A stretch of DNA of 64,000 bases, from the IMG/VR virus record IMGVR_UViG_3300026097_000009, positions 62,001-126,000 of that record. One strand, 5' to 3'. The notes beneath the pieces are model-generated. The model was not told the origin of the DNA, did no database searches, and saw only the letters and a program-made list of their open reading frames with translations. Source of the DNA: a virus. Of this stretch, positions 1 to 64,000 are shown piece after piece. Made by a program: the position numbers and the translations under genes. Within the stretch, counting starts at the first letter, position 1. Every line of letters begins with the position of its first letter.

Positions 1-2715
1 AGCATTTCTAACAGACTGATAATTTCCGCCATAAGTTAGCTCGTATTTTAGAATGTCTAAAATATCGGTAATTTCGGCCGTAATTGTCTCTTCATTGTAT
101 GTAAAACTAGAAGTAAACGGTGCGGTTTCTGCTGTAACCTGATCATCAATCCACGCAACTATTTCTTCTGTTATAAATGTTCTGTTTGCATCTAGTTGAT
201 CTCTTGCATCGCCATATCCTGTTAGGTATCCAACATTATACCCAGTCGGGTCTGTGAATACAAAAGCATCTGCCGCTCCTTCACCGTTTTCTAAAATATC
301 TTTTATTTCGTCGGCATTATTTTCTAATCTAGTTATCGCAGTTGAACTACCAGTATTACCGGCTTTTTGACTGCTTGTATCTTGAGTTACTGTATTTCCT
401 GTTGTAGGAGTTACTGAAGTGTTTGCAATTACTTCATCAGTTATACTCTTAAGATGGGTTAACGCCGCTACTGATTTTGCTTTGTCATTATCAGCAATGA
501 TTTTGCCTGCAGGAGAAACTCGTGTTGAGCGCAATTCATCCCCTACAATTGCTGTTTCGGCAGGAATAATAATTGGTAAAACTTCTTCAAACAATCCAGT
601 TTTAACAAAAATTGAATAATTAATTTTTACTTGTGCTGGAAGGTCATCAAGATCTCCTGCTGTGATAGCATCTGTTACAATTTCTATGAGCGATGATGCT
701 AATGTAAACGCTCCAGCTTCAGCAGTATAACCAAAATCAATATATTGCTTTATTCTGTTTGCGAGAATTATACCATTTTCTGATTGATAGTTTGTATCCG
801 GTGCCAAATTTGCTAAAACTTTTTCAATAAGAGTTACACCGTAATTGATGCTTGCAACAGTTTCATCTTCTTGTCCTGAAATGTAGCTCGCACCTAATTC
901 TGTAAAATAACTTTGTGCTACCTCTCTAATTTTACGATTACCGCCATGCGTCAAATCATAAACAACCGCATCTAAAAGTAATCCCATATCGCGCTGACAC
1001 TTAGATTTATCATACGTGAACGCACTTGTAAACGGAGCAATATCATTTGCAATCTGATAGTCTGTCCATTCAACAATTTCTTTTTGAACAAACGTTCTGT
1101 TTCTTTCTAGCAAATATTTTGCGTTTGGATTTTCTGGACCTTTATCTACCTGTTCAGAAGCATATCTAACAGTTCTAAACGGTCTATCAATACTTAGTCC
1201 CCACAACGGAGCTGGGCTGTCTGTTCCTTCTGTTGAAACATAATAAGTTCTAGGAACATTACCCCAAGTATACCATGCCGGTTGTCCATCAACAACAGCT
1301 AATACTTGTCCTTCATTTCCAATAGGAAGTCTTGTCGGACCTGCGCCGCTATAAAATACTATATCGCCAGCAGTGTTTAATACACTTTCTTCTAAGCCAG
1401 CGGTTAAAAGATTCCAATATGTACCTGTTAAATCTTTTTCAGGACTGTTGTTAGTTGGTGTTTGGGTGCTGTCGTCATCGTCTGAAGTGTGTTTTAAAAC
1501 ACAAACATAGGAGTTAGACCCGAATCTAACAGCATCACCTAAAAGATACTGTGTTTCATTGTCCCATTCGCCTCTCCAGCGGAATCCAGAATTTAATCTT
1601 ACCCAATAAGTACCTAAGTTGTCATCTGGTGGGAATCCAGTTCCGTCTTGTATTGCATAGTAAGTGTAAGAGCCATGTCTAACAACTTCACCAACTTTAT
1701 AAGCAGTTGCCCCGTCCCAGTCTCCATTAAAATTGAATGCTTCCAGGAACAAATCCCAGTTTGCAGTACCAGTCGAAGGAGTACTGTTGTCGTGAACAGT
1801 CTTAGCAATATAGCTGTATCCACCGTACTTAACAATGTCGCCTGGTTGGTAAGTTGTTCCGCTATTCCAGATTAGTTCATACTGAATACCTTCGGAAAAC
1901 AATGCAAAATTAGAATCATTAAATGAGGCAGAAGATGTATGTTCTGTTGTACAAATCCATATTCCTGCGCCATATTTTACAAGATCGTTAATCTTATATC
2001 TTACTGAAGAACCTGACCAAGCACCTTTGTACTCAACACCTTTATGGAAATAATCCCACTTGGCTTGATCGTCTTCTAATCCAAGTGTTTCAGTAGCGGC
2101 TGATGTGTGTCCGGTGTTACAAACATAAATTTGTCCGCCGTACTTAACTAGATCGTTTAACTTATATCTTGTTCCGGTTGCCCACTCGTCCTTCCAGTCA
2201 AGTCCTAGCGAGAATGTATCCCAGCTTGCTTGATCGTCTTCTAGTCCGTCGGCAGCATCTGCGGCTGATGTGTGTCCGGTATTGGCAATATAAGAAATAC
2301 CGCCATACTTAACTACATCATTAACTTTATATGTTGTTCCAGTAGCCCAATCGCCGGTCCAATTTAAACTTTCGGCAAATAAATCCCACTTGGCTTGATC
2401 GTCTTCGAGCAAAGATTGCGAGGTATGGCCTTCGTTCGCGATGTAAAGATATCCGCCATATTTGACAATATCGTTTACTTTATAAAGTGTGCTTCCACTC
2501 CATGTTCCTGTCCAAGTTTGACCATCAGCAAACTGATTCCATCTAGTTGGAACATTTTCTAAGTCCGTGTAAAAATCTGAGGCAGATGTGTGTCCTTCAA
2601 CACACAAGAAAGTCTTGCCACCGTAATTAACAATATCATCTTTAAAATATGTAGTAGAAGAGCCCCAAGCTCCTTTCCATACAAATCTAATTCTACCAAG
2701 TTTAAATTCTGCCAT
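1..2715 (-). CDS. Large tail-fibre/virion protein with chitin-binding-like repeats (partial, C-terminus off window)
   Basis: The frame is open from an ATG at 2715 to the window edge (905 codons, no stop), so the C-terminus is missing. The first ~480 residues are a series of ~55-residue repeats of the form W-x-G-x-W...Y..nDIVkYGG..Y.c..gHTS, which resembles the small carbohydrate-binding module family 5/12. From ~residue 488 a segment starting YYVSTEGTDSP leads into a beta-helix-like region with the motif IVGDELRST (~residue 725). The next gene upstream (2748-9008) has the same order of modules, so the two are tandem paralogues. The start is supported by GGAG six bases before the ATG and by a late promoter just upstream. 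The likely role is a host-contacting fibre or baseplate appendage. The structural-protein class is well supported; the ligand is inference. Confidence 0.75.
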   Translation of the reverse strand, partial: MAEFKLGRIRFVWKGAWGSSTTYFKDDIVNYGGKTFLCVEGHTSASDFYTDLENVPTRWNQFADGQTWTGTWSGSTLYKVNDIVKYGGYLYIANEGHTSQSLLEDDQAKWDLFAESLNWTGDWATGTTYKVNDVVKYGGISYIANTGHTSAADAADGLEDDQASWDTFSLGLDWKDEWATGTRYKLNDLVKYGGQIYVCNTGHTSAATETLGLEDDQAKWDYFHKGVEYKGAWSGSSVRYKINDLVKYGAGIWICTTEHTSSASFNDSNFALFSEGIQYELIWNSGTTYQPGDIVKYGGYSYIAKTVHDNSTPSTGTANWDLFLEAFNFNGDWDGATAYKVGEVVRHGSYTYYAIQDGTGFPPDDNLGTYWVRLNSGFRWRGEWDNETQYLLGDAVRFGSNSYVCVLKHTSDDDDSTQTPTNNSPEKDLTGTYWNLLTAGLEESVLNTAGDIVFYSGAGPTRLPIGNEGQVLAVVDGQPAWYTWGNVPRTYYVSTEGTDSPAPLWGLSIDRPFRTVRYASEQVDKGPENPNAKYLLERNRTFVQKEIVEWTDYQIANDIAPFTSAFTYDKSKCQRDMGLLLDAVVYDLTHGGNRKIREVAQSYFTELGASYISGQEDETVASINYGVTLIEKVLANLAPDTNYQSENGIILANRIKQYIDFGYTAEAGAFTLASSLIEIVTDAITAGDLDDLPAQVKINYSIFVKTGLFEEVLPIIIPAETAIVGDELRSTRVSPAGKIIADNDKAKSVAALTHLKSITDEVIANTSVTPTTGNTVTQDTSSQKAGNTGSSTAITRLENNADEIKDILENGEGAADAFVFTDPTGYNVGYLTGYGDARDQLDANRTFITEEIVAWIDDQVTAETAPFTSSFTYNEETITAEITDILDILKYELTYGGNYQSVRNA
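2052..2406. repeat. DNA-level repeats inside the chitin-binding-like modules
   Basis: A 25-base string is identical at 2052-2076 and 2382-2406, and a 20-base string is identical at 2096-2115 and 2261-2280. A partly matching third copy of the first lies near 2224. The identity is at nucleotide level inside a coding region whose protein modules otherwise diverge, which suggests recent duplication or gene conversion between modules. Confidence 0.8.
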
Positions 2716-2735
2716 TTATTGCTCCAACTAATTAA

Positions 2736-2743
2736 TATTTATT
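2736..2743 (-). promoter_or_regulatory. Late promoter AATAAATA
   Basis: On the minus strand this reads AATAAATA, one base from the T4 late consensus TATAAATA. It sits in the 32-base gap between the 2,086-aa gene and the gene starting at 2715, about 20 bases before the start, leaving room for the GGAG ribosome site. Confidence 0.7.
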
Positions 2744-2747
2744 GTTT

Positions 2748-5700
2748 TTACTCATTGTTTCCTGAAAGGAACACTGATTGTTGTAACCAAACTCCGTCAA
2801 TACCACCTTGGAAAGTCATTTTAACAGGAACATTAATTTCAACCCCTGTTGTTGTGGTAAATTGATTTGGACCCATAGTTACTACCCCGGCGGTCATCTG
2901 TCCTGTAATAGCATCGGAGCCACCGCCTGACACCCTTGCAGTAATAAACGCTTTAATTGCACGTTGTGTAGGTATAATGTTGTTACTGTCGGCGGTAAAC
3001 GTCGGATCTGTTGAGAATTCTCTAACCACAACACCCGATCCGCCGACACTAACACCACCTAATACTAATTCTTCTAATCCTTCTAGATCAAAGAAGTCAG
3101 CATTGATTGTTACAATACCAGTTGACTGCTCTACAGCAAACAATTCGCCAACTCGGAAATTACCGTTTTGATCTGTGCTTGTGTAAAATACTCGTCCGCC
3201 ATCTGCTTCAATAACTTCATCCTGTGGTGCTCTAACTGTTCCAATTGGAAATAACACGTTAGGGTAGTTAGTTTGTACAAAATTGCCTAATCCTATATCT
3301 AGGAAATCGTGTCCTGATAACCGCACTTGACTGTATTGCTGTCTAATTTCTAATGAATCGCCGTGTCCTGGACTTTCGTCTCTGTCTAAATCTTTAGCGA
3401 TTGTTAAACGTGCTGTAACATTAGGAAATTCTCCTTCTAATACTGTTACTGATAACAATTTGTATGTATAATCTGTAATTTCATCAAAATTAACGTTGTC
3501 GCCAGGTCCTGGAATTCTAGTTAATCCGCTTACAATTATGTCACTGCCGGTCTGGAACTGATCTTTAAATCCATCGCCGGTAATGGTTACAAATGTTGTG
3601 TTATTTTGGAATCCTGTACCTGCGTTTACCAAGGTTGGGTTTCCTAATACACCGTGATGTGTTCTAACATTAACAGCAACATCACCTGTATTGTTTGGAT
3701 CTGTTAAAACAAATGCCGGGGCACTACCGTATCCACTTCCTGGTTCCCAGATGCTGATAGCACTTATTCTCTGACCAACTACACTGACCCTGGCTTGTGC
3801 TCTTACACCTGTTCGAATGTCTCTAACAGGGTTGCGATTTCCAGTATTTCTAGAGATTACAATAAATCTTCCGGTGTTTTCCGAATTACCGAACGCTACT
3901 GTTGACCACTCCGAGCTCCCTGATAACGTTTCACTTTCCCAGCGGATACCGTCTTCTGATACCGCACAAGAACCAGAATCTTCTGCAACTGCAACGAATA
4001 ATCCTTGCCCGTATGTAATATCTTGCCAGTTGTCAGCAGTAGGTAAATTTCCTTGTACCCAGGTTTCACCATCGAAACTGATAAAGCTGTTGTTTGATCC
4101 TTCAAACCCGCCTTCAATTGCAACAAATCTATTATTACCGAACGTAATTGCATATGCGCCGCCTGGCATTGAACTTTCTGTCCAAGTATCGCCGCCATCA
4201 GCAGAGTATGCCGATTCGGTATTACTCGAAGCACTTTCAGCAATGGCTACAAATTTTCCTTTACCATATGTTATGGCTGACCAATCAGACCCTGATGGTA
4301 ATGTAATAGTAGTCCAAGTATCGCCGTCATCTGTTGATTTAACGGCAGTGTCGCCGCCTGAAGCTACTGCTATCCACACACCGTCACCGTATGCGACACC
4401 TGTATAGCTTAGTGAAGGTGCTCCAGCAAGTGCCCATGATATACCGTCAGTGCTTATTGCTGATACACCATCGCCGACCGCTATATAATTGCCGTTACCG
4501 TAAGCAATGCTTTTCCATCTAGCTGAAGCAGGAAGTGTACTGAAAGTCCATTCTACACCATTATCGCTGGTTCCTACTGCTGTAGAAACAGTAGTTCCGC
4601 CTGCGATTGCAACAAATTGACCATCGGCATATATAACTTTTGTGAACGGATTACCCGAACCTGAAGAATACATAGTAGCAGAATTAACTGAATAACCTGG
4701 ACTAGAAAATGTAACTCTAGGTTCGATAGTGTAATTTGTTGTTGTGTTTAAAGTAGTTTCGGCCGGTGTTCCAGGATTAATGTTGTTCCATCCTAGATGA
4801 TGTAACTCCATATCGCCTGTTTCGTTAATCAATCCAAAGGCTGTGTTTGCTACTGTGGAAAACTGATAGATTGTTGATGTACTACCAGCAGTAATATACA
4901 TTTTTTCTCCGCTGTTTGCAAATTCAATTGCTCCTATTGCAGAGGCTACCGTACCACTAAAATCATATGTTACACTGTCGTACGAGGCAGAGCTTAAATC
5001 AAACGATGCGCTTAACCCGTATCTATACACAGCATCCGAATCATTTACAAATATTTTTGTGCCATCATCATTGAAATATGCTCCGCCTAAATTATCATTA
5101 GTAGTTTGAAGAGCAGTATCTAAGGCTATCGAATCATCTGTAGCAGTTGTGATATCAAATTCTGTTGAAAGAGAATATTGATGTATTTGTTGTGACGCGA
5201 CAGTAGATTCAACGATATACATTTTGCTTCCTGAATTGTTAAAAAGTACATCCGTCGGATCAATGCTTGAAACTGCATTTGCATCATAAGTTGCTGGAGT
5301 AGGATCAATTGAAGTTACATCATAAGCAACAGACAAATCGTGTTCGTAAATTAATCCAGTTGTTTCGTTGGCAAAATATAGTTTAGTACCAGTAGCATTG
5401 AATGTTAGACCGGTATGGGTGTTTAATCCGCTGTCGAAGGTATTGATAGCAGTGGCGCTTTCAATATTAAAGTTATCATACATAAAATATTCTGTTACCA
5501 CACCGCCTTCTAGCACAAATGCTTTGGTTCCTATATCGTTGAAAACTATTCCTCGAGGAGTCCCGCCTGTGTTTAAAGTTATACTGTCGGAAACAGCATT
5601 AGATAATGTGTAACCTGTTTTGTCAGGTGATGTGGAAATAGTAATGTTACTTCCGCTAACACTGTTAACATAATATATTGTAGTTTCTTGGATATTACCA

Positions 5701-8700
5701 TAATGCGTTCCTGTAAATATTACAGGATCACCTATGCTTAATCCTTCTGTACTGTCAAGAACAACTAAATTTCCAATCGCTTGTGTTTCTAAAACAGTTT
5801 TCTTAGGATAATACTCGTCGCCAACATAAACAATTTTTGATGTATCGTCATATTCTGCAACATAGCCGTATTGTCCTGCGCCTGTTCCGGATTGAATATA
5901 AACACGCATTTCTCTGTATGTTGCAGGAACTTCTTCATCGGCCGCCGCGATAGTTATCGTCTTGTCAGTGCCTGCCTGTGCCGAGTTAGTAGTAAACTTA
6001 TAACCGGCACCACCTGCAATTCCTGAATCACCAGGATCGGTAATTCTAACTTCATAAACAGCGTCATCTCTAATTTCATCTCCGAGCAATTCTTGATTTA
6101 ATCCAGAACCAGAAACTGTAAATGTTGCTGACGTATATTCATTACCAGCATTGCTGAAAAATAACTTTGATATTTCTTGATTTTTAGTTTGTACAGATGC
6201 TACATCAGCTTCAAAATATCGGTTGTTAACTGATGCTTGAATTGGCGCTTCACTTACATTAAATCCTTCAGCAACCGCACCAAAAGTTCCGTAAGAACAG
6301 TTTCCGTTAGTTCCTCGAATTTTTCCGCCGCGTGTACACAAATAACCTATGTGATTATAGTATGTAAACACCGATACTGCTTCTGTTTTTCCAGTTCCGT
6401 TACACCAGACACCTATACCGTCAGATAATATTTGTGTAAAATCGTTCGAAACAATTGTTTGATTACCGCCGGCGTGTAAGTCGCCGTCGATTTTTAAACC
6501 GATACAGCCGTCGCCGAATGTAGTAACATTTTGTACATAAGGAGATTTAGAACCTACCCAAACAGTGTCATCTTGTGTTCCCCAGCCTGGATCTAGAGAT
6601 GCATAAGCTCCTGCCGTCGGTCTTCTTGTTAAATTAGCATTAAGATCACCTAGTGTTCCGCTTAAGCCTGTTAAGGTACAGTTTCTTAATCCAGTACCGT
6701 CTCTTAAAAGAAACATATTTTGTATTTTATTTCTATCGTAGCTGTTTGCATTTAAGAAATATTGCGATTCTAGTCCTGTTCTGTAGTTTCCTGGATATTG
6801 GGTATCATAAATTATAGCATCAATTACTCTAGCTATATTAGAATCTAACTGTGTTTCGTTGTAATCGTATAATGGTTGTACAGTTGTAATGTATGCTTTT
6901 AGTTCAGCGAGTATAAAACTTCTATTTGCTACTAACAAATTATATGCATTTACTTCTGCTTCATCGGTGGAAGCTGTGTTAGTACTGTTTACCGATGCAA
7001 CAAGACCGTCATTTAAAATTGACACTAATTGTCCTAACAGTGAGGAATAGTTAGTGGCTGTATCATCTGTTGACGGCGATCCTAAGAATACTTGAGATTC
7101 ATTACTGTAAAGATTTGTTCCAAATGTAGGCTGTAATTCGTCAGCAGTGCCAATCTCTTGTTCTAACACAACAAACTCAACTATGCTTTGGAAATACTGT
7201 ATAATCTGTATTAGATAGGTTAAATCTAAATCTGAAATTATAGGTTGGGTGGGGCGAATTACAGTGCTTCGTAATTCATCACCTACCACTGCACAGAATG
7301 CAGGAACTGTTAACGGTAAAACTTCGTCAAATATACCTGTTCTAACATAAATTGTCGAATTTCCTGATACATTATCTCTTACATACTCTAGTGCATATCT
7401 TAGTGTTTTCCATGGAGCATTTTGATCTCTACCTAAATTAGGGCTATCAACTCCATCGTTTGCAACAAAGAAAACCGAAGTTGCAGAATTTAGATTTTTC
7501 CAAGATATATCGCTATCTTGAACTGCTAATGTTTGTTTTTCGTTACCGATAGTTATTCTTCTATTTCCGATAGAACTTCCATCTTCTTGAACTCCGTAAC
7601 TGAGAATATCACCGACTTCTTTTAAGACGTTATCTGGATCTCCTAAAATTAAAGGTTCCCAATAAAAACCTCCGTCGTCTTCTGGGCTGTTACCTGCATC
7701 AGAAACGTGTCTTCTTAATGCTCTATAAGAACTAGATGTCAATACAACAACATCGCCTTCTACATACGTGTTGCCTGCACCCCAGATTCCTACCCACTTT
7801 TCGCCTGGAATAATTAAATCCCAGTAATCTGAGTTGACTGTACTATCATCTGTTAAGATATCCGGATCTTCACCTATAGAATCTGCCACCGCAACAAATA
7901 CCTGGCCGCTTCTTCTTACTACATCGCCTAAACGATACGAAGAAGTTCTTCCCCACTCTCCTCTAACATTTGAGTTTTCAAATAACAACGTCCATGACGC
8001 ATTAGGTTGTGCAGTATCATATGTAGGTATTATTCCAGACCCAGTAGCTCGATTTACAAATAAATATCCACCGTATCGAACAATGTCTCCTATTTGATAA
8101 ACAGTATCTTCGTTCCATTCGTTATCAAATTCTTGTCCTGGACAATATATTGAAAAATTTCCTGCTAAAAATCCATCTGCTTCTCTGGAAGTATGTGCAA
8201 CAGTTACTTGGTACAGGTATGAACCGTATTTTACAATATCATTAGCTTTATATCGATAACCTTCAGCAACATAATTGCCAACATATTCAACTCCATTAAC
8301 AAACACAGACCATTTGTCGCTATCGTCTTCTAATCCATCCGCAGAAGTCGCCGATGACTCGTGTCCTTCGGTACATCTATAAACAATGCCACCATAACGA
8401 ACTATATCATTCACTTTATATCTGTTAGAAGTTGTCCAATCTCCTTTCCAATCTTGTCCAAGATTAACAATTTCCCACTTGTCTTGATCGATTTCTAAAC
8501 CAGTAACATCGGTAGAATCACTAATATGTCCTTCGGTACATCTATAAACGATCCCACCGTAACGAGCAATATCATTTAATTTATAAAATGTACTTGTTGT
8601 CCAATCAGTAACCCAGTTATCTGAACTGACTTGAACTGTCCAGTAACTTAATGATAAATCGTCATAAAAATTATCTGAAGAATCTACGGAGGTATGTCCT

Positions 8701-9008
8701 TCAGTACAAAGGTATACAATACCTCCGTATTTTACTAAATCACCGATATTATAAAAAGTAGATGGTTGCCAATCTCGGCGCCATTCAGATCCTTCTGCCA
8801 TTAAAACCCATCTTGGGTCTGGCGCAGGTGGAATATTATCATTTAAAAAATTTAAGTCGTCATAAAAATTTGGTTGGCTGTCGTGCAATTTGATACAGAC
8901 ATATATTTTCGATCCGTACGATATAATATCGTCGGGATTATATCTGTAGAGAGATCTCCATTCACCTCTCCATGTATATCTAAATCTGTCTAGTATAAAA
9001 TCTGCCAT
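2748..9008 (-). CDS. Giant multi-domain tail-fibre-like protein with two predicted beta-propellers (2,086 aa)
   Basis: Residues ~1-470 are chitin-binding-like repeats (W..W...Y..gDiV.YGG..Y.c.egH.S). Residues ~510-900 start FFVANDGVDSPN and carry VVGDELRST, matching the neighbouring partial gene. Residues ~1150-1395 hold about five repeats of the type F...GtKmYv....v..y.Ls, as in NHL/SMP30-like propellers. Residues ~1455-1730 hold about seven blades with Asp-box-like turns (for example STDDGDTWTT, SADGGDTW) alternating with YG.G.fvAi strands, as in sialidase-type propellers. After this comes a GSGY-type module and a C-terminal ~240-residue region of virion type. The ATG at 9008 follows GGAAG. 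The likely role is adhesion to a host surface glycan. The propeller assignments are read from repeats and not confirmed by a search. Confidence 0.8.
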   Translation of the reverse strand: MADFILDRFRYTWRGEWRSLYRYNPDDIISYGSKIYVCIKLHDSQPNFYDDLNFLNDNIPPAPDPRWVLMAEGSEWRRDWQPSTFYNIGDLVKYGGIVYLCTEGHTSVDSSDNFYDDLSLSYWTVQVSSDNWVTDWTTSTFYKLNDIARYGGIVYRCTEGHISDSTDVTGLEIDQDKWEIVNLGQDWKGDWTTSNRYKVNDIVRYGGIVYRCTEGHESSATSADGLEDDSDKWSVFVNGVEYVGNYVAEGYRYKANDIVKYGSYLYQVTVAHTSREADGFLAGNFSIYCPGQEFDNEWNEDTVYQIGDIVRYGGYLFVNRATGSGIIPTYDTAQPNASWTLLFENSNVRGEWGRTSSYRLGDVVRRSGQVFVAVADSIGEDPDILTDDSTVNSDYWDLIIPGEKWVGIWGAGNTYVEGDVVVLTSSSYRALRRHVSDAGNSPEDDGGFYWEPLILGDPDNVLKEVGDILSYGVQEDGSSIGNRRITIGNEKQTLAVQDSDISWKNLNSATSVFFVANDGVDSPNLGRDQNAPWKTLRYALEYVRDNVSGNSTIYVRTGIFDEVLPLTVPAFCAVVGDELRSTVIRPTQPIISDLDLTYLIQIIQYFQSIVEFVVLEQEIGTADELQPTFGTNLYSNESQVFLGSPSTDDTATNYSSLLGQLVSILNDGLVASVNSTNTASTDEAEVNAYNLLVANRSFILAELKAYITTVQPLYDYNETQLDSNIARVIDAIIYDTQYPGNYRTGLESQYFLNANSYDRNKIQNMFLLRDGTGLRNCTLTGLSGTLGDLNANLTRRPTAGAYASLDPGWGTQDDTVWVGSKSPYVQNVTTFGDGCIGLKIDGDLHAGGNQTIVSNDFTQILSDGIGVWCNGTGKTEAVSVFTYYNHIGYLCTRGGKIRGTNGNCSYGTFGAVAEGFNVSEAPIQASVNNRYFEADVASVQTKNQEISKLFFSNAGNEYTSATFTVSGSGLNQELLGDEIRDDAVYEVRITDPGDSGIAGGAGYKFTTNSAQAGTDKTITIAAADEEVPATYREMRVYIQSGTGAGQYGYVAEYDDTSKIVYVGDEYYPKKTVLETQAIGNLVVLDSTEGLSIGDPVIFTGTHYGNIQETTIYYVNSVSGSNITISTSPDKTGYTLSNAVSDSITLNTGGTPRGIVFNDIGTKAFVLEGGVVTEYFMYDNFNIESATAINTFDSGLNTHTGLTFNATGTKLYFANETTGLIYEHDLSVAYDVTSIDPTPATYDANAVSSIDPTDVLFNNSGSKMYIVESTVASQQIHQYSLSTEFDITTATDDSIALDTALQTTNDNLGGAYFNDDGTKIFVNDSDAVYRYGLSASFDLSSASYDSVTYDFSGTVASAIGAIEFANSGEKMYITAGSTSTIYQFSTVANTAFGLINETGDMELHHLGWNNINPGTPAETTLNTTTNYTIEPRVTFSSPGYSVNSATMYSSGSGNPFTKVIYADGQFVAIAGGTTVSTAVGTSDNGVEWTFSTLPASARWKSIAYGNGNYIAVGDGVSAISTDGISWALAGAPSLSYTGVAYGDGVWIAVASGGDTAVKSTDDGDTWTTITLPSGSDWSAITYGKGKFVAIAESASSNTESAYSADGGDTWTESSMPGGAYAITFGNNRFVAIEGGFEGSNNSFISFDGETWVQGNLPTADNWQDITYGQGLFVAVAEDSGSCAVSEDGIRWESETLSGSSEWSTVAFGNSENTGRFIVISRNTGNRNPVRDIRTGVRAQARVSVVGQRISAISIWEPGSGYGSAPAFVLTDPNNTGDVAVNVRTHHGVLGNPTLVNAGTGFQNNTTFVTITGDGFKDQFQTGSDIIVSGLTRIPGPGDNVNFDEITDYTYKLLSVTVLEGEFPNVTARLTIAKDLDRDESPGHGDSLEIRQQYSQVRLSGHDFLDIGLGNFVQTNYPNVLFPIGTVRAPQDEVIEADGGRVFYTSTDQNGNFRVGELFAVEQSTGIVTINADFFDLEGLEELVLGGVSVGGSGVVVREFSTDPTFTADSNNIIPTQRAIKAFITARVSGGGSDAITGQMTAGVVTMGPNQFTTTTGVEINVPVKMTFQGGIDGVWLQQSVFLSGNNE
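8362..8549. repeat. 23-base identical repeat within chitin-binding-like modules
   Basis: The same 23 bases occur at 8362-8384 and 8527-8549, one protein module apart, encoding the part of the repeat that contains the CTEGH motif. The flanks are similar but not identical, consistent with module duplication in this gene. Confidence 0.75.
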
Positions 9009-9009
9009 A

Positions 9010-9375
9010 TTAATCTTCCGAATCTAAATTGTTATATTCTACGCTTCTGTTAATTTTAACAACCAATTGTCCGTCATCGTCTACATAATAAAATAGACCT
9101 CGATCGTCCCAGCGGTACTGATCATATTTTAAATTATCAAAAACTTTTTCGTGATTTACATCAACTCCTTCATAAAAATCTACGCCAATTTCAAAATCGT
9201 TATAGTTTTCTGCTTGATCTCCGGGAGTATTCAATTCAATTGTGTCGTCGTCTTTGAGTTGATCACTTCTTAAAAGAAATAAACTACCATTTTCGTTTCT
9301 TCTTAAAGCATAGAAGTATCTAGGATTATCCCCTAATACATCAGCTGGATTCTGTCCTAAATAAAAATTACTCAT
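9010..9375 (-). CDS. Small virion-associated protein of unknown function (121 aa)
   Basis: Not recognised to a named family. It starts MSNFYLGQNPADVLGDNPRY and is acidic, with tyrosine-rich strands (for example DQYRWDDRGLFYYVDDDGQL), which looks like a compact beta protein. An AGGAG site six bases before the ATG at 9375 supports the start. It lies one base from the 2,086-aa fibre gene and shares its operon, so it may be a connector, chaperone or decoration protein for the fibre. That role is inference from position only. Confidence 0.7.
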   Translation of the reverse strand: MSNFYLGQNPADVLGDNPRYFYALRRNENGSLFLLRSDQLKDDDTIELNTPGDQAENYNDFEIGVDFYEGVDVNHEKVFDNLKYDQYRWDDRGLFYYVDDDGQLVVKINRSVEYNNLDSED

Positions 9376-9384
9376 TGTTCACTC

Positions 9385-9717
9385 CTATGATAACTCTACA
9401 AAGCTAACCACAGCATCTATACTGTCATCTACATTGCTGGATATTCGTAGAGTTGTGGTTTCTGGTAATATTAATTTTTCACCATTTGTAACTATTTTAA
9501 CGGTGCCTCCCGGAGGTATTCCGAGATCTTTAGCATAATAAGATGCGTTACTGCCTTCGTCTATAACAAAGACATCAACGAAAACATTATCGTAATCTGT
9601 AATGTTTGTTAAATTACAACCGATTACAGTTGTACTAAATCCAACAGGAACAGTTATTACATCTATTGGAGTTGTTCCTATGGTTGTGTTCACCGCATGT
9701 TGAAAACTCGTTGGCAT
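9385..9717 (-). CDS. Small beta-rich virion protein (110 aa)
   Basis: Starts MPTSFQHAVNTTIGTTPIDV. The body is strand-like with IPPGGTVKIV and a run of Val/Ile/Thr, giving a likely beta-sandwich. It resembles the 111-aa product at 12487-12822 in size and in the pattern PPGGTVKI / VPAGETVIF followed by EKLIL / EKIVL, so the two may be distant paralogues. AGGA lies seven bases before the ATG at 9717. Role unknown, probably structural or adhesin-associated. Confidence 0.7.
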   Translation of the reverse strand: MPTSFQHAVNTTIGTTPIDVITVPVGFSTTVIGCNLTNITDYDNVFVDVFVIDEGSNASYYAKDLGIPPGGTVKIVTNGEKLILPETTTLRISSNVDDSIDAVVSFVELS

Positions 9718-9721
9718 CTTA

Positions 9722-10771
9722 TTATCCTATTGTTAATGCAAATCTAATTGCAATATCATTTGCTTGTACTTCAGAAACAGCACCAGTTGTACCTGCTGGA
9801 CTTGCCCAGCTTATACCGTCCCAAATTTCTAAAGCACCTGAATCTGTATTATATCTAGTCATACCTATCTCTGCATATGCAGTTGGTCTATTTCCTGAAT
9901 CACCCACAGGAGGAACAAATCCGTTTGTACCAGCAATTTTAAAATAACCATCTCCTGACTGCTGTAAAATAGATATACTGTCCTCTACCGCATTTGTAAT
10001 AGTATTATCTAATATCTCAAAATTTCCTAAGTTAATACTACCGGATCCGTTTGCTTCTAAATTTAAATCACCCGTAGATGTAGTAATTTCGTTGTTTGCA
10101 AAATCTATATTACCTACTGTGAACGTATTTAAATTTAGGGTGTCGGCAAATAGATCGTTAGCATAAACATTTTGCCATTTAAAACTGTTTGATCCTAAAC
10201 TATAAGTGTTGTCTTGGTCAGGAATTAAATCACTGTTTATGCTTGCATTAATTTCAATCGAATCTGTAATCTCGTCACCAATAATAATGTTACCGCTTAT
10301 TGTAACATTACCTGTAACATCGATATTACCTGTAACTGTTAAATCGCCTTCGACATTAGCGGAACTTTGTATATCAACAATACCAGTTCCGCTCGGTCTT
10401 AATTCTAAATCACTGTTGCTTACAGTTGTGCTTATTACGTTGCCATTTAGTTCAATATCGTTTACAATAAAACGACTATGGTAAACTGTCGGTTCTAAAC
10501 CACTCGGAGCAAAAGAAATAGTATTGTTGGTGCTTACAATATCGTTCCCTGATATTGTGATTTCGCCAATGTCAAACTGTGTGTCAACATCAAGATTGGT
10601 TACTCGGGCAGTGCCGTTAACATCTAAATTATATTCAGGGGAAGAAGAGTTAATACCGATTCTGCGATCTGTAACGTCTAAATATAATAAATCCGTCTCA
10701 AATGCTAAGTCTACTCCTTCACGAAGTAGATTTGCTTTCAAGAGCGGACCGCTAATACGACCGACTGCCAT
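9722..10771 (-). CDS. Tail-fibre-like structural protein (349 aa)
   Basis: The N-terminus VGRISGPLLKANLLREGVDL followed by DLLYLDV and a stretch like RIGINSSSPEYNLDVNGTA is a virion attachment module shared with the next gene upstream (10911-11987). The middle is strand-rich shaft-like repeats with many Asn/Gly turns (GNIDVTGNVTISGN). The C-terminus has a small YNTDSGALEIWDGISW module found also in the 167-aa and 358-aa neighbours. AAGGAG lies upstream of the ATG at 10771. A ~120-base leader precedes the gene. Most likely a trimeric fibre or whisker-like protein. Confidence 0.75.
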   Translation of the reverse strand: MAVGRISGPLLKANLLREGVDLAFETDLLYLDVTDRRIGINSSSPEYNLDVNGTARVTNLDVDTQFDIGEITISGNDIVSTNNTISFAPSGLEPTVYHSRFIVNDIELNGNVISTTVSNSDLELRPSGTGIVDIQSSANVEGDLTVTGNIDVTGNVTISGNIIIGDEITDSIEINASINSDLIPDQDNTYSLGSNSFKWQNVYANDLFADTLNLNTFTVGNIDFANNEITTSTGDLNLEANGSGSINLGNFEILDNTITNAVEDSISILQQSGDGYFKIAGTNGFVPPVGDSGNRPTAYAEIGMTRYNTDSGALEIWDGISWASPAGTTGAVSEVQANDIAIRFALTIG

Positions 10772-10898
10772 TTGCTCTCCTTACACCCGGGGATCCTGTC
10801 CCTCTAACCTAATTTTCATCCCTAAGGCTCTTTGCTGGTTAACCACAGTTTGTCCTGTAAGATTAATAGGTCGTTATCTTACATTAATAATATTTATC
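10772..10898 (-). promoter_or_regulatory. Long structured 5' leader with late promoter GATAAATA
   Basis: The late promoter GATAAATA reads on the minus strand at 10891-10898, so the transcript has a leader of more than 100 bases. The leader can form GTAAGAT/ATCTTAC (10857-10882, 7 bp, 12-base loop), contains the palindrome TGGTTAACCA (10836-10845), and can form GGGA/TCCC (10790-10802) just before the AAGGAG ribosome site. Most late genes here have leaders of 20-45 bases, so this one stands out. Confidence 0.55.
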
Positions 10899-10910
10899 AA
10901 AAAAATGGAT

Positions 10911-11987
10911 TTAACCGAAGATGAGGCTGTAAATGTTGCCGAGATCTTCCATGATAGGTTCTGATATCACTCGACCTCCACCAGTTGCTACTTGGTATAC
11001 ACTACCGTCGAAGCATTCTAAATAACCAAGATCCGTATTCCATCGAGTATCGCCAACTTCTGGAGAAGTTCGTTCGTCTGTATCTCCTACCGGAACTACA
11101 AAACCATTTGTGCCTCCGAATTTAAGATAACCGTCGCCGGTATGTACTAATTCGTTTTTTGTATCTAACAAGTTGGTTATTATATTATCTGAACCGCTTG
11201 CTTCGAACTGCAAATCTTCTAAAGTAACAACACTGGTGTTTGAATTGAGCTGTAATGCATCGTTTGATTGAATTGTTTTAATTGTGTTTGGAGATTCTAC
11301 TAATACTTGATCACTTGTAATCAGATTGTCTACTGTTACGGTATCAACGCCGGCAAATGCATAAATGTGTATCTGTCCCCATCTTTTCGGATCAGTACCT
11401 AGACTAAATCTTTCTGTTTGTCCAGGTAAAATATCTTGTGAGAAATCAGGTGCGATTGCAACAGTGTCTATAGGATTATCGCCAAGTATTATAGTCCCTC
11501 CTGCGATAGTGAGATCTTGATCTGTGCTAATGTTCTGACCTACAGTTAAATCTCCGTTCACTGTAGTATCTGCTTGCATATCAACAATACCAGTTCCGCT
11601 GGTATCCATTTCTATATTCTCATCAGTACCTAAAGATTTAATATAATTGTCTTTAATTTGAAAACTCGGAGTTAGTGCTTTGCCCCATTCGATATAAGCA
11701 TCCGGACCTGTTGGTCTTATGTTTATTTCGCCTAAAGTTGTTGACCAAGTACTTTGATTATCTAAAGTCACTTTACCGAATATTGCGGTGTTCGTAGCTG
11801 TAAAATCGTCAGTTGTTCGAGAATTTCCCGACAAATCTAAGTCGTAATTAGGGCCGTCGGATTTTAAACCTACTCTACCATTTGCAACATCTAGGTAAAG
11901 TAAATCAGTATCGAATGCCAAGTCTACATCGTTTCGAATTAAGTTCGATTGCAGTAAAGGACCCGATATTCTACCTATCTGTGACAT
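10911..11987 (-). CDS. Tail-fibre-like structural protein, paralogue of neighbour (358 aa)
   Basis: The N-terminus IGRISGPLLQSNLIRNDVDL then DLLYLDV matches that of the 349-aa gene at 9722-10771, and both proteins end in similar short hydrophobic tails. A YLKFGGTNGFVVPVGDTDER stretch near the C-terminus has a close counterpart in the paralogue (YFKIAGTNGFVPPVGDSGNR). The ATG at 11987 overlaps the stop of the upstream 167-aa gene in a TAATG arrangement, indicating translational coupling. Structural fibre role inferred. Confidence 0.75.
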   Translation of the reverse strand: MSQIGRISGPLLQSNLIRNDVDLAFDTDLLYLDVANGRVGLKSDGPNYDLDLSGNSRTTDDFTATNTAIFGKVTLDNQSTWSTTLGEINIRPTGPDAYIEWGKALTPSFQIKDNYIKSLGTDENIEMDTSGTGIVDMQADTTVNGDLTVGQNISTDQDLTIAGGTIILGDNPIDTVAIAPDFSQDILPGQTERFSLGTDPKRWGQIHIYAFAGVDTVTVDNLITSDQVLVESPNTIKTIQSNDALQLNSNTSVVTLEDLQFEASGSDNIITNLLDTKNELVHTGDGYLKFGGTNGFVVPVGDTDERTSPEVGDTRWNTDLGYLECFDGSVYQVATGGGRVISEPIMEDLGNIYSLIFG

Positions 11988-12490
11988 TAGTTTGCAAATC
12001 CAAATAGCAATGTTACGTTCTTGCCGAACGGTACAGGAGACGTGAATTGTATTCTTGTATCTCCAGGTGTTCCTAAATAATCATAAATCAATGTGTAATT
12101 TGTATCGCTAACTTGAAAAACGTTTTCAATTAATACAATAACATTTTCGGCGGCAGCTGGTTCAAAATCTAAAGGCCCGAACACAGTTTCAACTGCATCA
12201 CCAGGACCTAGTGTTTGTTTTTGTATAGCAGTAGCGCCAGGAGCTCTAACTATTTCCCATGCTCCACCTACATATGCTTCTATGCTGTCTGTATCAGTAT
12301 TATAACGAATTGTTCCGTTTGCGCCGCCTGCTTGTCTTATACCAGATAGTGTAGGACGTTCTGCTTCAGTTCCTTTTGGTAATCGCAAGCCTCCTGGAAT
12401 ATTCATTACAGCTCGTCCGGCGGCATTGACAAACAAATCCGTATCACTAGGACTAAATTTGTTTAGACTTGCTCCCTTTAAATACTTCAT
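11987..12490 (-). CDS. Virion structural protein (167 aa)
   Basis: Starts MKYLKGASLNKFSPSDTDLF. It contains GTIRYNTDTDSIEAYVGGAW, the short fibre-tip-like module also seen in the two fibre paralogues next to it. The second half is a beta-strand domain ending in FGKNVTLLFGFAN, the kind of hydrophobic tail seen in neighbouring virion genes. The start overlaps the upstream gene's stop (ATGA at 12487-12490). Function beyond a probable fibre or baseplate component is not known. Confidence 0.7.
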   Translation of the reverse strand: MKYLKGASLNKFSPSDTDLFVNAAGRAVMNIPGGLRLPKGTEAERPTLSGIRQAGGANGTIRYNTDTDSIEAYVGGAWEIVRAPGATAIQKQTLGPGDAVETVFGPLDFEPAAAENVIVLIENVFQVSDTNYTLIYDYLGTPGDTRIQFTSPVPFGKNVTLLFGFAN

Positions 12491-12822
12491 ACCGGTAATG
12501 TACTCACTGTTATCGAAATCAAATTTCCTGAACTTGCTGTAGCTCTGATTTGATCTCCATCTTCTAAAACAATTTTTTCATCGGAAAAAATAACAGTTTC
12601 ACCTGCTGGAACAACTAATTGCGATACTACTGTATTTGTGATCGAAGTCACACCTCCGTCTGGTACTAAATTAATAGTAATATTTGAAGTGTTGACAGTT
12701 TCATCTGTAGCATCGGGTGTTCCTGTATTACAAATCATCATAGTTACAATAGCGTTATTACCACTACTTTCGTAAACTAATTCGTCACCTGTCGTTGTTA
12801 ATCTTGCACTACTAATTGCCAT
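12487..12822 (-). CDS. Small beta-rich virion protein (111 aa)
   Basis: Starts MAISSARLTTTGDELVYESS. Nearly all of it is predicted strand, with VPAGETVIFSDEKIVLEDGD in the middle, similar in layout to the 110-aa protein at 9385-9717. AGGA sits seven bases before the ATG at 12822. It is translationally coupled to the downstream gene through an ATGA overlap. Probable structural protein of unknown placement. Confidence 0.7.
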   Translation of the reverse strand: MAISSARLTTTGDELVYESSGNNAIVTMMICNTGTPDATDETVNTSNITINLVPDGGVTSITNTVVSQLVVPAGETVIFSDEKIVLEDGDQIRATASSGNLISITVSTLPV

Positions 12823-12831
12823 TGTATAATC

Positions 12832-13785
12832 CTAAAATAACATGCTAAAAAGCAAAGCTTTATCTTTGCTGATAATTTCACCGTTCGATGACGGTCCTAC
12901 AAAATATAATCCTGTTCCGCCTGAGCTTATAGGGTTAGCATGCAACGTAGTATATCCGTTTGTATGAGCAGGCGCTGACCCTGTATGCTCTATGATAACG
13001 CCGGAAGAATTTATTTCAACTTTACCGGTATTATTAGTTCTAAAACTTATATTATCGTTTGTATTATTGTTAGTAATTTCAGAACCTAAAAATTCTAAAT
13101 CTTGTATTTCGGCTCTATTCGGATAAAATTTTGCACCTTGTAATCCATCAACAATGATTGCAACTTCACTTTCGCCAACTGCGCCACCTAGGTAATCAGT
13201 ATCACCTTCATCTGCATCAGAGGCAATTACTCGAGTGTCGCCTGTTCTTACCTGTCTTGCAGGATTATTCTGAATAGTATCATCTACATATTTTTTGTTT
13301 GGTATATCATCGTCATCAGTAACTTGATTTTCATAATTAGTGGTTCCTGTTACTTTAACTACTCCGGTACCAAACCCTATCAAAGTCAAATCGCCAAAAT
13401 CAGTATCTGCATCAGTTCTAATTCTTCTTACTCTTAAATTGCTATCTTGAAAATTATAACTGTCAACTGCTCCGGTTGCAATAAACCATGTATCACTTTC
13501 TTCATCAAAAGCAAAGCTTGCAGTACCAGATGATGCTGTACCTCTATCTATTTCGATACCACTATACCTTAAGCTAACGCCGTTGCCTGTTTCGCCGTAG
13601 TTTAAAGTAATAATGTTATCTTGAACCTGTAAATTTTCGGCTGAAACTGTAAGTGTATCACCATCAACTACAAGATTACCGGTAACACGGGTAATTCCTA
13701 CCCCTGCACCGGTATCTAGTGTTATGGTTTTAGTTTCGCCAGTGACAATATTAATATTGCCATTAGATTGGATAACTTTACCCAT
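12832..13785 (-). CDS. Virion structural protein (317 aa)
   Basis: Starts MGKVIQSNGNINIVTGETKT. The N-terminal half is strand-rich shaft-like sequence with repeated Asn/Gly turns. The C-terminus ends GEIISKDKALLFSMLF, a short hydrophobic tail of the kind seen in other virion genes here. AAGGT five bases before the ATG at 13785 supports the start. Most likely a fibre-related or neck-associated structural protein; no catalytic motif is visible. Confidence 0.7.
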   Translation of the reverse strand: MGKVIQSNGNINIVTGETKTITLDTGAGVGITRVTGNLVVDGDTLTVSAENLQVQDNIITLNYGETGNGVSLRYSGIEIDRGTASSGTASFAFDEESDTWFIATGAVDSYNFQDSNLRVRRIRTDADTDFGDLTLIGFGTGVVKVTGTTNYENQVTDDDDIPNKKYVDDTIQNNPARQVRTGDTRVIASDADEGDTDYLGGAVGESEVAIIVDGLQGAKFYPNRAEIQDLEFLGSEITNNNTNDNISFRTNNTGKVEINSSGVIIEHTGSAPAHTNGYTTLHANPISSGGTGLYFVGPSSNGEIISKDKALLFSMLF

Positions 13786-13799
13786 ATATCACCTTGCTG

Positions 13800-14246
13800 T
13801 TAAGCGCCTGGTCCGCCAACTTTTTCTGTTAGTAAAAGCTGATTGGAAGTTGAATCATCATCAACTGTCCACTTATAACGCTGATCATTAAAATCGACAG
13901 CAATTCTGTTGGTTAGCTTTTGAATAGTTACTGCCGCGGTATCGCCACCGTCGTCGACAAAATAACCAACAATAACCATTTCTCCTGCTTCTAGGCCTAA
14001 TGCAGTCGAATCATCACCCGATCCTGCTTTGTCTACCAAGCGACAAACTGCTTGTTCTCCGTCTTCTGAACTTTGAACTAGGAATCTGCGAGAAGATTTT
14101 TGCTTTACAATAAAAATATCAGATTCTGGATCTGCAATAGTCATTTTACCGCCGATAAAAGCCGCTTCGACTGGTATATTTGGATAATCTCCTTCAGAAC
14201 TACTTGTTTGTGTTCCGAAATACTTTTTGTTAATAGGACGTCCCAT
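13800..14246 (-). CDS. Virion structural protein, MGRPINKKYFG type (148 aa)
   Basis: The start is placed at the ATG at 14246, not at the GTG at 14321 that extends the frame, because AAGGAG lies six bases upstream of the ATG and the late promoter at 14325-14332 would leave no leader for the longer form. The protein begins MGRPINKKYFGTQT, a basic N-terminus that I recall from structural proteins of marine T4-like phages. It continues with two strand-rich segments, one containing SRRFLVQSSEDGEQAVCRLV. No enzyme motif is seen. It is the first gene of the minus-strand fibre operon downstream of the capsid genes. Confidence 0.75.
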   Translation of the reverse strand: MGRPINKKYFGTQTSSSEGDYPNIPVEAAFIGGKMTIADPESDIFIVKQKSSRRFLVQSSEDGEQAVCRLVDKAGSGDDSTALGLEAGEMVIVGYFVDDGGDTAAVTIQKLTNRIAVDFNDQRYKWTVDDDSTSNQLLLTEKVGGPGA

Positions 14247-14332
14247 TATTTTCTCCTTTATTAGAAGTCCGATGCGGGTTCTAGCCGCTACGGGGTGGGT
14301 CCCCCATAATATATCGAACACATGTATTTATT
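14247..14332 (-). promoter_or_regulatory. Late promoter AATAAATA and ~75-base leader
   Basis: AATAAATA reads on the minus strand at 14325-14332. The leader to the ATG at 14246 contains GC-rich blocks able to fold as GGGG/CCCC and GCGG/CCGC hairpins before the AAGGAG site. It lies over the last codons of the small gene at 14328-14597, so the two transcription units overlap slightly. Confidence 0.6.
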
Positions 14333-14597
14333 GCTTTGATAAATGTTTTAGTATTTCTATTCGTTCGACAGTTTTAACCAATTCATTAATTTTATATATT
14401 TCTGTTTCTGCTTTTTCTATATAGTGCCTACTTTTAGTATTACGATACTCAACCATATACTTGCTGTATGCCGTTATATGAGATTCTGCGGTAGATTGGA
14501 GACGTTCAACATCTTTGTTAAACATTGGATATTTTCTACGATATTTTTTTAAATGATTTCTCAGACGAGTAAAGTCATCTTCATCTTTAACTATCAT
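14328..14597 (-). CDS. Small basic, helical protein of unknown function (89 aa)
   Basis: Not recognised. It starts MIVKDEDDFTRLRNHLKKYR and is almost entirely charged, predicted helical and Lys/Arg/Glu rich, with no cysteine motif or membrane segment. It has its own transcription signals: the gp23 terminator lies immediately upstream and a CTTAAATA late-type promoter at 14603-14610 ends only five bases before the ATG. No Shine-Dalgarno is present, so it is a candidate for leaderless translation. Position after gp23 might suggest a head-related role, but there is no direct evidence. Confidence 0.65.
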   Translation of the reverse strand: MIVKDEDDFTRLRNHLKKYRRKYPMFNKDVERLQSTAESHITAYSKYMVEYRNTKSRHYIEKAETEIYKINELVKTVERIEILKHLSKQ

Positions 14598-14602
14598 AAA
14601 TG

Positions 14603-14610
14603 TATTTAAG
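14603..14610 (-). promoter_or_regulatory. Late-type promoter CTTAAATA directly before ATG
   Basis: Reads CTTAAATA then CATTT then ATG on the minus strand. With T4 late spacing, transcription would start at or next to the start codon of the 89-aa gene. The upstream terminator hairpin leaves no room for another promoter. Confidence 0.55.
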
Positions 14611-14640
14611 TCAAAAAGAAAGGGCCTTGCGGCCCTTCTT
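14611..14640 (-). terminator. Intrinsic terminator after gp23
   Basis: On the minus strand AAGGGCC, loop GCAA, GGCCCTT (7 bp, 14620-14637), followed by TCTTTTT. It lies 20-50 bases past the gp23 stop and separates the abundant capsid transcript from the downstream fibre operon. Confidence 0.85.
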
Positions 14641-14660
14641 TTGTGTTACTCTAAAATATA

Positions 14661-15833
14661 TTAAGAGAAACGTAGGTTATTAGTTGTAACTTCAACTTTA
14701 CTCAGGTAGTCAGCCGCATTACCTAGAGATGATGCAGTGTTTGTTAACTCTACATAACCATATCTAGTCATGAAACTTACTACTGGCTCGAACGTTGATG
14801 GATCTAGTACAACACCGCTTGACATCAATGGGATGTATGGGCAGTAGAACGCAGGTGCGTCTGATTCGCTTGAACCTTTGTATCCAACAAGTACGTTGTC
14901 GTCTGTAGCATAACCGTTTACATATACTCTCATTGCACCGTTAAGTGTACCAACGAACTTAGTGTTAGTTGGAGCTTCGAAAGTACCTTCAGTTGTTCTT
15001 GCGAACGCTGAAGTTGTAGCACTTTGAAGAAGAGTTAATGTAGTTGGTGAAACGACAGCATAGTTACCAGCACCACGACGTGTACGCTGGGCAATTAAGT
15101 TTGCCGCTCTGTTGATTTGAACAGCAAGAGCCGCATGCTCGTCACCTACGAATGTAGCAGTACCAGAAACGGCTGCCTGATCGTATGTTAAAACAGTACC
15201 AGCTAGAGCATTCAAGCTTCCAATCACTTCCTGATCAATTTCAGCAGTAATTTCTTGTGCCAAAGCAGCCATAATCTCTGCTTCTACGTCGATACCTTGC
15301 TGAGCCTGTGCATCTTGCGCAGATTCAAAAGTCCAACGTGCAGAAAGCTTTCTTGACTTAGCTTCAACAGTTTGCTTCAAGATCTGAATGCTTAAACGAT
15401 TACCACCAGTACCTTCTAAAGCCGCTGTATTAGCTGCCTTATCATCAGCTGCCGCGCCTGAATAGCCTTCAGCAATCTTAAATGGTGATAGTGCTTCTTC
15501 GCCAGCAGTAGTATCAGTACCTGATGTGCTGTCAAAGTTGTCCGCATAACGAACACGTAGTGTGTGGATCTGACCCACTGGTCCAGTCATTGGCTGTACG
15601 CCTACCAATTCGTTAGCAATAACGGTTGGCATTACACGTCTGATCACTGGAAGGATCACACGATTTAGTGTTGCAACATTACCGGCGGAAGTAGCACCAG
15701 CGGTAGCACTTTCTGCAAGATACTTACGGGTATTTTCCAGAGTTGCTGCCATAACTGTGCGCTTGTTACCATTTAGACCTTCAAGTAGGGCCTCTTTGGT
15801 TTCCGACCAGCGTGACTCAAGTAGTTGTGACAT
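14661..15833 (-). CDS. 23: Major capsid protein gp23 (T4 type)
   Basis: T4-family major head protein, 390 aa from the ATG at 15833. That start is chosen over one five codons upstream because GAGGAG lies seven bases before it. The family hallmark QPMTGPVGQIHTLRVRYAD lies near residue 85, preceded by a ~40-residue propeptide. LAE followed by Ser at residues ~39-42 fits the (L/I)-x-E site cut by the gp21 prohead protease; T4 gp23 is cut after a similar LAE/IAE site. It is shorter than T4 gp23 (521 aa), so surface insertions are reduced. It is preceded closely by the scaffold gene (12-base gap) and followed by a strong terminator. Confidence 0.95.
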   Translation of the reverse strand: MSQLLESRWSETKEALLEGLNGNKRTVMAATLENTRKYLAESATAGATSAGNVATLNRVILPVIRRVMPTVIANELVGVQPMTGPVGQIHTLRVRYADNFDSTSGTDTTAGEEALSPFKIAEGYSGAAADDKAANTAALEGTGGNRLSIQILKQTVEAKSRKLSARWTFESAQDAQAQQGIDVEAEIMAALAQEITAEIDQEVIGSLNALAGTVLTYDQAAVSGTATFVGDEHAALAVQINRAANLIAQRTRRGAGNYAVVSPTTLTLLQSATTSAFARTTEGTFEAPTNTKFVGTLNGAMRVYVNGYATDDNVLVGYKGSSESDAPAFYCPYIPLMSSGVVLDPSTFEPVVSFMTRYGYVELTNTASSLGNAADYLSKVEVTTNNLRFS

Positions 15834-15844
15834 TTTTGTTCTCC

Positions 15845-16942
15845 TCAAACCTTTAGTCCCGCAAGCCTGCGGATATCAAATACTTCGGCAGTGTTCACTT
15901 CACTACCAGTTGATTGTGCCTTTGTTTTTTTGTCGCCTGTAATTTCTTTTGCCTCTGTTAACGCTTGTTTTGCTGGTTTACCGCCATCCATTACGGAAGG
16001 CATATACTTATCAAACTGTTTGCGTAACTTGTCAGTTTGAACAGATTCTAGTAAATCTTTCATGACTTCTCTTTTTTCACTGTTTAACGGTGCAAGAAGT
16101 TCGTTCATAACATTACTTCTTTCAATAGAGTCATTGATAGATTTGATTTCATGATCTTTCGATTCTAATAAATCCCTAGTTTCAGCAACAACTTTCGCCG
16201 CTTCTTCTAGCTCTTGTGTTTTTTGATTCACAACTTTTAGCAGTTTAGCGGTTTCGGATTTTTCATTAAGATAACTCGTGTTATATTCAGTAGCGAAAGC
16301 TTCAAAAATTCTACGACCAAAGTCATTCTGTCTTGCAGATTCAATATCTTCTTTAAGTTGATTAATTTCACCTTTAAGTGTTTTAGATACTGTTTCTGAA
16401 ACCATGCTTGATGCAGTTTTAATAAACTTATTCTTAACTTCATCAAACTTAGCTTTGTTTTCTTTAACAAGCTTAACTTTAGTTTCGGCAAGATCTTGTT
16501 TATCTTCGTAAAATTCAGCTATTTCTTTAGCTAAAGCTTCGACAATAAATTCTTCTAGCTTTTGAATATTATTTGCAACAGAATTGCGATCTTCATGAAG
16601 TTCTGCTATTTCACCTTTTAAATTCTGCAAAACAAAAGCTTCCATAGCCTGTGTATCTTGCTTCATTTTTTGTGCATAGCGAGCTCTTGCTTCAATCAAA
16701 CCCTCACGATCAGCATTGAATTCTTCAAGTTCGCCTTGTAATCTTTCAGACAACATTGACTCAATGGCTTCGACCATTGTAGATTTGTCATGCTCATACT
16801 TTGTTGCAAACTCTTCGCGTAATTCTGTAGCTACCTGTTCACGGTTTTCTTGAATCTTGCTTTCCCAAGCAGTTTCAATTTCCGATTTAATTTCTTCGGA
16901 AATCACATTGTTCTCGAATAAATCTTTTACTATGTCAATCAC
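15845..16942 (-). CDS. 22: Prohead scaffold core protein gp22
   Basis: 365 aa, almost entirely charged coiled coil (long runs of E/K heptads such as LKGEIAELHEDRNSV), as expected for the T4 gp22 scaffold that fills the prohead and is then digested by gp21. Position between gp21 and gp23 is the T4 order. The start is a GTG at 16942 with GGAG seven bases upstream. The C-terminus (DIRRLAGLKV) ends just before the gp23 ribosome site, so the two are coupled. Confidence 0.92.
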   Translation of the reverse strand: MIDIVKDLFENNVISEEIKSEIETAWESKIQENREQVATELREEFATKYEHDKSTMVEAIESMLSERLQGELEEFNADREGLIEARARYAQKMKQDTQAMEAFVLQNLKGEIAELHEDRNSVANNIQKLEEFIVEALAKEIAEFYEDKQDLAETKVKLVKENKAKFDEVKNKFIKTASSMVSETVSKTLKGEINQLKEDIESARQNDFGRRIFEAFATEYNTSYLNEKSETAKLLKVVNQKTQELEEAAKVVAETRDLLESKDHEIKSINDSIERSNVMNELLAPLNSEKREVMKDLLESVQTDKLRKQFDKYMPSVMDGGKPAKQALTEAKEITGDKKTKAQSTGSEVNTAEVFDIRRLAGLKV

Positions 16943-16957
16943 TGTGATTCTCCTACT

Positions 16958-17581
16958 TTACTTGAGCCCTGAAATTATATTTTTCAAAGCTTCAGCGATG
17001 TACTTTTGTGCCTTTGGATCGCCTTGGACTTCTTTCGAAGTTAAAATTGCCTTATAACCCCCGTCGGTATTCATTAAATGTTCATACACTGGGGTTGGAT
17101 ATGCTCCCGGAGCACTTGGTTGAGCAACAATATCAACTGTAATGATTTCAAAACCTTTAACATTGCCGCCACCGTCGACTTCTCCCGAACCTCTACTAGA
17201 AACGCCTAATTTTACACCGCTTTCTAGCATCGTTTGAACGAGCTGTCCCATAGGTGTTGGAATAATTTTAAGCTTTCCATACCCATTAGGACCGTCCATC
17301 CACATTTTTGTGATCATATGACTAACACGATCTAAATTAATTTTCAAATCGTCTGGATGATCAACTTCACCACATACAGAATATCCACCTGATACTTGTT
17401 CATTGAGCGTGTTTACAGCCGTTCTAATTTCATCAGAGGAATATACCCTTTGATTTTGATTGCGAATATCGCCTTGTATACAAATACCAGACATATACAA
17501 AGACTTTGTTTCGCCCTCATCACGCTCCAACACAATTTGTGCTTGATCAAACGACAAATGTTCGCTGAGTGGTTGTCTCAC
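16958..17581 (-). CDS. 21: Prohead maturation protease gp21
   Basis: 207 aa, T4 gp21 serine protease family. The conserved core is present: GEVDHPDDLKINLDRVSH with the probable catalytic His at ~75, and LGVSSRGSG with the nucleophile Ser at 128 or 129. It cleaves the scaffold and capsid proteins after (L/I)-x-E during head maturation. The start is a GTG at 17581 with GGAG six bases upstream. It lies between the core-protein gene and gp22, as in T4. Confidence 0.93.
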   Translation of the reverse strand: MRQPLSEHLSFDQAQIVLERDEGETKSLYMSGICIQGDIRNQNQRVYSSDEIRTAVNTLNEQVSGGYSVCGEVDHPDDLKINLDRVSHMITKMWMDGPNGYGKLKIIPTPMGQLVQTMLESGVKLGVSSRGSGEVDGGGNVKGFEIITVDIVAQPSAPGAYPTPVYEHLMNTDGGYKAILTSKEVQGDPKAQKYIAEALKNIISGLK

Positions 17582-17597
17582 TTATTTCTCCTGATTC

Positions 17598-18407
17598 TTA
17601 CTTGAATAAGCTATTCTTGTTATCAGCTTGCTCTGCAGAACCTTTCTTTTCAGCACCGTGTCCGGGCTCATTACTCATTTTAGTTGCGTTTTTAGAACCT
17701 GGAGTATTAACATTACCAGTGTTCATGTCTTTAGGTGAATTGCTCGAAAGTCCGCTTTCACTACCACCTTTAGCTTCTTCAGCTTGGTTTAAATTGCTTG
17801 CTGTTCCGCCCATATCATTTTTCATATTGTCAATTGTGCTTTTCTTGTTGTCAGCTGATTCTGCTGAACCTTTTTGCTCTGCACCGTGACCGCCTGCAAC
17901 CCTATCTACATACTCTTTAATAGTTGCAAGTTCATCGTATTCTTCTTTGCTTTCAAAAGAAAAATCTTCTTCAGTTTCTTCAGCGTCCATATCCATATCC
18001 ATGTCATCTTCGCCGTTACCTTGGAGTTCATCAAACTTTGCTTGAAGTTCGTCAACAATACTTTCTAGATCTTGGAAAAGTTCGTCGGTATCTTCTTCAC
18101 CTTCGTCATCATCCATATCCATTTCTTCTTCGTCGTCTACATCATTAATCAAGTCATCTGCAGGATCGACAGTATCGTCATCTTCTTCGTCAAGATCTAA
18201 TTCTAAAAAAGACTCTTCAACTTCTTCTTTATCCTCGTCCTCTTCCTCGTCTTCCTCTTCTAGGTCTTCAACGTTTTCGTCTAAAAGAGTTTCGTAAATT
18301 TCACGAGACTTTTCAACCACATACTGATGGAAAAGCTCTTCTGCTTTTTCTTTGTCTTCATTAACAAGATGCTCTAGCATCTGTTCTAATAGATTGTTAT
18401 CCGCCAT
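17598..18407 (-). CDS. Prohead core protein, gp67/gp68-like
   Basis: 269 aa, extremely acidic: after a helical N-terminus (LLEQMLEHLVNEDKEKAEEL) there is a long Asp/Glu tract (residues ~45-130), then two copies of a GHGAEQKGSAESADNKKS-type motif, one internal and one at the very C-terminus. T4 carries genes 67 and 68 at this position between 20 and 21, and both encode small prohead core proteins. The N-terminal helix and location fit that group; one gene appears to replace two. AAGGAG precedes the ATG at 18407. Confidence 0.75.
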   Translation of the reverse strand: MADNNLLEQMLEHLVNEDKEKAEELFHQYVVEKSREIYETLLDENVEDLEEEDEEEDEDKEEVEESFLELDLDEEDDDTVDPADDLINDVDDEEEMDMDDDEGEEDTDELFQDLESIVDELQAKFDELQGNGEDDMDMDMDAEETEEDFSFESKEEYDELATIKEYVDRVAGGHGAEQKGSAESADNKKSTIDNMKNDMGGTASNLNQAEEAKGGSESGLSSNSPKDMNTGNVNTPGSKNATKMSNEPGHGAEKKGSAEQADNKNSLFK

Positions 18408-18440
18408 GGTATTCTCCTTGATGATTAGGCTGCTGTGTAT

Positions 18441-18448
18441 TATTTACA
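18441..18448 (-). promoter_or_regulatory. Weak late-promoter-like TGTAAATA
   Basis: TGTAAATA on the minus strand, about 35 bases before the core-protein start. It keeps the TAAATA core but lacks the first bases of the consensus. It may give extra transcription of the capsid genes. Confidence 0.35.
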
Positions 18449-18468
18449 TGATTGTAACATTTTCTGCT

Positions 18469-19104
18469 TTAAATGTTGCTTTTTTGATCGTTTTTGTCGG
18501 AGTAAATAGATCCTGGGTAGATTTTTTCAAAATCTTCGAATTTGAAATGTCTTAAATTTCTGTGTTTCGGTCCTAATTGATCAGGTATAAACCCTTCATG
18601 TTCGATCACTCTAACAAACTCTATATTTTTAAATTCTTTAATAGTTTTTTCGGTTTGATTTAACCAATTTCCATGATATGTTGCACTATCGGAAGATTTT
18701 TTATAATTGTATGTATTAGCGTACACATTATTAAACTTTCCTGAATCTCCTTTGTAGTCAAATCCAAAAATGTAGATTTCGTTAAATCCTTGAGTGCAAG
18801 CAAAATGCAAAGCTGTTGGGCCTGAGCTCCAGCCTTTATGAGGTGAGAAAAAATTTATGCCTTTTTTACTGTTAACGCCTTTGTTTGGGTTTGTCCATAC
18901 TGAATGCTTTTTATGATATCCACTTGCAATAATTTCATTGATCATTTTTACATCTACTGCAATCAGATAGTGCGGATCGAATTCCCTATAAATTGCATTA
19001 CAGCCGAATATAGTTCCTTCATTTCTAATATGATTGTGATTAAGTTTTAGTCTACTTTTGCCGTTGCCGAGTACAAATGCAACTTTTTTACTCTGCTGGC
19101 TCAC
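18469..19104 (-). CDS. DUF115/sialyltransferase-like protein inside the capsid operon (211 aa)
   Basis: The start is a GTG at 19104, supported by CGGAG six to seven bases upstream, and overlaps the previous gene by 17 bases. Motifs: VLGNGKSR (residues 11-18), IFGCNAIYR (~32-40), DPHYLIAVD (~43-51), and SSGPTALHFACTQGFNEIYI then FGFDYKG (~93-119). This pattern (GNGxS, a Cys-Asn turn, then SGxxAL...G...I.l.GfD) is that of DUF115/MptE-like and GT42 sialyltransferase-like Rossmann enzymes. T4 has no counterpart between genes 20 and 67. A sugar or nucleotide transfer on a head protein is possible but unproven. The family is moderately sure, the substrate unknown. Confidence 0.6.
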   Translation of the reverse strand: MSQQSKKVAFVLGNGKSRLKLNHNHIRNEGTIFGCNAIYREFDPHYLIAVDVKMINEIIASGYHKKHSVWTNPNKGVNSKKGINFFSPHKGWSSGPTALHFACTQGFNEIYIFGFDYKGDSGKFNNVYANTYNYKKSSDSATYHGNWLNQTEKTIKEFKNIEFVRVIEHEGFIPDQLGPKHRNLRHFKFEDFEKIYPGSIYSDKNDQKSNI

Positions 19105-19324
19105 TCGGCGCTCCGTACATAGCTTTTACAAACTGAAGATCATTTTCTTTTTCTTTATCATGTGCTTCAGTTTGCTTTCTTAAATAATTGATCTGTTTCA
19201 GTGTTAGTTTTACTTTTCTCGAATCACCAAAACGGACCACAGAGCTATCACGATCTGCATCATAACGCATATCGTTCTCTAAATTATTTTCATTATTAAT
19301 ATAAAAAAATTCGTACAAGAGCAT
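19088..19324 (-). CDS. Small conserved protein downstream of portal gene (78 aa)
   Basis: Starts MLLYEFFYINNENNLENDMR and continues RYDADRDSSVVRFGDSRKVK, with a basic LTLKQINYLRKQTEAH helix and charged C-terminal half. Similar small proteins follow gp20 in marine T4-like phages as I recall; function unknown. The start is uncertain: the frame extends to 19441 inside gp20, the MLL codon at 19324 lies four bases after a TATAAATA promoter and has no ribosome site, and an internal MRYD start at 19270 has only a weak GAGA. I favour MLL because the residues before MRYD look coding. Confidence 0.65.
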   Translation of the reverse strand: MLLYEFFYINNENNLENDMRYDADRDSSVVRFGDSRKVKLTLKQINYLRKQTEAHDKEKENDLQFVKAMYGAPSEPAE

Positions 19325-19328
19325 AATG

Positions 19329-19336
19329 TATTTATA
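19329..19336 (-). promoter_or_regulatory. Late promoter TATAAATA
   Basis: A perfect T4 late consensus on the minus strand, overlapping the gp20 stop codon and ending four bases before the ATG at 19324. It would drive the small gene, the DUF115-like gene and the head core/protease/scaffold genes. Confidence 0.75.
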
Positions 19337-21050
19337 TTGTTTCAGTTCCTGTGTCGGTGTCTGTTCCGCCAACATCTCCAGCACCGGTATCTGCACCTGT
19401 TTCTGATTCAGGAGATAACGGCGATTCTGCTGATTGAACATCTAAATCAGCAGAAATATTGCCTGGTGTAATACCAACTCCTCTTAATTGAGCTCCTGCA
19501 TCTGTCGGCGAAGACAACATTCCGTTTTCTTCTCTCCACAGAGTTTCGTTTTCTGCAATTTCTTCTTCAGTTAATCCTAAGAATCTTTTCATTGCAAATC
19601 GCTTTGAAAGATAAGGATTTTCTGCAATAGCACCATATAAATTTGCTCGTGTAGTATCTAATTCTGCTTGTCGATATGCCGCAAAATTTTGTGGCGGTGT
19701 AAAATTCAATTCAAATAAACTGTTATCTATGTTATATCCATTATCATACAACCAGATTTTGAATTCTTCATCAAACACATTGATTACGTTTGACTGCAAT
19801 CTTTCGCAGTATTTGTTAAAACGGAGTTCTTGTATATAAGCTGTGCCAACTTTTCCGTCTGCAATAACGTTCGCCGATTCGTCAATACCTGTGGGCAAAT
19901 ACGATGCAGGGATTCTCAAGGCACGGAAAAGCTTATTAGTAAAAAATCTTAGGTCAGTAATTTCGCCTAGGTTTGTTCCGCCTGGTAATGTTTCTACTTT
20001 TGATCCACGTCCTTCAGCAGTTTGTGGGAAGAAGTAATCTTCATTCACTGATAACGGATTATAACTGGCGTCTATCATATTCTGACCGCCGCCTGTCGAA
20101 CTAGGTATTCGTCTTTGTTGAATTTCGTTTTTTACACGTTCCACAAATCCCATCGCCATATGTGCTGGCATATTACCTACATCGACATAAAAAATACGTC
20201 TTTCAGGAGCTCGTTGTATACGATAAATGATAATCGCATCTTCAAGTAATTCTTTTTGTTTGTAAACTTTAAACACAGACTCTAGCAGTGAATTGCCAAA
20301 CGGATAGTTATTATCTAGGCCTTCGCTCATGCTAATATGGATAACATGTTTTGCATCGATACTGACTTCGTTTTCTCCGTTTTGGAATCGTGTTCCTGGA
20401 GTTTGATTTACATTTCCAACATAACCTCTTCCTTGTGCTCCGCCGGTTGTGTAACTAGAAACTCCCGAAGGCCCATAATTCATACTACCCTGATCTTTAG
20501 TAAATTCGAGATCTTTAAGATTAATATTAATATCTTTTACAACATAGCTGGTTGGGATTTTTCCTTCGCTTTCGTTTACTATAATCTTAGTAACCTTCGA
20601 CGGATCAATGTGCAGCCATTTCTTAGTTTCTGGGTCTCTTACAAAAAATGAATCGCCGTACTTGAACGTATTGCGCACAATCCTAAACATTCTTTTTTCA
20701 AACTGTTGATGCTTGCACCATTTTTGCAAAGCATCTTTTAGAAGTTTGACTTCCACAGCAGTAGGATTTTGTTTAAAATGAAATCTAAACGGAATATCGT
20801 TTTCTTTGTCTTTCTGTGTGCAGAATTCTGCAAGAATATCTAATGCGGCATTAACTTCGGAATCCATATCCATAGTATCGTACTGTGTATAACGCTCTGT
20901 CCTATTCGGAGAACCTGCATAAACATCAGGTAGATACGAAGAATAATTTGTTTTTGCAGGGCCCGGACGACTTCCGTTTCCTAGAGGACTATACGTTCCT
21001 TGCGGATTATCGCTGGTTTGTACTGGTTTAAAATATTTTTTCCAACTCAT
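19332..21050 (-). CDS. 20: Portal vertex protein gp20
   Basis: 572 aa from the ATG at 21050 (MSWKKYFKPVQTSDN), chosen over an ATG seven codons upstream because the shorter N-terminus is the one I recall for marine gp20 and AGGAAC lies just before it. It has the T4 portal core (MDSEVNAALDILAEFCTQKD, IYRIQRAPERRIFYVDVGN, RIPSSTGGGQNMIDASYNPL). The dodecameric portal is the DNA channel of the head and initiates prohead assembly. The Gly/Thr/Asp-rich C-terminus (~last 40 residues) is probably disordered. It starts one base after the tape-measure-like gene. Confidence 0.95.
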   Translation of the reverse strand: MSWKKYFKPVQTSDNPQGTYSPLGNGSRPGPAKTNYSSYLPDVYAGSPNRTERYTQYDTMDMDSEVNAALDILAEFCTQKDKENDIPFRFHFKQNPTAVEVKLLKDALQKWCKHQQFEKRMFRIVRNTFKYGDSFFVRDPETKKWLHIDPSKVTKIIVNESEGKIPTSYVVKDININLKDLEFTKDQGSMNYGPSGVSSYTTGGAQGRGYVGNVNQTPGTRFQNGENEVSIDAKHVIHISMSEGLDNNYPFGNSLLESVFKVYKQKELLEDAIIIYRIQRAPERRIFYVDVGNMPAHMAMGFVERVKNEIQQRRIPSSTGGGQNMIDASYNPLSVNEDYFFPQTAEGRGSKVETLPGGTNLGEITDLRFFTNKLFRALRIPASYLPTGIDESANVIADGKVGTAYIQELRFNKYCERLQSNVINVFDEEFKIWLYDNGYNIDNSLFELNFTPPQNFAAYRQAELDTTRANLYGAIAENPYLSKRFAMKRFLGLTEEEIAENETLWREENGMLSSPTDAGAQLRGVGITPGNISADLDVQSAESPLSPESETGADTGAGDVGGTDTDTGTETI

Positions 21051-21051
21051 T

Positions 21052-23703
21052 CTATGTTCCTGCGTATACATTGCCTGATAGTGCTTTTATTGCATCTATC
21101 TGTTGTTTTGAAAGTCTAAGTTGTTCTGTAAGTACAGCAACTAATTGAGACACTGAAGTAGTATTTAAGTCATCTGCATTTGTTGGGCTTCCGCCTTGGG
21201 CAGTTGAACCTGTGGATCCGCCAGTTGCCTTTGTTATTTCAGCTATAAGCTGTTTCATTGTTTCTTCGGTCATCTTATTTTCAGGATCTAAATTTTTAGC
21301 CATTGCTACTATTTCTTCCATAGTTTTCGATCTGTTTCCGTTCGCAGAAGCCGTTTCATCGTCACTGAACCACGAAGTAACGCTATCCCATGCACTAGAC
21401 GCCGCATCAGTTGTTGCATCAACAATATCCGATCCGCTTGGTATCCAATTAGTAAACATTTTCCAACCTTCTTGAAGACTATTATACATTCTAGTTCCAA
21501 TATCATCAACCCAATTAAATGTTGAAGTAAATGCTTCGTTTATGTGCTCCCTTGCAACTTGTCCTTGGGCTATCCAATATTCGTCAGTTAACCACTCAGG
21601 CATAGAAGGGAACTTAAAATCAAATAGATCTTTCAAAGATCCAAATCCTCTAGTACCTGAACTGCCTGCCAATTCACTTTCATAGGTTGCCATCGTAAGA
21701 TCGTTTCCGAATATTCCGGTTTGTGTGGTTGTACCACGCCCGCCGGCGGCGGAAGTTACATCGGTCGCAGTATCTCCTGCGAGATATGACCCTTGTTGTT
21801 CAGCAAACGTTTTTAATAATTGATCAGGACTTGAATAATCTAACAAAGATGCATTGTTGGCGTTTCTTATTTCAGTCTCACCTAGAATAGAATTTTCTAG
21901 TTTTTTAATATACTGTAACCGCGACTGTTCACGACGATTATCTCTGTCTTCTCGATAGCGTTGTTGTGCCTGTTGCGCGGCTTCGTTTTCTTCGGCAGAT
22001 CTAAACAAGCTCATAAAGGCAAGTGCCGCATCCATAAATGAATCTCTTAAGAAAAACAGAGCATCGCCTATAGTAAACATGGCATTGGTGAAGAAAATAC
22101 CCATATCTATAAGAGCCGCATCGAGTTGACTTCCAGCATCTGTAATATCTTCAAAACCACTGGTAAGCTTTCTTATAGCTCCTGTTATTGAATCAAGAAT
22201 AATCATAAATGGCTGTAATGCAACTCTTATAACTTTTCCAAAAAATTCAACAAGGTCAAATAACGGAACTAATAACGATGTAAAGAAACTTGTTACCGAG
22301 ATCAGTGGATCTATGAACTGTCTTAAGAATCCAGTTATACTGTCAAACATATCCATAACATCTGGTAAAATTCCACTGTCTGCCATTAATCGACTGAACA
22401 TGTTCGACAGTTCGTTTACTCGTTCTAAAAATCTTTTACTGACTTCTGCTAAAGCATCGGTTGTTGAAGTCGCCTCTTGCTGTGCTCTTACAGCGTCTAT
22501 CAAGGAGTTTTCTTGTCTTCTACCTGCATCCGTTAATGCATTAATTTCATCGCCTAAGACTCCAAATTGTCCTATGGTTGAAACTTGGGCACTTGATTGT
22601 CTAGCTGATTGTATAGTTAAATTAGTAAGAGAATTAGCTGTTTCTAAACTAAATCGCCCAGTCTGATCAAGAGCTCGACCAGCTTCCATTGCGGCAACTC
22701 CTGCTTCTCCTAAGAACGGAACTAATTTTCTCGATGCTTCTCCTGATGCTGTTCCAGAAATTACAATTTCCTTAAGAGCAGTTCTTAATGTCGGATCGTC
22801 AAACTGATTAATAAACAATCTTAGATTTTCAGCATCTGCTTCTCTTCCGGAAGCAATCATTGAATTTAATTGAGATTGAAATGCCGCGTCGGCAGCTAGA
22901 TCTTCGTTTCTTCGCTGGGCTTCTTCTCGGGTTTGACCTGTCACTTTCGCTAATAGATCTAATTCTTTAAGATAGGACACAGTTCCTGAAACGTATTCTT
23001 GATTAGTTCTGTTTTGTCTAATCCCTACCCTGTTTACAATGCTGATGTAATTAGCCAACCCTTGATTTATATCTTGTGTTGTAAAACCAAGATTTGCAAG
23101 ATCGTTTGCTACTTCGCTTGCTCTAAGCTGTCTGCCTAGTTCGGCAAATCTACGAGCTCCTTCGGCTGTATTTCCACTTAGCAATCTCAAAGCATCGCCG
23201 TTACTCTTTAGCAATCCGGCAAAATCTTGTAAATTTAATCCTGCATTTCCTGCGGCAACGGATACTTCAAGTATTTGTCCTCCAAATGATGCGCCGGCTT
23301 GAGAAGCTGTTTGAAATGCCCGTATATTTCTATCTATCTGTTCAGTATATCTTGAAAGAAATCTACCAAAGATAAAAATTTCGTCTGTGGCTTCGGATAA
23401 TGCAGAACCTTGTAAATTTGCGATAGCAGACTGTTTTCTTACTATACTGTCAAGAACCTCTGCGGATTTTGTAAGTTTACCAGCAACAGCACCGACTGCA
23501 AATGACAACGAATCAAGACTTGATTCTACAGCTCCGGTGCCTTTTAGAGATCCGCCAGAACCTGACCCGCCAGAAGTGCCGCCTCCTCCTCCGGTGTTTT
23601 TAATTCCGTTGATAGCACTTACGAGTTGTTTGAGGGTAGATTCAGACGCTATTCCGTCTACTACTACATCTCCAATGTTGGGAACATTAATTGTTACAGC
23701 CAT
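21052..23703 (-). CDS. Probable tail tape-measure protein (883 aa)
   Basis: Starts MAVTINVPNIGDVVVDGIAS. After a Gly/Ser linker (~37-53) comes long helical sequence with a hydrophobic segment at ~460-515 (VTSFFTSLLVPLFDLVEFFG and on), then a charged coiled coil and a variable Gly/Ser-rich C-terminus. Length, helix content and hydrophobic patches fit a tape-measure protein. The adjacent divergent gene encodes a gp26-type tail-assembly protein with a frameshift signal, the usual companion of tape measures in other tailed phages. T4 gp29 fills this role at 590 aa, but I see no clear sequence match. The ATG at 23703 has only a weak GGA site. An alternative is another baseplate or neck structural protein. 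Confidence 0.6.
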   Translation of the reverse strand: MAVTINVPNIGDVVVDGIASESTLKQLVSAINGIKNTGGGGGTSGGSGSGGSLKGTGAVESSLDSLSFAVGAVAGKLTKSAEVLDSIVRKQSAIANLQGSALSEATDEIFIFGRFLSRYTEQIDRNIRAFQTASQAGASFGGQILEVSVAAGNAGLNLQDFAGLLKSNGDALRLLSGNTAEGARRFAELGRQLRASEVANDLANLGFTTQDINQGLANYISIVNRVGIRQNRTNQEYVSGTVSYLKELDLLAKVTGQTREEAQRRNEDLAADAAFQSQLNSMIASGREADAENLRLFINQFDDPTLRTALKEIVISGTASGEASRKLVPFLGEAGVAAMEAGRALDQTGRFSLETANSLTNLTIQSARQSSAQVSTIGQFGVLGDEINALTDAGRRQENSLIDAVRAQQEATSTTDALAEVSKRFLERVNELSNMFSRLMADSGILPDVMDMFDSITGFLRQFIDPLISVTSFFTSLLVPLFDLVEFFGKVIRVALQPFMIILDSITGAIRKLTSGFEDITDAGSQLDAALIDMGIFFTNAMFTIGDALFFLRDSFMDAALAFMSLFRSAEENEAAQQAQQRYREDRDNRREQSRLQYIKKLENSILGETEIRNANNASLLDYSSPDQLLKTFAEQQGSYLAGDTATDVTSAAGGRGTTTQTGIFGNDLTMATYESELAGSSGTRGFGSLKDLFDFKFPSMPEWLTDEYWIAQGQVAREHINEAFTSTFNWVDDIGTRMYNSLQEGWKMFTNWIPSGSDIVDATTDAASSAWDSVTSWFSDDETASANGNRSKTMEEIVAMAKNLDPENKMTEETMKQLIAEITKATGGSTGSTAQGGSPTNADDLNTTSVSQLVAVLTEQLRLSKQQIDAIKALSGNVYAGT

Positions 23704-23729
23704 TTAAAAAAATCCAAGTTTTCTGCTTA

Positions 23730-23737
23730 TATAAATA
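23730..23737 (+). promoter_or_regulatory. Late promoter TATAAATA for gp26-like gene
   Basis: A perfect T4 late consensus on the plus strand, ending 27 bases before the GTG start. It sits in a 61-base divergent intergenic region. Confidence 0.8.
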
Positions 23738-23745
23738 TCTACACT

Positions 23746-23753
23746 TATTTATT
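23746..23753 (-). promoter_or_regulatory. Late promoter AATAAATA for tape-measure-like gene
   Basis: Reads AATAAATA on the minus strand, about 42 bases before the ATG at 23703. It lies only eight bases from the opposing promoter at 23730-23737, and the two transcripts cross each other's promoter region. Confidence 0.7.
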
Positions 23754-23764
23754 GGAGAAATATC

Positions 23765-24613
23765 GTGGAAGGACAAACTGGTCACAATCCATTAGCACAA
23801 TATTACAGACAGCCTAAGATTTATATAAAATTACCAAGCAATGGAGAATTTTATCCCGAAGGAGCACTTGATAAAAGTGTTAACGAAGAATATCCTGTGT
23901 ATGCAATGACCGCAAAGGATGAACTTTTGCTAAAAACACCAGATGCGTTGTTAAACGGACAAAGCACGGTTGATGTAATTAAAAGCTGTGTACCAGCTAT
24001 TCTAGATCCATGGAAGATGCCTGTAATTGATGTTGACGCTGTCTTGATTGCTATAAGAATTGCAACATATGGAAACGAAATGGATGTCACACATATCTGC
24101 AAAGGTTGCGAATCGGAAGCAGATTATGTTGTTGACCTGACTGACAGTCTAGGACATATTCAATCTATGAGATATGAAACCCGAGTTGATCACCCACCAT
24201 TGATTATTCATCTTCACCCGTATTCATACAAAGACATGACCACAGTTGCACTGAAAGCATTTGAGCAACAGCGAGTTTTAAAAATTGTGTCAGATCAAAA
24301 CATGGAAGAAACAGAAAAATTGCAAAAGTTCAATGAAAGTTTTAACAAGCTGACGCAATTTACAATTGATACAATTACGTCAAGTATTACATCTATTGAA
24401 ACTCCAGAAGGCGTTGTAACAAATTCAGAAATGATAAATGATTTTATTAACAACACTTCAAAAGACATTTTTGAAAGCATTCAGACACACGTAAACGATT
24501 TTCGTGACAAGAGCGTATTGCCTACACAGAAAATTCAGTGTGAAAAATGTAGCGAGATTGCCGAAGTTTCAATTAGCATGGACATGTCTAATTTTTTCGC
24601 AGTAAGATCTTAA
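23765..24613 (+). CDS. 26: Baseplate hub/tail assembly protein, gp26-like (T4_baseplate family)
   Basis: 282 aa. The start is GTG at 23765 with GGAG seven bases upstream. The N-terminus (KIYIKLPSNGEFYPEGAL, VYAMTAKDELLLKTPDALLN) is the T4 gp26-type baseplate motif. Two CxxC pairs (residues 112/115 and 259/262) could bind zinc. In T4, gp26 acts in assembly of the baseplate hub. The zero-frame product ends MSNFFAVRS. The Phe-Phe codons at 24593-24598 form a slippery site, and a -1 shift there would replace the last four residues with a 75-residue gp51-like tail, giving 353 aa. Both products are probably made. Confidence 0.85.
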   Translation: MEGQTGHNPLAQYYRQPKIYIKLPSNGEFYPEGALDKSVNEEYPVYAMTAKDELLLKTPDALLNGQSTVDVIKSCVPAILDPWKMPVIDVDAVLIAIRIATYGNEMDVTHICKGCESEADYVVDLTDSLGHIQSMRYETRVDHPPLIIHLHPYSYKDMTTVALKAFEQQRVLKIVSDQNMEETEKLQKFNESFNKLTQFTIDTITSSITSIETPEGVVTNSEMINDFINNTSKDIFESIQTHVNDFRDKSVLPTQKIQCEKCSEIAEVSISMDMSNFFAVRS

Positions 24614-24638
24614 GACTGCCCGACGACCAGATCTTACT
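24592..24638 (+). promoter_or_regulatory. Probable programmed -1 ribosomal frameshift signal
   Basis: The heptamer T TTT TTC (24592-24598) is in the gp26 reading frame as a canonical X XXY YYZ site. Two bases later the arms AGTAAGATCT (24601-24610) and AGATCTTACT (24629-24638) form a perfect 10-bp hairpin with an 18-base loop that contains the gp26 stop. Loop bases TGCCC (24617-24621) can pair with GGGCA (24668-24672) to give a possible pseudoknot. The spacer is shorter than the usual 5-9 bases, so the base of the stem may be melted by the ribosome. Confidence 0.75.
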
Positions 24639-24825
24639 TGAAGGAAAAAAATTAGACAATGAAGCAAGGGCAATAAAAAAAGATCTCCTGCGTATCTGCT
24701 GGTTCATGCGCGGTTTAAATTATCAAGATGCACTAAATCTAACTCCGGATGAGAGAGAAATCGTCGGAGAAATAGTAAAAGGTAATATGGAAACTACCAA
24801 GAAAAGCGGAATGCCTTTCTTTTAA
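24592..24825 (+). CDS. 51: Frameshift-expressed extension of gp26, gp51-like
   Basis: This -1 frame has a stop at 24589-24591, immediately before the slippery site, and no ATG until 24706. It is open for 75 codons from 24598 to the TAA at 24823-24825. The translation begins RSKILRLPDDQILLEGKKLD and ends METTKKSGMPFF, a C-terminus I recall from the small gp51-like (baseplate hub assembly) reading frames of marine T4-like phages. The ATG at 24706 would give a 39-aa protein but has no ribosome site. The layout mirrors the lambda G/GT tail chaperones. The stop overlaps the stop of the opposing 198-aa gene. Confidence 0.7.
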   Translation, partial: FFRSKILRLPDDQILLEGKKLDNEARAIKKDLLRICWFMRGLNYQDALNLTPDEREIVGEIVKGNMETTKKSGMPFF

Positions 24826-25418
24826 TTTGTTTTCAGTCCGGTGAACAGAGTTTCAAAATCTTCAAGGTCCATTTCAGGCAATTCACCCTGTGCAAGTTTA
24901 TCCATAACGGGTTCGAATTGATTTTGGGCTAGATTATATCTCCCTGCTCTGAGATTATTTTTCATTTGTTTGAGCTGTGTAGCATCAGCGGTGTTTAATT
25001 TATCACCTCTAATCATTTTCTGTAAAATCTTTTGTTCAGGAGTTTCAGCTTGTCTCACAATGTTTTGCAATGCAGAGGTATCTTGAGAACTGATCGCATT
25101 TCCTTTGTATGCTGACTGAAATCCTTGCTGGTATGAATCAGACGCTGATCGAGCTGTTCTGCCCACGGCTTTAATCGCGTCTCCAGGAGCTTTTAGTGCA
25201 TTAATGCCTGCTCGGGCTACACCTCTAGCCGCACCTGCTACGGCTTGTTTAGCCGCCGCACTAGGCGATGAAGGTATTAATGTTCCTATGGCTTTCTTTG
25301 CTATACTACCGGCAGCACCTATCATCGAAGGCAACGGAATTGCTTCATCGATATGATTGTCTCTCAGTAATTCTTTTTTGAAATCACGATACGATGTATC
25401 AAAATCATTTATTTTCAT
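24822..25418 (-). CDS. Ala-rich protein of unknown function (198 aa)
   Basis: Not recognised. The start is placed at the ATG at 25418 (MKINDFDTSYRDFKKEL) because the upstream in-frame ATG at 25424 lies inside the TATAAATA promoter. After a short charged N-terminus there is an Ala/Gly-rich, basic helical region (~residues 30-100, with AAAKQAVAGAARGVARAG), then a mixed-charge helical C-terminus ending in an acidic patch. No catalytic motif is seen. It converges on the gp26/gp51 unit, and the two stop codons overlap. An Ala-rich amphipathic region could suggest a tail-interior or ejected protein, but this is only inference. Confidence 0.6.
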   Translation of the reverse strand: MKINDFDTSYRDFKKELLRDNHIDEAIPLPSMIGAAGSIAKKAIGTLIPSSPSAAAKQAVAGAARGVARAGINALKAPGDAIKAVGRTARSASDSYQQGFQSAYKGNAISSQDTSALQNIVRQAETPEQKILQKMIRGDKLNTADATQLKQMKNNLRAGRYNLAQNQFEPVMDKLAQGELPEMDLEDFETLFTGLKTN

Positions 25419-25423
25419 AATCA

Positions 25424-25431
25424 TATTTATA
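25424..25431 (-). promoter_or_regulatory. Late promoter TATAAATA directly before ATG
   Basis: A perfect consensus on the minus strand followed by TGATT and ATG. With T4 spacing (the last A at about -6) transcription would begin at the start codon of the 198-aa gene, and no Shine-Dalgarno is present. Confidence 0.7.
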
Positions 25432-25448
25432 ACGAGCTAGAGCTCGTT

Positions 25449-25480
25449 TGCGTTTTCGCTAACGCTCAACGCATTTTTTT
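25449..25480 (+). terminator. Probable intrinsic terminator (plus strand)
   Basis: TGCGTT (25449-25454) pairs with AACGCA (25468-25473), followed by seven T residues (25474-25480). It would stop the plus-strand gp26/gp51 transcript after it has run antisense through the 198-aa gene. Confidence 0.55.
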
Positions 25481-25532
25481 AATTATTAACTGCGAAGCAG
25501 TTTAAGTATTATCTAGATTGTTCGGTCATAAA

Positions 25533-25558
25533 GAGCCCGTTGCGGGGCTCAATATTTT
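25533..25558. terminator. Hairpin, possible bidirectional terminator
   Basis: GAGCCC (25533-25538) and GGGCTC (25545-25550) form a 6-bp GC-rich stem with short T-rich stretches on either side. It may end the minus-strand gp55-gp47-gp46 transcript. The T-tracts are weak. Confidence 0.4.
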
Positions 25559-25565
25559 CTGCACA

Positions 25566-25685
25566 TTATCTGAGTTGCACAGTCATAACAGCATTAGGAT
25601 TATATGTATTGCTACACTCACAGGCGGTTGGCCGATACCTGCTCATCCCGTTCGAGTTTCTTGTTGTCCAACGGCAGTCATGCAT
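25566..25685 (-). CDS. Possible 39-aa Cys-containing small ORF
   Basis: The ATG at 25685 opens a 39-codon frame starting MHDCRWTTRNSNGM and ending SNTYNPNAVMTVQLR, with three Cys residues, two of them in CEC. No clear ribosome site is seen. It may be a genuine small gene in the GC-richer stretch or a chance frame; its residue mix looks more protein-like than most shadows. Confidence 0.25.
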   Translation of the reverse strand: MHDCRWTTRNSNGMSRYRPTACECSNTYNPNAVMTVQLR

Positions 25686-25910
25686 ATAAAATGCTGTCTT
25701 CTACGCATGACCTGGGTTTATTCCCATCCTTAGCCTTTAATGAATTCTTTTTTGTAAACGTGTCAAATCAGTTCATTAGGCATATCTGATCAGCATCATT
25801 TGGTAGTGACACGAGTCTCCGCCGTCAAACGGACATTCAATTCCCTGCGCTACACATGTGCCAGGTATAAGTCCACCATATCTGCGCCGGTGGGGGCTTA
25901 ATTGACGGTG

Positions 25911-26366
25911 TTATTCGTCCAACTGAGCGGGACGATTTCCATATATTTGTTCTAGTGTTTCTGTGAGTTGCCTTGAACTGCCTACACGCACATTGATAAT
26001 ACCGTTATAGTATTCGTCGGTTTCCAATACTCGCCTGTCGAACTGCTCTTTTGCCTCTAGATATGATAGGACGCCTCTGCTGGGACAGAAATGTAATATT
26101 TCTCTAGTGAATTTTTCTTCGCCTAGTGCTTCTACGTCAGCCTGTAACTTGTCTGAAGATCCCCAATAGAGTCTCCAGTCTGATTCTTTTGTTCCACGCC
26201 TACGATTTTTTCTGCCTTTGAGTGGGGGTTTTGAAGTTTTGAACCGTGCCAGTTTTTTGCCTATGTATTTTTTATTGTTTGTTAAGTTAGTAATTAGATA
26301 TACGAAGCCTTCGCAATCTTTTGGTAATTCATCAATCACTTTTCCCTGATAGGTCCACTGGCTCAT
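25911..26366 (-). CDS. GIY-YIG nuclease-like protein (151 aa)
   Basis: The start is the ATG at 26366 (MSQWTYQGKVIDELP); the frame extends upstream but overlaps the neighbouring gene heavily. The GIY-YIG core is present as GFVYLITN (residues 20-27) and KKYIGKK (32-38). Further conserved positions are DWRLYWGSS (~63-71) and the likely metal-binding Glu104 in SYLEAKEQF. A basic stretch (KGRKNRRRGTK) would contact DNA. Similar proteins sit beside the gp46/47 genes in marine T4-like phages as I recall, so a role in recombination or DNA degradation is more likely than homing. Confidence 0.75.
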   Translation of the reverse strand: MSQWTYQGKVIDELPKDCEGFVYLITNLTNNKKYIGKKLARFKTSKPPLKGRKNRRRGTKESDWRLYWGSSDKLQADVEALGEEKFTREILHFCPSRGVLSYLEAKEQFDRRVLETDEYYNGIINVRVGSSRQLTETLEQIYGNRPAQLDE

Positions 26367-26598
26367 GATTATATGTATCTTTAGCCGGTCTCCCATTCTT
26401 GCCGTTTCTGGCTTTGCGTCGCTCCGCTCGCTTCTCTTGAATTTCTTTGCGCCTCTCCGAGGCATGGTTTCTAATTTCGCTGAGCGCAAGCCTAGCTTTT
26501 AATCCTGCATCGTCTGAACCTTTGTATTCAAAACGATCTTGCCACTTAAAATATTCTTGAAATGCTTCAATCATTTTATCGTGACTGTCAGTAGCCAT
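26332..26598 (-). CDS. Small charged conserved protein (88 aa)
   Basis: Starts MATDSHDKMIEAFQEYFKWQ. It is helical and becomes very basic in the middle (ERRKEIQEKRAERRKARNGK), then ends in a short polar tail. It overlaps the gp46 stop (TAATG at 26596-26600) and the following nuclease gene by 35 bases, so it is translated as part of the gp47-gp46 operon. The basic helix suggests nucleic-acid or nuclease-subunit contact. No named family is assigned. Confidence 0.65.
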   Translation of the reverse strand: MATDSHDKMIEAFQEYFKWQDRFEYKGSDDAGLKARLALSEIRNHASERRKEIQEKRAERRKARNGKNGRPAKDTYNHEPVDLSGKSD

Positions 26599-28373
26599 TA
26601 CACTATATCCACATCCGTGTTGTAGGAAGTGAATCCATTTTCTTTAATCACTTTCAAAACTTGGCTGACTCTATTAGTTAAGTCATCTCTGTGAGATATT
26701 AAAAACACATTTTTGTCACGCTCACGAGTCATTTTTTTCAGCACACTTATGCTGTTTTCAACACCGTTCGCATCTAATCCGTTGTCAATCAGTTCGTCAA
26801 TAAACAACAAGTTAATTGAGTGATACAGATTCTCCCACACATCTCTAAACGCAAAACTTAAAGACAAGATTAATCTGTTACGTTCACCTCTTGATAGGTT
26901 GTCAAAATCTAAATCCTGACCCAGCTGTGTGATAATCACGCTGAGATCATTCTGAAACTCTACCAGGTGCGGCAACCCGGTCTTGTTCAAATAGTATGTA
27001 AGACGTTGGTTCAAAAATGCAAGATTCTGATCGATAATGCGTTTACGAATGTACGAATCTTTGTTTGTGAGCAGTTTGTATAAAAACTCTTGATGATCTT
27101 TGATTCGAGTAAGCTCGTTAACTGTGTCCCAGTTAATTTCTTGCATTGCGCTGTCTTTCAGTTCTGCAATCTGATCATCGTAAGGATTAGTTTCTGCATT
27201 TTTATTTTCTAATTCTTTTCCTAAACCGTCAATTGTAGCTCTATGATTAAGTGCTTCTTCTAATGTACTGTATTCTACATTAGGGCAATTACCGAGTTCT
27301 CCGATCAAAGACAATGCTTCAGCATAATCCTTCAGTTCGGATTGTTGAGCTGTAACACGAGACTGATATTCAGCAACCTGTTCTGCTTTCTTCTCCATCA
27401 TTTGATCGTGTTGCTCGTCATGAACATCTTGTCCGCAAGCATGACACTTATGATCCGCAAGTTTTTCCAGTTCAAGAACCAACTTATCGTAATGTCGCTG
27501 ATCGTTTTCCATTTGTGCAGTCAATCTAGCTACGGTCTTTTCAAGTTGTTCCTTTTCTTTCTTATGTTCACGCCATTGTTGCAGTGCTTTTTGATTTTCA
27601 ATTTCTACATCAATGTCGATATGATCTAACACAGAAATACTTTTTGCAATGTCTTTAAGAGTCTGTGCTTTGTTTTCTCCCCAAAGGCGTTGCTTACGTT
27701 CCAAACTTTCAATGCTTTGCTGTATGCGCTCGTTTGAGGCCCTCACGGCGTCAATGCGTGTAGTCTCCTGTTGTATCTCGTCTCTAGTAAACTTAATTTG
27801 TTCTTTGAGATTCTCTGCTTTTTCGGAAAGCAGTGTGATCCCTAACAGTTCTTCGATGATCGCACGTTGATCATTGCTCCGCATGCTGAGGAAAGGTTCG
27901 GTATAAGTGTTCAACGCCACAAGATGCTTAAACATATCATGGCTCATACCGAACAGATTTTCAATTTCTTTCTGTGTTTCTCGGCTGTCTCCTTGTGATT
28001 CATCAGCATCTTCTGGTTTTTGCTCATGTCCATTTATGGTAAGCTTCAACAGATTAGGTTTGCGCCCTCGTTCGATATGATATTCTACACCATTTTTTTC
28101 AAATGTACAAGTAACCAGCATGTTTTTGCCGTTGATCTTGTTAATAAGATTATCTTTCTTAATATTTGTAAGTGCTGACCCGTAAATTGCATATGACAGC
28201 CCGTTTACAATAGTTGTTTTTCCCGTGCCATTCCGTGCGCCACCGTCATCACCACCGAGATCGAGATTTTCGCCTAGCACTAACGTAAGATGCCCTTTGT
28301 CGAAATCGATAGCTTGTGTTTGATTTCCGATACTCATAAAATTTTGTGCGGTTAAAGTTTTAATTTTAATCAT
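26598..28373 (-). CDS. 46: Recombination nuclease ATPase subunit gp46 (Rad50/SbcC-like)
   Basis: 591 aa. Walker A GGARNGTGKTT is at ~44-54; a zinc hook KCHACGQ (Cys310, Cys313) lies at the turn of two long coiled coils; the ABC signature LSRGERNRL is at ~493-501; Walker B LLFIDELIDNG is at ~530-540. With gp47 it processes double-strand ends for recombination-dependent replication and helps degrade host DNA. The start ATG at 28373 overlaps the gp47 stop (ATGA). The coiled-coil arms are short, as in T4 gp46 (560 aa). Confidence 0.96.
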   Translation of the reverse strand: MIKIKTLTAQNFMSIGNQTQAIDFDKGHLTLVLGENLDLGGDDGGARNGTGKTTIVNGLSYAIYGSALTNIKKDNLINKINGKNMLVTCTFEKNGVEYHIERGRKPNLLKLTINGHEQKPEDADESQGDSRETQKEIENLFGMSHDMFKHLVALNTYTEPFLSMRSNDQRAIIEELLGITLLSEKAENLKEQIKFTRDEIQQETTRIDAVRASNERIQQSIESLERKQRLWGENKAQTLKDIAKSISVLDHIDIDVEIENQKALQQWREHKKEKEQLEKTVARLTAQMENDQRHYDKLVLELEKLADHKCHACGQDVHDEQHDQMMEKKAEQVAEYQSRVTAQQSELKDYAEALSLIGELGNCPNVEYSTLEEALNHRATIDGLGKELENKNAETNPYDDQIAELKDSAMQEINWDTVNELTRIKDHQEFLYKLLTNKDSYIRKRIIDQNLAFLNQRLTYYLNKTGLPHLVEFQNDLSVIITQLGQDLDFDNLSRGERNRLILSLSFAFRDVWENLYHSINLLFIDELIDNGLDANGVENSISVLKKMTRERDKNVFLISHRDDLTNRVSQVLKVIKENGFTSYNTDVDIV

Positions 28374-29380
28374 AAGTTCTGATAGATGTCCAATAAGATT
28401 TTTTGATCGTAGTTGTCGCTTTCGATTTGGTTAAGTTGATTCATTACGATAGTATCTACACTTTCGAAACTTAGATCTACCGGCTCCGACTGTGAATCCA
28501 GTTCTACCTTTTCCGGAATCATCATTAATTCACGCAGTCCGTACTTGGGAATAAGTTCTTCTTTGATAAAGTTTGCTTCCTCAAACGAAATTTCAACGTC
28601 AATGGTTGCTCGAACATGCATTTTTTCTCGAAGAACTTTGTCTGTATCTACTAATAGGTCACTTAACTTCATAGTTCTATACACGGGCTGATCAGGCCAT
28701 GCTTCGTACTCCGGAGCACCACCCCACTCTAGTGTCATCATACCGCGTTCGTCGTCCCAAGCATCAGCATAGTTGTGAGGAAATGCATTTCCCATATACA
28801 CAATATTTCCTTTCTGCTGACGCTTATGAAAGTGCCCTGAGAAAACATATTCTTGATTTTTAAAATGACTGGCCCTGAGATTACCGTGGTCTGGCATCTG
28901 TACCATTGCATTCATATAAAAACTAGGCAGTTCAAGATGTCCAAATATATATTTTGAAGTATCTTTTTCGATTTCTTTCCACTCGTCTCCTACAAGCCAA
29001 GGCAAAATAGTAACATTGCCTTCGCGTAACGGTTCTCTGATAGGAACAACATTAGGAAATAATCGCATAAACTCTACAGAGTTAATTTCTCGCTTGTCTT
29101 TGTAAAACAAATCGTGATTACCGAGGATAAAATATACTTTTTCAAAGTTCTGACTTAGCCTTTCGAGATTACTAAGAGTATAATTCATAGTCGATACATC
29201 TGTCGAACTGCGATTGTGATGCCAGTCACCTAAAAAGATACAGGTTTCTGCACCTTTTTCTCGTGCTCTTTTGCAAAACCATGCTACAAAATCTTCACAG
29301 TCTGTATTATGCACACGGCTTCCACTTTTCATACCGAAATGTATGTCAGTGAAACAGGCCGCTTTTTTAAATAAGTTCAT
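28370..29380 (-). CDS. 47: Recombination nuclease subunit gp47 (Mre11/SbcD-like)
   Basis: 336 aa metallophosphoesterase with all main motifs in order: TDIHFG (11-16), FLGDWHHN (49-56), ILGNHD (85-90), FGHLE (146-150) and SGHFHKRQ (181-188). It acts as the nuclease partner of gp46. The ATG at 29380 follows a 31-base gap after gp55 that contains TATTAT but only a distant AAGG, so part of its expression may come from the gp55 transcript. Confidence 0.96.
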   Translation of the reverse strand: MNLFKKAACFTDIHFGMKSGSRVHNTDCEDFVAWFCKRAREKGAETCIFLGDWHHNRSSTDVSTMNYTLSNLERLSQNFEKVYFILGNHDLFYKDKREINSVEFMRLFPNVVPIREPLREGNVTILPWLVGDEWKEIEKDTSKYIFGHLELPSFYMNAMVQMPDHGNLRASHFKNQEYVFSGHFHKRQQKGNIVYMGNAFPHNYADAWDDERGMMTLEWGGAPEYEAWPDQPVYRTMKLSDLLVDTDKVLREKMHVRATIDVEISFEEANFIKEELIPKYGLRELMMIPEKVELDSQSEPVDLSFESVDTIVMNQLNQIESDNYDQKILLDIYQNL

Positions 29381-29411
29381 AATTGTATAATACCTTATTT
29401 TGTTTTAAAAA

Positions 29412-30245
29412 TCAATCATTATCTTTGTCAGACGAACGATCGCCAAATGAATCTTGCCATTGTCTTGTCCAACTTGGATTCATACCGTTTATTTCAAGGA
29501 TATCGTCACGAATGTTTTGATTTCGTTTTTCGATATTAATGATCCTCACAAACGAATTTGTAACAGCGGCCGTATAATATGCAAAAGGATTATCCGATTT
29601 TGACTCGTCGAACTGTAATCCAATCTGTGTTAGTTGAAGGATTGCTTGCCCACGCATTTCGTCGTTGTATGTATACCCTCGAACATTGCTTCGTGTTGCA
29701 TATCTTTCGCATAATTTCATCCACATTTTTGCAAGTTCGTTAGTAGCTTGTCCGTGTTCTTTACAGAATTCGCCTTTTTCTAAATCTCCTTTCCAATGAC
29801 TTTTACCTACACAGAATAAATTTCCTTCATCGTCGAATTTCCAGTGCTGGAACGGTGGAAAATTTACTTTTTCGTGATGATCGGCTACTGATTTGGGGTT
29901 TTTCTTACGACCCGGCGCAAGCGGAATGTGTTCGAACGTCATAATACGAAATACAACATCTGTTTTTTGAATTTTTTTATAATCGATATCAAATTCTTTT
30001 GCAGGAATTTTTTTGTTTTGCTTCCTCATTTCAGCTTCGTGTGCTTGTTTAGCAAGTCTTGATGCTTGATTGCGTTTTGCATCTGCAATTGTTCTTATAT
30101 TAATTTTATCTAAACTCGGAAGAATAAGATCGTACTGATTATACTCTGGTTTTGTAAAACTACAATATGTAGTTTTGCTTTTATGAATTTCTCTTAGTAA
30201 ATCACGATTATTTAAATACTTTACACGTGGGAATGGACTAGACAC
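29412..30245 (-). CDS. 55: Late transcription sigma factor gp55
   Basis: 277 aa from a GTG at 30245, preceded by AAGGAG ten bases upstream. The sigma-like core is in the C-terminal half: DEMRGQAILQLTQIGLQFDE and NPFAYYTAAVTNSFVRIINI match the gp55 region related to sigma region 2. It directs host RNA polymerase to the TATAAATA late promoters seen on both strands here. It is longer than T4 gp55 (185 aa), with ~80 extra N-terminal residues rich in Lys. It lies back to back with the long plus-strand structural operon that it would activate. Confidence 0.88.
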   Translation of the reverse strand: MSSPFPRVKYLNNRDLLREIHKSKTTYCSFTKPEYNQYDLILPSLDKINIRTIADAKRNQASRLAKQAHEAEMRKQNKKIPAKEFDIDYKKIQKTDVVFRIMTFEHIPLAPGRKKNPKSVADHHEKVNFPPFQHWKFDDEGNLFCVGKSHWKGDLEKGEFCKEHGQATNELAKMWMKLCERYATRSNVRGYTYNDEMRGQAILQLTQIGLQFDESKSDNPFAYYTAAVTNSFVRIINIEKRNQNIRDDILEINGMNPSWTRQWQDSFGDRSSDKDND

Positions 30246-30266
30246 AATAGATAATCTCCTTATAAG

Positions 30267-30272
30267 ATTATA
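30267..30272 (-). promoter_or_regulatory. Sigma70-type -10 (TATAAT) upstream of gp55
   Basis: TATAAT on the minus strand ~22 bases before the gp55 GTG. No clear TTGACA and no obvious T4 MotA box was seen at the expected distance, so the mode of activation is open. A host-type promoter here fits early or middle expression of a late sigma factor. Confidence 0.45.
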
Positions 30273-30290
30273 GTAGCATATTTTATCTAA

Positions 30291-30298
30291 AATAAATA
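30291..30298 (+). promoter_or_regulatory. Late promoter AATAAATA of the baseplate operon
   Basis: AATAAATA on the plus strand, ~24 bases before the first baseplate gene and divergent from the gp55 TATAAT. It probably serves much of the plus-strand operon downstream. Confidence 0.75.
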
Positions 30299-30322
30299 CC
30301 ATAAAGGAGTAATTTTGGATCA

Positions 30323-31402
30323 ATGAGTAGACCAACAAATCCTCTTGCAGAACTTGTATCTAAAGTCGAAGAAGAAATAGGAGCCGCATCAAATGCCTTT
30401 AGCTCAGATTTACAAGCGGCAGGCGAACAATTTGCAAAAGACAAAGCAGAATTAAGTAAAAAAATTGCAGAATTATCTGACGCCGTAGGCATTCCGGACA
30501 TAGGAGATAATCTTACATCTCTTGGTGAAGAGGTAGGCGGCTTCTTTGATGGTTCTGGAAGTTCTATCCAAAGCAGTATAACTGACGGTATTTCTACATT
30601 ACAAGAAACAACAGGTGCGATTAGTCAATTTACCAGCGATATATCAGGTGCTTTAGACAAAGTAGGCTTAGGAGATATTGCTGGAGGATTGCAATCAGCG
30701 GCAGGAGCCGCATCGCAAGTTGCAGGAGTTATAGATGATGTTCTGAGTTTAAAAAGAGCTTCGTCAATACCTCCAGGTGCTGAAACATTTAAACAAAAAT
30801 CTGACGCGATTGATGTAACAGTGAATTATGAAAATGATTGGCGTGTTAGGATTGATTGTGAAAGTTGGAATGCTTTTAACAGCCAACTATTTGATCAGAT
30901 AAAAAATACAGGAGGAGTAGTATTTCCTTACCTTCCGGAGGTAAAAGTTGCGACTACAGCAGAGTATTCACAGATAGAACCGGTTCATAATAACTATCCG
31001 TTTCAGGCATACAAAAACAGTCGTGTAGATGACATTACAATAAGTGGAGAATTCTCTGCAGAAACCGCTAAAGACGCAGATTATTGGTTAGCATCTAATT
31101 TGTTTTTTAGAACAGCAACAAAAATGTTTTTCGGACAAGGCGAAAATGCAGGAAATCCTCCTATAATTTGCAGGTTGCACGGATACGGAACAGGTATTTT
31201 TAATAATGTTCCTGTGGTTATTAAAAACTACAATGTAGATTTAGGATCAAGCACACAATACGTTAAAAGCGTAAATTATAACACATGGGTTCCTATTGTA
31301 AGCACTGTGAGTGTTACTGTTGCTCCGATATACAATAGAGAAAGATTAAGAAACTTCGATCTTGCAACGTTTGCAAAAGGCGGAATGGTAGGATACATAT
31401 AA
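30323..31402 (+). CDS. 48: Baseplate tail-tube initiator, gp48/gp54-like (359 aa)
   Basis: The N-terminal ~150 residues are helical and Ala/Gly/Ser rich. The C-terminal ~200 residues form a strand-rich domain with GGVVFPYLPEVKVATTAEYS and NNYPFQAYKNSRVDDITISG, the tail-tube cap/initiator type of T4 gp48 and gp54 (which are related to each other). Length is close to T4 gp48 (364 aa). It caps the baseplate and nucleates the tail tube. The ATG at 30323 is 13 bases from the AAGGAG site; a 3-codon TTG frame in between (30315-30326) overlaps it as ATGA. Confidence 0.7.
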   Translation: MSRPTNPLAELVSKVEEEIGAASNAFSSDLQAAGEQFAKDKAELSKKIAELSDAVGIPDIGDNLTSLGEEVGGFFDGSGSSIQSSITDGISTLQETTGAISQFTSDISGALDKVGLGDIAGGLQSAAGAASQVAGVIDDVLSLKRASSIPPGAETFKQKSDAIDVTVNYENDWRVRIDCESWNAFNSQLFDQIKNTGGVVFPYLPEVKVATTAEYSQIEPVHNNYPFQAYKNSRVDDITISGEFSAETAKDADYWLASNLFFRTATKMFFGQGENAGNPPIICRLHGYGTGIFNNVPVVIKNYNVDLGSSTQYVKSVNYNTWVPIVSTVSVTVAPIYNRERLRNFDLATFAKGGMVGYI

Positions 31403-31702
31403 ATGGCAACATATTCTAAATTTAGTCCTTACAGAAACACACCATCTAATGATTTATATCTAGAATTATTAGAAATTGTTCCAGTGCCGGCCGAAGATGA
31501 TGATTTCTTTTATCAAATTGAAACACAATATACGCATCGTCCTGATTTATTGTCATATGATGTTTACGGAACTCCGAAGCTTTGGTGGGTGTTTATGCAA
31601 AGAAATATGGACGTTATTAAAGATCCTATATATGATTTTCAGCCAGGTACACAGATTTACCTACCTAAAAAACGAAACCTACAGAAATTTTTAGGAGTTT
31701 AG
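31403..31702 (+). CDS. 53: Baseplate wedge subunit gp53
   Basis: 99 aa. The pattern LLSYDVYGTPKLWWVFMQRN followed by DPIYDFQPGTQIYLPKK is that of T4 gp53 (a LysM-like wedge protein), though T4 gp53 is longer (196 aa). It starts directly after the previous stop with AGGA upstream. In T4, gp53 joins wedges around the hub. Confidence 0.82.
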   Translation: MATYSKFSPYRNTPSNDLYLELLEIVPVPAEDDDFFYQIETQYTHRPDLLSYDVYGTPKLWWVFMQRNMDVIKDPIYDFQPGTQIYLPKKRNLQKFLGV

Positions 31703-34063
31703 ATGGCAGATATAATAGAAAGAAGAATACAATCTAGCGGAAGCACTACTAATTTTAATATTGACAGGACTCAGCCTTCTCGTGTGATTACTGTTAACGG
31801 ACAGAAAACCAAAGTCTATGGATCTAAGTCTCAACTAGATGCATACGAAGAGCAACAAAACAACAAAGCGTCGTCCACTTCAAATGTACAACAATCTACA
31901 GCAAACAGAATAACAGATCAACAAGGAGCCTCGGCGGTTTTTAATTTGTTTAAAGACGGTAAAAAGGAAAAACCACCTACTGATCCGAATAAAACTTCAT
32001 CTGTGCCCGGAATAAATGTAGAAGCCGCAGTAAATCCTCTAGAACAATTTGCTTCTTATACAACTCTTTTTACTTTAGCGGCAATACCTCCAGAAATGTA
32101 CAACGATCCAGAGACATATCGGAATGATCCTAGTGCTTTAACAAATGTAGTGGTTGCCAGCGCAGGGAGGTTCGGCGATGCAAGACCTCAAACAGTTAAC
32201 GGAACTCCGGAATTCTATATAGACAATGTTGAAATCGACTCGTTTGTTACAGGTTCGAAAAAGACAGGTAACAGTAATGCAGTTGGATTCAGTTTTGATT
32301 TGTTTGAACCATACTCTGTTGGACTGTTTTTAGAAAGTTTGCAGATAGCCGCATTACAAACTGGTGCGTATGCCAGCTATGGAGAAGCAGTATTTCTTTT
32401 GAAGATAGATTTTTTAGGGTATAAAGATACTGGGGAAACTTTTGAAGGTGTAAAATCAAAATATTTTACGGTTAAGATTAGAGAAGTTAAATTTGAAGTA
32501 GACGAATCTGGTAGTCGATATACCGTTAAGGCAATCCCCTTTAATCATCAAGCATACAGTTCTGTGATCAATAAAGTTTATACTGATATCTCTATAGTAG
32601 GCGAAGGCGTAAAAGAAGCATTATGCATTGGAGAAAAATCTCTAGTGAGTGTCCTTAATAGAAGAGAGCAAGATGCCGTTAAAAAAGGAACACAAAGTGT
32701 TGCTGATCAATTTACCATAGAATTTCCAAAGACCTATTGCGAAAAAATCAGCCAAGGTTCGGTCTCTAAAGATAATAAAGCGGTTGTTCATCCATTGTAT
32801 GGGTATCCAACTACTACTTCTGTTGGATCTAATTCTCAAACTGGTATATCGGAGTTTGGAGATAACAATATAGGCTCTAGCTCGTTTGGGTTCAGCTCAG
32901 CAAACGGCGGAAATTTTGTAATGCCAAGAGAAGCAGATGTAATAGATTCTGAAACTGGCAAGGTTAACAGAAATTCTATGATTATTGATCCTAGTAGAAG
33001 ACAATTCCAATTCCCCCAGGATACATCTATCACAAGAATCATTAATGATATTGTGTTAAGCTCTGAATATGCCGGAGACGCAATAACTAAACCTTATTCT
33101 CCGGAAGGGTTTGTGAAATGGTACAAAATAGATGCACAAATAGAACTTTTAGAATTTGACGACAAACGAGGGCAGTATGCAAAGCGAATTATATATAGGG
33201 TATTGCCTTATGAAGTTCATATTAGTATTTTCTCTAACACTCAAGCAGTGCCTCCGGGATATGAAGAACTAGAAAAACTAATAGCAAAACAGTATGATTA
33301 TATGTACACAGGACAAAATAATTCTATATTAAAATTCGACATAAACATTAATAATTTATTTTTTACAGGATTTAATCCGCAAGCCCCGCAAGATACAGGA
33401 GATCAACAAAACCCTAATCTTAAAGGTGGACAAGAAGAAGGTCCTGATATTGTAGAAAAAGAAGAAGGTATTGAAACTAGAGCACGAGTATCAAATACAG
33501 GAACTGTGAGACAACAGCAAGATCCAGAATTAAACAATATCAATACTTCAACAGGATCAGAAACCAGCCCCAAAGAATTAGTTGCAAGAAACTTTCAACA
33601 GGCATTCCTTAATAACAGCGGAGATTTGATTGATATAGATTTAGAAATTTTAGGAGATCCGTATTGGATAGTCGATAATTCGATAGGAAATTATTTTACC
33701 TGTCCTTCGTCAAATAAGCTGGTAACACAAGACAACACAGCTAATTTCGAATCCGGCGATTCGTACATTTATATAAGATTAAGAACACCGAGCGATGTTG
33801 ACCCTGATACTTCTCTCTACAAGTTTGCCAACGAAGGAAAAGACAGTCCATATTCGGGAATTTACAAAGTTGTAAAATGTGTTAACAACTTTTCTAACGG
33901 AGTGTTCACACAAAAATTAAAGTGTCTAAGAATGAGAGGTCAAGCTATTGATTATGACGGTAGTTTAAATATTGATCCTTCGTCAACACCACTATATAAC
34001 TACAACGGTAAAAAACCGCCATCAACATCGATTGTCGATGATGATTTAATAAGTCCATTTTAA
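31703..34063 (+). CDS. Baseplate hub-region structural protein (786 aa)
   Basis: Starts MADIIERRIQSSGSTTNFNI, with a disordered polar N-terminus (to ~110). From ~110 there is a strand-rich region (SFDLFEPYSVGLFLESLQIA, FTVKIREVKFEVDESGSRYT) that resembles hub proteins of the gp27 type. A second polar linker lies at ~570-640, and the last ~150 residues form another compact domain. Position between gp53 and the gp5-like spike fits a hub partner; T4 gp27 is 391 aa. No clear enzyme motif. GGAG precedes the ATG. Confidence 0.55.
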   Translation: MADIIERRIQSSGSTTNFNIDRTQPSRVITVNGQKTKVYGSKSQLDAYEEQQNNKASSTSNVQQSTANRITDQQGASAVFNLFKDGKKEKPPTDPNKTSSVPGINVEAAVNPLEQFASYTTLFTLAAIPPEMYNDPETYRNDPSALTNVVVASAGRFGDARPQTVNGTPEFYIDNVEIDSFVTGSKKTGNSNAVGFSFDLFEPYSVGLFLESLQIAALQTGAYASYGEAVFLLKIDFLGYKDTGETFEGVKSKYFTVKIREVKFEVDESGSRYTVKAIPFNHQAYSSVINKVYTDISIVGEGVKEALCIGEKSLVSVLNRREQDAVKKGTQSVADQFTIEFPKTYCEKISQGSVSKDNKAVVHPLYGYPTTTSVGSNSQTGISEFGDNNIGSSSFGFSSANGGNFVMPREADVIDSETGKVNRNSMIIDPSRRQFQFPQDTSITRIINDIVLSSEYAGDAITKPYSPEGFVKWYKIDAQIELLEFDDKRGQYAKRIIYRVLPYEVHISIFSNTQAVPPGYEELEKLIAKQYDYMYTGQNNSILKFDININNLFFTGFNPQAPQDTGDQQNPNLKGGQEEGPDIVEKEEGIETRARVSNTGTVRQQQDPELNNINTSTGSETSPKELVARNFQQAFLNNSGDLIDIDLEILGDPYWIVDNSIGNYFTCPSSNKLVTQDNTANFESGDSYIYIRLRTPSDVDPDTSLYKFANEGKDSPYSGIYKVVKCVNNFSNGVFTQKLKCLRMRGQAIDYDGSLNIDPSSTPLYNYNGKKPPSTSIVDDDLISPF

Positions 34064-34073
34064 GAGAGCATAG

Positions 34074-35813
34074 ATGTCAATAGAAACCAGACAGCCCGAC
34101 GACAGTAATAATAAACTCAAAGAATCTCCTTACCTTGCTAAGGTAGTCGGGCATCTTGATCCTTCATTCGGCGGAGGGTTAAAAATACAACTATTAAGGA
34201 CACAAGGCAATCCTGCTTCGGACGACACTACAACTTATACCGCAAAATATCTTTCTCCGTTTGCAGGAAATACCGCATTAGAATTTAATGGATTTAATAA
34301 AGATAGTTTTGACGATACTCAAAAATCTTACGGAATGACATTTATTCCCCCGGACGTTGGAAACACAGTTGTTGTGATCTTTATAGATGGCAACATAGGA
34401 AAATGTTACTATCTAGGATGTGTATCTGGAACATTTGTGAACAATATGATTCCAGGAATCGCCAGTAGCGACAAGTACGAAGCAACACCCGAACAAAAAG
34501 CCAAATACGGAAATGTTGATCGACTTCCTGTAGCAGAAATTAATAGAAAAATTTACAAAGACGCTAATGGATTAGAAGTAGATCAAGTTAAACGTCCGGT
34601 TCATCCTATTGCAGATAGATTCTTAGAGCAAGGTACTCTAGAAGATGATGTTAGGGGCCCAACAACCAGCAGTCAACGACGAGAAACTCCTAGTAATGTA
34701 TACGGTATATCCACGCCAGGACCTCTCGACAAAAGACAAGGAAGCAATCGAAAAACAATAGGAACTAAACAAACCAAAACACTGTCGCCTGTTCCTGTTA
34801 GCCGATTAGGTGGAACCCAATTTGTAATGGACGACGGTGATGACCAATTTCAACGTGCAACTCCTGCGAGCGAAGGACCGGTAGTTTATAAAGATATACT
34901 CGCCGGCGAAAAAGGTGATCCGACAATACCCTACAACGAACACGTAAGAATACGAACAAGAACAGGTCATCAAATTTTATTGCACAACAGTGAAGATTTA
35001 ATTTACATTGGCAATGCCCGCGGAACTACTTGGATAGAATTAACTTCAAATGGAAAAATAGATATATTTGCAGAAGATTCGATATCTGTACATACAAAAA
35101 CTGATATGAACTTTTATGCAGACCGTGATATTAACATGGAAGCTGGTAGAAACGTTAATATTAAAGCCAGTGCCGAATACAGTAAATTAGCTCCTACAGA
35201 TGAAAAAGGCCTCATCAAAGATGCAAAAGAATACGAAAGTGGTAGAATACAACTAGAAAGTGCTTTCAATACAAATATTCTTATAGGTGCAAACGGTAAA
35301 ATTGAAACAAGAAAATACGTGAACGAAAATAGTGAAGAAGCGGATGGTAATTTAGATATTAACATTAAAGGTAATACTAAATTAGCAACTGGTACTGGAG
35401 ATGTCGAAGAGGCATACAGGTTAGATCTAAACACAGATGGAAATGTTTTTATTACTACAACAGGAAGTTTAGATTTGTACTCAGAAGACAATAATAAGTT
35501 TACGGCGGCATTAGGAGCGACAGATATATTAAGCGGAAGTAACCATACAGAAACTGCCTCGGTTATTCACATGAACGGTCCGCAAGCCGCTGAAGCCGTC
35601 CAAGGAGAAGTGGCAAACATTGTTACAGATCTAATCACGCATGATAATTTAGTTACAAACAAAGATCTAACATGGTCTTCTAGTAAATTTATAGAATCGT
35701 ATACACTAAAAAGTATTATGCGTCGAATACCACAACACGAACCTTGGTTGTTACATGAAAATCAGGCACCGCAAAGTGTTGCGCCTGACTTTACAGATAG
35801 GGAGTTAGAATAA
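34074..35813 (+). CDS. 5: Baseplate central spike, gp5-like, no lysozyme domain (579 aa)
   Basis: The N-terminal OB-fold region (SPYLAKVVGHLDPSFGGGLK ... GMTFIPPDVGNTVVVIFIDG) and a C-terminal triple-helix-type repeat region (HVRIRTRTGHQILLHNSEDL; then repeated I.. DINMEAGRNVNIKA strands) match T4 gp5. The segment between them (~residues 150-270) is polar and linker-like, without the Glu-Asp-Thr pattern of T4 lysozyme. It punctures the outer membrane during infection. The wall-degrading activity is therefore probably elsewhere or dispensed with. It ends overlapping gp25 (TAATG). Confidence 0.8.
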   Translation: MSIETRQPDDSNNKLKESPYLAKVVGHLDPSFGGGLKIQLLRTQGNPASDDTTTYTAKYLSPFAGNTALEFNGFNKDSFDDTQKSYGMTFIPPDVGNTVVVIFIDGNIGKCYYLGCVSGTFVNNMIPGIASSDKYEATPEQKAKYGNVDRLPVAEINRKIYKDANGLEVDQVKRPVHPIADRFLEQGTLEDDVRGPTTSSQRRETPSNVYGISTPGPLDKRQGSNRKTIGTKQTKTLSPVPVSRLGGTQFVMDDGDDQFQRATPASEGPVVYKDILAGEKGDPTIPYNEHVRIRTRTGHQILLHNSEDLIYIGNARGTTWIELTSNGKIDIFAEDSISVHTKTDMNFYADRDINMEAGRNVNIKASAEYSKLAPTDEKGLIKDAKEYESGRIQLESAFNTNILIGANGKIETRKYVNENSEEADGNLDINIKGNTKLATGTGDVEEAYRLDLNTDGNVFITTTGSLDLYSEDNNKFTAALGATDILSGSNHTETASVIHMNGPQAAEAVQGEVANIVTDLITHDNLVTNKDLTWSSSKFIESYTLKSIMRRIPQHEPWLLHENQAPQSVAPDFTDRELE

Positions 35814-36253
35814 TGGCAACACGATTATATAAAACAAAAACAGTAGCGGAAAACGCACAAAGTTTAGGAAATCAAAACGTTGAAACTTTCACTTATGTAG
35901 GATTTTCAAGTAACAGCGATAATACAAATTATAAGTTGTATGATGTAGAGTTAGTAAAGCAAGATTTAATAAATCATTTCTACATCAAAAAAGGAGAAAA
36001 ACTAGAAAATCCTGCATTTGGAACAGTTATTTGGGATCTGTTGTTTGAGCCGTTTACAGAAGATGTAAAAAAATTAATTGCAAAAGATGTTCAAGAAATT
36101 GTTAACTATGACCCAAGAATCTCAGTTAATTCGGTTACTGTAGATTCTACGTCTCAGGGTATACGTATTGAAGTATCTTTGGTTTATATACCATTTAACA
36201 TTAATGAGCAAATGACTTTTAATTTTAACAAAGAAAATCGAATAATAAACTAA
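35813..36253 (+). CDS. 25: Baseplate wedge/sheath initiator gp25
   Basis: 146 aa, GPW/gp25 family. The core IKKGEKLENPAFGTVIWDLL then FEPFTEDVKKLIAKDVQEIV is the conserved EPR-like sheath-polymerisation core of this family, with a FGT.IWDLLFEPF signature. It starts the contractile sheath at the baseplate. GGAG precedes the ATG at 35813. Confidence 0.95.
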   Translation: MATRLYKTKTVAENAQSLGNQNVETFTYVGFSSNSDNTNYKLYDVELVKQDLINHFYIKKGEKLENPAFGTVIWDLLFEPFTEDVKKLIAKDVQEIVNYDPRISVNSVTVDSTSQGIRIEVSLVYIPFNINEQMTFNFNKENRIIN

Positions 36254-36269
36254 GCACTTAATTTTATCA

Positions 36270-36277
36270 GGTAAATA
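36270..36277 (+). promoter_or_regulatory. Weak late-promoter-like GGTAAATA before gp6
   Basis: GGTAAATA, then TTGAT, then the gp6 ATG at 36283. It keeps the TAAATA core. Its placement five bases before an ATG repeats the spacing of several other late promoters here. Confidence 0.4.
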
Positions 36278-36282
36278 TTGAT

Positions 36283-39200
36283 ATGACAACTTCTGTAAGA
36301 CAAAACAATTTATTGGTTAATCAAGATTGGACTAGAATCTACCAAACGTTTAAAAATGCGGACTTTAAATCTTATGATTTTGAAAATCTCCGCAGGGTAA
36401 TGATTAACTATCTGAGAGAAAATTATCCTGAAGATTTTAATGATTATATAGAATCTTCAGAATATATGGCTCTCATCGATCTACTGGCATTTTTAGGACA
36501 GAGCCTTTCTTTCCGATTAGATTTAGCAAGCCGCGAAAACTTTATTGAGCTTGCAGAAAGAAAGGATAATGTTTTACGAATTGCAAGATCTCTTGCGTAT
36601 AATGCTAAAAGAAATATACCAGCAACTGGGTTGCTAAAGTTCGATACTGTGTCCACAACAGAAAGCGTTTTAGACAGCAGTGGAAGAAATCTAGCAAATC
36701 AAACAATCGTTTGGAATGATCCAAGTAATTCCAATTGGGCAGAACAGTTTATTGCTGTTGTAAATTCAACGATGGTTGCAAATACTGAATACGGTCGCAG
36801 CCAAGGCAATGCAACAATTGAAGGTATTGAAACTGATCAATATCGATTTAACACGTTTTCTAACGATGTTCCTATCTATGCATTTAATAAGAGTGTAGCA
36901 GGAAGATCTATGGTATTTGAAGTTGTATCAACAGCATTTACTGGTGAAGAATTTATATATGAAGAAGATCCCGAACCAGGTAATCAACCGGGGTTTGTGT
37001 ACAGAAATGACGGCAAAGGTCCAGGGAGTTCTAACACTGGATTTTATATGCTTTTCAAACAAGGAAGTTTAGAACTTGCAGATTTTACCATAGAAGAGCC
37101 TACTACAAATGAAGTTGTTGCTGTAGATTCTACAGGAATCAACGATGCTGATGTTTGGTTATATTCGTTAAACGGTGCAGGGATTCAAACAAACCAATGG
37201 ACCAAAGTTCCTAGTTTAAGCGGTAATAATATAGCCTATAATAGCATTGCAAATAACATAAGAAATATTTACAGTGTAATTACAAAAGATAAAGATCGTG
37301 TGGATCTTGTTTTTGCAGACGGTAATTACGGAAATTTGCCTCAAGGCCCTTTCAGATTATACTATCGTGTATCAAATGGATTGAACTATGTTATACGTCC
37401 TACCGAAATGACAGGTATAAATCTTACTATCCCGTATGTTAATTCGTCAGGCGATGCACATACTTTAACTGTCGGGCTAAGTTTAAAATTCACAGTAGAT
37501 AATGCTTCTGCTACTGAATCGATAGCCAGTATTCAGCAAAATGCACCTGCAACTTATTATACCCAAAACAGGATGGTAACTGCTGAAGATTATAATTTAG
37601 CACCCTTAGCAACATCGCAAAATATTTTAAAAGTAAGAGCAGTTAACAGAATCAGTAGCGGCATATCGAGAAATTTTGATTTGATAGACAGCACTGGAAG
37701 ATATAGTGGTGTAAATGTTTTTGCAGACGATGGATATATCTACAAAGAAGACACGGAAACAATTTTAAATTTTAAGGCACAAAATAGATTTGATGCCATA
37801 AACTTTATCAGAGATTCGATTGAACCTATATTTTCTAGTAATTCGGTGTATAATTTCTATATTACTAAATTTCCCAAAATTTTATTTACGGATTTAACCA
37901 CTGAATGGGTAGAAATCACAAACGAGATAAATCAAAACACAGGTTATTTTATTAACAATGTCGATCAAACAGTTTTAAAAACTGGAGTATACACAACAAA
38001 TACCCTGAAGTATCTTTCAGTCGGATCATTAATTAAGTTTGTAGCACCTTCTGGTTATTATTTCGATAAAAATAACAATTTAGTACAAGGAACTGCATCG
38101 CTGTCCACTGATAAGACATATATATGGACTAAAGTTGCAAGCTTAGTTGGCGACGGAACCAACGCAGGTCGAGGTGTGTTAAGCAATGGGCTAGGACCTG
38201 TAACTTTTACAGATCGGGTTCCTTCCGAAGCAATTGCCTCGAGGATTGTCGCAAGTTTTTCTAATAACATTCAAACAGGGTTAGAAAACGAAATGGTTAA
38301 CCTTATATCAAACGGGGTTAATTTTGGAATTCGTTATGATTATGAATCAGGCGAATGGAAAATTATCGATAAGGATAATTTGAATCTAAATGATAGATTT
38401 GCACTCGGTAAAGCAGGCGACACAACTAATAATAATTTAGATTCTTCGTGGTTAGTCTCATTTGTAAAAGTTGCAGACACATATAAAGTAACTGTAAGAC
38501 AAGTAGACTATCGATTTGGAAGTGTTAAACAAAATAGATTTGCAATCGAAGAAAATCGTAAAATATATGATCCTAATACAGGATTAACAGTTTTTGATCA
38601 AATTAAAGTTTTAGGAATAAACACAGATTTTGCTCAAATTGACCCATTGAAACAAGATAAAGTTTTCTTTGTAGATAGTGCTATACAAGAGCCGGACGGG
38701 TATAAAAAACCTGATGAAGTTAATGTTGCCTTTGCTGATTCCGACGACGATGGTGTAATCGATAATCCGGATTCATTTGTTGAAATAGCCGGCGATGACA
38801 GCGAATTAAAATTTCTGTTTTTTATAAAAGACACAACTACTCAGTTCGATACATATAATTATTTTGATAATTCAGACGAAACTATTATATTAGTTAATAG
38901 AGAAGTAGATGCTGATATCAATAATTATACAGACGGCCAGTTAATCTACTTTTATGACATTGATGAAGATGTTGTAAAACAGGTAAACAGAACCACAAAT
39001 ACATTTGATATTCAGCCTAATTACAAAGCAAATTACGGCAGAGACAATTTAAAATTTCAATATATTCATAACGCCGGAAACGACAGAAGAATTGACCCTA
39101 GTGCAAGTAATTTGATAGATGTATACCTTCTTCCAAAAAATTACGATACCGAATTTAGAAATTTTCTAAAAGGAGCTGTATCTACAGTGCCGGTTGCACC

Positions 39201-39696
39201 TACGTCCGACGAGCTACGAATTGCTTACGGAAGCACTTTAAATCAAATAAAAACAGTAAGCGATGAAATTATCTATCATCCAGTAACATATAAAGTTTTA
39301 TTTGGATCTAAAGCTGAGCCTAATTTTCAGGCACAATTTAAAGTAGTTAAGAATCCAAATAGAAACATAAATGACAACAATTTAAAAGTTAGAATTATAA
39401 GTGCTATCGACGAATTTTTTGATATTAACAATTGGGATTTTGGTGATAGATTTTATATAGGAGAATTGATAACCTATATAACAACAACTGTTGCTCCGGA
39501 CATTAGCAATATGGTTATTGTTCCTCGACAGTCTAATCAAACATTTGGCACTCTATTTGAAGTACAAAGTTTAAATGATGAAATTTTTGTTAGCGGAGCA
39601 ACTGTGGACGATATAGAAATTGTAGAAGCTATAACACCTTTTGAAATTTCAAGATCAACAGGATCAACAACCAATACCGGAGGCACCAGTAACTAA
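36283..39696 (+). CDS. 6: Baseplate wedge subunit gp6 (1,137 aa)
   Basis: The N-terminus (RRVMINYLRENYPEDFNDYI, ALIDLLAFLGQSLSFRLDLA) is the conserved T4 gp6 wedge motif, and the following RIARSLAYNAKRNIPATGLL also matches. At 1,137 aa it is much longer than T4 gp6 (660 aa). The C-terminal third contains YHPVTYKVLFGSKAEPNFQA and a strand-helix region typical of the gp6 dimerisation domain. gp6 forms the continuous ring that holds the wedges together. It overlaps the next gene as TAATG. Confidence 0.9.
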   Translation: MTTSVRQNNLLVNQDWTRIYQTFKNADFKSYDFENLRRVMINYLRENYPEDFNDYIESSEYMALIDLLAFLGQSLSFRLDLASRENFIELAERKDNVLRIARSLAYNAKRNIPATGLLKFDTVSTTESVLDSSGRNLANQTIVWNDPSNSNWAEQFIAVVNSTMVANTEYGRSQGNATIEGIETDQYRFNTFSNDVPIYAFNKSVAGRSMVFEVVSTAFTGEEFIYEEDPEPGNQPGFVYRNDGKGPGSSNTGFYMLFKQGSLELADFTIEEPTTNEVVAVDSTGINDADVWLYSLNGAGIQTNQWTKVPSLSGNNIAYNSIANNIRNIYSVITKDKDRVDLVFADGNYGNLPQGPFRLYYRVSNGLNYVIRPTEMTGINLTIPYVNSSGDAHTLTVGLSLKFTVDNASATESIASIQQNAPATYYTQNRMVTAEDYNLAPLATSQNILKVRAVNRISSGISRNFDLIDSTGRYSGVNVFADDGYIYKEDTETILNFKAQNRFDAINFIRDSIEPIFSSNSVYNFYITKFPKILFTDLTTEWVEITNEINQNTGYFINNVDQTVLKTGVYTTNTLKYLSVGSLIKFVAPSGYYFDKNNNLVQGTASLSTDKTYIWTKVASLVGDGTNAGRGVLSNGLGPVTFTDRVPSEAIASRIVASFSNNIQTGLENEMVNLISNGVNFGIRYDYESGEWKIIDKDNLNLNDRFALGKAGDTTNNNLDSSWLVSFVKVADTYKVTVRQVDYRFGSVKQNRFAIEENRKIYDPNTGLTVFDQIKVLGINTDFAQIDPLKQDKVFFVDSAIQEPDGYKKPDEVNVAFADSDDDGVIDNPDSFVEIAGDDSELKFLFFIKDTTTQFDTYNYFDNSDETIILVNREVDADINNYTDGQLIYFYDIDEDVVKQVNRTTNTFDIQPNYKANYGRDNLKFQYIHNAGNDRRIDPSASNLIDVYLLPKNYDTEFRNFLKGAVSTVPVAPTSDELRIAYGSTLNQIKTVSDEIIYHPVTYKVLFGSKAEPNFQAQFKVVKNPNRNINDNNLKVRIISAIDEFFDINNWDFGDRFYIGELITYITTTVAPDISNMVIVPRQSNQTFGTLFEVQSLNDEIFVSGATVDDIEIVEAITPFEISRSTGSTTNTGGTSN

Positions 39697-42600
39697 TGGC
39701 CGTTAAAAAGTATCCAGAAAGCAATCTTCCTATACGACAAACATCGGATTTATTGCCTTCCATTTTTAAGACCGAACAGAATGAAAAGTTCTTAAACGGA
39801 ACTTTAGATGCACTTGTTCAACCAGGCGTTCTTAATAAGATAACCGGTTATGTTGGTAGAAGATACGGTAAAACATTTAACGGAAATGATGTTTATTCCG
39901 GAAACGACGAAACACTTAGAAGTAGATATCAGTTAGAAACTGGAGTTACTGTTGAAGAAAACCAAGAAGTTAAACAATTTTATGACTATCTAGATTTTAA
40001 AAATATACTTAACTTTTTCGGAAATAATACCGATATTGATTCTGTAACTACAGATGCTAAACATTATTCTTGGAATCCGCCTATTGACTGGGATAAGTTT
40101 ATTAATTATAGACAATATTATTGGATTCCTGAAGGCCCGCCTGATGTTAATATATCGGGACAATCTCAAAGTATTGTTAGCACATATAAAGTTAGGACCA
40201 GCGATCCTCAGAATTGGTTAATTACACCTGACGGATTAACACCGAATCCTACTTTAGAACTATATAGAGGTCAAACATATAAGTTCGATATTAATTCTCC
40301 TGATAATCCTTTTGTTATAAGAACAAATTACGATACAGGTAGTTTACTATTTGATTCTAACAAAGCATATGATTTGGGCCAACTTGCTCTTTATTCGAAT
40401 GTTTTATATCGAGCCACCGAGTCAATACCTATTCTTCAAGGAGTTTTTAACCCTGAACAATGGGAAATTGTCGATGCACAAGAACAAGAAACTGTTTTAG
40501 ATTATAATGATGGTGTTGTTAATAATAATATTGAAAGCGGAACCGTAACTTTTACTGTTCCTTTAGATTCTCCAGATATTCTTTATTATCAAAGTTCCAC
40601 AGAACCCGATCGTTTAGGACAGTTTGTTATTAAAGATATAGAAGAGAATTCCTTTGTTGATGTAGAAAAGGAAATTATTGGAAAAGAAACTTATACAAGC
40701 GGAAACGGTATAGAATTAACTAATGGATTAGTAATTTCATTTATTGGACAGGTTACTCCGTTGTCCTATTCTTCAGGAAAATATTTGGTCGAAGGCGTAG
40801 GTGATGGAATACGATTAATACAATTTGATGATTTAGTTGTTCCGCCTACTGTTTCTAGTTCTAACCTAGATGTAATTTTTGATAATGAAGGGTTCGATAC
40901 TCAGCCTTTTGATAACGCTTCGACATACCCGGGCGAAAAGGATTATATCACTATCAATAAGTCTAGCATAGATAGAAATCCGTGGAGTCGGTATAACAGA
41001 TGGTTCCATAAAGATGTTTTAGAGTTTGCATTTGCACAAAACGATAGTAGTTTTTCAGCTAACGAAGATTCTAGAGCAAAACGGCCGATAATAGAATTTC
41101 AACCTGATTTACAATTAACAAACCACGGCGGTACAGCGAAAGATACTGTAGATTTAATTGATACTTTCACTACAGATGTTTTTTCTATTATTGAAGGAAG
41201 CCAAGGTTACAATATTGATAATATTAGTTTATATGCCGGAGCAAGAATTCTTTTTACCGCAGACACTGATTCTTTAGTTAAAAATAAAATTTATGAAGTT
41301 CAATTCATTGATCACAATGGTACTAACATAATTCATTTAGCAGAAACTGAAGATACCCTGCCTCAGGATAACGATTGTGTTATTATAAGATATGGTCAGG
41401 CCAATGGCGGCAAAATGTTCCATTATGCTAACGAAACATGGATAGAAAGTCAATCAAAAACCGAGGTAAATCAAAGTCCTTTATTTGAATTATTTGATGA
41501 ATCTGGAAATCAGTTTTCTGACATAACGATCTATGATACTACTACATTTGTAGGAACTCCGATTGTATCCTACAAAGAAGGAACAGGGAACAATGATGCA
41601 GAATTAGGATTTCCGATAAGTTATCTTAATATTAGCAACGTAGGTGACATTGAATTCGATTATGACTTAGATGTAGGTTCGTTTGATTATATTGATAATC
41701 AAGTACTGGTATCTAAACAGTATTCAACAGGGTATTTAAAATTTAATAATGAAAAATCTTATGACAATTGCTGGACAGTATCTGATAATACATTCCATAG
41801 TCCTATTGTTGACAGTGTTGTTATATCTGAATCAACAACAGAACTTACATTAACCACGGTAAACTTTAAAGAAGTTACAGATGAACAAATACACCTATAT
41901 GTAAACGATTTAAAAGTTGAAAATTATCAAAGATCTGTCAACACTTTTGTTTTTGATACAGCATTAAAAGAAAACGATGTATTAACAATTAAAATTTTTG
42001 CCGATGTCGAACCAGTAGATGGATATTTTGAAATACCTAAAGGTCTCGAACAAAACCCATTGAATGGCGATATCCAAGAATTTACACTCGGAACAGCGAT
42101 AGATCATGTAGCGACTGCGGTAGAATTTAACAGTTCGTTGATTTCTACTGCTGATAATTCTGTTAACAAAGTAATCGGAAATAATAATCTAAGAGATTTA
42201 TCGGGTTATATTCAAAATGCTACCAGATTTATGAAGCATGATGGGATTAATGCACTGGCTCTATATTTGCTGTGTGATAAAGAAAATAATGTAATTAAAT
42301 CTTTAGAGTATGCAAAAAGTCAATATCGTGTATTTAAAAGTGATTTCATTAAGAACATTACCGAAGAAGAAATATTCGATAACCCATCCGAATCTGTAGA
42401 TAACATCATGAAGAAAATGACTGATAATAAAACAAATCAGTCAGCGTTCAAATATACGGACATGATAGGTTTCGGTGCGTATACTTCTATTCAATTAACA
42501 GTTGATGATACAGAAATAAAAACTTTTTCTTTATCCGATAATTTCGATCTAGACACTTCTAGCAATAAAGCTGTATACGTTTATCTAAATAATGTTCAGC

Positions 42601-45600
42601 TATTTCACGGCTACGATTACGAGTTCAATTCTGATTTTGGGTTTGTTACATTGGATGTAGAATTATCAGAAGGCGACATTATCGAAATAAGAGAATACTT
42701 GTCAACAGTTTCTGGGTTTATACCAGCAACTCCTACCAAGTTAGGACTATACAAAAAATTTAAACCTGAAATTTTCATAGACGACACATTTGTAGAACCT
42801 AAGAAAATGATTCAAGGACACGATGGTAGTTTGTTTGCCGCGTTTGATGATTATCGAGATGACATTATTCTAGAATTAGAAAAAAGAATCTACAATAATA
42901 TTAAAATTTCATATAACGAAAATCTTTTGGATATAGATTCGTTGCTATCGAGTTATTACGGCAACGGCGATTTTGAAAAAGAAACATTTGATTCTATAAT
43001 CGGAAAACAGTTTTTAAAATGGATATCTAATAGCACACTTGATTATACTCAGAATGAATACTTAGATACTGAAAACAGTTTTACCTACACGTATTCAAAC
43101 ATGCTAGATCCAACAAGATCTATAAACCTTCCAGGGTATTGGCGAGGAGTGTATCGATGGTTTTTCGATACAGATCGTCCACATACAAGACCTTGGGAAA
43201 TGTTAGGATTTTCAGAAGAACCGTCGTGGTGGCAAACAGAATACGGTCCTGCTCCCTACACTAAAGGAAACTTAGTTCTATGGGAAGATATAGAAAACGG
43301 AATTATTAGACAAGGGTCTCGTGCAGGAACATATGACAAGTATAAACGTCCAGGGCTGACTAACTATATTCCGGTGGATCACAGTGGAAATCTTCAAAGC
43401 CCTTTAAATGCAGGCATTGCTAAGAATTTTGTATTGGTCAATAACCAAGGTGCATTTAAGTTCGGAGACGTAGGCCCGGTTGAAAGTTCTTGGAGATATA
43501 GTTCAGATTATCCTTTCAGTGTTATTATAGGATTATCACTTTTACAGCCTTTTAAAATTATATCACAAAATTTGGATAAGGTCGGATTTACCACAAATTT
43601 ATTAGGACAAACTGTTGATGTCGATACATTTAAATTTAAAAATGTAGATCAAATTAATGTTCCTACAGCAACAAACATTACTGGAGGAATAATAAATTAT
43701 GTTACAGACTACATTTTAAGCCAAGGACGAACTTCGGAATCTTTACAAAATGTATTCGAAAACTTTAATGTAAGATTGTCGCATAGACTATCTGGCTTTG
43801 TGGATCAAGATAAACTTAATTTTGTTTTGGATAGTAAAAATCCTAGATCTGCAAGCGAAAGCGTATTTTTGCCTGCAGAAAATTACCAGTTATTTTTTAA
43901 TGAGTCTGCTCCTATAGAAACTTTAGAATACAGCGGAGTTATTGTAGAAAAAGTTTCTACAGGATTCAAGATAAACGGTTACAATCAAAATAAGCCATAT
44001 TTTAACTACATTAAACCTGTAGAATCAAAAGGCGATCCGGTGTTTGAAGTCGGCGGAATTTCTGAATCTTTTGTAGATTGGACTCCTGAACAATTTTATG
44101 CCAACGGCACACTTGCAAGATTTAATAACAGATATTATAGATCCAAGCAATCGCATACAAGCGGAACGGATTTTGATTCGTCTTTATGGTCAGCATTACC
44201 TAAGCTACCGATCGAGGGCGGTGTTGAAGCATTTAGAAGAAGAACTTTTTCTAATAAAATAATAGAAGTTCCGTACGGAACTATCTTTACAGATATACAA
44301 AGTGTTGTTGACTTCCTTTTAGGCTATCAAAAACATCTAGAATCGAAAGGTTTTGTTTTTGATTCTTACGATACTGAACTTAAAGTAAACAGAGATTGGC
44401 TCACCTCAGCAAAAGAGTTTATGTTCTGGAGTACACACGAATGGGCAACGGGATCTTTAATCTCATTAAGCCCGATGTCGTTACAGGTGAGTATACGATA
44501 TCCTGTAGGAGTTTCCGAAGATATTTTTGATTCGTTTTATGATTTTAATATCTTTAAGAGCGACGGCACTCCATTAAAAACAAATGAAATAGACGTTAAG
44601 AGATCTTTTCAAACTTTAGAAGTTACGTCAAAGTTATCTAACGATGGAATTTATTTCCTAGCAGTTAACTATGTGTTAAAAGAACACGTTGCATTGTTTG
44701 ATGACAGAACTGTTTTTAACGATGTTGTTTACGAAAAAACTTCTGGTTATCGACAGCAACGAATAAAAGTTAGAGGATTTAAAACAGCAGATTGGGACGG
44801 AGACTACACAAGTCCGGGATTTATATTTGATAATGTAGATATAAATGATTGGCAACCGTTTATTGATTATAAACTAGGCGATATAGTTTCGTATAGAGAG
44901 TTCTTTTATACAAGTTTAATGAACCAGTCCGGATCTGCTGAATTTATAGAGTCTAATTGGACCAAACTAGATCTAGTACCTAAAAAAGAGTTAATTCCGA
45001 ATTACGATTACAAAATTAATCAATTTGAAGATTATTTCAATTTAGATAGTGATGCAGTTGTCGGAAGCCAACGAGAATTAGCACAGCATACCTTTGGCTA
45101 TCAACCAAGAAACTATCTATCTAATATTATCCAGGATGAAGTTACACAATTTAAGATTTATCAAGGATATATTAGAGAAAAAGGTTCACTGAACAGCATA
45201 TCAAAAGTTTTCGATAAGATAAGTCGAATTGACGGAAATTCTATTGATGTGAAAGAAGAGTGGGCATTTAAAACTAATACATTCGGCGGAGTGAACACCT
45301 TAACTGAAACAGAATTTAGATTACCTTACGAAAGTTTTGATTTATCTCCACAGCCTATAATAATTCAAGAATCTGATAATATTGAACAGTCAAACGATCA
45401 ATATACTCGGATTACTCCGAAGGAATTTACAATTAATAAATCTCCGTTTACAAAAAATATTTTTTCAAAGAAATTATTTAACGGAGACTCGAGAAATGCG
45501 GGATATGTTAGCACACTAGATGTTGATTATATTGTAAGAGATATTCCGGAACTTTTGTCATTGGATATTTCTGATATTAGTGAAAATCAAAATATATGGA

Positions 45601-48600
45601 TTACCTTTGAAGACGCATCCTGGAATGTATATAGATTTAATAGATCTGAAATTTTAACTGTTGAAAATGCAGAAGTAATCGATAACAATGTTGAAATTAC
45701 TTTTAATCGAGCACACAATTTTTCAGTAAACGATATCATCGGATTCAAACAAATACCAGGAATAAACGGACTCCATAAAGTTACATTCGCTGGTTTAAAA
45801 ACCTTAAGATTTGAGATAACGCCACCTCTAGAAATTTCGTTTGATTCAAGCACAGTGATAAGAATTTATCAATTAACCAGTGCTAGATATTCTGGTTACG
45901 ACAGAATATCCGACGAAAGTATATCGGTTCTTAATACCGGATCTAAAGTATGGATCGATGAGAACGAAAATCAAAAATGGGAAGTGTTAGAGAAGGCACA
46001 ACTTTATCAAGATAAATCTATTGTTGATTATGGTGTATCACTGCCTGTAAAAACAGGGTACAATGTTTTATACTTAGAAAATCTTAAACAGTCTGTAGTG
46101 TCTATTCCTGGATCTAACATTGTTTCAGTATTAGTAGAAACTGCTAACGGATTAGCGGCTAAGCAAGTTTTACAACCGCCGACTGGATTTAATTTTATTG
46201 ATCAAAGCTTTGGTTATGGACTAGGTGTAAGTCCTGACGAAAAATATCTAGTGATCGGCGCACCGTTAATTTCAGATATTCCTACTCCGTACAAAGGGAA
46301 ATATTCGCCATCGGCAACATATGCTTCAAACAGTATTGTTGAACACGACGGTAAACTCTGGAGGGCATTGGTAGGAATAACCGGTGCCGACGGAAGTACC
46401 ATTAACATATATTCCGGCGACTGGACCGAAGCAACTAATATTCGTGTAGATACGGATGAAACAGGCAGTGGGTTAACTTCGCAAGGATTGGTTCTTGTAT
46501 ATGAAAGATCAAATAATAGATGGGAATTCCACTCATCTTTTGTAAGTCCAAGACCGAACGACAACGAACGATTTGGCGAAACTATTTCTATTAGTAAAAA
46601 CGGATCCAGCTACCAACTTGCTGTAGGAGCACCCGGTGCGTTAAGAAATCGAGGAAGAATCTACTTTTTTGATTTAGTTGCAAACGAGTGGAAAATCCAA
46701 CAAAATGTAAATTACAGAGGGCTTTACAGTTCCGATGTTGATACTTTTTATCCAGCCGGCAGTATTGTTTACTATAATAACAACCTCTGGAGAACAAGTG
46801 TAGATGTTTACAGCGACGGAAGCACAATTACAGTAGAAAACGAAGAATGGCAGCTTATAGATCCAGTATCTACACATTGTTCGTTGCCAACTAATATAAG
46901 TTTGCCATTCGATGGTTCGACAATCGACGATAGCACATCTAAAATAGGAATATTGTCATCCGAACAAATTGCTGAATTAACCAAAGAAGGCGATCAGTTT
47001 GGTAGAAGTTTTGCATTAACATCAACAGGTAATGTGTTAGTTGTCGGTGCTCCGTTTAGCGACGAAAAGTTTTTCCAAAATTATCGAGGTTCTTGGCAAC
47101 CGTTTGTTGAATATCTAGAAGGAGATGTAGTTAGGTATCAAGGTTCGTATCATATATTAACCGATCCTAGCGGAAACGACAGTGCAATTACATCTAATAA
47201 CGAACGTCCCGACGACGGATTACCTTGGGAAAATATCGGAGATAGCTCCAGACTGTTTATAGGAAAGGTATTTGTTTATGTTAAAAATGAATTTGGATTC
47301 TACGATCTAAAACAGACAATCAGTTCTGAGAATTTTGACAATGGACCGTTTTATGTTTACGGCACAAATGATGACATTAAAGGACATTATTATCCGCTAT
47401 ATACCAATGAAAGTTTAGCTAACTCTATAGGCGAAACATCGCAAGCATTTACTTTTACTGAGTATCCTGGTGTAACGTTCTATATGCCTAGCACTGATAT
47501 AAATTTATACAAAAAAGAACAACCGCAGAATTTAAGAAATTACGACGATAAAGAAGTGGTAGACTTAGGAGATCAATTCGGATATCGAGTAGATGTAGAC
47601 GGATCGGGATCCACTATTGTTGTTAGTAGCCCACTTTCGGATATTGAATTACAAGATCAAGGCGCAGTTTATGTGTTTAAAACGGATAATCTTGTAAGCC
47701 CTCATTACCAGTTGCTACAAAAATTAACCAGTTATGAAAATTATGTAAGTGAATTTTTTGGATCTGATGTTTCAATAAGTAAAAACAATGAAAAAATTGT
47801 AGTAGGAGCTAAAAACTCCCCATTTGTAAAACCAACTTCGTTTGACTTAGAATCTGGAACTTCTTTTGATTCTGGCACTACTAATTTTATATTCGATCTC
47901 GGCTATCCTGGACAAGCTTATGTCTTTGAAAGAAAGCCGGAACGTTATTTCTTAGCTGAAAAACTGCAATCTGAAAACTTCCAAGATGACGAGAGTTTCG
48001 GATCGTCTGTTGATTGCTCGAGTGATAAAGTATTGGTAGGTTCGCCTGATTTTATAGTAGGAAATTCTGCATTCGGAAACGCAAGGTTATTCAGTAATGC
48101 AGGACTAAAAAGTATTTCTACAATTGGTATACAAACAGAACTAACTGATCCGTTCGAGATACAGAACATAAGTTTGTTTGATAATTTTACCAACACTAAG
48201 ACTGGTGATATCGAGATTGTCGATTCCTATAAATTTAAATTTTTAAGTTTAGTTGAACAGGAATTAAGTTTTAAAACAATGTACGATCCTGCAATCTACA
48301 CCGCAGGAAATAATGAAACTACCGTACAACAAAATCAAGCGTGGTTTGAGAAAAATGTCGGAAAGCTATGGTTAGATCTTTCTACAGTAAAATGGTTAAA
48401 CTACGAACAAGAAGATGTCGGATACCGTATTAGCAATTGGAATCGTACTGCATACGGATCGTCTGTAGATGTTTATGAATGGGTAGAAACAAAATTACTC
48501 CCTAGTGAATGGGCAGCCATTGCAGATACTACAGAGGGATTGTCTGCAGGGATTTCGGGACAACCTTTGTATGCCGACGATACTGTATATTCACAGAAAA

Positions 48601-51600
48601 TACTTTATAATATAGAAACAGGACAAACTTCCGAGACTTTGTATTATTATTGGGTAAAAGATAAAAAAATTACTCCTAACTTGACTACTAGGTCAATAAG
48701 TTCGTTCGATGTTAAAACTTACATTGAAAATCCAGCAGCCGCACAAATTCCGTTTGTTGCATTAATAGATGAAGACAAATTTATTTTATATAATTACGAA
48801 ACAGTTTTAAGAAATAATGAGACATATATTAACTTCTTAAACAAAGATAGTGAAATTGTAAACCCTGTTCACAAAGAATATCAACTATTAACTGAAGGAA
48901 ATATAGAAAAAGAATTAAGCGAAGACTTAGAGTTGAAATGGATTGATAGTCTAATAGGCTATGATTTAAATGCAAACAAAGTTCCCGATCCAAATCTTCC
49001 AGAAAGACAAAAATATGGTATCGGTTTTAGACCTAGACAGGGTATGTTTGTCGATAATAGAGAAGCTTTAAAAATCGTCGTCAACAGAATAAATCTTATT
49101 TTAAGTTCTCAACCTTATGTTGAAACATTAGATTTAACTGATTTCTTTGATAGTCAAGAAATTCCAAATTCTACGTTAAACTTATACGATACATCCGTAG
49201 AAAATTTTGCTGACCTAGACAACGTCGGAGCTATAAGATTAACTTCTGCTTCTTTGCAAGCCAACATTGTGAATGGTGAAATTGATACTGTTGATATAAT
49301 AAATCCCGGATTTGGGTACCGAGTACCGCCAACTGTTGAAGTAATCGGAAACGGTGAAAATGCAGAAATTACCACAGTTATTAATTCTATAGGCCAAGTA
49401 ACAGCAGTTAATGTTGTTAATGCAGGAAGAAAATATACAACTGTCGATCTCAAAATAAGAGCATTTTCTGTTCTTGTAGAGAGTGACGAAACTTCAAACA
49501 ATTTTTGGAGTGTATATGAATATGACGAAAATAGAAATACTTTTTATAGAAGTATAACTCAAGATTATGATGTATCTCGTTATTGGGATTATGTAAATTG
49601 GTGGCAGGACGGATACGGCCCAGATTCTAAAGTTTCGTTCGAAATCGAAAACTTTAGTTTAATTCCTACATTAAATTTAACGTCCGGTAATCTTATAAGA
49701 ATCAAAGAATACGGCACAGGCGGTTGGGTTGTTCTAGAAAAGAATGAATCTAATACAGGCGATATTGGAACAGATTTTAATATAGTAGGTAGACAAGACG
49801 GAACTATTTCTTTAAAATCGAGCTTATATGACGATACTGCATTCGGACTAGGGTTCGACAGCATAGATTCTTTTGATACAACTAAGTATGATAAAGAACC
49901 GTATTTAGAAACAAGAAAACTATTGTATGCAATTAAAAATAATATCTTTGTAAATGAACTTGCCACTGAATGGAACAAGCTGTTTTTTGCAAGTATTAAA
50001 TATGCATTTACAGAACAAGAATATGTTGATTGGGCGTTCAAAACAAGTTTTGTTAATGTTAAACATACTGTTGGGGATCTTGATCAGCCTACAAATTATC
50101 GTCCAGATGGATTAGACAGTTATCTAAGTTACCTAGAAGAAGTAAAGCCTTTTAGAACATCAATACGAGAATTTATTAGTAGCTATAATGAAATTGAAGA
50201 TACTCCTACTATAACCACTGACTTTGATTTGCCTCCTTACTATAACACTAATGCAGGAAAGGTGTTAAGCGTAAATCAATATGATTCTAATCTCCAGAAT
50301 TATCCGTGGAAATATTGGTCCGATAATCAAGGGTATGCTATAACCGAAATTGAAATAGCCAATGCAGGTAGTGGTTATACAAATCCTCCAAGCGTAGTTA
50401 TTACTGGCACTGGCTCCGGCGCATCCGCTAGAGCTTTTATTAGAAACGGTTCAGTAAGTAGAATACAGATTATTAATAAAGGCTACGGATACACTTCTAA
50501 CACAGTAGTGTCGTTGGTTGGAGGTAATGGTAGTAATCCTGATAATGCAAAAGCAGTTCCTATACTTGGCGATAATTTAATTAGAAACATCGATACAAAA
50601 ATTAAATTTGATCGTATTTCTAAAAATCCTCTATACTCAACACTTACTAAAGAAGAGTCGTTTATTGCAACAGGAAATACATCTGTATTCACATTAAGTT
50701 ACGCTCCTACTCGTAATAAAAATGATATTGTAGTTTATAGGAATAATCAAATATTATTAAACAGTGATTACTCTATAACACTCTTTACTCAGTATAACAA
50801 TCAATATACACAGTTAAAAGGAAGGTTAACTCTAACAGAAGTTCCTGATGCTAATGATGTTATTACAGTAATGTATAATATTAACAATGAATTACTAGAT
50901 TCAGTAGCAAGAATTAACAAATTCTACAGTCCATTGGCAGGAATGAAAGGTAAAGAATTAAATCAACTAATGACAGGTATAGATTTCGGCGGTGTGCAAA
51001 TCCAAGGAAATACATTCGATGTTACTGGAGGATGGGATGCATTACCTTGGTTTACTGATAATTGGGATTCAGTAGAGAGTAATACTGATTTCTATGTAGT
51101 CGCCGATGGTAGTACCACATCTGTAACATTACCGTATACCCCAGAGTCTGGCGAAATCATAACGGTTTATTTGAAACGGTCGGGGTCTGATTTAGTTCAA
51201 ACAATCGATGATTTGCAATATTCAGATGTTCCAGATGAACCTAAAACTGTTCGTATAGATGATCCTTATTTTGATCAGTATGACGGAACTACAGTACAAC
51301 CGAACGGAAGAACTACTGCTCCGGATAGTGCGTTGATGCCTTCTTTTATTGGAGACGGTAGCACAAAGACTGTTGAAATAGGGTCATACGTAAGAACCTA
51401 TGAAAATGATATTTTAGTCTTTAGAAAGTTAGAAAGTGATGGTACTGTAACAATTGAAGATGAAAACATTGTAGATACAAACCTATCCGGAGGTAATTTA
51501 AATTTTGCAGGAGGCGCATACAGCACCGCTAATGGAACAACTGCTGAAGAGATAGTAATAGAAGGTGGAAAATTTATATCTCCTGAACAATCAACAGGCC

Positions 51601-53648
51601 CCGAAGAAAATCTTCCGGGACAAGTTTTAGAAAGTCTTAGTTTTAAAGTATTCACTAAAAAAACAGATGGAGCCGCACCTGTATTATCGAAAATTTATGT
51701 TGCCGACGGAACTTCTTCGACGTATTTTATAGGACAACCAATTTTAGAAAACAGTTCTATTAAAGTTTACTTAAACAAAGTAGAACAAGATGTAACTTCG
51801 GATTTTGAAATTGATTATGTAGATAATTCGATAAGTTTTGTAACAACACCTACTCAAAACGACAAGATTGAAATTTTCAGTATAGGAATCGGCGGTGTTG
51901 GAATAATAGATTATCAGGAATTTATCGGCGACGGCGAAACTGATCAATTTCTAACCAAAGCTCGATTTGATAGCACATCTCAAATTTTTGTAACAGTAGA
52001 TGGAGATCCGGTTACCGGAACTTTCGAAGAAAGCAGTATCACAACCGATACCCAAGGAAAAACATTGGTTAAGTTAACAGTAACTCCTGGTTTTAGAAAT
52101 GTTGTAAAAATCATATGTTTAGAAAGCAATATAGGAGAATTAGAAGGTGTAGTAAGAGTTAATGAGCAACAATTTATATATGACGGCTCGACAAGAAATT
52201 ATCCCGTAGATAATTTTGTAACTTATGAAGGAATAAATGCAACTTCTAGTGTATTGGTTACTAAAAATGGTGCAGAATTAACAGCAGTTGATACAATTGT
52301 AGAAATTTATGACGGAACTAACGACGAAATAGAATTAGGTATTGATCCTGTAGAATTAATTGGTTCGATAACATCTGGTAACATTAAAGTTTATGTTAAC
52401 GATGAATTAAAAGAGTTTGTTATTGATTATGTGTTTGACGGTAATCGTAATGTAATAACTTTAGGCGAAGGCACAGCCAGCATAGGAGACAGAATAAAGA
52501 TCGAAACTAATGTAAGAGCTGACTATGCAATGATCACTTCGTTTGACAGTGCTACTGACGGAGTATTACAGTTATCTGAAGACTTATCGATAAATCCGGG
52601 AGACACAATCGAGATAACATGGTTTGAACAATATCCTTCGATGGATATAATTTCCGATCAATATACTGGCGGACAACTAAAATATAAATTGTCTAGACAA
52701 CCAGTTAGTGTAAATTTTGTTAAGGTGTTCTTAAATGGAGTTAGACTAATACAAGATTTCGATTATTATATCGACGAACCTGGATTAAATGTTTATCTTA
52801 AAGATTTAACCACTACCTCTGATGATTCGATCAAGATAGTCCAGTTTGGTACTTTGTCTTATTCTAGTCCAAGTATCTACGAAATACACAAAGATATGTT
52901 GAATCAATATCAATTTACTAGAATTTCTATCTCTTCTGATATAAAATTAGATAGAAATTTAAATTATTATGATACTGAAATAGTAGTATCAGATACTTCT
53001 ACTTTATTTGAACCTATTAGAGAACTTAACCGTCCCGGTGTTCTTTTAATAGGTAAAGAAAGAATTGAATATTTTGTAAAGACTGGAAATGTTCTTAGCC
53101 AATTAAGAAGAGGCACTAAAGGAACCAGCGTCGGCGAGGTATATCCTGAGGGATCAGATGTAGTTGATGTCAGTCCGTCAGAAGAAATTCCTTACAACGA
53201 AACAATTATAAAAGAAGATTTTGTCAGCGATGGAAGCACAACTTTAATAGGACCGTTGAGCTTTACGCCGTCTAAAACAACTATTACAGGCTGGTACAGA
53301 GATACTATACCTACGGATTATGGTCAATGTGATGATGTAGAAGTGTTTGTTGCCGGTACTAGATTAAGAAAGCAACCGGTTAGTTATTATAGTGAATCTT
53401 TAGGAGATTTAGGTAATGCAGATGCAGAGCAGACTTTAGAAGCAGAATTTTCAACCAATGGCGAAAATGCATACATTAGACTTACCGAAGCACCGCCAGC
53501 CGGCACAAGAATATTTGTAATTAAGAAGCAAGGATATACTTGGTATGACAGGGGATTAACTACCGCATCTGCTGGTATATCACTACTACAGAACGAAACT
53601 GACATTGCAAAATTCTTAAGACAAAAATCTAGTGAATTACCCGAATAA
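39696..53648 (+). CDS. Giant baseplate/virion protein in the gp7 position (4,650 aa)
   Basis: One uninterrupted frame of 13.95 kb between gp6 and the gp8-position gene, where T4 carries gp7 (1,032 aa). The N-terminus (NLPIRQTSDLLPSIFKTEQN) is of a type I recall from very large structural proteins of marine T4-like phages. Chitin-binding-like modules lie at ~1457, 1715, 2202, 2338 and 2462. Six FG-GAP-type blades (for example GDQFGRSFALTSTGNVLVVG) span ~2170-2780 and form a probable beta-propeller. GSGYT-type modules lie at ~3190-3230 and ~3550-3600. About eight tandem beta-sandwich repeats (DGST..F.l....i.VyvN...l) run from ~3640 to 4400. The C-terminal region has GKERIEYFVKTGNVLSQLRR. Probably a baseplate-rim scaffold that also carries adhesion modules. 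Confidence 0.8.
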   Translation: MAVKKYPESNLPIRQTSDLLPSIFKTEQNEKFLNGTLDALVQPGVLNKITGYVGRRYGKTFNGNDVYSGNDETLRSRYQLETGVTVEENQEVKQFYDYLDFKNILNFFGNNTDIDSVTTDAKHYSWNPPIDWDKFINYRQYYWIPEGPPDVNISGQSQSIVSTYKVRTSDPQNWLITPDGLTPNPTLELYRGQTYKFDINSPDNPFVIRTNYDTGSLLFDSNKAYDLGQLALYSNVLYRATESIPILQGVFNPEQWEIVDAQEQETVLDYNDGVVNNNIESGTVTFTVPLDSPDILYYQSSTEPDRLGQFVIKDIEENSFVDVEKEIIGKETYTSGNGIELTNGLVISFIGQVTPLSYSSGKYLVEGVGDGIRLIQFDDLVVPPTVSSSNLDVIFDNEGFDTQPFDNASTYPGEKDYITINKSSIDRNPWSRYNRWFHKDVLEFAFAQNDSSFSANEDSRAKRPIIEFQPDLQLTNHGGTAKDTVDLIDTFTTDVFSIIEGSQGYNIDNISLYAGARILFTADTDSLVKNKIYEVQFIDHNGTNIIHLAETEDTLPQDNDCVIIRYGQANGGKMFHYANETWIESQSKTEVNQSPLFELFDESGNQFSDITIYDTTTFVGTPIVSYKEGTGNNDAELGFPISYLNISNVGDIEFDYDLDVGSFDYIDNQVLVSKQYSTGYLKFNNEKSYDNCWTVSDNTFHSPIVDSVVISESTTELTLTTVNFKEVTDEQIHLYVNDLKVENYQRSVNTFVFDTALKENDVLTIKIFADVEPVDGYFEIPKGLEQNPLNGDIQEFTLGTAIDHVATAVEFNSSLISTADNSVNKVIGNNNLRDLSGYIQNATRFMKHDGINALALYLLCDKENNVIKSLEYAKSQYRVFKSDFIKNITEEEIFDNPSESVDNIMKKMTDNKTNQSAFKYTDMIGFGAYTSIQLTVDDTEIKTFSLSDNFDLDTSSNKAVYVYLNNVQLFHGYDYEFNSDFGFVTLDVELSEGDIIEIREYLSTVSGFIPATPTKLGLYKKFKPEIFIDDTFVEPKKMIQGHDGSLFAAFDDYRDDIILELEKRIYNNIKISYNENLLDIDSLLSSYYGNGDFEKETFDSIIGKQFLKWISNSTLDYTQNEYLDTENSFTYTYSNMLDPTRSINLPGYWRGVYRWFFDTDRPHTRPWEMLGFSEEPSWWQTEYGPAPYTKGNLVLWEDIENGIIRQGSRAGTYDKYKRPGLTNYIPVDHSGNLQSPLNAGIAKNFVLVNNQGAFKFGDVGPVESSWRYSSDYPFSVIIGLSLLQPFKIISQNLDKVGFTTNLLGQTVDVDTFKFKNVDQINVPTATNITGGIINYVTDYILSQGRTSESLQNVFENFNVRLSHRLSGFVDQDKLNFVLDSKNPRSASESVFLPAENYQLFFNESAPIETLEYSGVIVEKVSTGFKINGYNQNKPYFNYIKPVESKGDPVFEVGGISESFVDWTPEQFYANGTLARFNNRYYRSKQSHTSGTDFDSSLWSALPKLPIEGGVEAFRRRTFSNKIIEVPYGTIFTDIQSVVDFLLGYQKHLESKGFVFDSYDTELKVNRDWLTSAKEFMFWSTHEWATGSLISLSPMSLQVSIRYPVGVSEDIFDSFYDFNIFKSDGTPLKTNEIDVKRSFQTLEVTSKLSNDGIYFLAVNYVLKEHVALFDDRTVFNDVVYEKTSGYRQQRIKVRGFKTADWDGDYTSPGFIFDNVDINDWQPFIDYKLGDIVSYREFFYTSLMNQSGSAEFIESNWTKLDLVPKKELIPNYDYKINQFEDYFNLDSDAVVGSQRELAQHTFGYQPRNYLSNIIQDEVTQFKIYQGYIREKGSLNSISKVFDKISRIDGNSIDVKEEWAFKTNTFGGVNTLTETEFRLPYESFDLSPQPIIIQESDNIEQSNDQYTRITPKEFTINKSPFTKNIFSKKLFNGDSRNAGYVSTLDVDYIVRDIPELLSLDISDISENQNIWITFEDASWNVYRFNRSEILTVENAEVIDNNVEITFNRAHNFSVNDIIGFKQIPGINGLHKVTFAGLKTLRFEITPPLEISFDSSTVIRIYQLTSARYSGYDRISDESISVLNTGSKVWIDENENQKWEVLEKAQLYQDKSIVDYGVSLPVKTGYNVLYLENLKQSVVSIPGSNIVSVLVETANGLAAKQVLQPPTGFNFIDQSFGYGLGVSPDEKYLVIGAPLISDIPTPYKGKYSPSATYASNSIVEHDGKLWRALVGITGADGSTINIYSGDWTEATNIRVDTDETGSGLTSQGLVLVYERSNNRWEFHSSFVSPRPNDNERFGETISISKNGSSYQLAVGAPGALRNRGRIYFFDLVANEWKIQQNVNYRGLYSSDVDTFYPAGSIVYYNNNLWRTSVDVYSDGSTITVENEEWQLIDPVSTHCSLPTNISLPFDGSTIDDSTSKIGILSSEQIAELTKEGDQFGRSFALTSTGNVLVVGAPFSDEKFFQNYRGSWQPFVEYLEGDVVRYQGSYHILTDPSGNDSAITSNNERPDDGLPWENIGDSSRLFIGKVFVYVKNEFGFYDLKQTISSENFDNGPFYVYGTNDDIKGHYYPLYTNESLANSIGETSQAFTFTEYPGVTFYMPSTDINLYKKEQPQNLRNYDDKEVVDLGDQFGYRVDVDGSGSTIVVSSPLSDIELQDQGAVYVFKTDNLVSPHYQLLQKLTSYENYVSEFFGSDVSISKNNEKIVVGAKNSPFVKPTSFDLESGTSFDSGTTNFIFDLGYPGQAYVFERKPERYFLAEKLQSENFQDDESFGSSVDCSSDKVLVGSPDFIVGNSAFGNARLFSNAGLKSISTIGIQTELTDPFEIQNISLFDNFTNTKTGDIEIVDSYKFKFLSLVEQELSFKTMYDPAIYTAGNNETTVQQNQAWFEKNVGKLWLDLSTVKWLNYEQEDVGYRISNWNRTAYGSSVDVYEWVETKLLPSEWAAIADTTEGLSAGISGQPLYADDTVYSQKILYNIETGQTSETLYYYWVKDKKITPNLTTRSISSFDVKTYIENPAAAQIPFVALIDEDKFILYNYETVLRNNETYINFLNKDSEIVNPVHKEYQLLTEGNIEKELSEDLELKWIDSLIGYDLNANKVPDPNLPERQKYGIGFRPRQGMFVDNREALKIVVNRINLILSSQPYVETLDLTDFFDSQEIPNSTLNLYDTSVENFADLDNVGAIRLTSASLQANIVNGEIDTVDIINPGFGYRVPPTVEVIGNGENAEITTVINSIGQVTAVNVVNAGRKYTTVDLKIRAFSVLVESDETSNNFWSVYEYDENRNTFYRSITQDYDVSRYWDYVNWWQDGYGPDSKVSFEIENFSLIPTLNLTSGNLIRIKEYGTGGWVVLEKNESNTGDIGTDFNIVGRQDGTISLKSSLYDDTAFGLGFDSIDSFDTTKYDKEPYLETRKLLYAIKNNIFVNELATEWNKLFFASIKYAFTEQEYVDWAFKTSFVNVKHTVGDLDQPTNYRPDGLDSYLSYLEEVKPFRTSIREFISSYNEIEDTPTITTDFDLPPYYNTNAGKVLSVNQYDSNLQNYPWKYWSDNQGYAITEIEIANAGSGYTNPPSVVITGTGSGASARAFIRNGSVSRIQIINKGYGYTSNTVVSLVGGNGSNPDNAKAVPILGDNLIRNIDTKIKFDRISKNPLYSTLTKEESFIATGNTSVFTLSYAPTRNKNDIVVYRNNQILLNSDYSITLFTQYNNQYTQLKGRLTLTEVPDANDVITVMYNINNELLDSVARINKFYSPLAGMKGKELNQLMTGIDFGGVQIQGNTFDVTGGWDALPWFTDNWDSVESNTDFYVVADGSTTSVTLPYTPESGEIITVYLKRSGSDLVQTIDDLQYSDVPDEPKTVRIDDPYFDQYDGTTVQPNGRTTAPDSALMPSFIGDGSTKTVEIGSYVRTYENDILVFRKLESDGTVTIEDENIVDTNLSGGNLNFAGGAYSTANGTTAEEIVIEGGKFISPEQSTGPEENLPGQVLESLSFKVFTKKTDGAAPVLSKIYVADGTSSTYFIGQPILENSSIKVYLNKVEQDVTSDFEIDYVDNSISFVTTPTQNDKIEIFSIGIGGVGIIDYQEFIGDGETDQFLTKARFDSTSQIFVTVDGDPVTGTFEESSITTDTQGKTLVKLTVTPGFRNVVKIICLESNIGELEGVVRVNEQQFIYDGSTRNYPVDNFVTYEGINATSSVLVTKNGAELTAVDTIVEIYDGTNDEIELGIDPVELIGSITSGNIKVYVNDELKEFVIDYVFDGNRNVITLGEGTASIGDRIKIETNVRADYAMITSFDSATDGVLQLSEDLSINPGDTIEITWFEQYPSMDIISDQYTGGQLKYKLSRQPVSVNFVKVFLNGVRLIQDFDYYIDEPGLNVYLKDLTTTSDDSIKIVQFGTLSYSSPSIYEIHKDMLNQYQFTRISISSDIKLDRNLNYYDTEIVVSDTSTLFEPIRELNRPGVLLIGKERIEYFVKTGNVLSQLRRGTKGTSVGEVYPEGSDVVDVSPSEEIPYNETIIKEDFVSDGSTTLIGPLSFTPSKTTITGWYRDTIPTDYGQCDDVEVFVAGTRLRKQPVSYYSESLGDLGNADAEQTLEAEFSTNGENAYIRLTEAPPAGTRIFVIKKQGYTWYDRGLTTASAGISLLQNETDIAKFLRQKSSELPE

Positions 53649-53651
53649 ATA
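53644..53651 (+). promoter_or_regulatory. Late promoter AATAAATA overlapping giant-gene stop
   Basis: AATAAATA on the plus strand covers the TAA of the giant gene and ends four bases before the ATG at 53656. It would give fresh, near-leaderless transcripts of the fibre genes independent of the 14-kb upstream gene. Confidence 0.65.
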
Positions 53652-53655
53652 GCTT

Positions 53656-54306
53656 ATGAAGAAGAAAAAATCTCAGCAACAAGAAGATAAAAAAATGAAA
53701 AAACCTGATGAAGTTACTGGCTGGAAGTTCGATGGCCATATTAAAATTTTTGATCCGGAGACTGATAAAGTTTATGTAGATCAACGAAATGCGATTCATT
53801 ATGAAAATATGAGTATTGCAATTGTGAATTCTTTGTCAAATCAAAATCTTGGTTACATTTATCAGATGGATTTTGGTAACGGCGGAACCAATGTTGATCC
53901 TACCGGCTTAATTGCATATTTGACTCCTAATACTGTAGGTACAAATTCTAGTTTATACAACAAGACATACAGTAAAATAGTGGATCAAAATGCTACCGTA
54001 AACGAAGACCCAATTAGAAATAAAATGGAAATTCGTCATATTGCTGGTGCAACCTATAGCGATATTATTGTAAGTTGTACTTTAGATTATGGCGAACCGG
54101 ACGGACAAGAAGCATTTGATAATAGTCAGGATTTAAATGGTGAATTTGTCTTTGATGAGTTAGGATTAAGATCCTACTCTCCATCAGGAACCGGAAAATT
54201 GTTAACACACGTTATTTTTCATCCTGTACAAAAATCATTAAACAGATTGCTCCAAATTGATTATACAATTAGAGTACAAAGCTTAACAGGCTTCAGCGAG
54301 GAATAA
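53656..54306 (+). CDS. Virion/baseplate protein in gp8 position (216 aa)
   Basis: After a Lys-rich N-terminus (first ~17 residues) it reads WKFDGHIKIFDPETDKVYVD and QMDFGNGGTNVDPTGLIAYL, a conserved virion protein of marine T4-like phages as I recall. T4 gp8 (334 aa) occupies this map position, but I see no direct similarity. The start is uncertain: the ATG at 53656 lacks a ribosome site and sits four bases after a late promoter, while a second ATG at 53695 would remove the Lys-rich part. Probably a baseplate wedge or fibre-anchor protein. Confidence 0.7.
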   Translation: MKKKKSQQQEDKKMKKPDEVTGWKFDGHIKIFDPETDKVYVDQRNAIHYENMSIAIVNSLSNQNLGYIYQMDFGNGGTNVDPTGLIAYLTPNTVGTNSSLYNKTYSKIVDQNATVNEDPIRNKMEIRHIAGATYSDIIVSCTLDYGEPDGQEAFDNSQDLNGEFVFDELGLRSYSPSGTGKLLTHVIFHPVQKSLNRLLQIDYTIRVQSLTGFSEE

Positions 54307-54307
54307 T

Positions 54308-56392
54308 ATGCCGTATCAGGTTAATTTTACAGACAGAGAAAATAAAGTACCGATTACTGTTTTCGACAATACTTCAAATGAAGACACCAGCTTAACCATA
54401 CCGGGAAGAAATGTCACCGGCTACGGTCAAATAATTGCTGAAAATTTTGTTTCTTTATTAGAAAATTTTGCAAGTGAAACTGCACCAGCTAACCCTATTG
54501 AAGGACAGTTGTGGTACGACGTAAGCAATAACACTCTTCAAATTTACGATAGTACTAATTGGAAAGCAGCCAGTAGCATACAAAAAAGCATAACCGAACC
54601 GAGTGTAGAAACTGCTAATGTAGGTGAACTTTGGGTTGACACTATTAATCAACAACTTTATATTTTCAGCGGAACACGCTGGATTTTGGTAGGCCCTAAC
54701 TTTAGCTCGGGATTAAGAAGTGGACCTATTGTAGAACAAATTGTTGACAGTGACAACTTAGACAGAATTATATTAACATTCTATATCGACGATAATCCTA
54801 TATTCATTGTTAGTAAAGATACATTTACACCTAAAACAAGTATTGCAGGATTTACTACTATCAGTAGTGGATTAAATATTACCGATTCAAATGTCGATGT
54901 TGCAGGATTGGATGCTATCTTAAACAGTAGAGCCCAGTCGGCAGATGCATTAAACATCTCAGGCACTGAAGTTCCTGCTACAAGATTTTTAAGATCAGAT
55001 GTTGTTAATACTTTAGAACAAGGTCTTAATATTAGAAATAATTCTGGTATTACTTTAGGAGCAGACGGTAATGTCTCTCTATCCAACACAGCGGCGGGTG
55101 TAAGGTTATATAATAACTCTCCAGGCAGCAGTATTGATTTACAAACTAATAGAGATGGTACACCATCGACTGTTTTGCGTGTTCAAAATCAAAATATAGG
55201 TATTAACAAACAAGATCCGGACTTTGCGTTAGATGTTGTAGGTGATATTGCTTTGACTGGAGAACTAACAGTTTCTAATACAACAGAATCTACAAATTTC
55301 TCTAACGGATCTATTCAGACAGCCGGCGGCGTAGCTGTATCTAAGAATTTGTTAGTAGGAACAACTGGTGACATCCAAGGAACTTTAACAACATCTAATG
55401 TTGAGCCTAGAGTCACAGAAACTTATGATTCTGGGACTGCAACAAAGCGATGGAATACAGTAAGAGCAAAAACAATTATAGCAGACGAGTTACAAGGTGT
55501 GTTATCCGGTAATATTGTAGGTAACGCCAGCACCGCTACCAACTTACGATTTGCAACTTCTTTTCAGCTTTCGGGCGATGTAACTTCGCAAAGCGTACAG
55601 TTCGACGGACAAGTAGGCGGACTTACTAAAATTTTTAATACAACTCTTACAACAGACATTATTAGTGGAAAGTCCGAACCTACCGGTGTATATGGGTTAC
55701 GATCAGTAAAAGATGACTTTGTTTTAGTATTTAGAGCAGGATCCGGACTTTTAAAAGTCAAAAGAGATAATTTTATAGCCGATCTGGGAGTTCCAATCGG
55801 AACAATACTTCCTTTTGCAGGTGCGAATGCCCCATACGGATATCTTTTATGCGATGGTAGTGAAGTAGAAAGATTGAAGTATCAGAATTTGTATGATGTT
55901 ATTTCAACAACTTATGGAACTCCAGCAGTCGGATTCGATACATTTGTTCTTCCGGATTTAAGAGGAAGATTCCCTCTAGGTAGAGATAATATGGATAACG
56001 GTGAGATTGTGCCTGATGATTCCGGAGCATTTGTAGACGCTGGCGGCGGAAATGCTGACAGGGTTGCTGGTACAGCGGCAGATAATCTCGGCGGCTCCGG
56101 CGGACAAAGCACTAACACATTAAGTGTAACTAACTTGCCAGATCACGAACATAACATGCAAGGTAGTACCGGCGAACAATATTATGCAGTTCGACCAGAT
56201 ACTGCTAACCCGTTAGATGACGGAGCATCATTAAGAGTAGGTCCTACTGTTGCAGGACAAATGCAATATCTTCCAAGTTCCGGAGGTGTAAAAACCGCAG
56301 ATATTTTAGGAGATGCTTTTGCGTTAATGAATCCATATCTGACTATTAATTACATTATAAGATCTGGACCACCAGCTGAGGATTATATCTAA
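54308..56392 (+). CDS. Tail-fibre paralogue 1 with phage tail collar domain (694 aa)
   Basis: The N-terminal ~150 residues (GYGQIIAENFVSLLENFASE, then NPIEGQLWYDVSNNTLQIYD) form a module repeated in the next three genes. The middle is strand-rich shaft. The C-terminal part from ~residue 494 (PIGTILPFAGANAPYGYLLC DG and LPDLRGRFPLGRDNM) is a phage tail collar domain, as in T4 short tail fibre gp12, followed by a His-containing tip (NLPDHEHNMQ) that could bind metal. This is the best candidate here for a short tail fibre. GAGG precedes the ATG. Confidence 0.85.
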   Translation: MPYQVNFTDRENKVPITVFDNTSNEDTSLTIPGRNVTGYGQIIAENFVSLLENFASETAPANPIEGQLWYDVSNNTLQIYDSTNWKAASSIQKSITEPSVETANVGELWVDTINQQLYIFSGTRWILVGPNFSSGLRSGPIVEQIVDSDNLDRIILTFYIDDNPIFIVSKDTFTPKTSIAGFTTISSGLNITDSNVDVAGLDAILNSRAQSADALNISGTEVPATRFLRSDVVNTLEQGLNIRNNSGITLGADGNVSLSNTAAGVRLYNNSPGSSIDLQTNRDGTPSTVLRVQNQNIGINKQDPDFALDVVGDIALTGELTVSNTTESTNFSNGSIQTAGGVAVSKNLLVGTTGDIQGTLTTSNVEPRVTETYDSGTATKRWNTVRAKTIIADELQGVLSGNIVGNASTATNLRFATSFQLSGDVTSQSVQFDGQVGGLTKIFNTTLTTDIISGKSEPTGVYGLRSVKDDFVLVFRAGSGLLKVKRDNFIADLGVPIGTILPFAGANAPYGYLLCDGSEVERLKYQNLYDVISTTYGTPAVGFDTFVLPDLRGRFPLGRDNMDNGEIVPDDSGAFVDAGGGNADRVAGTAADNLGGSGGQSTNTLSVTNLPDHEHNMQGSTGEQYYAVRPDTANPLDDGASLRVGPTVAGQMQYLPSSGGVKTADILGDAFALMNPYLTINYIIRSGPPAEDYI

Positions 56393-56393
56393 T

Positions 56394-58220
56394 ATGGCAT
56401 ACACAATTAATAAATCAGACGGAACAATATTAGCTTCGGTCCCTGATGGACAGTTAGATCAGTTTTCGACTGATTTAGCATTAATAGGAAAGAATTATAG
56501 CGGTTTCGGCGAAGTTTTCAATGAAAATTTAGTTAAACTTCTTGAAAATTTTGCAGATAGTTCTGCACCTGATAATCCTATTTCAGGACAATTATGGTTT
56601 GATACAACAGAACTCAAATTAAAAGTTTATAGCGGAACAGGATTTGTACCGGTTAGTTCCGCTACAATTTCAGAATCTCAACCCTCTGATTTAGGAGCTG
56701 GCGATTTATGGTTTAATAACGTTGATAGTCAACTGTACTTTTTTGATGGAACAAACATTATTCTTTTAGGACCTGATTACAGCTCTAGCCAAGGAATATC
56801 GGGATTAAAAGTTGAAAATATCTTAGATACCTTGAATCAAAACAGAGTTGTAACTTTTTTATATAATAATGGAATATTATTAGGTATCTTTTCAAAAGAC
56901 ACATTTACACCTAAAAATCCTATTGCTGGGTTCAGTGGAAGCATTATTCCTGGCTTCAACGCAGGAACATTAGATGGACTAAAGTTTGATGTTACTGTTA
57001 CTAATTCGGAACAGTTAGGATCACAACCCGCAAGCTCTTATGTAAGAAACGATACTTCTAATATTGTTAACGGACAATTAATTCTTGCATCGAATTTAGG
57101 ACTAATTATAGGTGACGGCTCTCAAGCTCAGGTGTTTGTTAGTGATGGTAATATTTTCTTTGCAAACATTGCTCGAGAAAAAGATATAAGTTTCAATGTA
57201 AGAAAAGCAGTAGAATCAGAATCCGCCATAAAAATAAGTTCTGCAACACGCCAGGTTAGTATATACGAAGATTTTACAGATAGCAAACTATTTACAGGCG
57301 GAGATGTAGAAATCACCGGCGATGTTACCATTAAAGGTAATCTAGTAATTAATGACGGGGATGTTGCCCAAATTAAAACTTCAGAATTGTTGGTAGAAAA
57401 TAAAGCAATTATATTAGCAGAAACTGGAGATAGTGCGTCGAACACAGATGAATATGCCGACGGCGGCGGGATGATTTTAAAAGGAGCAAGCCCCCACGAA
57501 TTTTTATGGAATAGAAATACTGAGGCATGGGAAAGTACTGAACATATTAATCTTGCTACAGGCAAAGCAATTAAAGTCAACGGAGTTACTGTAATTGACG
57601 GTTCTAGTTTAGGACCAGGTATTACCAGCATTCCGGGTGTAACCAGTTTTGGTACGCAGACTACTGTGTCAGTAGGACCTATTTTATCTCCAGGAAATCC
57701 TCCAACAACTTATTTGCAAATACAATCTAATAGAATTTCAACGGTTACTGATAACTTAGATTTAGAATTAGATCCTAACGGAACTGGAAATATTGCATTA
57801 ATTGACAGTCCGAAGATTACAGGGTTAGCAGATCCGACATCTGATCAGGACGCTTCAACTAAAAAGTATGTAGACGATACTGTTGAAAGCAGGCCTTTGG
57901 CATTTAGTTTAGATATCTCTGATGGTTTACCAAACTCCGGTATTGCGGCAATACTTGAAGACATTGCTCCTGTTGCTGATTATGCAGAAGGAACATATGC
58001 AAGGGTTCTTTGCAGTTCTGCATCCAACAGTCCTAACACAGTTGATGTTCAAAGTAATGTTAGTGTTAACCAAACAGAGGTAAACACTCCAACAGGAACA
58101 GCATTTGTTGTAGGTAATTTTGCAATATCTGATGTGACAGTTCCTGGACAGGCAATATCTATTACCAGGGTAACAAAAATATTTAGAATTGTTTCTGGAG
58201 CATGGACGTTTATTTCGTAG
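56394..58220 (+). CDS. Tail-fibre paralogue 2 (608 aa)
   Basis: Starts MAYTINKSDGTILASVPDGQ and repeats the N-terminal module of its neighbours (NYSGFGEVFNENLVKLLENF, GQLWFDTTELKLKVY). The shaft is strand-rich and contains GNLVINDGDVAQIKTSELLV and MILKGASPHEFLWNRNTEAW, typical of fibre shafts. The C-terminus has a KYVDDTVESRP stretch and a compact terminal strand domain, unlike the collar or G2-like ends of the other three. It begins one base after the preceding stop. Confidence 0.8.
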   Translation: MAYTINKSDGTILASVPDGQLDQFSTDLALIGKNYSGFGEVFNENLVKLLENFADSSAPDNPISGQLWFDTTELKLKVYSGTGFVPVSSATISESQPSDLGAGDLWFNNVDSQLYFFDGTNIILLGPDYSSSQGISGLKVENILDTLNQNRVVTFLYNNGILLGIFSKDTFTPKNPIAGFSGSIIPGFNAGTLDGLKFDVTVTNSEQLGSQPASSYVRNDTSNIVNGQLILASNLGLIIGDGSQAQVFVSDGNIFFANIAREKDISFNVRKAVESESAIKISSATRQVSIYEDFTDSKLFTGGDVEITGDVTIKGNLVINDGDVAQIKTSELLVENKAIILAETGDSASNTDEYADGGGMILKGASPHEFLWNRNTEAWESTEHINLATGKAIKVNGVTVIDGSSLGPGITSIPGVTSFGTQTTVSVGPILSPGNPPTTYLQIQSNRISTVTDNLDLELDPNGTGNIALIDSPKITGLADPTSDQDASTKKYVDDTVESRPLAFSLDISDGLPNSGIAAILEDIAPVADYAEGTYARVLCSSASNSPNTVDVQSNVSVNQTEVNTPTGTAFVVGNFAISDVTVPGQAISITRVTKIFRIVSGAWTFIS

Positions 58221-58228
58221 GATAAAAC

Positions 58229-60028
58229 ATGGCATATATTATAAACAAATATAATGGAGAAATTTTAGTTTCATTACAAGATGGAACTTTAGACAATAGC
58301 ACAAGTTTAGGGTTGCTCGGCAGAAACTATACAGGCTATGGAGAAACCCAGAACGAAAACTTCCTGTTTCTCTTAGAAAATTTTGCAAACGACACTGCTC
58401 CTCTGCGTCCGTTAGCTGGCCAGTTGTGGTATGATACAACAAATGATGTTTTAAAAGTATACGACGAAGCATGGTCTGTTGTAGGCTCGGCAATTGTTGG
58501 CACTGAACTTCCAGATACCGCAGTTAACGGAAGTTTGTTTTTAAAAAACAACGAGGAAAAACAGTTTTATGTTTATGCCGATAATGACTGGCAACTTATT
58601 GGGCCGAGTTTTGTTGAAGGGTTTGGTGTAACAAGAGATGTAGGGTTATCTATTGTAGATACTCAGGGTGTTTCACACCCTGCTATATTAAGAATTGTCG
58701 ATAATATTGTTATTAGTATAACATCTAGCGATGATTTTTCTTTTAGATATGCAGATCAAGACAGTATTTCTGTAACAGGAAATCAAAATTTGGTTAGATC
58801 TATATCTCAAGGAATTAATGTTGTTGAATCTAATTATCCGTTTGTAGGCAATCTTCAAGGAACGGCGCAGTTTGCTGACCAATTAAAAACTCCCAGAAGT
58901 ATCAATGGTGTTCAATTCGATGGAACACAGGATATAACGATCTCCTCGGCAACAACTAATTCACTCATTGCTGGAGATTATATATCAGGAAACAGCTTTG
59001 ACGGATCGAGCGATGCTACATGGAGCGTTTTTGCTACACCTAACAATACTGTAGGTGCTATTGTAGCGAGAGATAATTCAGGGAACTTCACTGCCAACGA
59101 AATCACTGCCGATCTTGTAGGGGATGTTACAGGAAATATTACTGCATCGTCTGGAACAAGCACGTTCAACCGCTTAGAAGCTAACGAAATTGTAGGATTG
59201 ACTTTTTCAGGAAACTCTTTTACTGCACAAAAACTTCAAACAGCTAGAAAAATAAATGGTGTAGATTTTGATGGCACAACAGATATTACTGTTCCTGCAA
59301 GTGCTAATACATTAACAGGAAATACACTTGCTTCTGGAGTAACAGAAAGTAATTTACAAACATTAGGAACAATCTCCAGCTTAGATATCGGTACAACTGG
59401 AATAAATGTTAACAATTTAATGACAATATCTGCCAATGATACACCTACAGTTTCGGCAGATTCAGAAATTGATCTAACAATAGGTATTAATTCTCCTCTT
59501 AAATTAGTCGATGGAGATAAAGCATCGATTCTAGGCGGAGATGACGTTTTAACTTTATATTCTCAGTCTATAAATATTGGAATTCCTTCGGTTCCTATTA
59601 AAAAAATATACGCTAATGAGTTAAATGGTGTTGCCTCAAGCGCACAGTATGCCGATTTAGCAGAAAACTATGAATCGGATTTAGAATATCAACCAGGGAC
59701 TGTTGTTATTTTCGGAGGATCGCATCAAATAACACACAGTGTTAAATCGAATGACCATAGGGTAGCTGGAGTTGTATCCGAAAACCCTGCATACTTAATG
59801 AATCGCGATGCTGTTGGAACACATGTTCTTCCGATAGCACTACAAGGTTTAGTTTCTTGTAAAGTTGTAGGCCGTGCGAAAAAAGGTGATTTATTGGTAA
59901 CAAGTCATTTACAAGGAATAGCAACAGTAAATAATACTCCGTTGCCCGGAACCATTATAGGGAAGGCAATCGAAGATAAAAGTAACGACGGTGTAGATAC
60001 AGTTATGATCGTTGTGGGCAAACACTAA
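58229..60028 (+). CDS. Tail-fibre paralogue 3 with peptidase-G2-like C-terminus (599 aa)
   Basis: Starts MAYIINKYNGEILVSLQDGT and shares the N-terminal module (NYTGYGETQNENFLFLLENF). The shaft has repeats of the type RSINGVQFDGTQDITI / RKINGVDFDGTTDITV. The last ~130 residues (SSAQYADLAENYESDLEYQP, VAGVVSENPAYLMN, KVVGRAKKGDLLVTS) resemble the self-cleaving Peptidase_G2-type chaperone domain seen at fibre ends; the catalytic residues were not verified. AGGA precedes the ATG at 58229. Confidence 0.8.
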   Translation: MAYIINKYNGEILVSLQDGTLDNSTSLGLLGRNYTGYGETQNENFLFLLENFANDTAPLRPLAGQLWYDTTNDVLKVYDEAWSVVGSAIVGTELPDTAVNGSLFLKNNEEKQFYVYADNDWQLIGPSFVEGFGVTRDVGLSIVDTQGVSHPAILRIVDNIVISITSSDDFSFRYADQDSISVTGNQNLVRSISQGINVVESNYPFVGNLQGTAQFADQLKTPRSINGVQFDGTQDITISSATTNSLIAGDYISGNSFDGSSDATWSVFATPNNTVGAIVARDNSGNFTANEITADLVGDVTGNITASSGTSTFNRLEANEIVGLTFSGNSFTAQKLQTARKINGVDFDGTTDITVPASANTLTGNTLASGVTESNLQTLGTISSLDIGTTGINVNNLMTISANDTPTVSADSEIDLTIGINSPLKLVDGDKASILGGDDVLTLYSQSINIGIPSVPIKKIYANELNGVASSAQYADLAENYESDLEYQPGTVVIFGGSHQITHSVKSNDHRVAGVVSENPAYLMNRDAVGTHVLPIALQGLVSCKVVGRAKKGDLLVTSHLQGIATVNNTPLPGTIIGKAIEDKSNDGVDTVMIVVGKH

Positions 60029-60034
60029 TAAATA
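60027..60034 (+). promoter_or_regulatory. Late promoter AATAAATA
   Basis: AATAAATA, about 21 bases before the ATG at 60056, overlapping the TAA stop of paralogue 3. A GGAG site follows at 60044-60047. It gives paralogue 4 and the 317-aa gene separate late expression. Confidence 0.7.
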
Positions 60035-60055
60035 CATAGTTAATGGAGCACTTAA

Positions 60056-61807
60056 ATGGCATATAGAGTTGATAAATTTAACGGTACGTTTTTAACATCA
60101 GTAGATGACGGAACGATCGATACTACTACCGACATAAGATTTGTTGGTAAGAACTATGCAGGCTACGGCGAAGTTCAAAACGAAAACTTTCTTCATCTTT
60201 TAGAAAATTTTGCCAATACTTCTGCTCCGCCTAAAGCTATTACAGGTCAGCTGTGGTACGATACGACAAATAAGCAGTTAAAGTTTTATGATGGTACACA
60301 GTTTAGAGCAGGATCAGGAACAGAAGTAAGTGATACTGCTCCTTCCGGATTAGCAACTGGCGATCTTTGGTTTGATTCTAGTGCAGATCAACTGTATGTT
60401 TGGACAGGAACAGAATTTGTATTGGTTGGCCCTGAGTCGACCCCGGAATTAGGTAATACTACATTCCTTGGACAGGTTGTTAAAGATGACCAAGGCTCTA
60501 ACCGAACATTAGGTAGATTGATTATTGGAGATCAAACGGTTGCTGTAGTAAGTAAAGATTCATTTACTTTAGATAGTTCATTGAATCCGATTGCTGGTTT
60601 TACTTATATACAGCAAGGTATAACATTAATTAACAGTGCTTCAGGCGACACTACTTCTTCGCACAAATTTTACGGAACCGCAAGTAACGCAGAGTCATTA
60701 AACGGATTCACAGAGGATTCTTTTGTTAAAACCGGCAACGAATCGTTCGCTACTGTGGTTACTTTTTCAGACAGCGGGTTTACTGTAGGTGGAGTAGAAA
60801 AAGATTTATTAATTTTTATTGATGGCGGCGACGATGCTACTATTCGAAATCAGCTAGGTAAATCTATTTTCATGCAGGTAAAAGTCGGAGATCAAGATAT
60901 TCGTACACCTGCAAAATTTACTTCTACATCTATGGAGCCTGGTACTAACAATTTTTATGATCTAGGCGCAGTGAGCAATGTTTGGAAAACTGTCTATGCA
61001 AATTCTATAGTAGGTGATCTTACAGGAAACGTAACTGGAAATACTACTGGCATACATAAAGGTAATATCAGAGCAAATGATAATTCTGTAATGCTAGACG
61101 CAGATACTAAAACGTTTAGCGGAAGTTTCGCCGGAACACTAACAGGGACAGTAATTGGAGAGTTAGTCGGAACTGCTAACAATTCAGTGACATTAGGTGG
61201 CTTAAGCGCCGACGCCAGCGCAACAGCAAACACAGTAGCTATCCGAGATAACGATGGTAACATTACTGCTAATCAATTCGAAGGAGTATCAGATAAAACT
61301 GATAGGGTAAGAATAAATGATTCAGCAAATGACTCTGATCCGAATTATAGAAGTGCAAAAACCACTGCTTCTGCTTTAACAATTGCCGCAAGAAATTCCT
61401 CAGGAGATCTATTCGCAAATATTTTTAGAGGAACAGCAACCAGTGCTAGATTTGCAGATCTAGCAGAAATTTATTCTACTGAAACTGAATTAAAAACTGG
61501 AACTATTGTAGCAGTTAGCGCAGATGAAGATTATGAAGTATGCGAAGCAATGCATACTGATGTTCCGATAGGAGTTATTTCTGCAAATCCTGCTTATCTA
61601 ATGAACAGTGAAGCAGAAGGACAAGCTGTTGCTCTAAAAGGAAGAGTACCGGTAAGGATTAAAGGATCCGTCAGAAAAGGAGATAAAGTCTTTCTTGATG
61701 GCAATGGAATAGGTTCTTGCTTAAATACAGGCGACTTAATAGGTATTGCATTAGAATCTAATGATAATTCGGATGAAAAGCTTGTTGAATGTGTTTTGAA
61801 GGTATAA
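60056..61807 (+). CDS. Tail-fibre paralogue 4 with peptidase-G2-like C-terminus (583 aa)
   Basis: Starts MAYRVDKFNGTFLTSVDDGT and shares the module NYAGYGEVQNENFLHLLENF and GQLWYDTTNKQLKFYDGTQF. The C-terminal ~120 residues (TSARFADLAEIYSTETELKT, IGVISANPAYLMNSEAEGQA, VRIKGSVRKGDKVFLD) match those of paralogue 3. The two are closest to each other in the set and probably arose by tandem duplication. GGAG precedes the ATG by eight bases. Confidence 0.8.
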   Translation: MAYRVDKFNGTFLTSVDDGTIDTTTDIRFVGKNYAGYGEVQNENFLHLLENFANTSAPPKAITGQLWYDTTNKQLKFYDGTQFRAGSGTEVSDTAPSGLATGDLWFDSSADQLYVWTGTEFVLVGPESTPELGNTTFLGQVVKDDQGSNRTLGRLIIGDQTVAVVSKDSFTLDSSLNPIAGFTYIQQGITLINSASGDTTSSHKFYGTASNAESLNGFTEDSFVKTGNESFATVVTFSDSGFTVGGVEKDLLIFIDGGDDATIRNQLGKSIFMQVKVGDQDIRTPAKFTSTSMEPGTNNFYDLGAVSNVWKTVYANSIVGDLTGNVTGNTTGIHKGNIRANDNSVMLDADTKTFSGSFAGTLTGTVIGELVGTANNSVTLGGLSADASATANTVAIRDNDGNITANQFEGVSDKTDRVRINDSANDSDPNYRSAKTTASALTIAARNSSGDLFANIFRGTATSARFADLAEIYSTETELKTGTIVAVSADEDYEVCEAMHTDVPIGVISANPAYLMNSEAEGQAVALKGRVPVRIKGSVRKGDKVFLDGNGIGSCLNTGDLIGIALESNDNSDEKLVECVLKV

Positions 61808-61810
61808 ATT

Positions 61811-62764
61811 ATGGCAATAGGTGATAGAATAACCGCCGCAGAATATAATAGAATTAGAAATAAAGCGGCAAAAATACTCGGTGAAGGAACTGGTAACTTT
61901 GGATGGGGACAAACTGTTCAGAGTTCCACAGTATCAGCGGGTGAACTAATTACAGAAGAGCAGTTTGACAATTTAAGATTTGATATATTTAATATTCTTA
62001 AACATATCGATGGAGTAGATCCTGTTATTACTAATATTTCAGACGGAGATATTATTGCATTCGGAGCTACCGAACCGGTAGAGCAATATGAAACTCTTGT
62101 TGATACTGCAACGTTGAATAGATTTAACTTAGGTACAGGAAATTTTGATACAATTGTTAATCAAACAGGAGCCGCTGTAGATTTTGATCCGTCCCCTTGG
62201 TCTAACGCTATAGTTTCGGCTACTACTGTTGGTTTTACATCTGCAACAGAAGCTAGATATTTTTGGAACTCTGGAGGAAAGTTACGTTTCGATCCCGAAA
62301 GACCCAAGCAAGTGGGCGATTCAGACCAAGAAGACCAGTGGTCAGAGTTTCTTGACGGGTTAGGATTTGTAGTGTTTGATGAAGAAAATTCGGATACAAG
62401 GGTAACACTAGGACCTTACGATCTAACAAACACTTATCAAACAGTTTTTCAAGAATTTAATACCAGTACATATGCGGCCAACAGTTGGAAAATTGAAGCA
62501 AGGGTAAACACCCCTACAAATGCAAACGGAGAAGCAGACACTTTCTTCTTCCAATACACGTGGTCAGATGCTTATACAGATCCCGACTTAATAGACGGAA
62601 GACCGGATACTTATGTGCTCCCAGCAGATGAAGTCGGAGGAACTTTTTCGATTCAAGTAGACGAAATACTACCGTCCGGAACATTACAACCTGCTCCTGC
62701 AACAGGAGATTTTTTAATACTCGGACCGAATTCCTATTCTACAACCACAATAGTCGGAACGTAA
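61811..62764 (+). CDS. Virion structural protein at end of fibre operon (317 aa)
   Basis: Starts MAIGDRITAAEYNRIRNKAA. The first ~75 residues are helical (ITEEQFDNLRFDIFNILKHI) and the rest is strand-rich with a jelly-roll-like pattern (VTLGPYDLTNTYQTVFQEFN; SWKIEARVNT). It is the last gene of the plus-strand structural operon, three bases after paralogue 4, with no strong ribosome site, so it is probably translated by coupling. A fibre tip or fibre-associated protein is likely; no named family. Confidence 0.7.
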   Translation: MAIGDRITAAEYNRIRNKAAKILGEGTGNFGWGQTVQSSTVSAGELITEEQFDNLRFDIFNILKHIDGVDPVITNISDGDIIAFGATEPVEQYETLVDTATLNRFNLGTGNFDTIVNQTGAAVDFDPSPWSNAIVSATTVGFTSATEARYFWNSGGKLRFDPERPKQVGDSDQEDQWSEFLDGLGFVVFDEENSDTRVTLGPYDLTNTYQTVFQEFNTSTYAANSWKIEARVNTPTNANGEADTFFFQYTWSDAYTDPDLIDGRPDTYVLPADEVGGTFSIQVDEILPSGTLQPAPATGDFLILGPNSYSTTTIVGT

Positions 62765-62773
62765 CTTAAACAG

Positions 62774-62802
62774 TTGACTCACCCATAAATATGTGCTAAT
62801 AT
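62774..62802 (+). promoter_or_regulatory. Sigma70-type promoter TTGACT-17-TAATAT
   Basis: TTGACT (62774-62779) and TAATAT (62797-62802) are 17 bases apart, with an overlapping TATAAT at 62800-62805. This is the best host-type promoter seen in the window and would give early expression of the next two genes. Confidence 0.6.
62784..62791 (+). promoter_or_regulatory. Possible late promoter CATAAATA within early promoter
   Basis: CATAAATA lies between the -35 and -10 of the sigma70-type promoter, ~31 bases before the ATG at 62823. The same genes could be expressed both early and late. Confidence 0.45.
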
Positions 62803-62822
62803 AATACAAAAGGTACATATTT

Positions 62823-63173
62823 ATGGATCCACGCTTTGAAAAAGCTCTTGATTTTGCAAACTATCAAAAAACTCTAACAGTTCAAAAAGAAACACTAAAA
62901 GAAAAAACCATTAAAAAGATGCTAATCGGCTATAACGGTGGACTATTTTCTGTTGATCGTAATTTAATGTGTTTTGTTAAAATGTTAGTTGACTCAGACA
63001 GAATCAAAGATATTCCACTTCTAGATTTAAATGATAATCCAATATTAATTGAAGATTTAATCGATTTTTGGGAAACAATTTTAGATAATTATCTTCAAAA
63101 TATGAACGATTATTATAAAGGGTACGAAGATTTAAAAAAACAAAGATCGGTAGCAAAAATTATCGAATCATGA
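62823..63173 (+). CDS. Conserved small protein of unknown function (116 aa)
   Basis: Starts MDPRFEKALDFANYQKTLTV. It is helical, with FSVDRNLMCFVKMLVDSD, LDLNDNPILIEDLIDFWE and a basic end (KKQRSVAKIIES). The pattern (DPRFEKALDFxxY, then RxLxxFVKxLVD, then IEDLxxFxxxIL) is one I recall from conserved small proteins of marine T4-like phages with no assigned function. An AAAGG site lies ~9 bases before the ATG. It overlaps the next gene as ATGA. Confidence 0.7.
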   Translation: MDPRFEKALDFANYQKTLTVQKETLKEKTIKKMLIGYNGGLFSVDRNLMCFVKMLVDSDRIKDIPLLDLNDNPILIEDLIDFWETILDNYLQNMNDYYKGYEDLKKQRSVAKIIES

Positions 63174-64000
63174 AGCAAGGAATACTTTTATACGCACATA
63201 ATAGTCGAGAGGTTGACTATGTAAAAATTGCTACATTAGCTGGTAGTCTTGCATCAAAAAATCTTCAAAAAAATGTTTCAATTATAACAGACTCCGCCAG
63301 TTTAGAATACGCTAAGACGCAAAGTTACTACAATACTTTTGAAAATGTTTTTGAACATGTAGTTTTGACCGATATCGAATATGATAAAAACTTCAGAAAT
63401 TTAGCTGATGGCCCTGATTCTAAAAAAGTTCCTTTTATAAATCATAATAGACCAAATGTTTATGATTTAACACCTTACGATCAGACTTTATTAATTGATG
63501 CTGATTTTTTAATTTTTACAGATCAGTTAAACAAATATTTTGATATCGGTTCCGAATTAATTTTATGTGATAGTGTGTACGATATTGGTAATAGACTAAA
63601 ATACGAAGATAACTACATTTCGCAGACTGGTCCTAAAATGTATTGGGCTACCTGCATACTCTTTAGTAAAACCGAATACACTAAAACATTTTTTGAATTG
63701 TCTAAATACATTCAAGAAAATTATAGCCATTTTGCGAATATTTACAACTATAATCCTAACATGTATAGAAATGACGTTTGTATAAGCATTGCTAAACATA
63801 TATTAGACGATTTTCAAAATAACGATAGCGGCTGTTTTGATAATTTATTTTTAACTATTGACAAAGATGTATTATTAAAAAAAGAACAAGACAACTTGGT
63901 TTTTATTTTAAGTTACCCTACAGACAATTACGTTGCTTGCACACTTAACGAAGTGGATATACACATAATGAACAAACAGAGTATTTTGAGGAATTTTGAT
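63170..64000 (+). CDS. GT-A glycosyltransferase-like protein (partial, C-terminus off window)
   Basis: Opens at the ATG at 63170, overlapping the previous stop (ATGA), and stays open for 277 codons to the window edge. It starts MKQGILLYAHNSREVDYVKI, then has a Rossmann-like VSIITDSAS strand and LLIDADFLIF (~residues 105-114), which carries a DxD-like motif (Asp-Ala-Asp) typical of GT-A nucleotide-sugar transferases. Later it has TGPKMYWATCILFSKTE and RNDVCISIAKHIL, the usual acceptor-side pattern. The substrate is unknown: glycosylation of host surface, phage fibre or DNA are all possible. Confidence 0.55.
   Translation, partial: MKQGILLYAHNSREVDYVKIATLAGSLASKNLQKNVSIITDSASLEYAKTQSYYNTFENVFEHVVLTDIEYDKNFRNLADGPDSKKVPFINHNRPNVYDLTPYDQTLLIDADFLIFTDQLNKYFDIGSELILCDSVYDIGNRLKYEDNYISQTGPKMYWATCILFSKTEYTKTFFELSKYIQENYSHFANIYNYNPNMYRNDVCISIAKHILDDFQNNDSGCFDNLFLTIDKDVLLKKEQDNLVFILSYPTDNYVACTLNEVDIHIMNKQSILRNFD

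Follow-up and report, generated by a model that had tools for sequence, protein, structure and literature searches.

The 3' end of a gp26 homologue in the viral DNA analysed here (the window, a stretch of 64,000 nucleotides from an IMG/VR record of 154,861 bases) raises the question whether one gene gives rise to two proteins, the second being reached by a -1 shift of the ribosome. Judged by the major capsid DNA and gp26, the nearest named relatives of the record are jumbo T4-like phages. The features at the centre of the question are, in window coordinates:

23765-24613, + strand: gp26 homologue, the putative short form of a tail assembly chaperone (TAC-N), 282 aa, GTG start (from Pfam, PHROG and AlphaFold/Foldseek)
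24589-24591, + strand: TAA closing the -1 frame just 5' of the heptamer (from the sequence; position not conserved in relatives)
24592-24598, + strand: slippery heptamer T TTT TTC, the last Phe-Phe codons of gp26 (conserved in the window's clade and in cyanophage-like loci)
24592-24825, + strand: -1 frame, predicted C-terminal domain (TAC-C) of the long form, stop at 24823-24825 (from homologues and pN/pS)
24611-24613, + strand: gp26 stop TAA, the first bases of a hairpin loop (from the sequence)

The zero-frame protein matches PF12322 (T4_baseplate) above the Pfam cut-off (5e-14) and phrog_150 (1.8e-19), and its AlphaFold model (pLDDT 81.5) retrieves T4-like baseplate hub assembly proteins with Foldseek at E 6e-23. 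The record contains a single copy of PF12322, and neither the gp26 nor the TAC-C profile found a match in sequence searches of the PDB. The protein ends in ...MSNFFAVRS, and its Phe-Phe codons are read AAT TTT TTC, so that the heptamer lies in phase at 24592-24598, as an earlier note on this DNA had stated. Its prediction of a -1 frame open for 75 codons and a product of about 353 aa is likewise correct: the frame runs for 77 residues including the FF, 75 of them new, and the fusion has 353 aa. The window has 33 ORFs of 150 aa or more. A canonical in-phase heptamer occurs within the last 20 codons of two of these, and only gp26 has a -1 extension behind it, which continues for 69 codons past the zero-frame stop; this makes the combination of heptamer and extension more than a chance occurrence. 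The stop of the -1 frame overlaps that of a convergent ORF (24822-25424, - strand) whose 200-aa protein has no confident family match in Pfam or PHROG.

The site was compared in two groups of relatives. In the window's clade, represented by the best 80 of many IMG/VR homologues plus the window, TTTTTTC occurs at the same codon in 81/81 sequences, and the offset of the gp26 stop from the heptamer is identical in 73 of these. TTTTTTC is likewise present in each of the 80 cyanophage-like loci fetched, and all of them have the gp26 stop one codon past the Phe-Phe pair and its following codon. The -1 stop directly upstream of the heptamer, to which the earlier note had drawn attention, is present in only 4 of the 81 clade loci; in most of them the -1 frame closes 3-19 codons upstream, and the observation does not hold in general. 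Homologues of the -1 domain are found at the same position in IMG/VR with 57-70% identity, and FFR is conserved at the beginning of the frame. In 60 distinct sequences the -1 frame contains no stop in any (60/60), against an average of 5-7 in other frames, and its pN/pS is 0.27, as compared to 1.30-1.38 in the other frames. On the evidence of these alignments the -1 frame is under purifying selection and is a real coding sequence.

The same arrangement is widespread among T4-like phages. T TTT TTC at the end of gp26, leading into an open -1 frame with a domain about 50-75 residues long, occurs in PBECO4, Cassandra, XaC1, RaK2 and CBB, in GAP32, syn9, S-PM2, Aeh1 and KVP40, and in P-SSM2; among the jumbo T4-like phages examined Atu_ph07 keeps the heptamer too. 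Variants at the end of gp26 are T TTT TTT (phiM12 and HTVC008M) and T TTT TTG (phiM9). In the database records the second frame appears as a separate 'gp51', as a hypothetical protein, or not at all. T4 itself differs. Searches of whole records with PF12322 gave two copies in T4 (genes 26 and 51) and one in every other phage searched, and T4 gp26 ends in GAG TTC TTT GAG, without a slippery heptamer. T4 gp51 matches phrog_150 over its whole length (3-248), and its C-terminal part matches phrog_634, to which the cyanophage -1 domain belongs; profile comparison of cyanophage gp51 with T4 gp51 gave an hhalign E of 4.5e-5. T4 gene 51 (baseplate hub assembly catalyst) thus resembles the proposed long form in having a gp26-like domain plus the C-terminal domain that frameshifting appears to add elsewhere, but it is a separate gene. 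Since T4 has both genes and lacks the heptamer, its second gene would make what other T4-like phages appear to obtain by frameshifting.

For calling the window's own C-terminal domain gp51-like, as the earlier note did, position and architecture are the main ground. The fusion scores no better against phrog_150 than gp26 alone (69.8 and 71.2 bits), which means that the phrog_150 profile does not recognise the domain, and its recognisable relatives in the phages collection are only Atu_ph07 and Phosso. Profile similarity of the window-clade domain to T4 gp51 is not significant, and that to cyanophage gp51 is weak (E 0.017, low probability). The AlphaFold model of TAC-C is predicted to be helical (pLDDT 88) and has no significant match in the PDB or BFVD; against the chaperone of phage Moogle the Foldseek match is weak and non-significant (E 1.2).

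The varied annotation of the second frame suggests an alternative, namely that it is a separate small gp51-like gene, translated by termination-reinitiation at the gp26 stop or from an internal start, with the heptamer incidental. An ORF of its own is annotated in the records of P-SSM2, S-PM2, KVP40, phiM9 and Phosso; Phosso and Atu_ph07 have a -1-frame ATG that overlaps the gp26 stop (ATGA), and in 67 of the 80 cyanophage-like loci codon 6 is an ATG. However, CTN replaces this ATG in 12 of the 80, and the window offers no such start: no ATG, GTG or TTG precedes codon 38 of its -1 frame, and the first start-like codon (ATG 24706, codon 38) lies inside the most conserved part of the domain. A start codon with a Shine-Dalgarno-like sequence common to the window's clade was not found either. 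A separate gene would, moreover, leave unexplained why the heptamer is conserved absolutely and in phase, and why FFR is conserved, and we regard this explanation as very improbable.

The following elements of a predicted RNA structure lie past the heptamer:

24601-24610, + strand: stem 1, 5' arm of the putative stimulatory hairpin (from covariation)
24629-24638, + strand: stem 1, 3' arm (from covariation)
24617-24621, + strand: stem 2 of the putative pseudoknot, 5' arm in the hairpin loop, TGCCC (from compensatory changes)
24668-24672, + strand: stem 2 of the putative pseudoknot, 3' arm, GGGCA (from compensatory changes)

In the window stem 1 is a perfect helix of 10 bp that begins 2 nt past the heptamer and holds the gp26 stop in its loop, exactly as had been described. 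The spacer of only 2 nt (about 4 to the well-conserved part) counts against it as a stimulator. In a scan of sliding 45-nt folds over 60 window-clade and 76 cyanophage-like sequences, the minimum of the fold z score sits right after the heptamer in both sets (means of -1.81 and -2.76, respectively), with mean values near 0 across most of the remaining region. An ungapped alignment of the 60 clade sequences was used for covariation. Pairing amounts to 85% in stem 1 and 76% in stem 2. Double-changed cells number 44 in stem 1, where shuffles give 12.9, and 63 in stem 2, where shuffles give 26.5; compensatory changes occur in 8 of the 9 aligned pairs of stem 2. Both scores fall sharply when the partner is shifted by 1-3 bases, and under a tree-based null neither was reached at these registers in 1000 simulations (p<0.001). 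For stem 2 this test is weakened because the register had been picked by eye on the same data. In an unbiased scan of the window clade, no register gives a better helix than stem 1 (p of the maximum 0.07). An all-pairs mutual-information scan with the tree null places stem-1 pairs within the top five at an E of about 0.8-1.1 each, values for which helix-level tests are needed. Both stems are well kept in 40 of the 60 sequences; the window forms 10/11 pairs of stem 1 and 5/9 of stem 2, the latter 5 bp being weak in the window alone. The 5-bp pairing between loop and downstream sequence that the earlier note had suggested thus exists in the window and is borne out by covariation in its relatives. 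Because the hairpin and the loop-downstream helix both covary, an H-type pseudoknot is likely in the window's clade, as far as can be judged from sequence comparison. The alignment of gp26 3' ends that had been proposed as a check came out strongly in favour of the site, with an invariant heptamer (81/81 and 80/80), a selected -1 frame and a covarying hairpin.

In the cyanophage-like loci a hairpin occurs at nearly the same place, one of its pairs being seen as TA, GC and AT. The unbiased maximum-helix scan of this set is not significant (p 0.88); the score of the named helix was reached in 0/500 simulations, with a p for pairing of 0.002. Several isolates (RaK2, syn9, XaC1) have little predicted structure, which indicates a variable stimulator at a constant heptamer. 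A search of Rfam gave no match. Some other loci have structures of their own. Past the heptamer of Atu_ph07 (L016 4001-4085) there is strong structure (z -6.1), in which a 10-bp long-range stem GGCTCTTTGT/ACAAAGAGCC surrounds a perfect inner hairpin, and Phosso retains part of the outer stem. The cyanophage-like loci L203 and L211 have nested hairpins past the heptamer, the outer one ATAGCTCTC/GAGAGCTAT and the inner one ATTCATATGAAT or GGTTCACATGAACC; the nested hairpins of some cyanophage-like loci appear to covary.

The T run itself allows a further explanation, that the polymerase slips on it and adds one U to some of the mRNA, which would bring the -1 frame into register. The site does contain a run of T6, extended to T8 in HTVC008M, but T6 is generally known to be short for polymerase slippage, T6C is held in 161/161 loci with no drift to longer runs, and the conserved codon phase together with the covarying RNA just downstream points to the ribosome; such slippage is very improbable. 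Reinitiation and transcriptional slippage were both considered and rejected. A one-base sequencing or assembly error in a gene that is truly one continuous ORF would also yield an in-frame -1 extension, but independent genomes refute this: about 160 metagenome contigs, and isolate genomes belonging to several groups, are interrupted in the same way at an identical codon, which leaves an error a negligible chance.

Programmed -1 ribosomal frameshifting, by which the one gene would encode a short and a long tail assembly chaperone, is therefore very probably the correct reading, given the conservation of the heptamer, the selection on the -1 frame, the lack of a usable start, the covarying RNA and the comparison with T4. 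These also support the earlier proposal of a chaperone pair of the lambda G/GT kind. The site, its conservation, the selection and the covariation can be read from the sequences; the slippage and its efficiency are inferred. Most ribosomes would terminate at the gp26 stop (24611-24613), and their product would be the 282-aa chaperone (TAC-N). A fraction would be held up by the hairpin or pseudoknot while the two tRNA-Phe occupy TTT TTC; these ribosomes would slip back to TTT TTT and translation would proceed in the -1 frame to the 353-aa TAC-NC, that is, the short form with an extra helical C-terminal domain. The chaperone role of the two forms is proposed on the model of lambda gpG/gpGT, with a tape measure protein that both forms would coat and tail tube subunits that would be recruited by the additional domain of the long form. 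The probable client is encoded next to gp26:

21052-23703, - strand: probable tape measure protein, 883 aa, divergently transcribed neighbour (from position and weak similarity)

This ORF sits between the portal gene and gp26, where RaK2, CBB and Phosso have their putative tape measure genes, and shows weak similarity to the one of Phosso (E 8e-5). It has no match above cut-off in Pfam, PHROG or NCBIfam, and on its position it is probably the tape measure protein and the likely client of the chaperones. On the other side of gp26, a 192-aa ORF (25911-26489, - strand) matches phrog_447 (7e-37), a family that carries the label NAD synthetase, and several families of homing endonucleases as well; the NAD synthetase label looks doubtful and a nuclease is likelier.

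The slippery site of lambda G/GT is G GGA AAG and, to our knowledge, has no established downstream structure, whereas here a conserved hairpin or pseudoknot follows T TTT TTC, and the gene for the probable tape measure protein lies on the opposite strand. The two systems are alike in that a short and a long chaperone come, in our case presumably, from one gene by a -1 shift near its 3' end; in lambda this shift is rare and the client is the tape measure protein (PMC5009743). The chaperones of the myoviruses Adele and Moogle (Vandenendeviridae/Andersonviridae) likewise have a conserved poly-T -1 site (GTTTTT) at the end of TAC-N (PMC12846349).

The earlier note had taken such a signal to be undescribed in T4-like phages, which is not the case. 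Vladimirov, Gautam and Davidson (Virology 566:9-15, 2022) reportedly identified the T4-like chaperone genes, and the abstract is said to describe frameshifting as conserved in several T4-like groups, with T4 using genes 26 and 51. A paper of 2025 (PMC12846349) treats poly-T -1 signals as known from T4-like TAC-N genes and cites Vladimirov et al. 2022 for them, and the PRFect paper (PMC10885494) cites the same work in connection with T4-like phages whose chaperones come from separate genes. Frameshift signals in the tail chaperone genes of T4-like phages have thus been reported before, and the present case is not new in kind: it shares the PF12322 family, the shift at the gp26 3' end and the short/long logic. 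The covarying pseudoknot is the added observation; no description of a conserved pseudoknot at the gp26 site was found in full-text searches of the literature, the text of Vladimirov et al. 2022 excepted.

What is added to a known T4-like frameshift is therefore detailed sequence conservation and a co-evolving RNA knot. On balance we favour a scheme in which a large uncultured T4-like lineage, to which the present phage belongs, sets the proportion of short and long chaperone by a covarying H-type pseudoknot over the gp26 stop, other T4-like groups have simpler hairpins behind the same heptamer, and the T4 branch has adopted gene duplication and fusion instead. The annotation of the gp26 3' end is corrected in the T4-like genomes examined, where the domain is recorded as separate or 'hypothetical' or is missed. 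The loci also form a natural sequence series in which the stimulator varies, from pseudoknot to hairpin to little structure, around one constant heptamer. With this series it can be tested in what way phages adjust the ratio of the two chaperones, and at what point and for what reason frameshifting gave way to two genes in the T4 branch.
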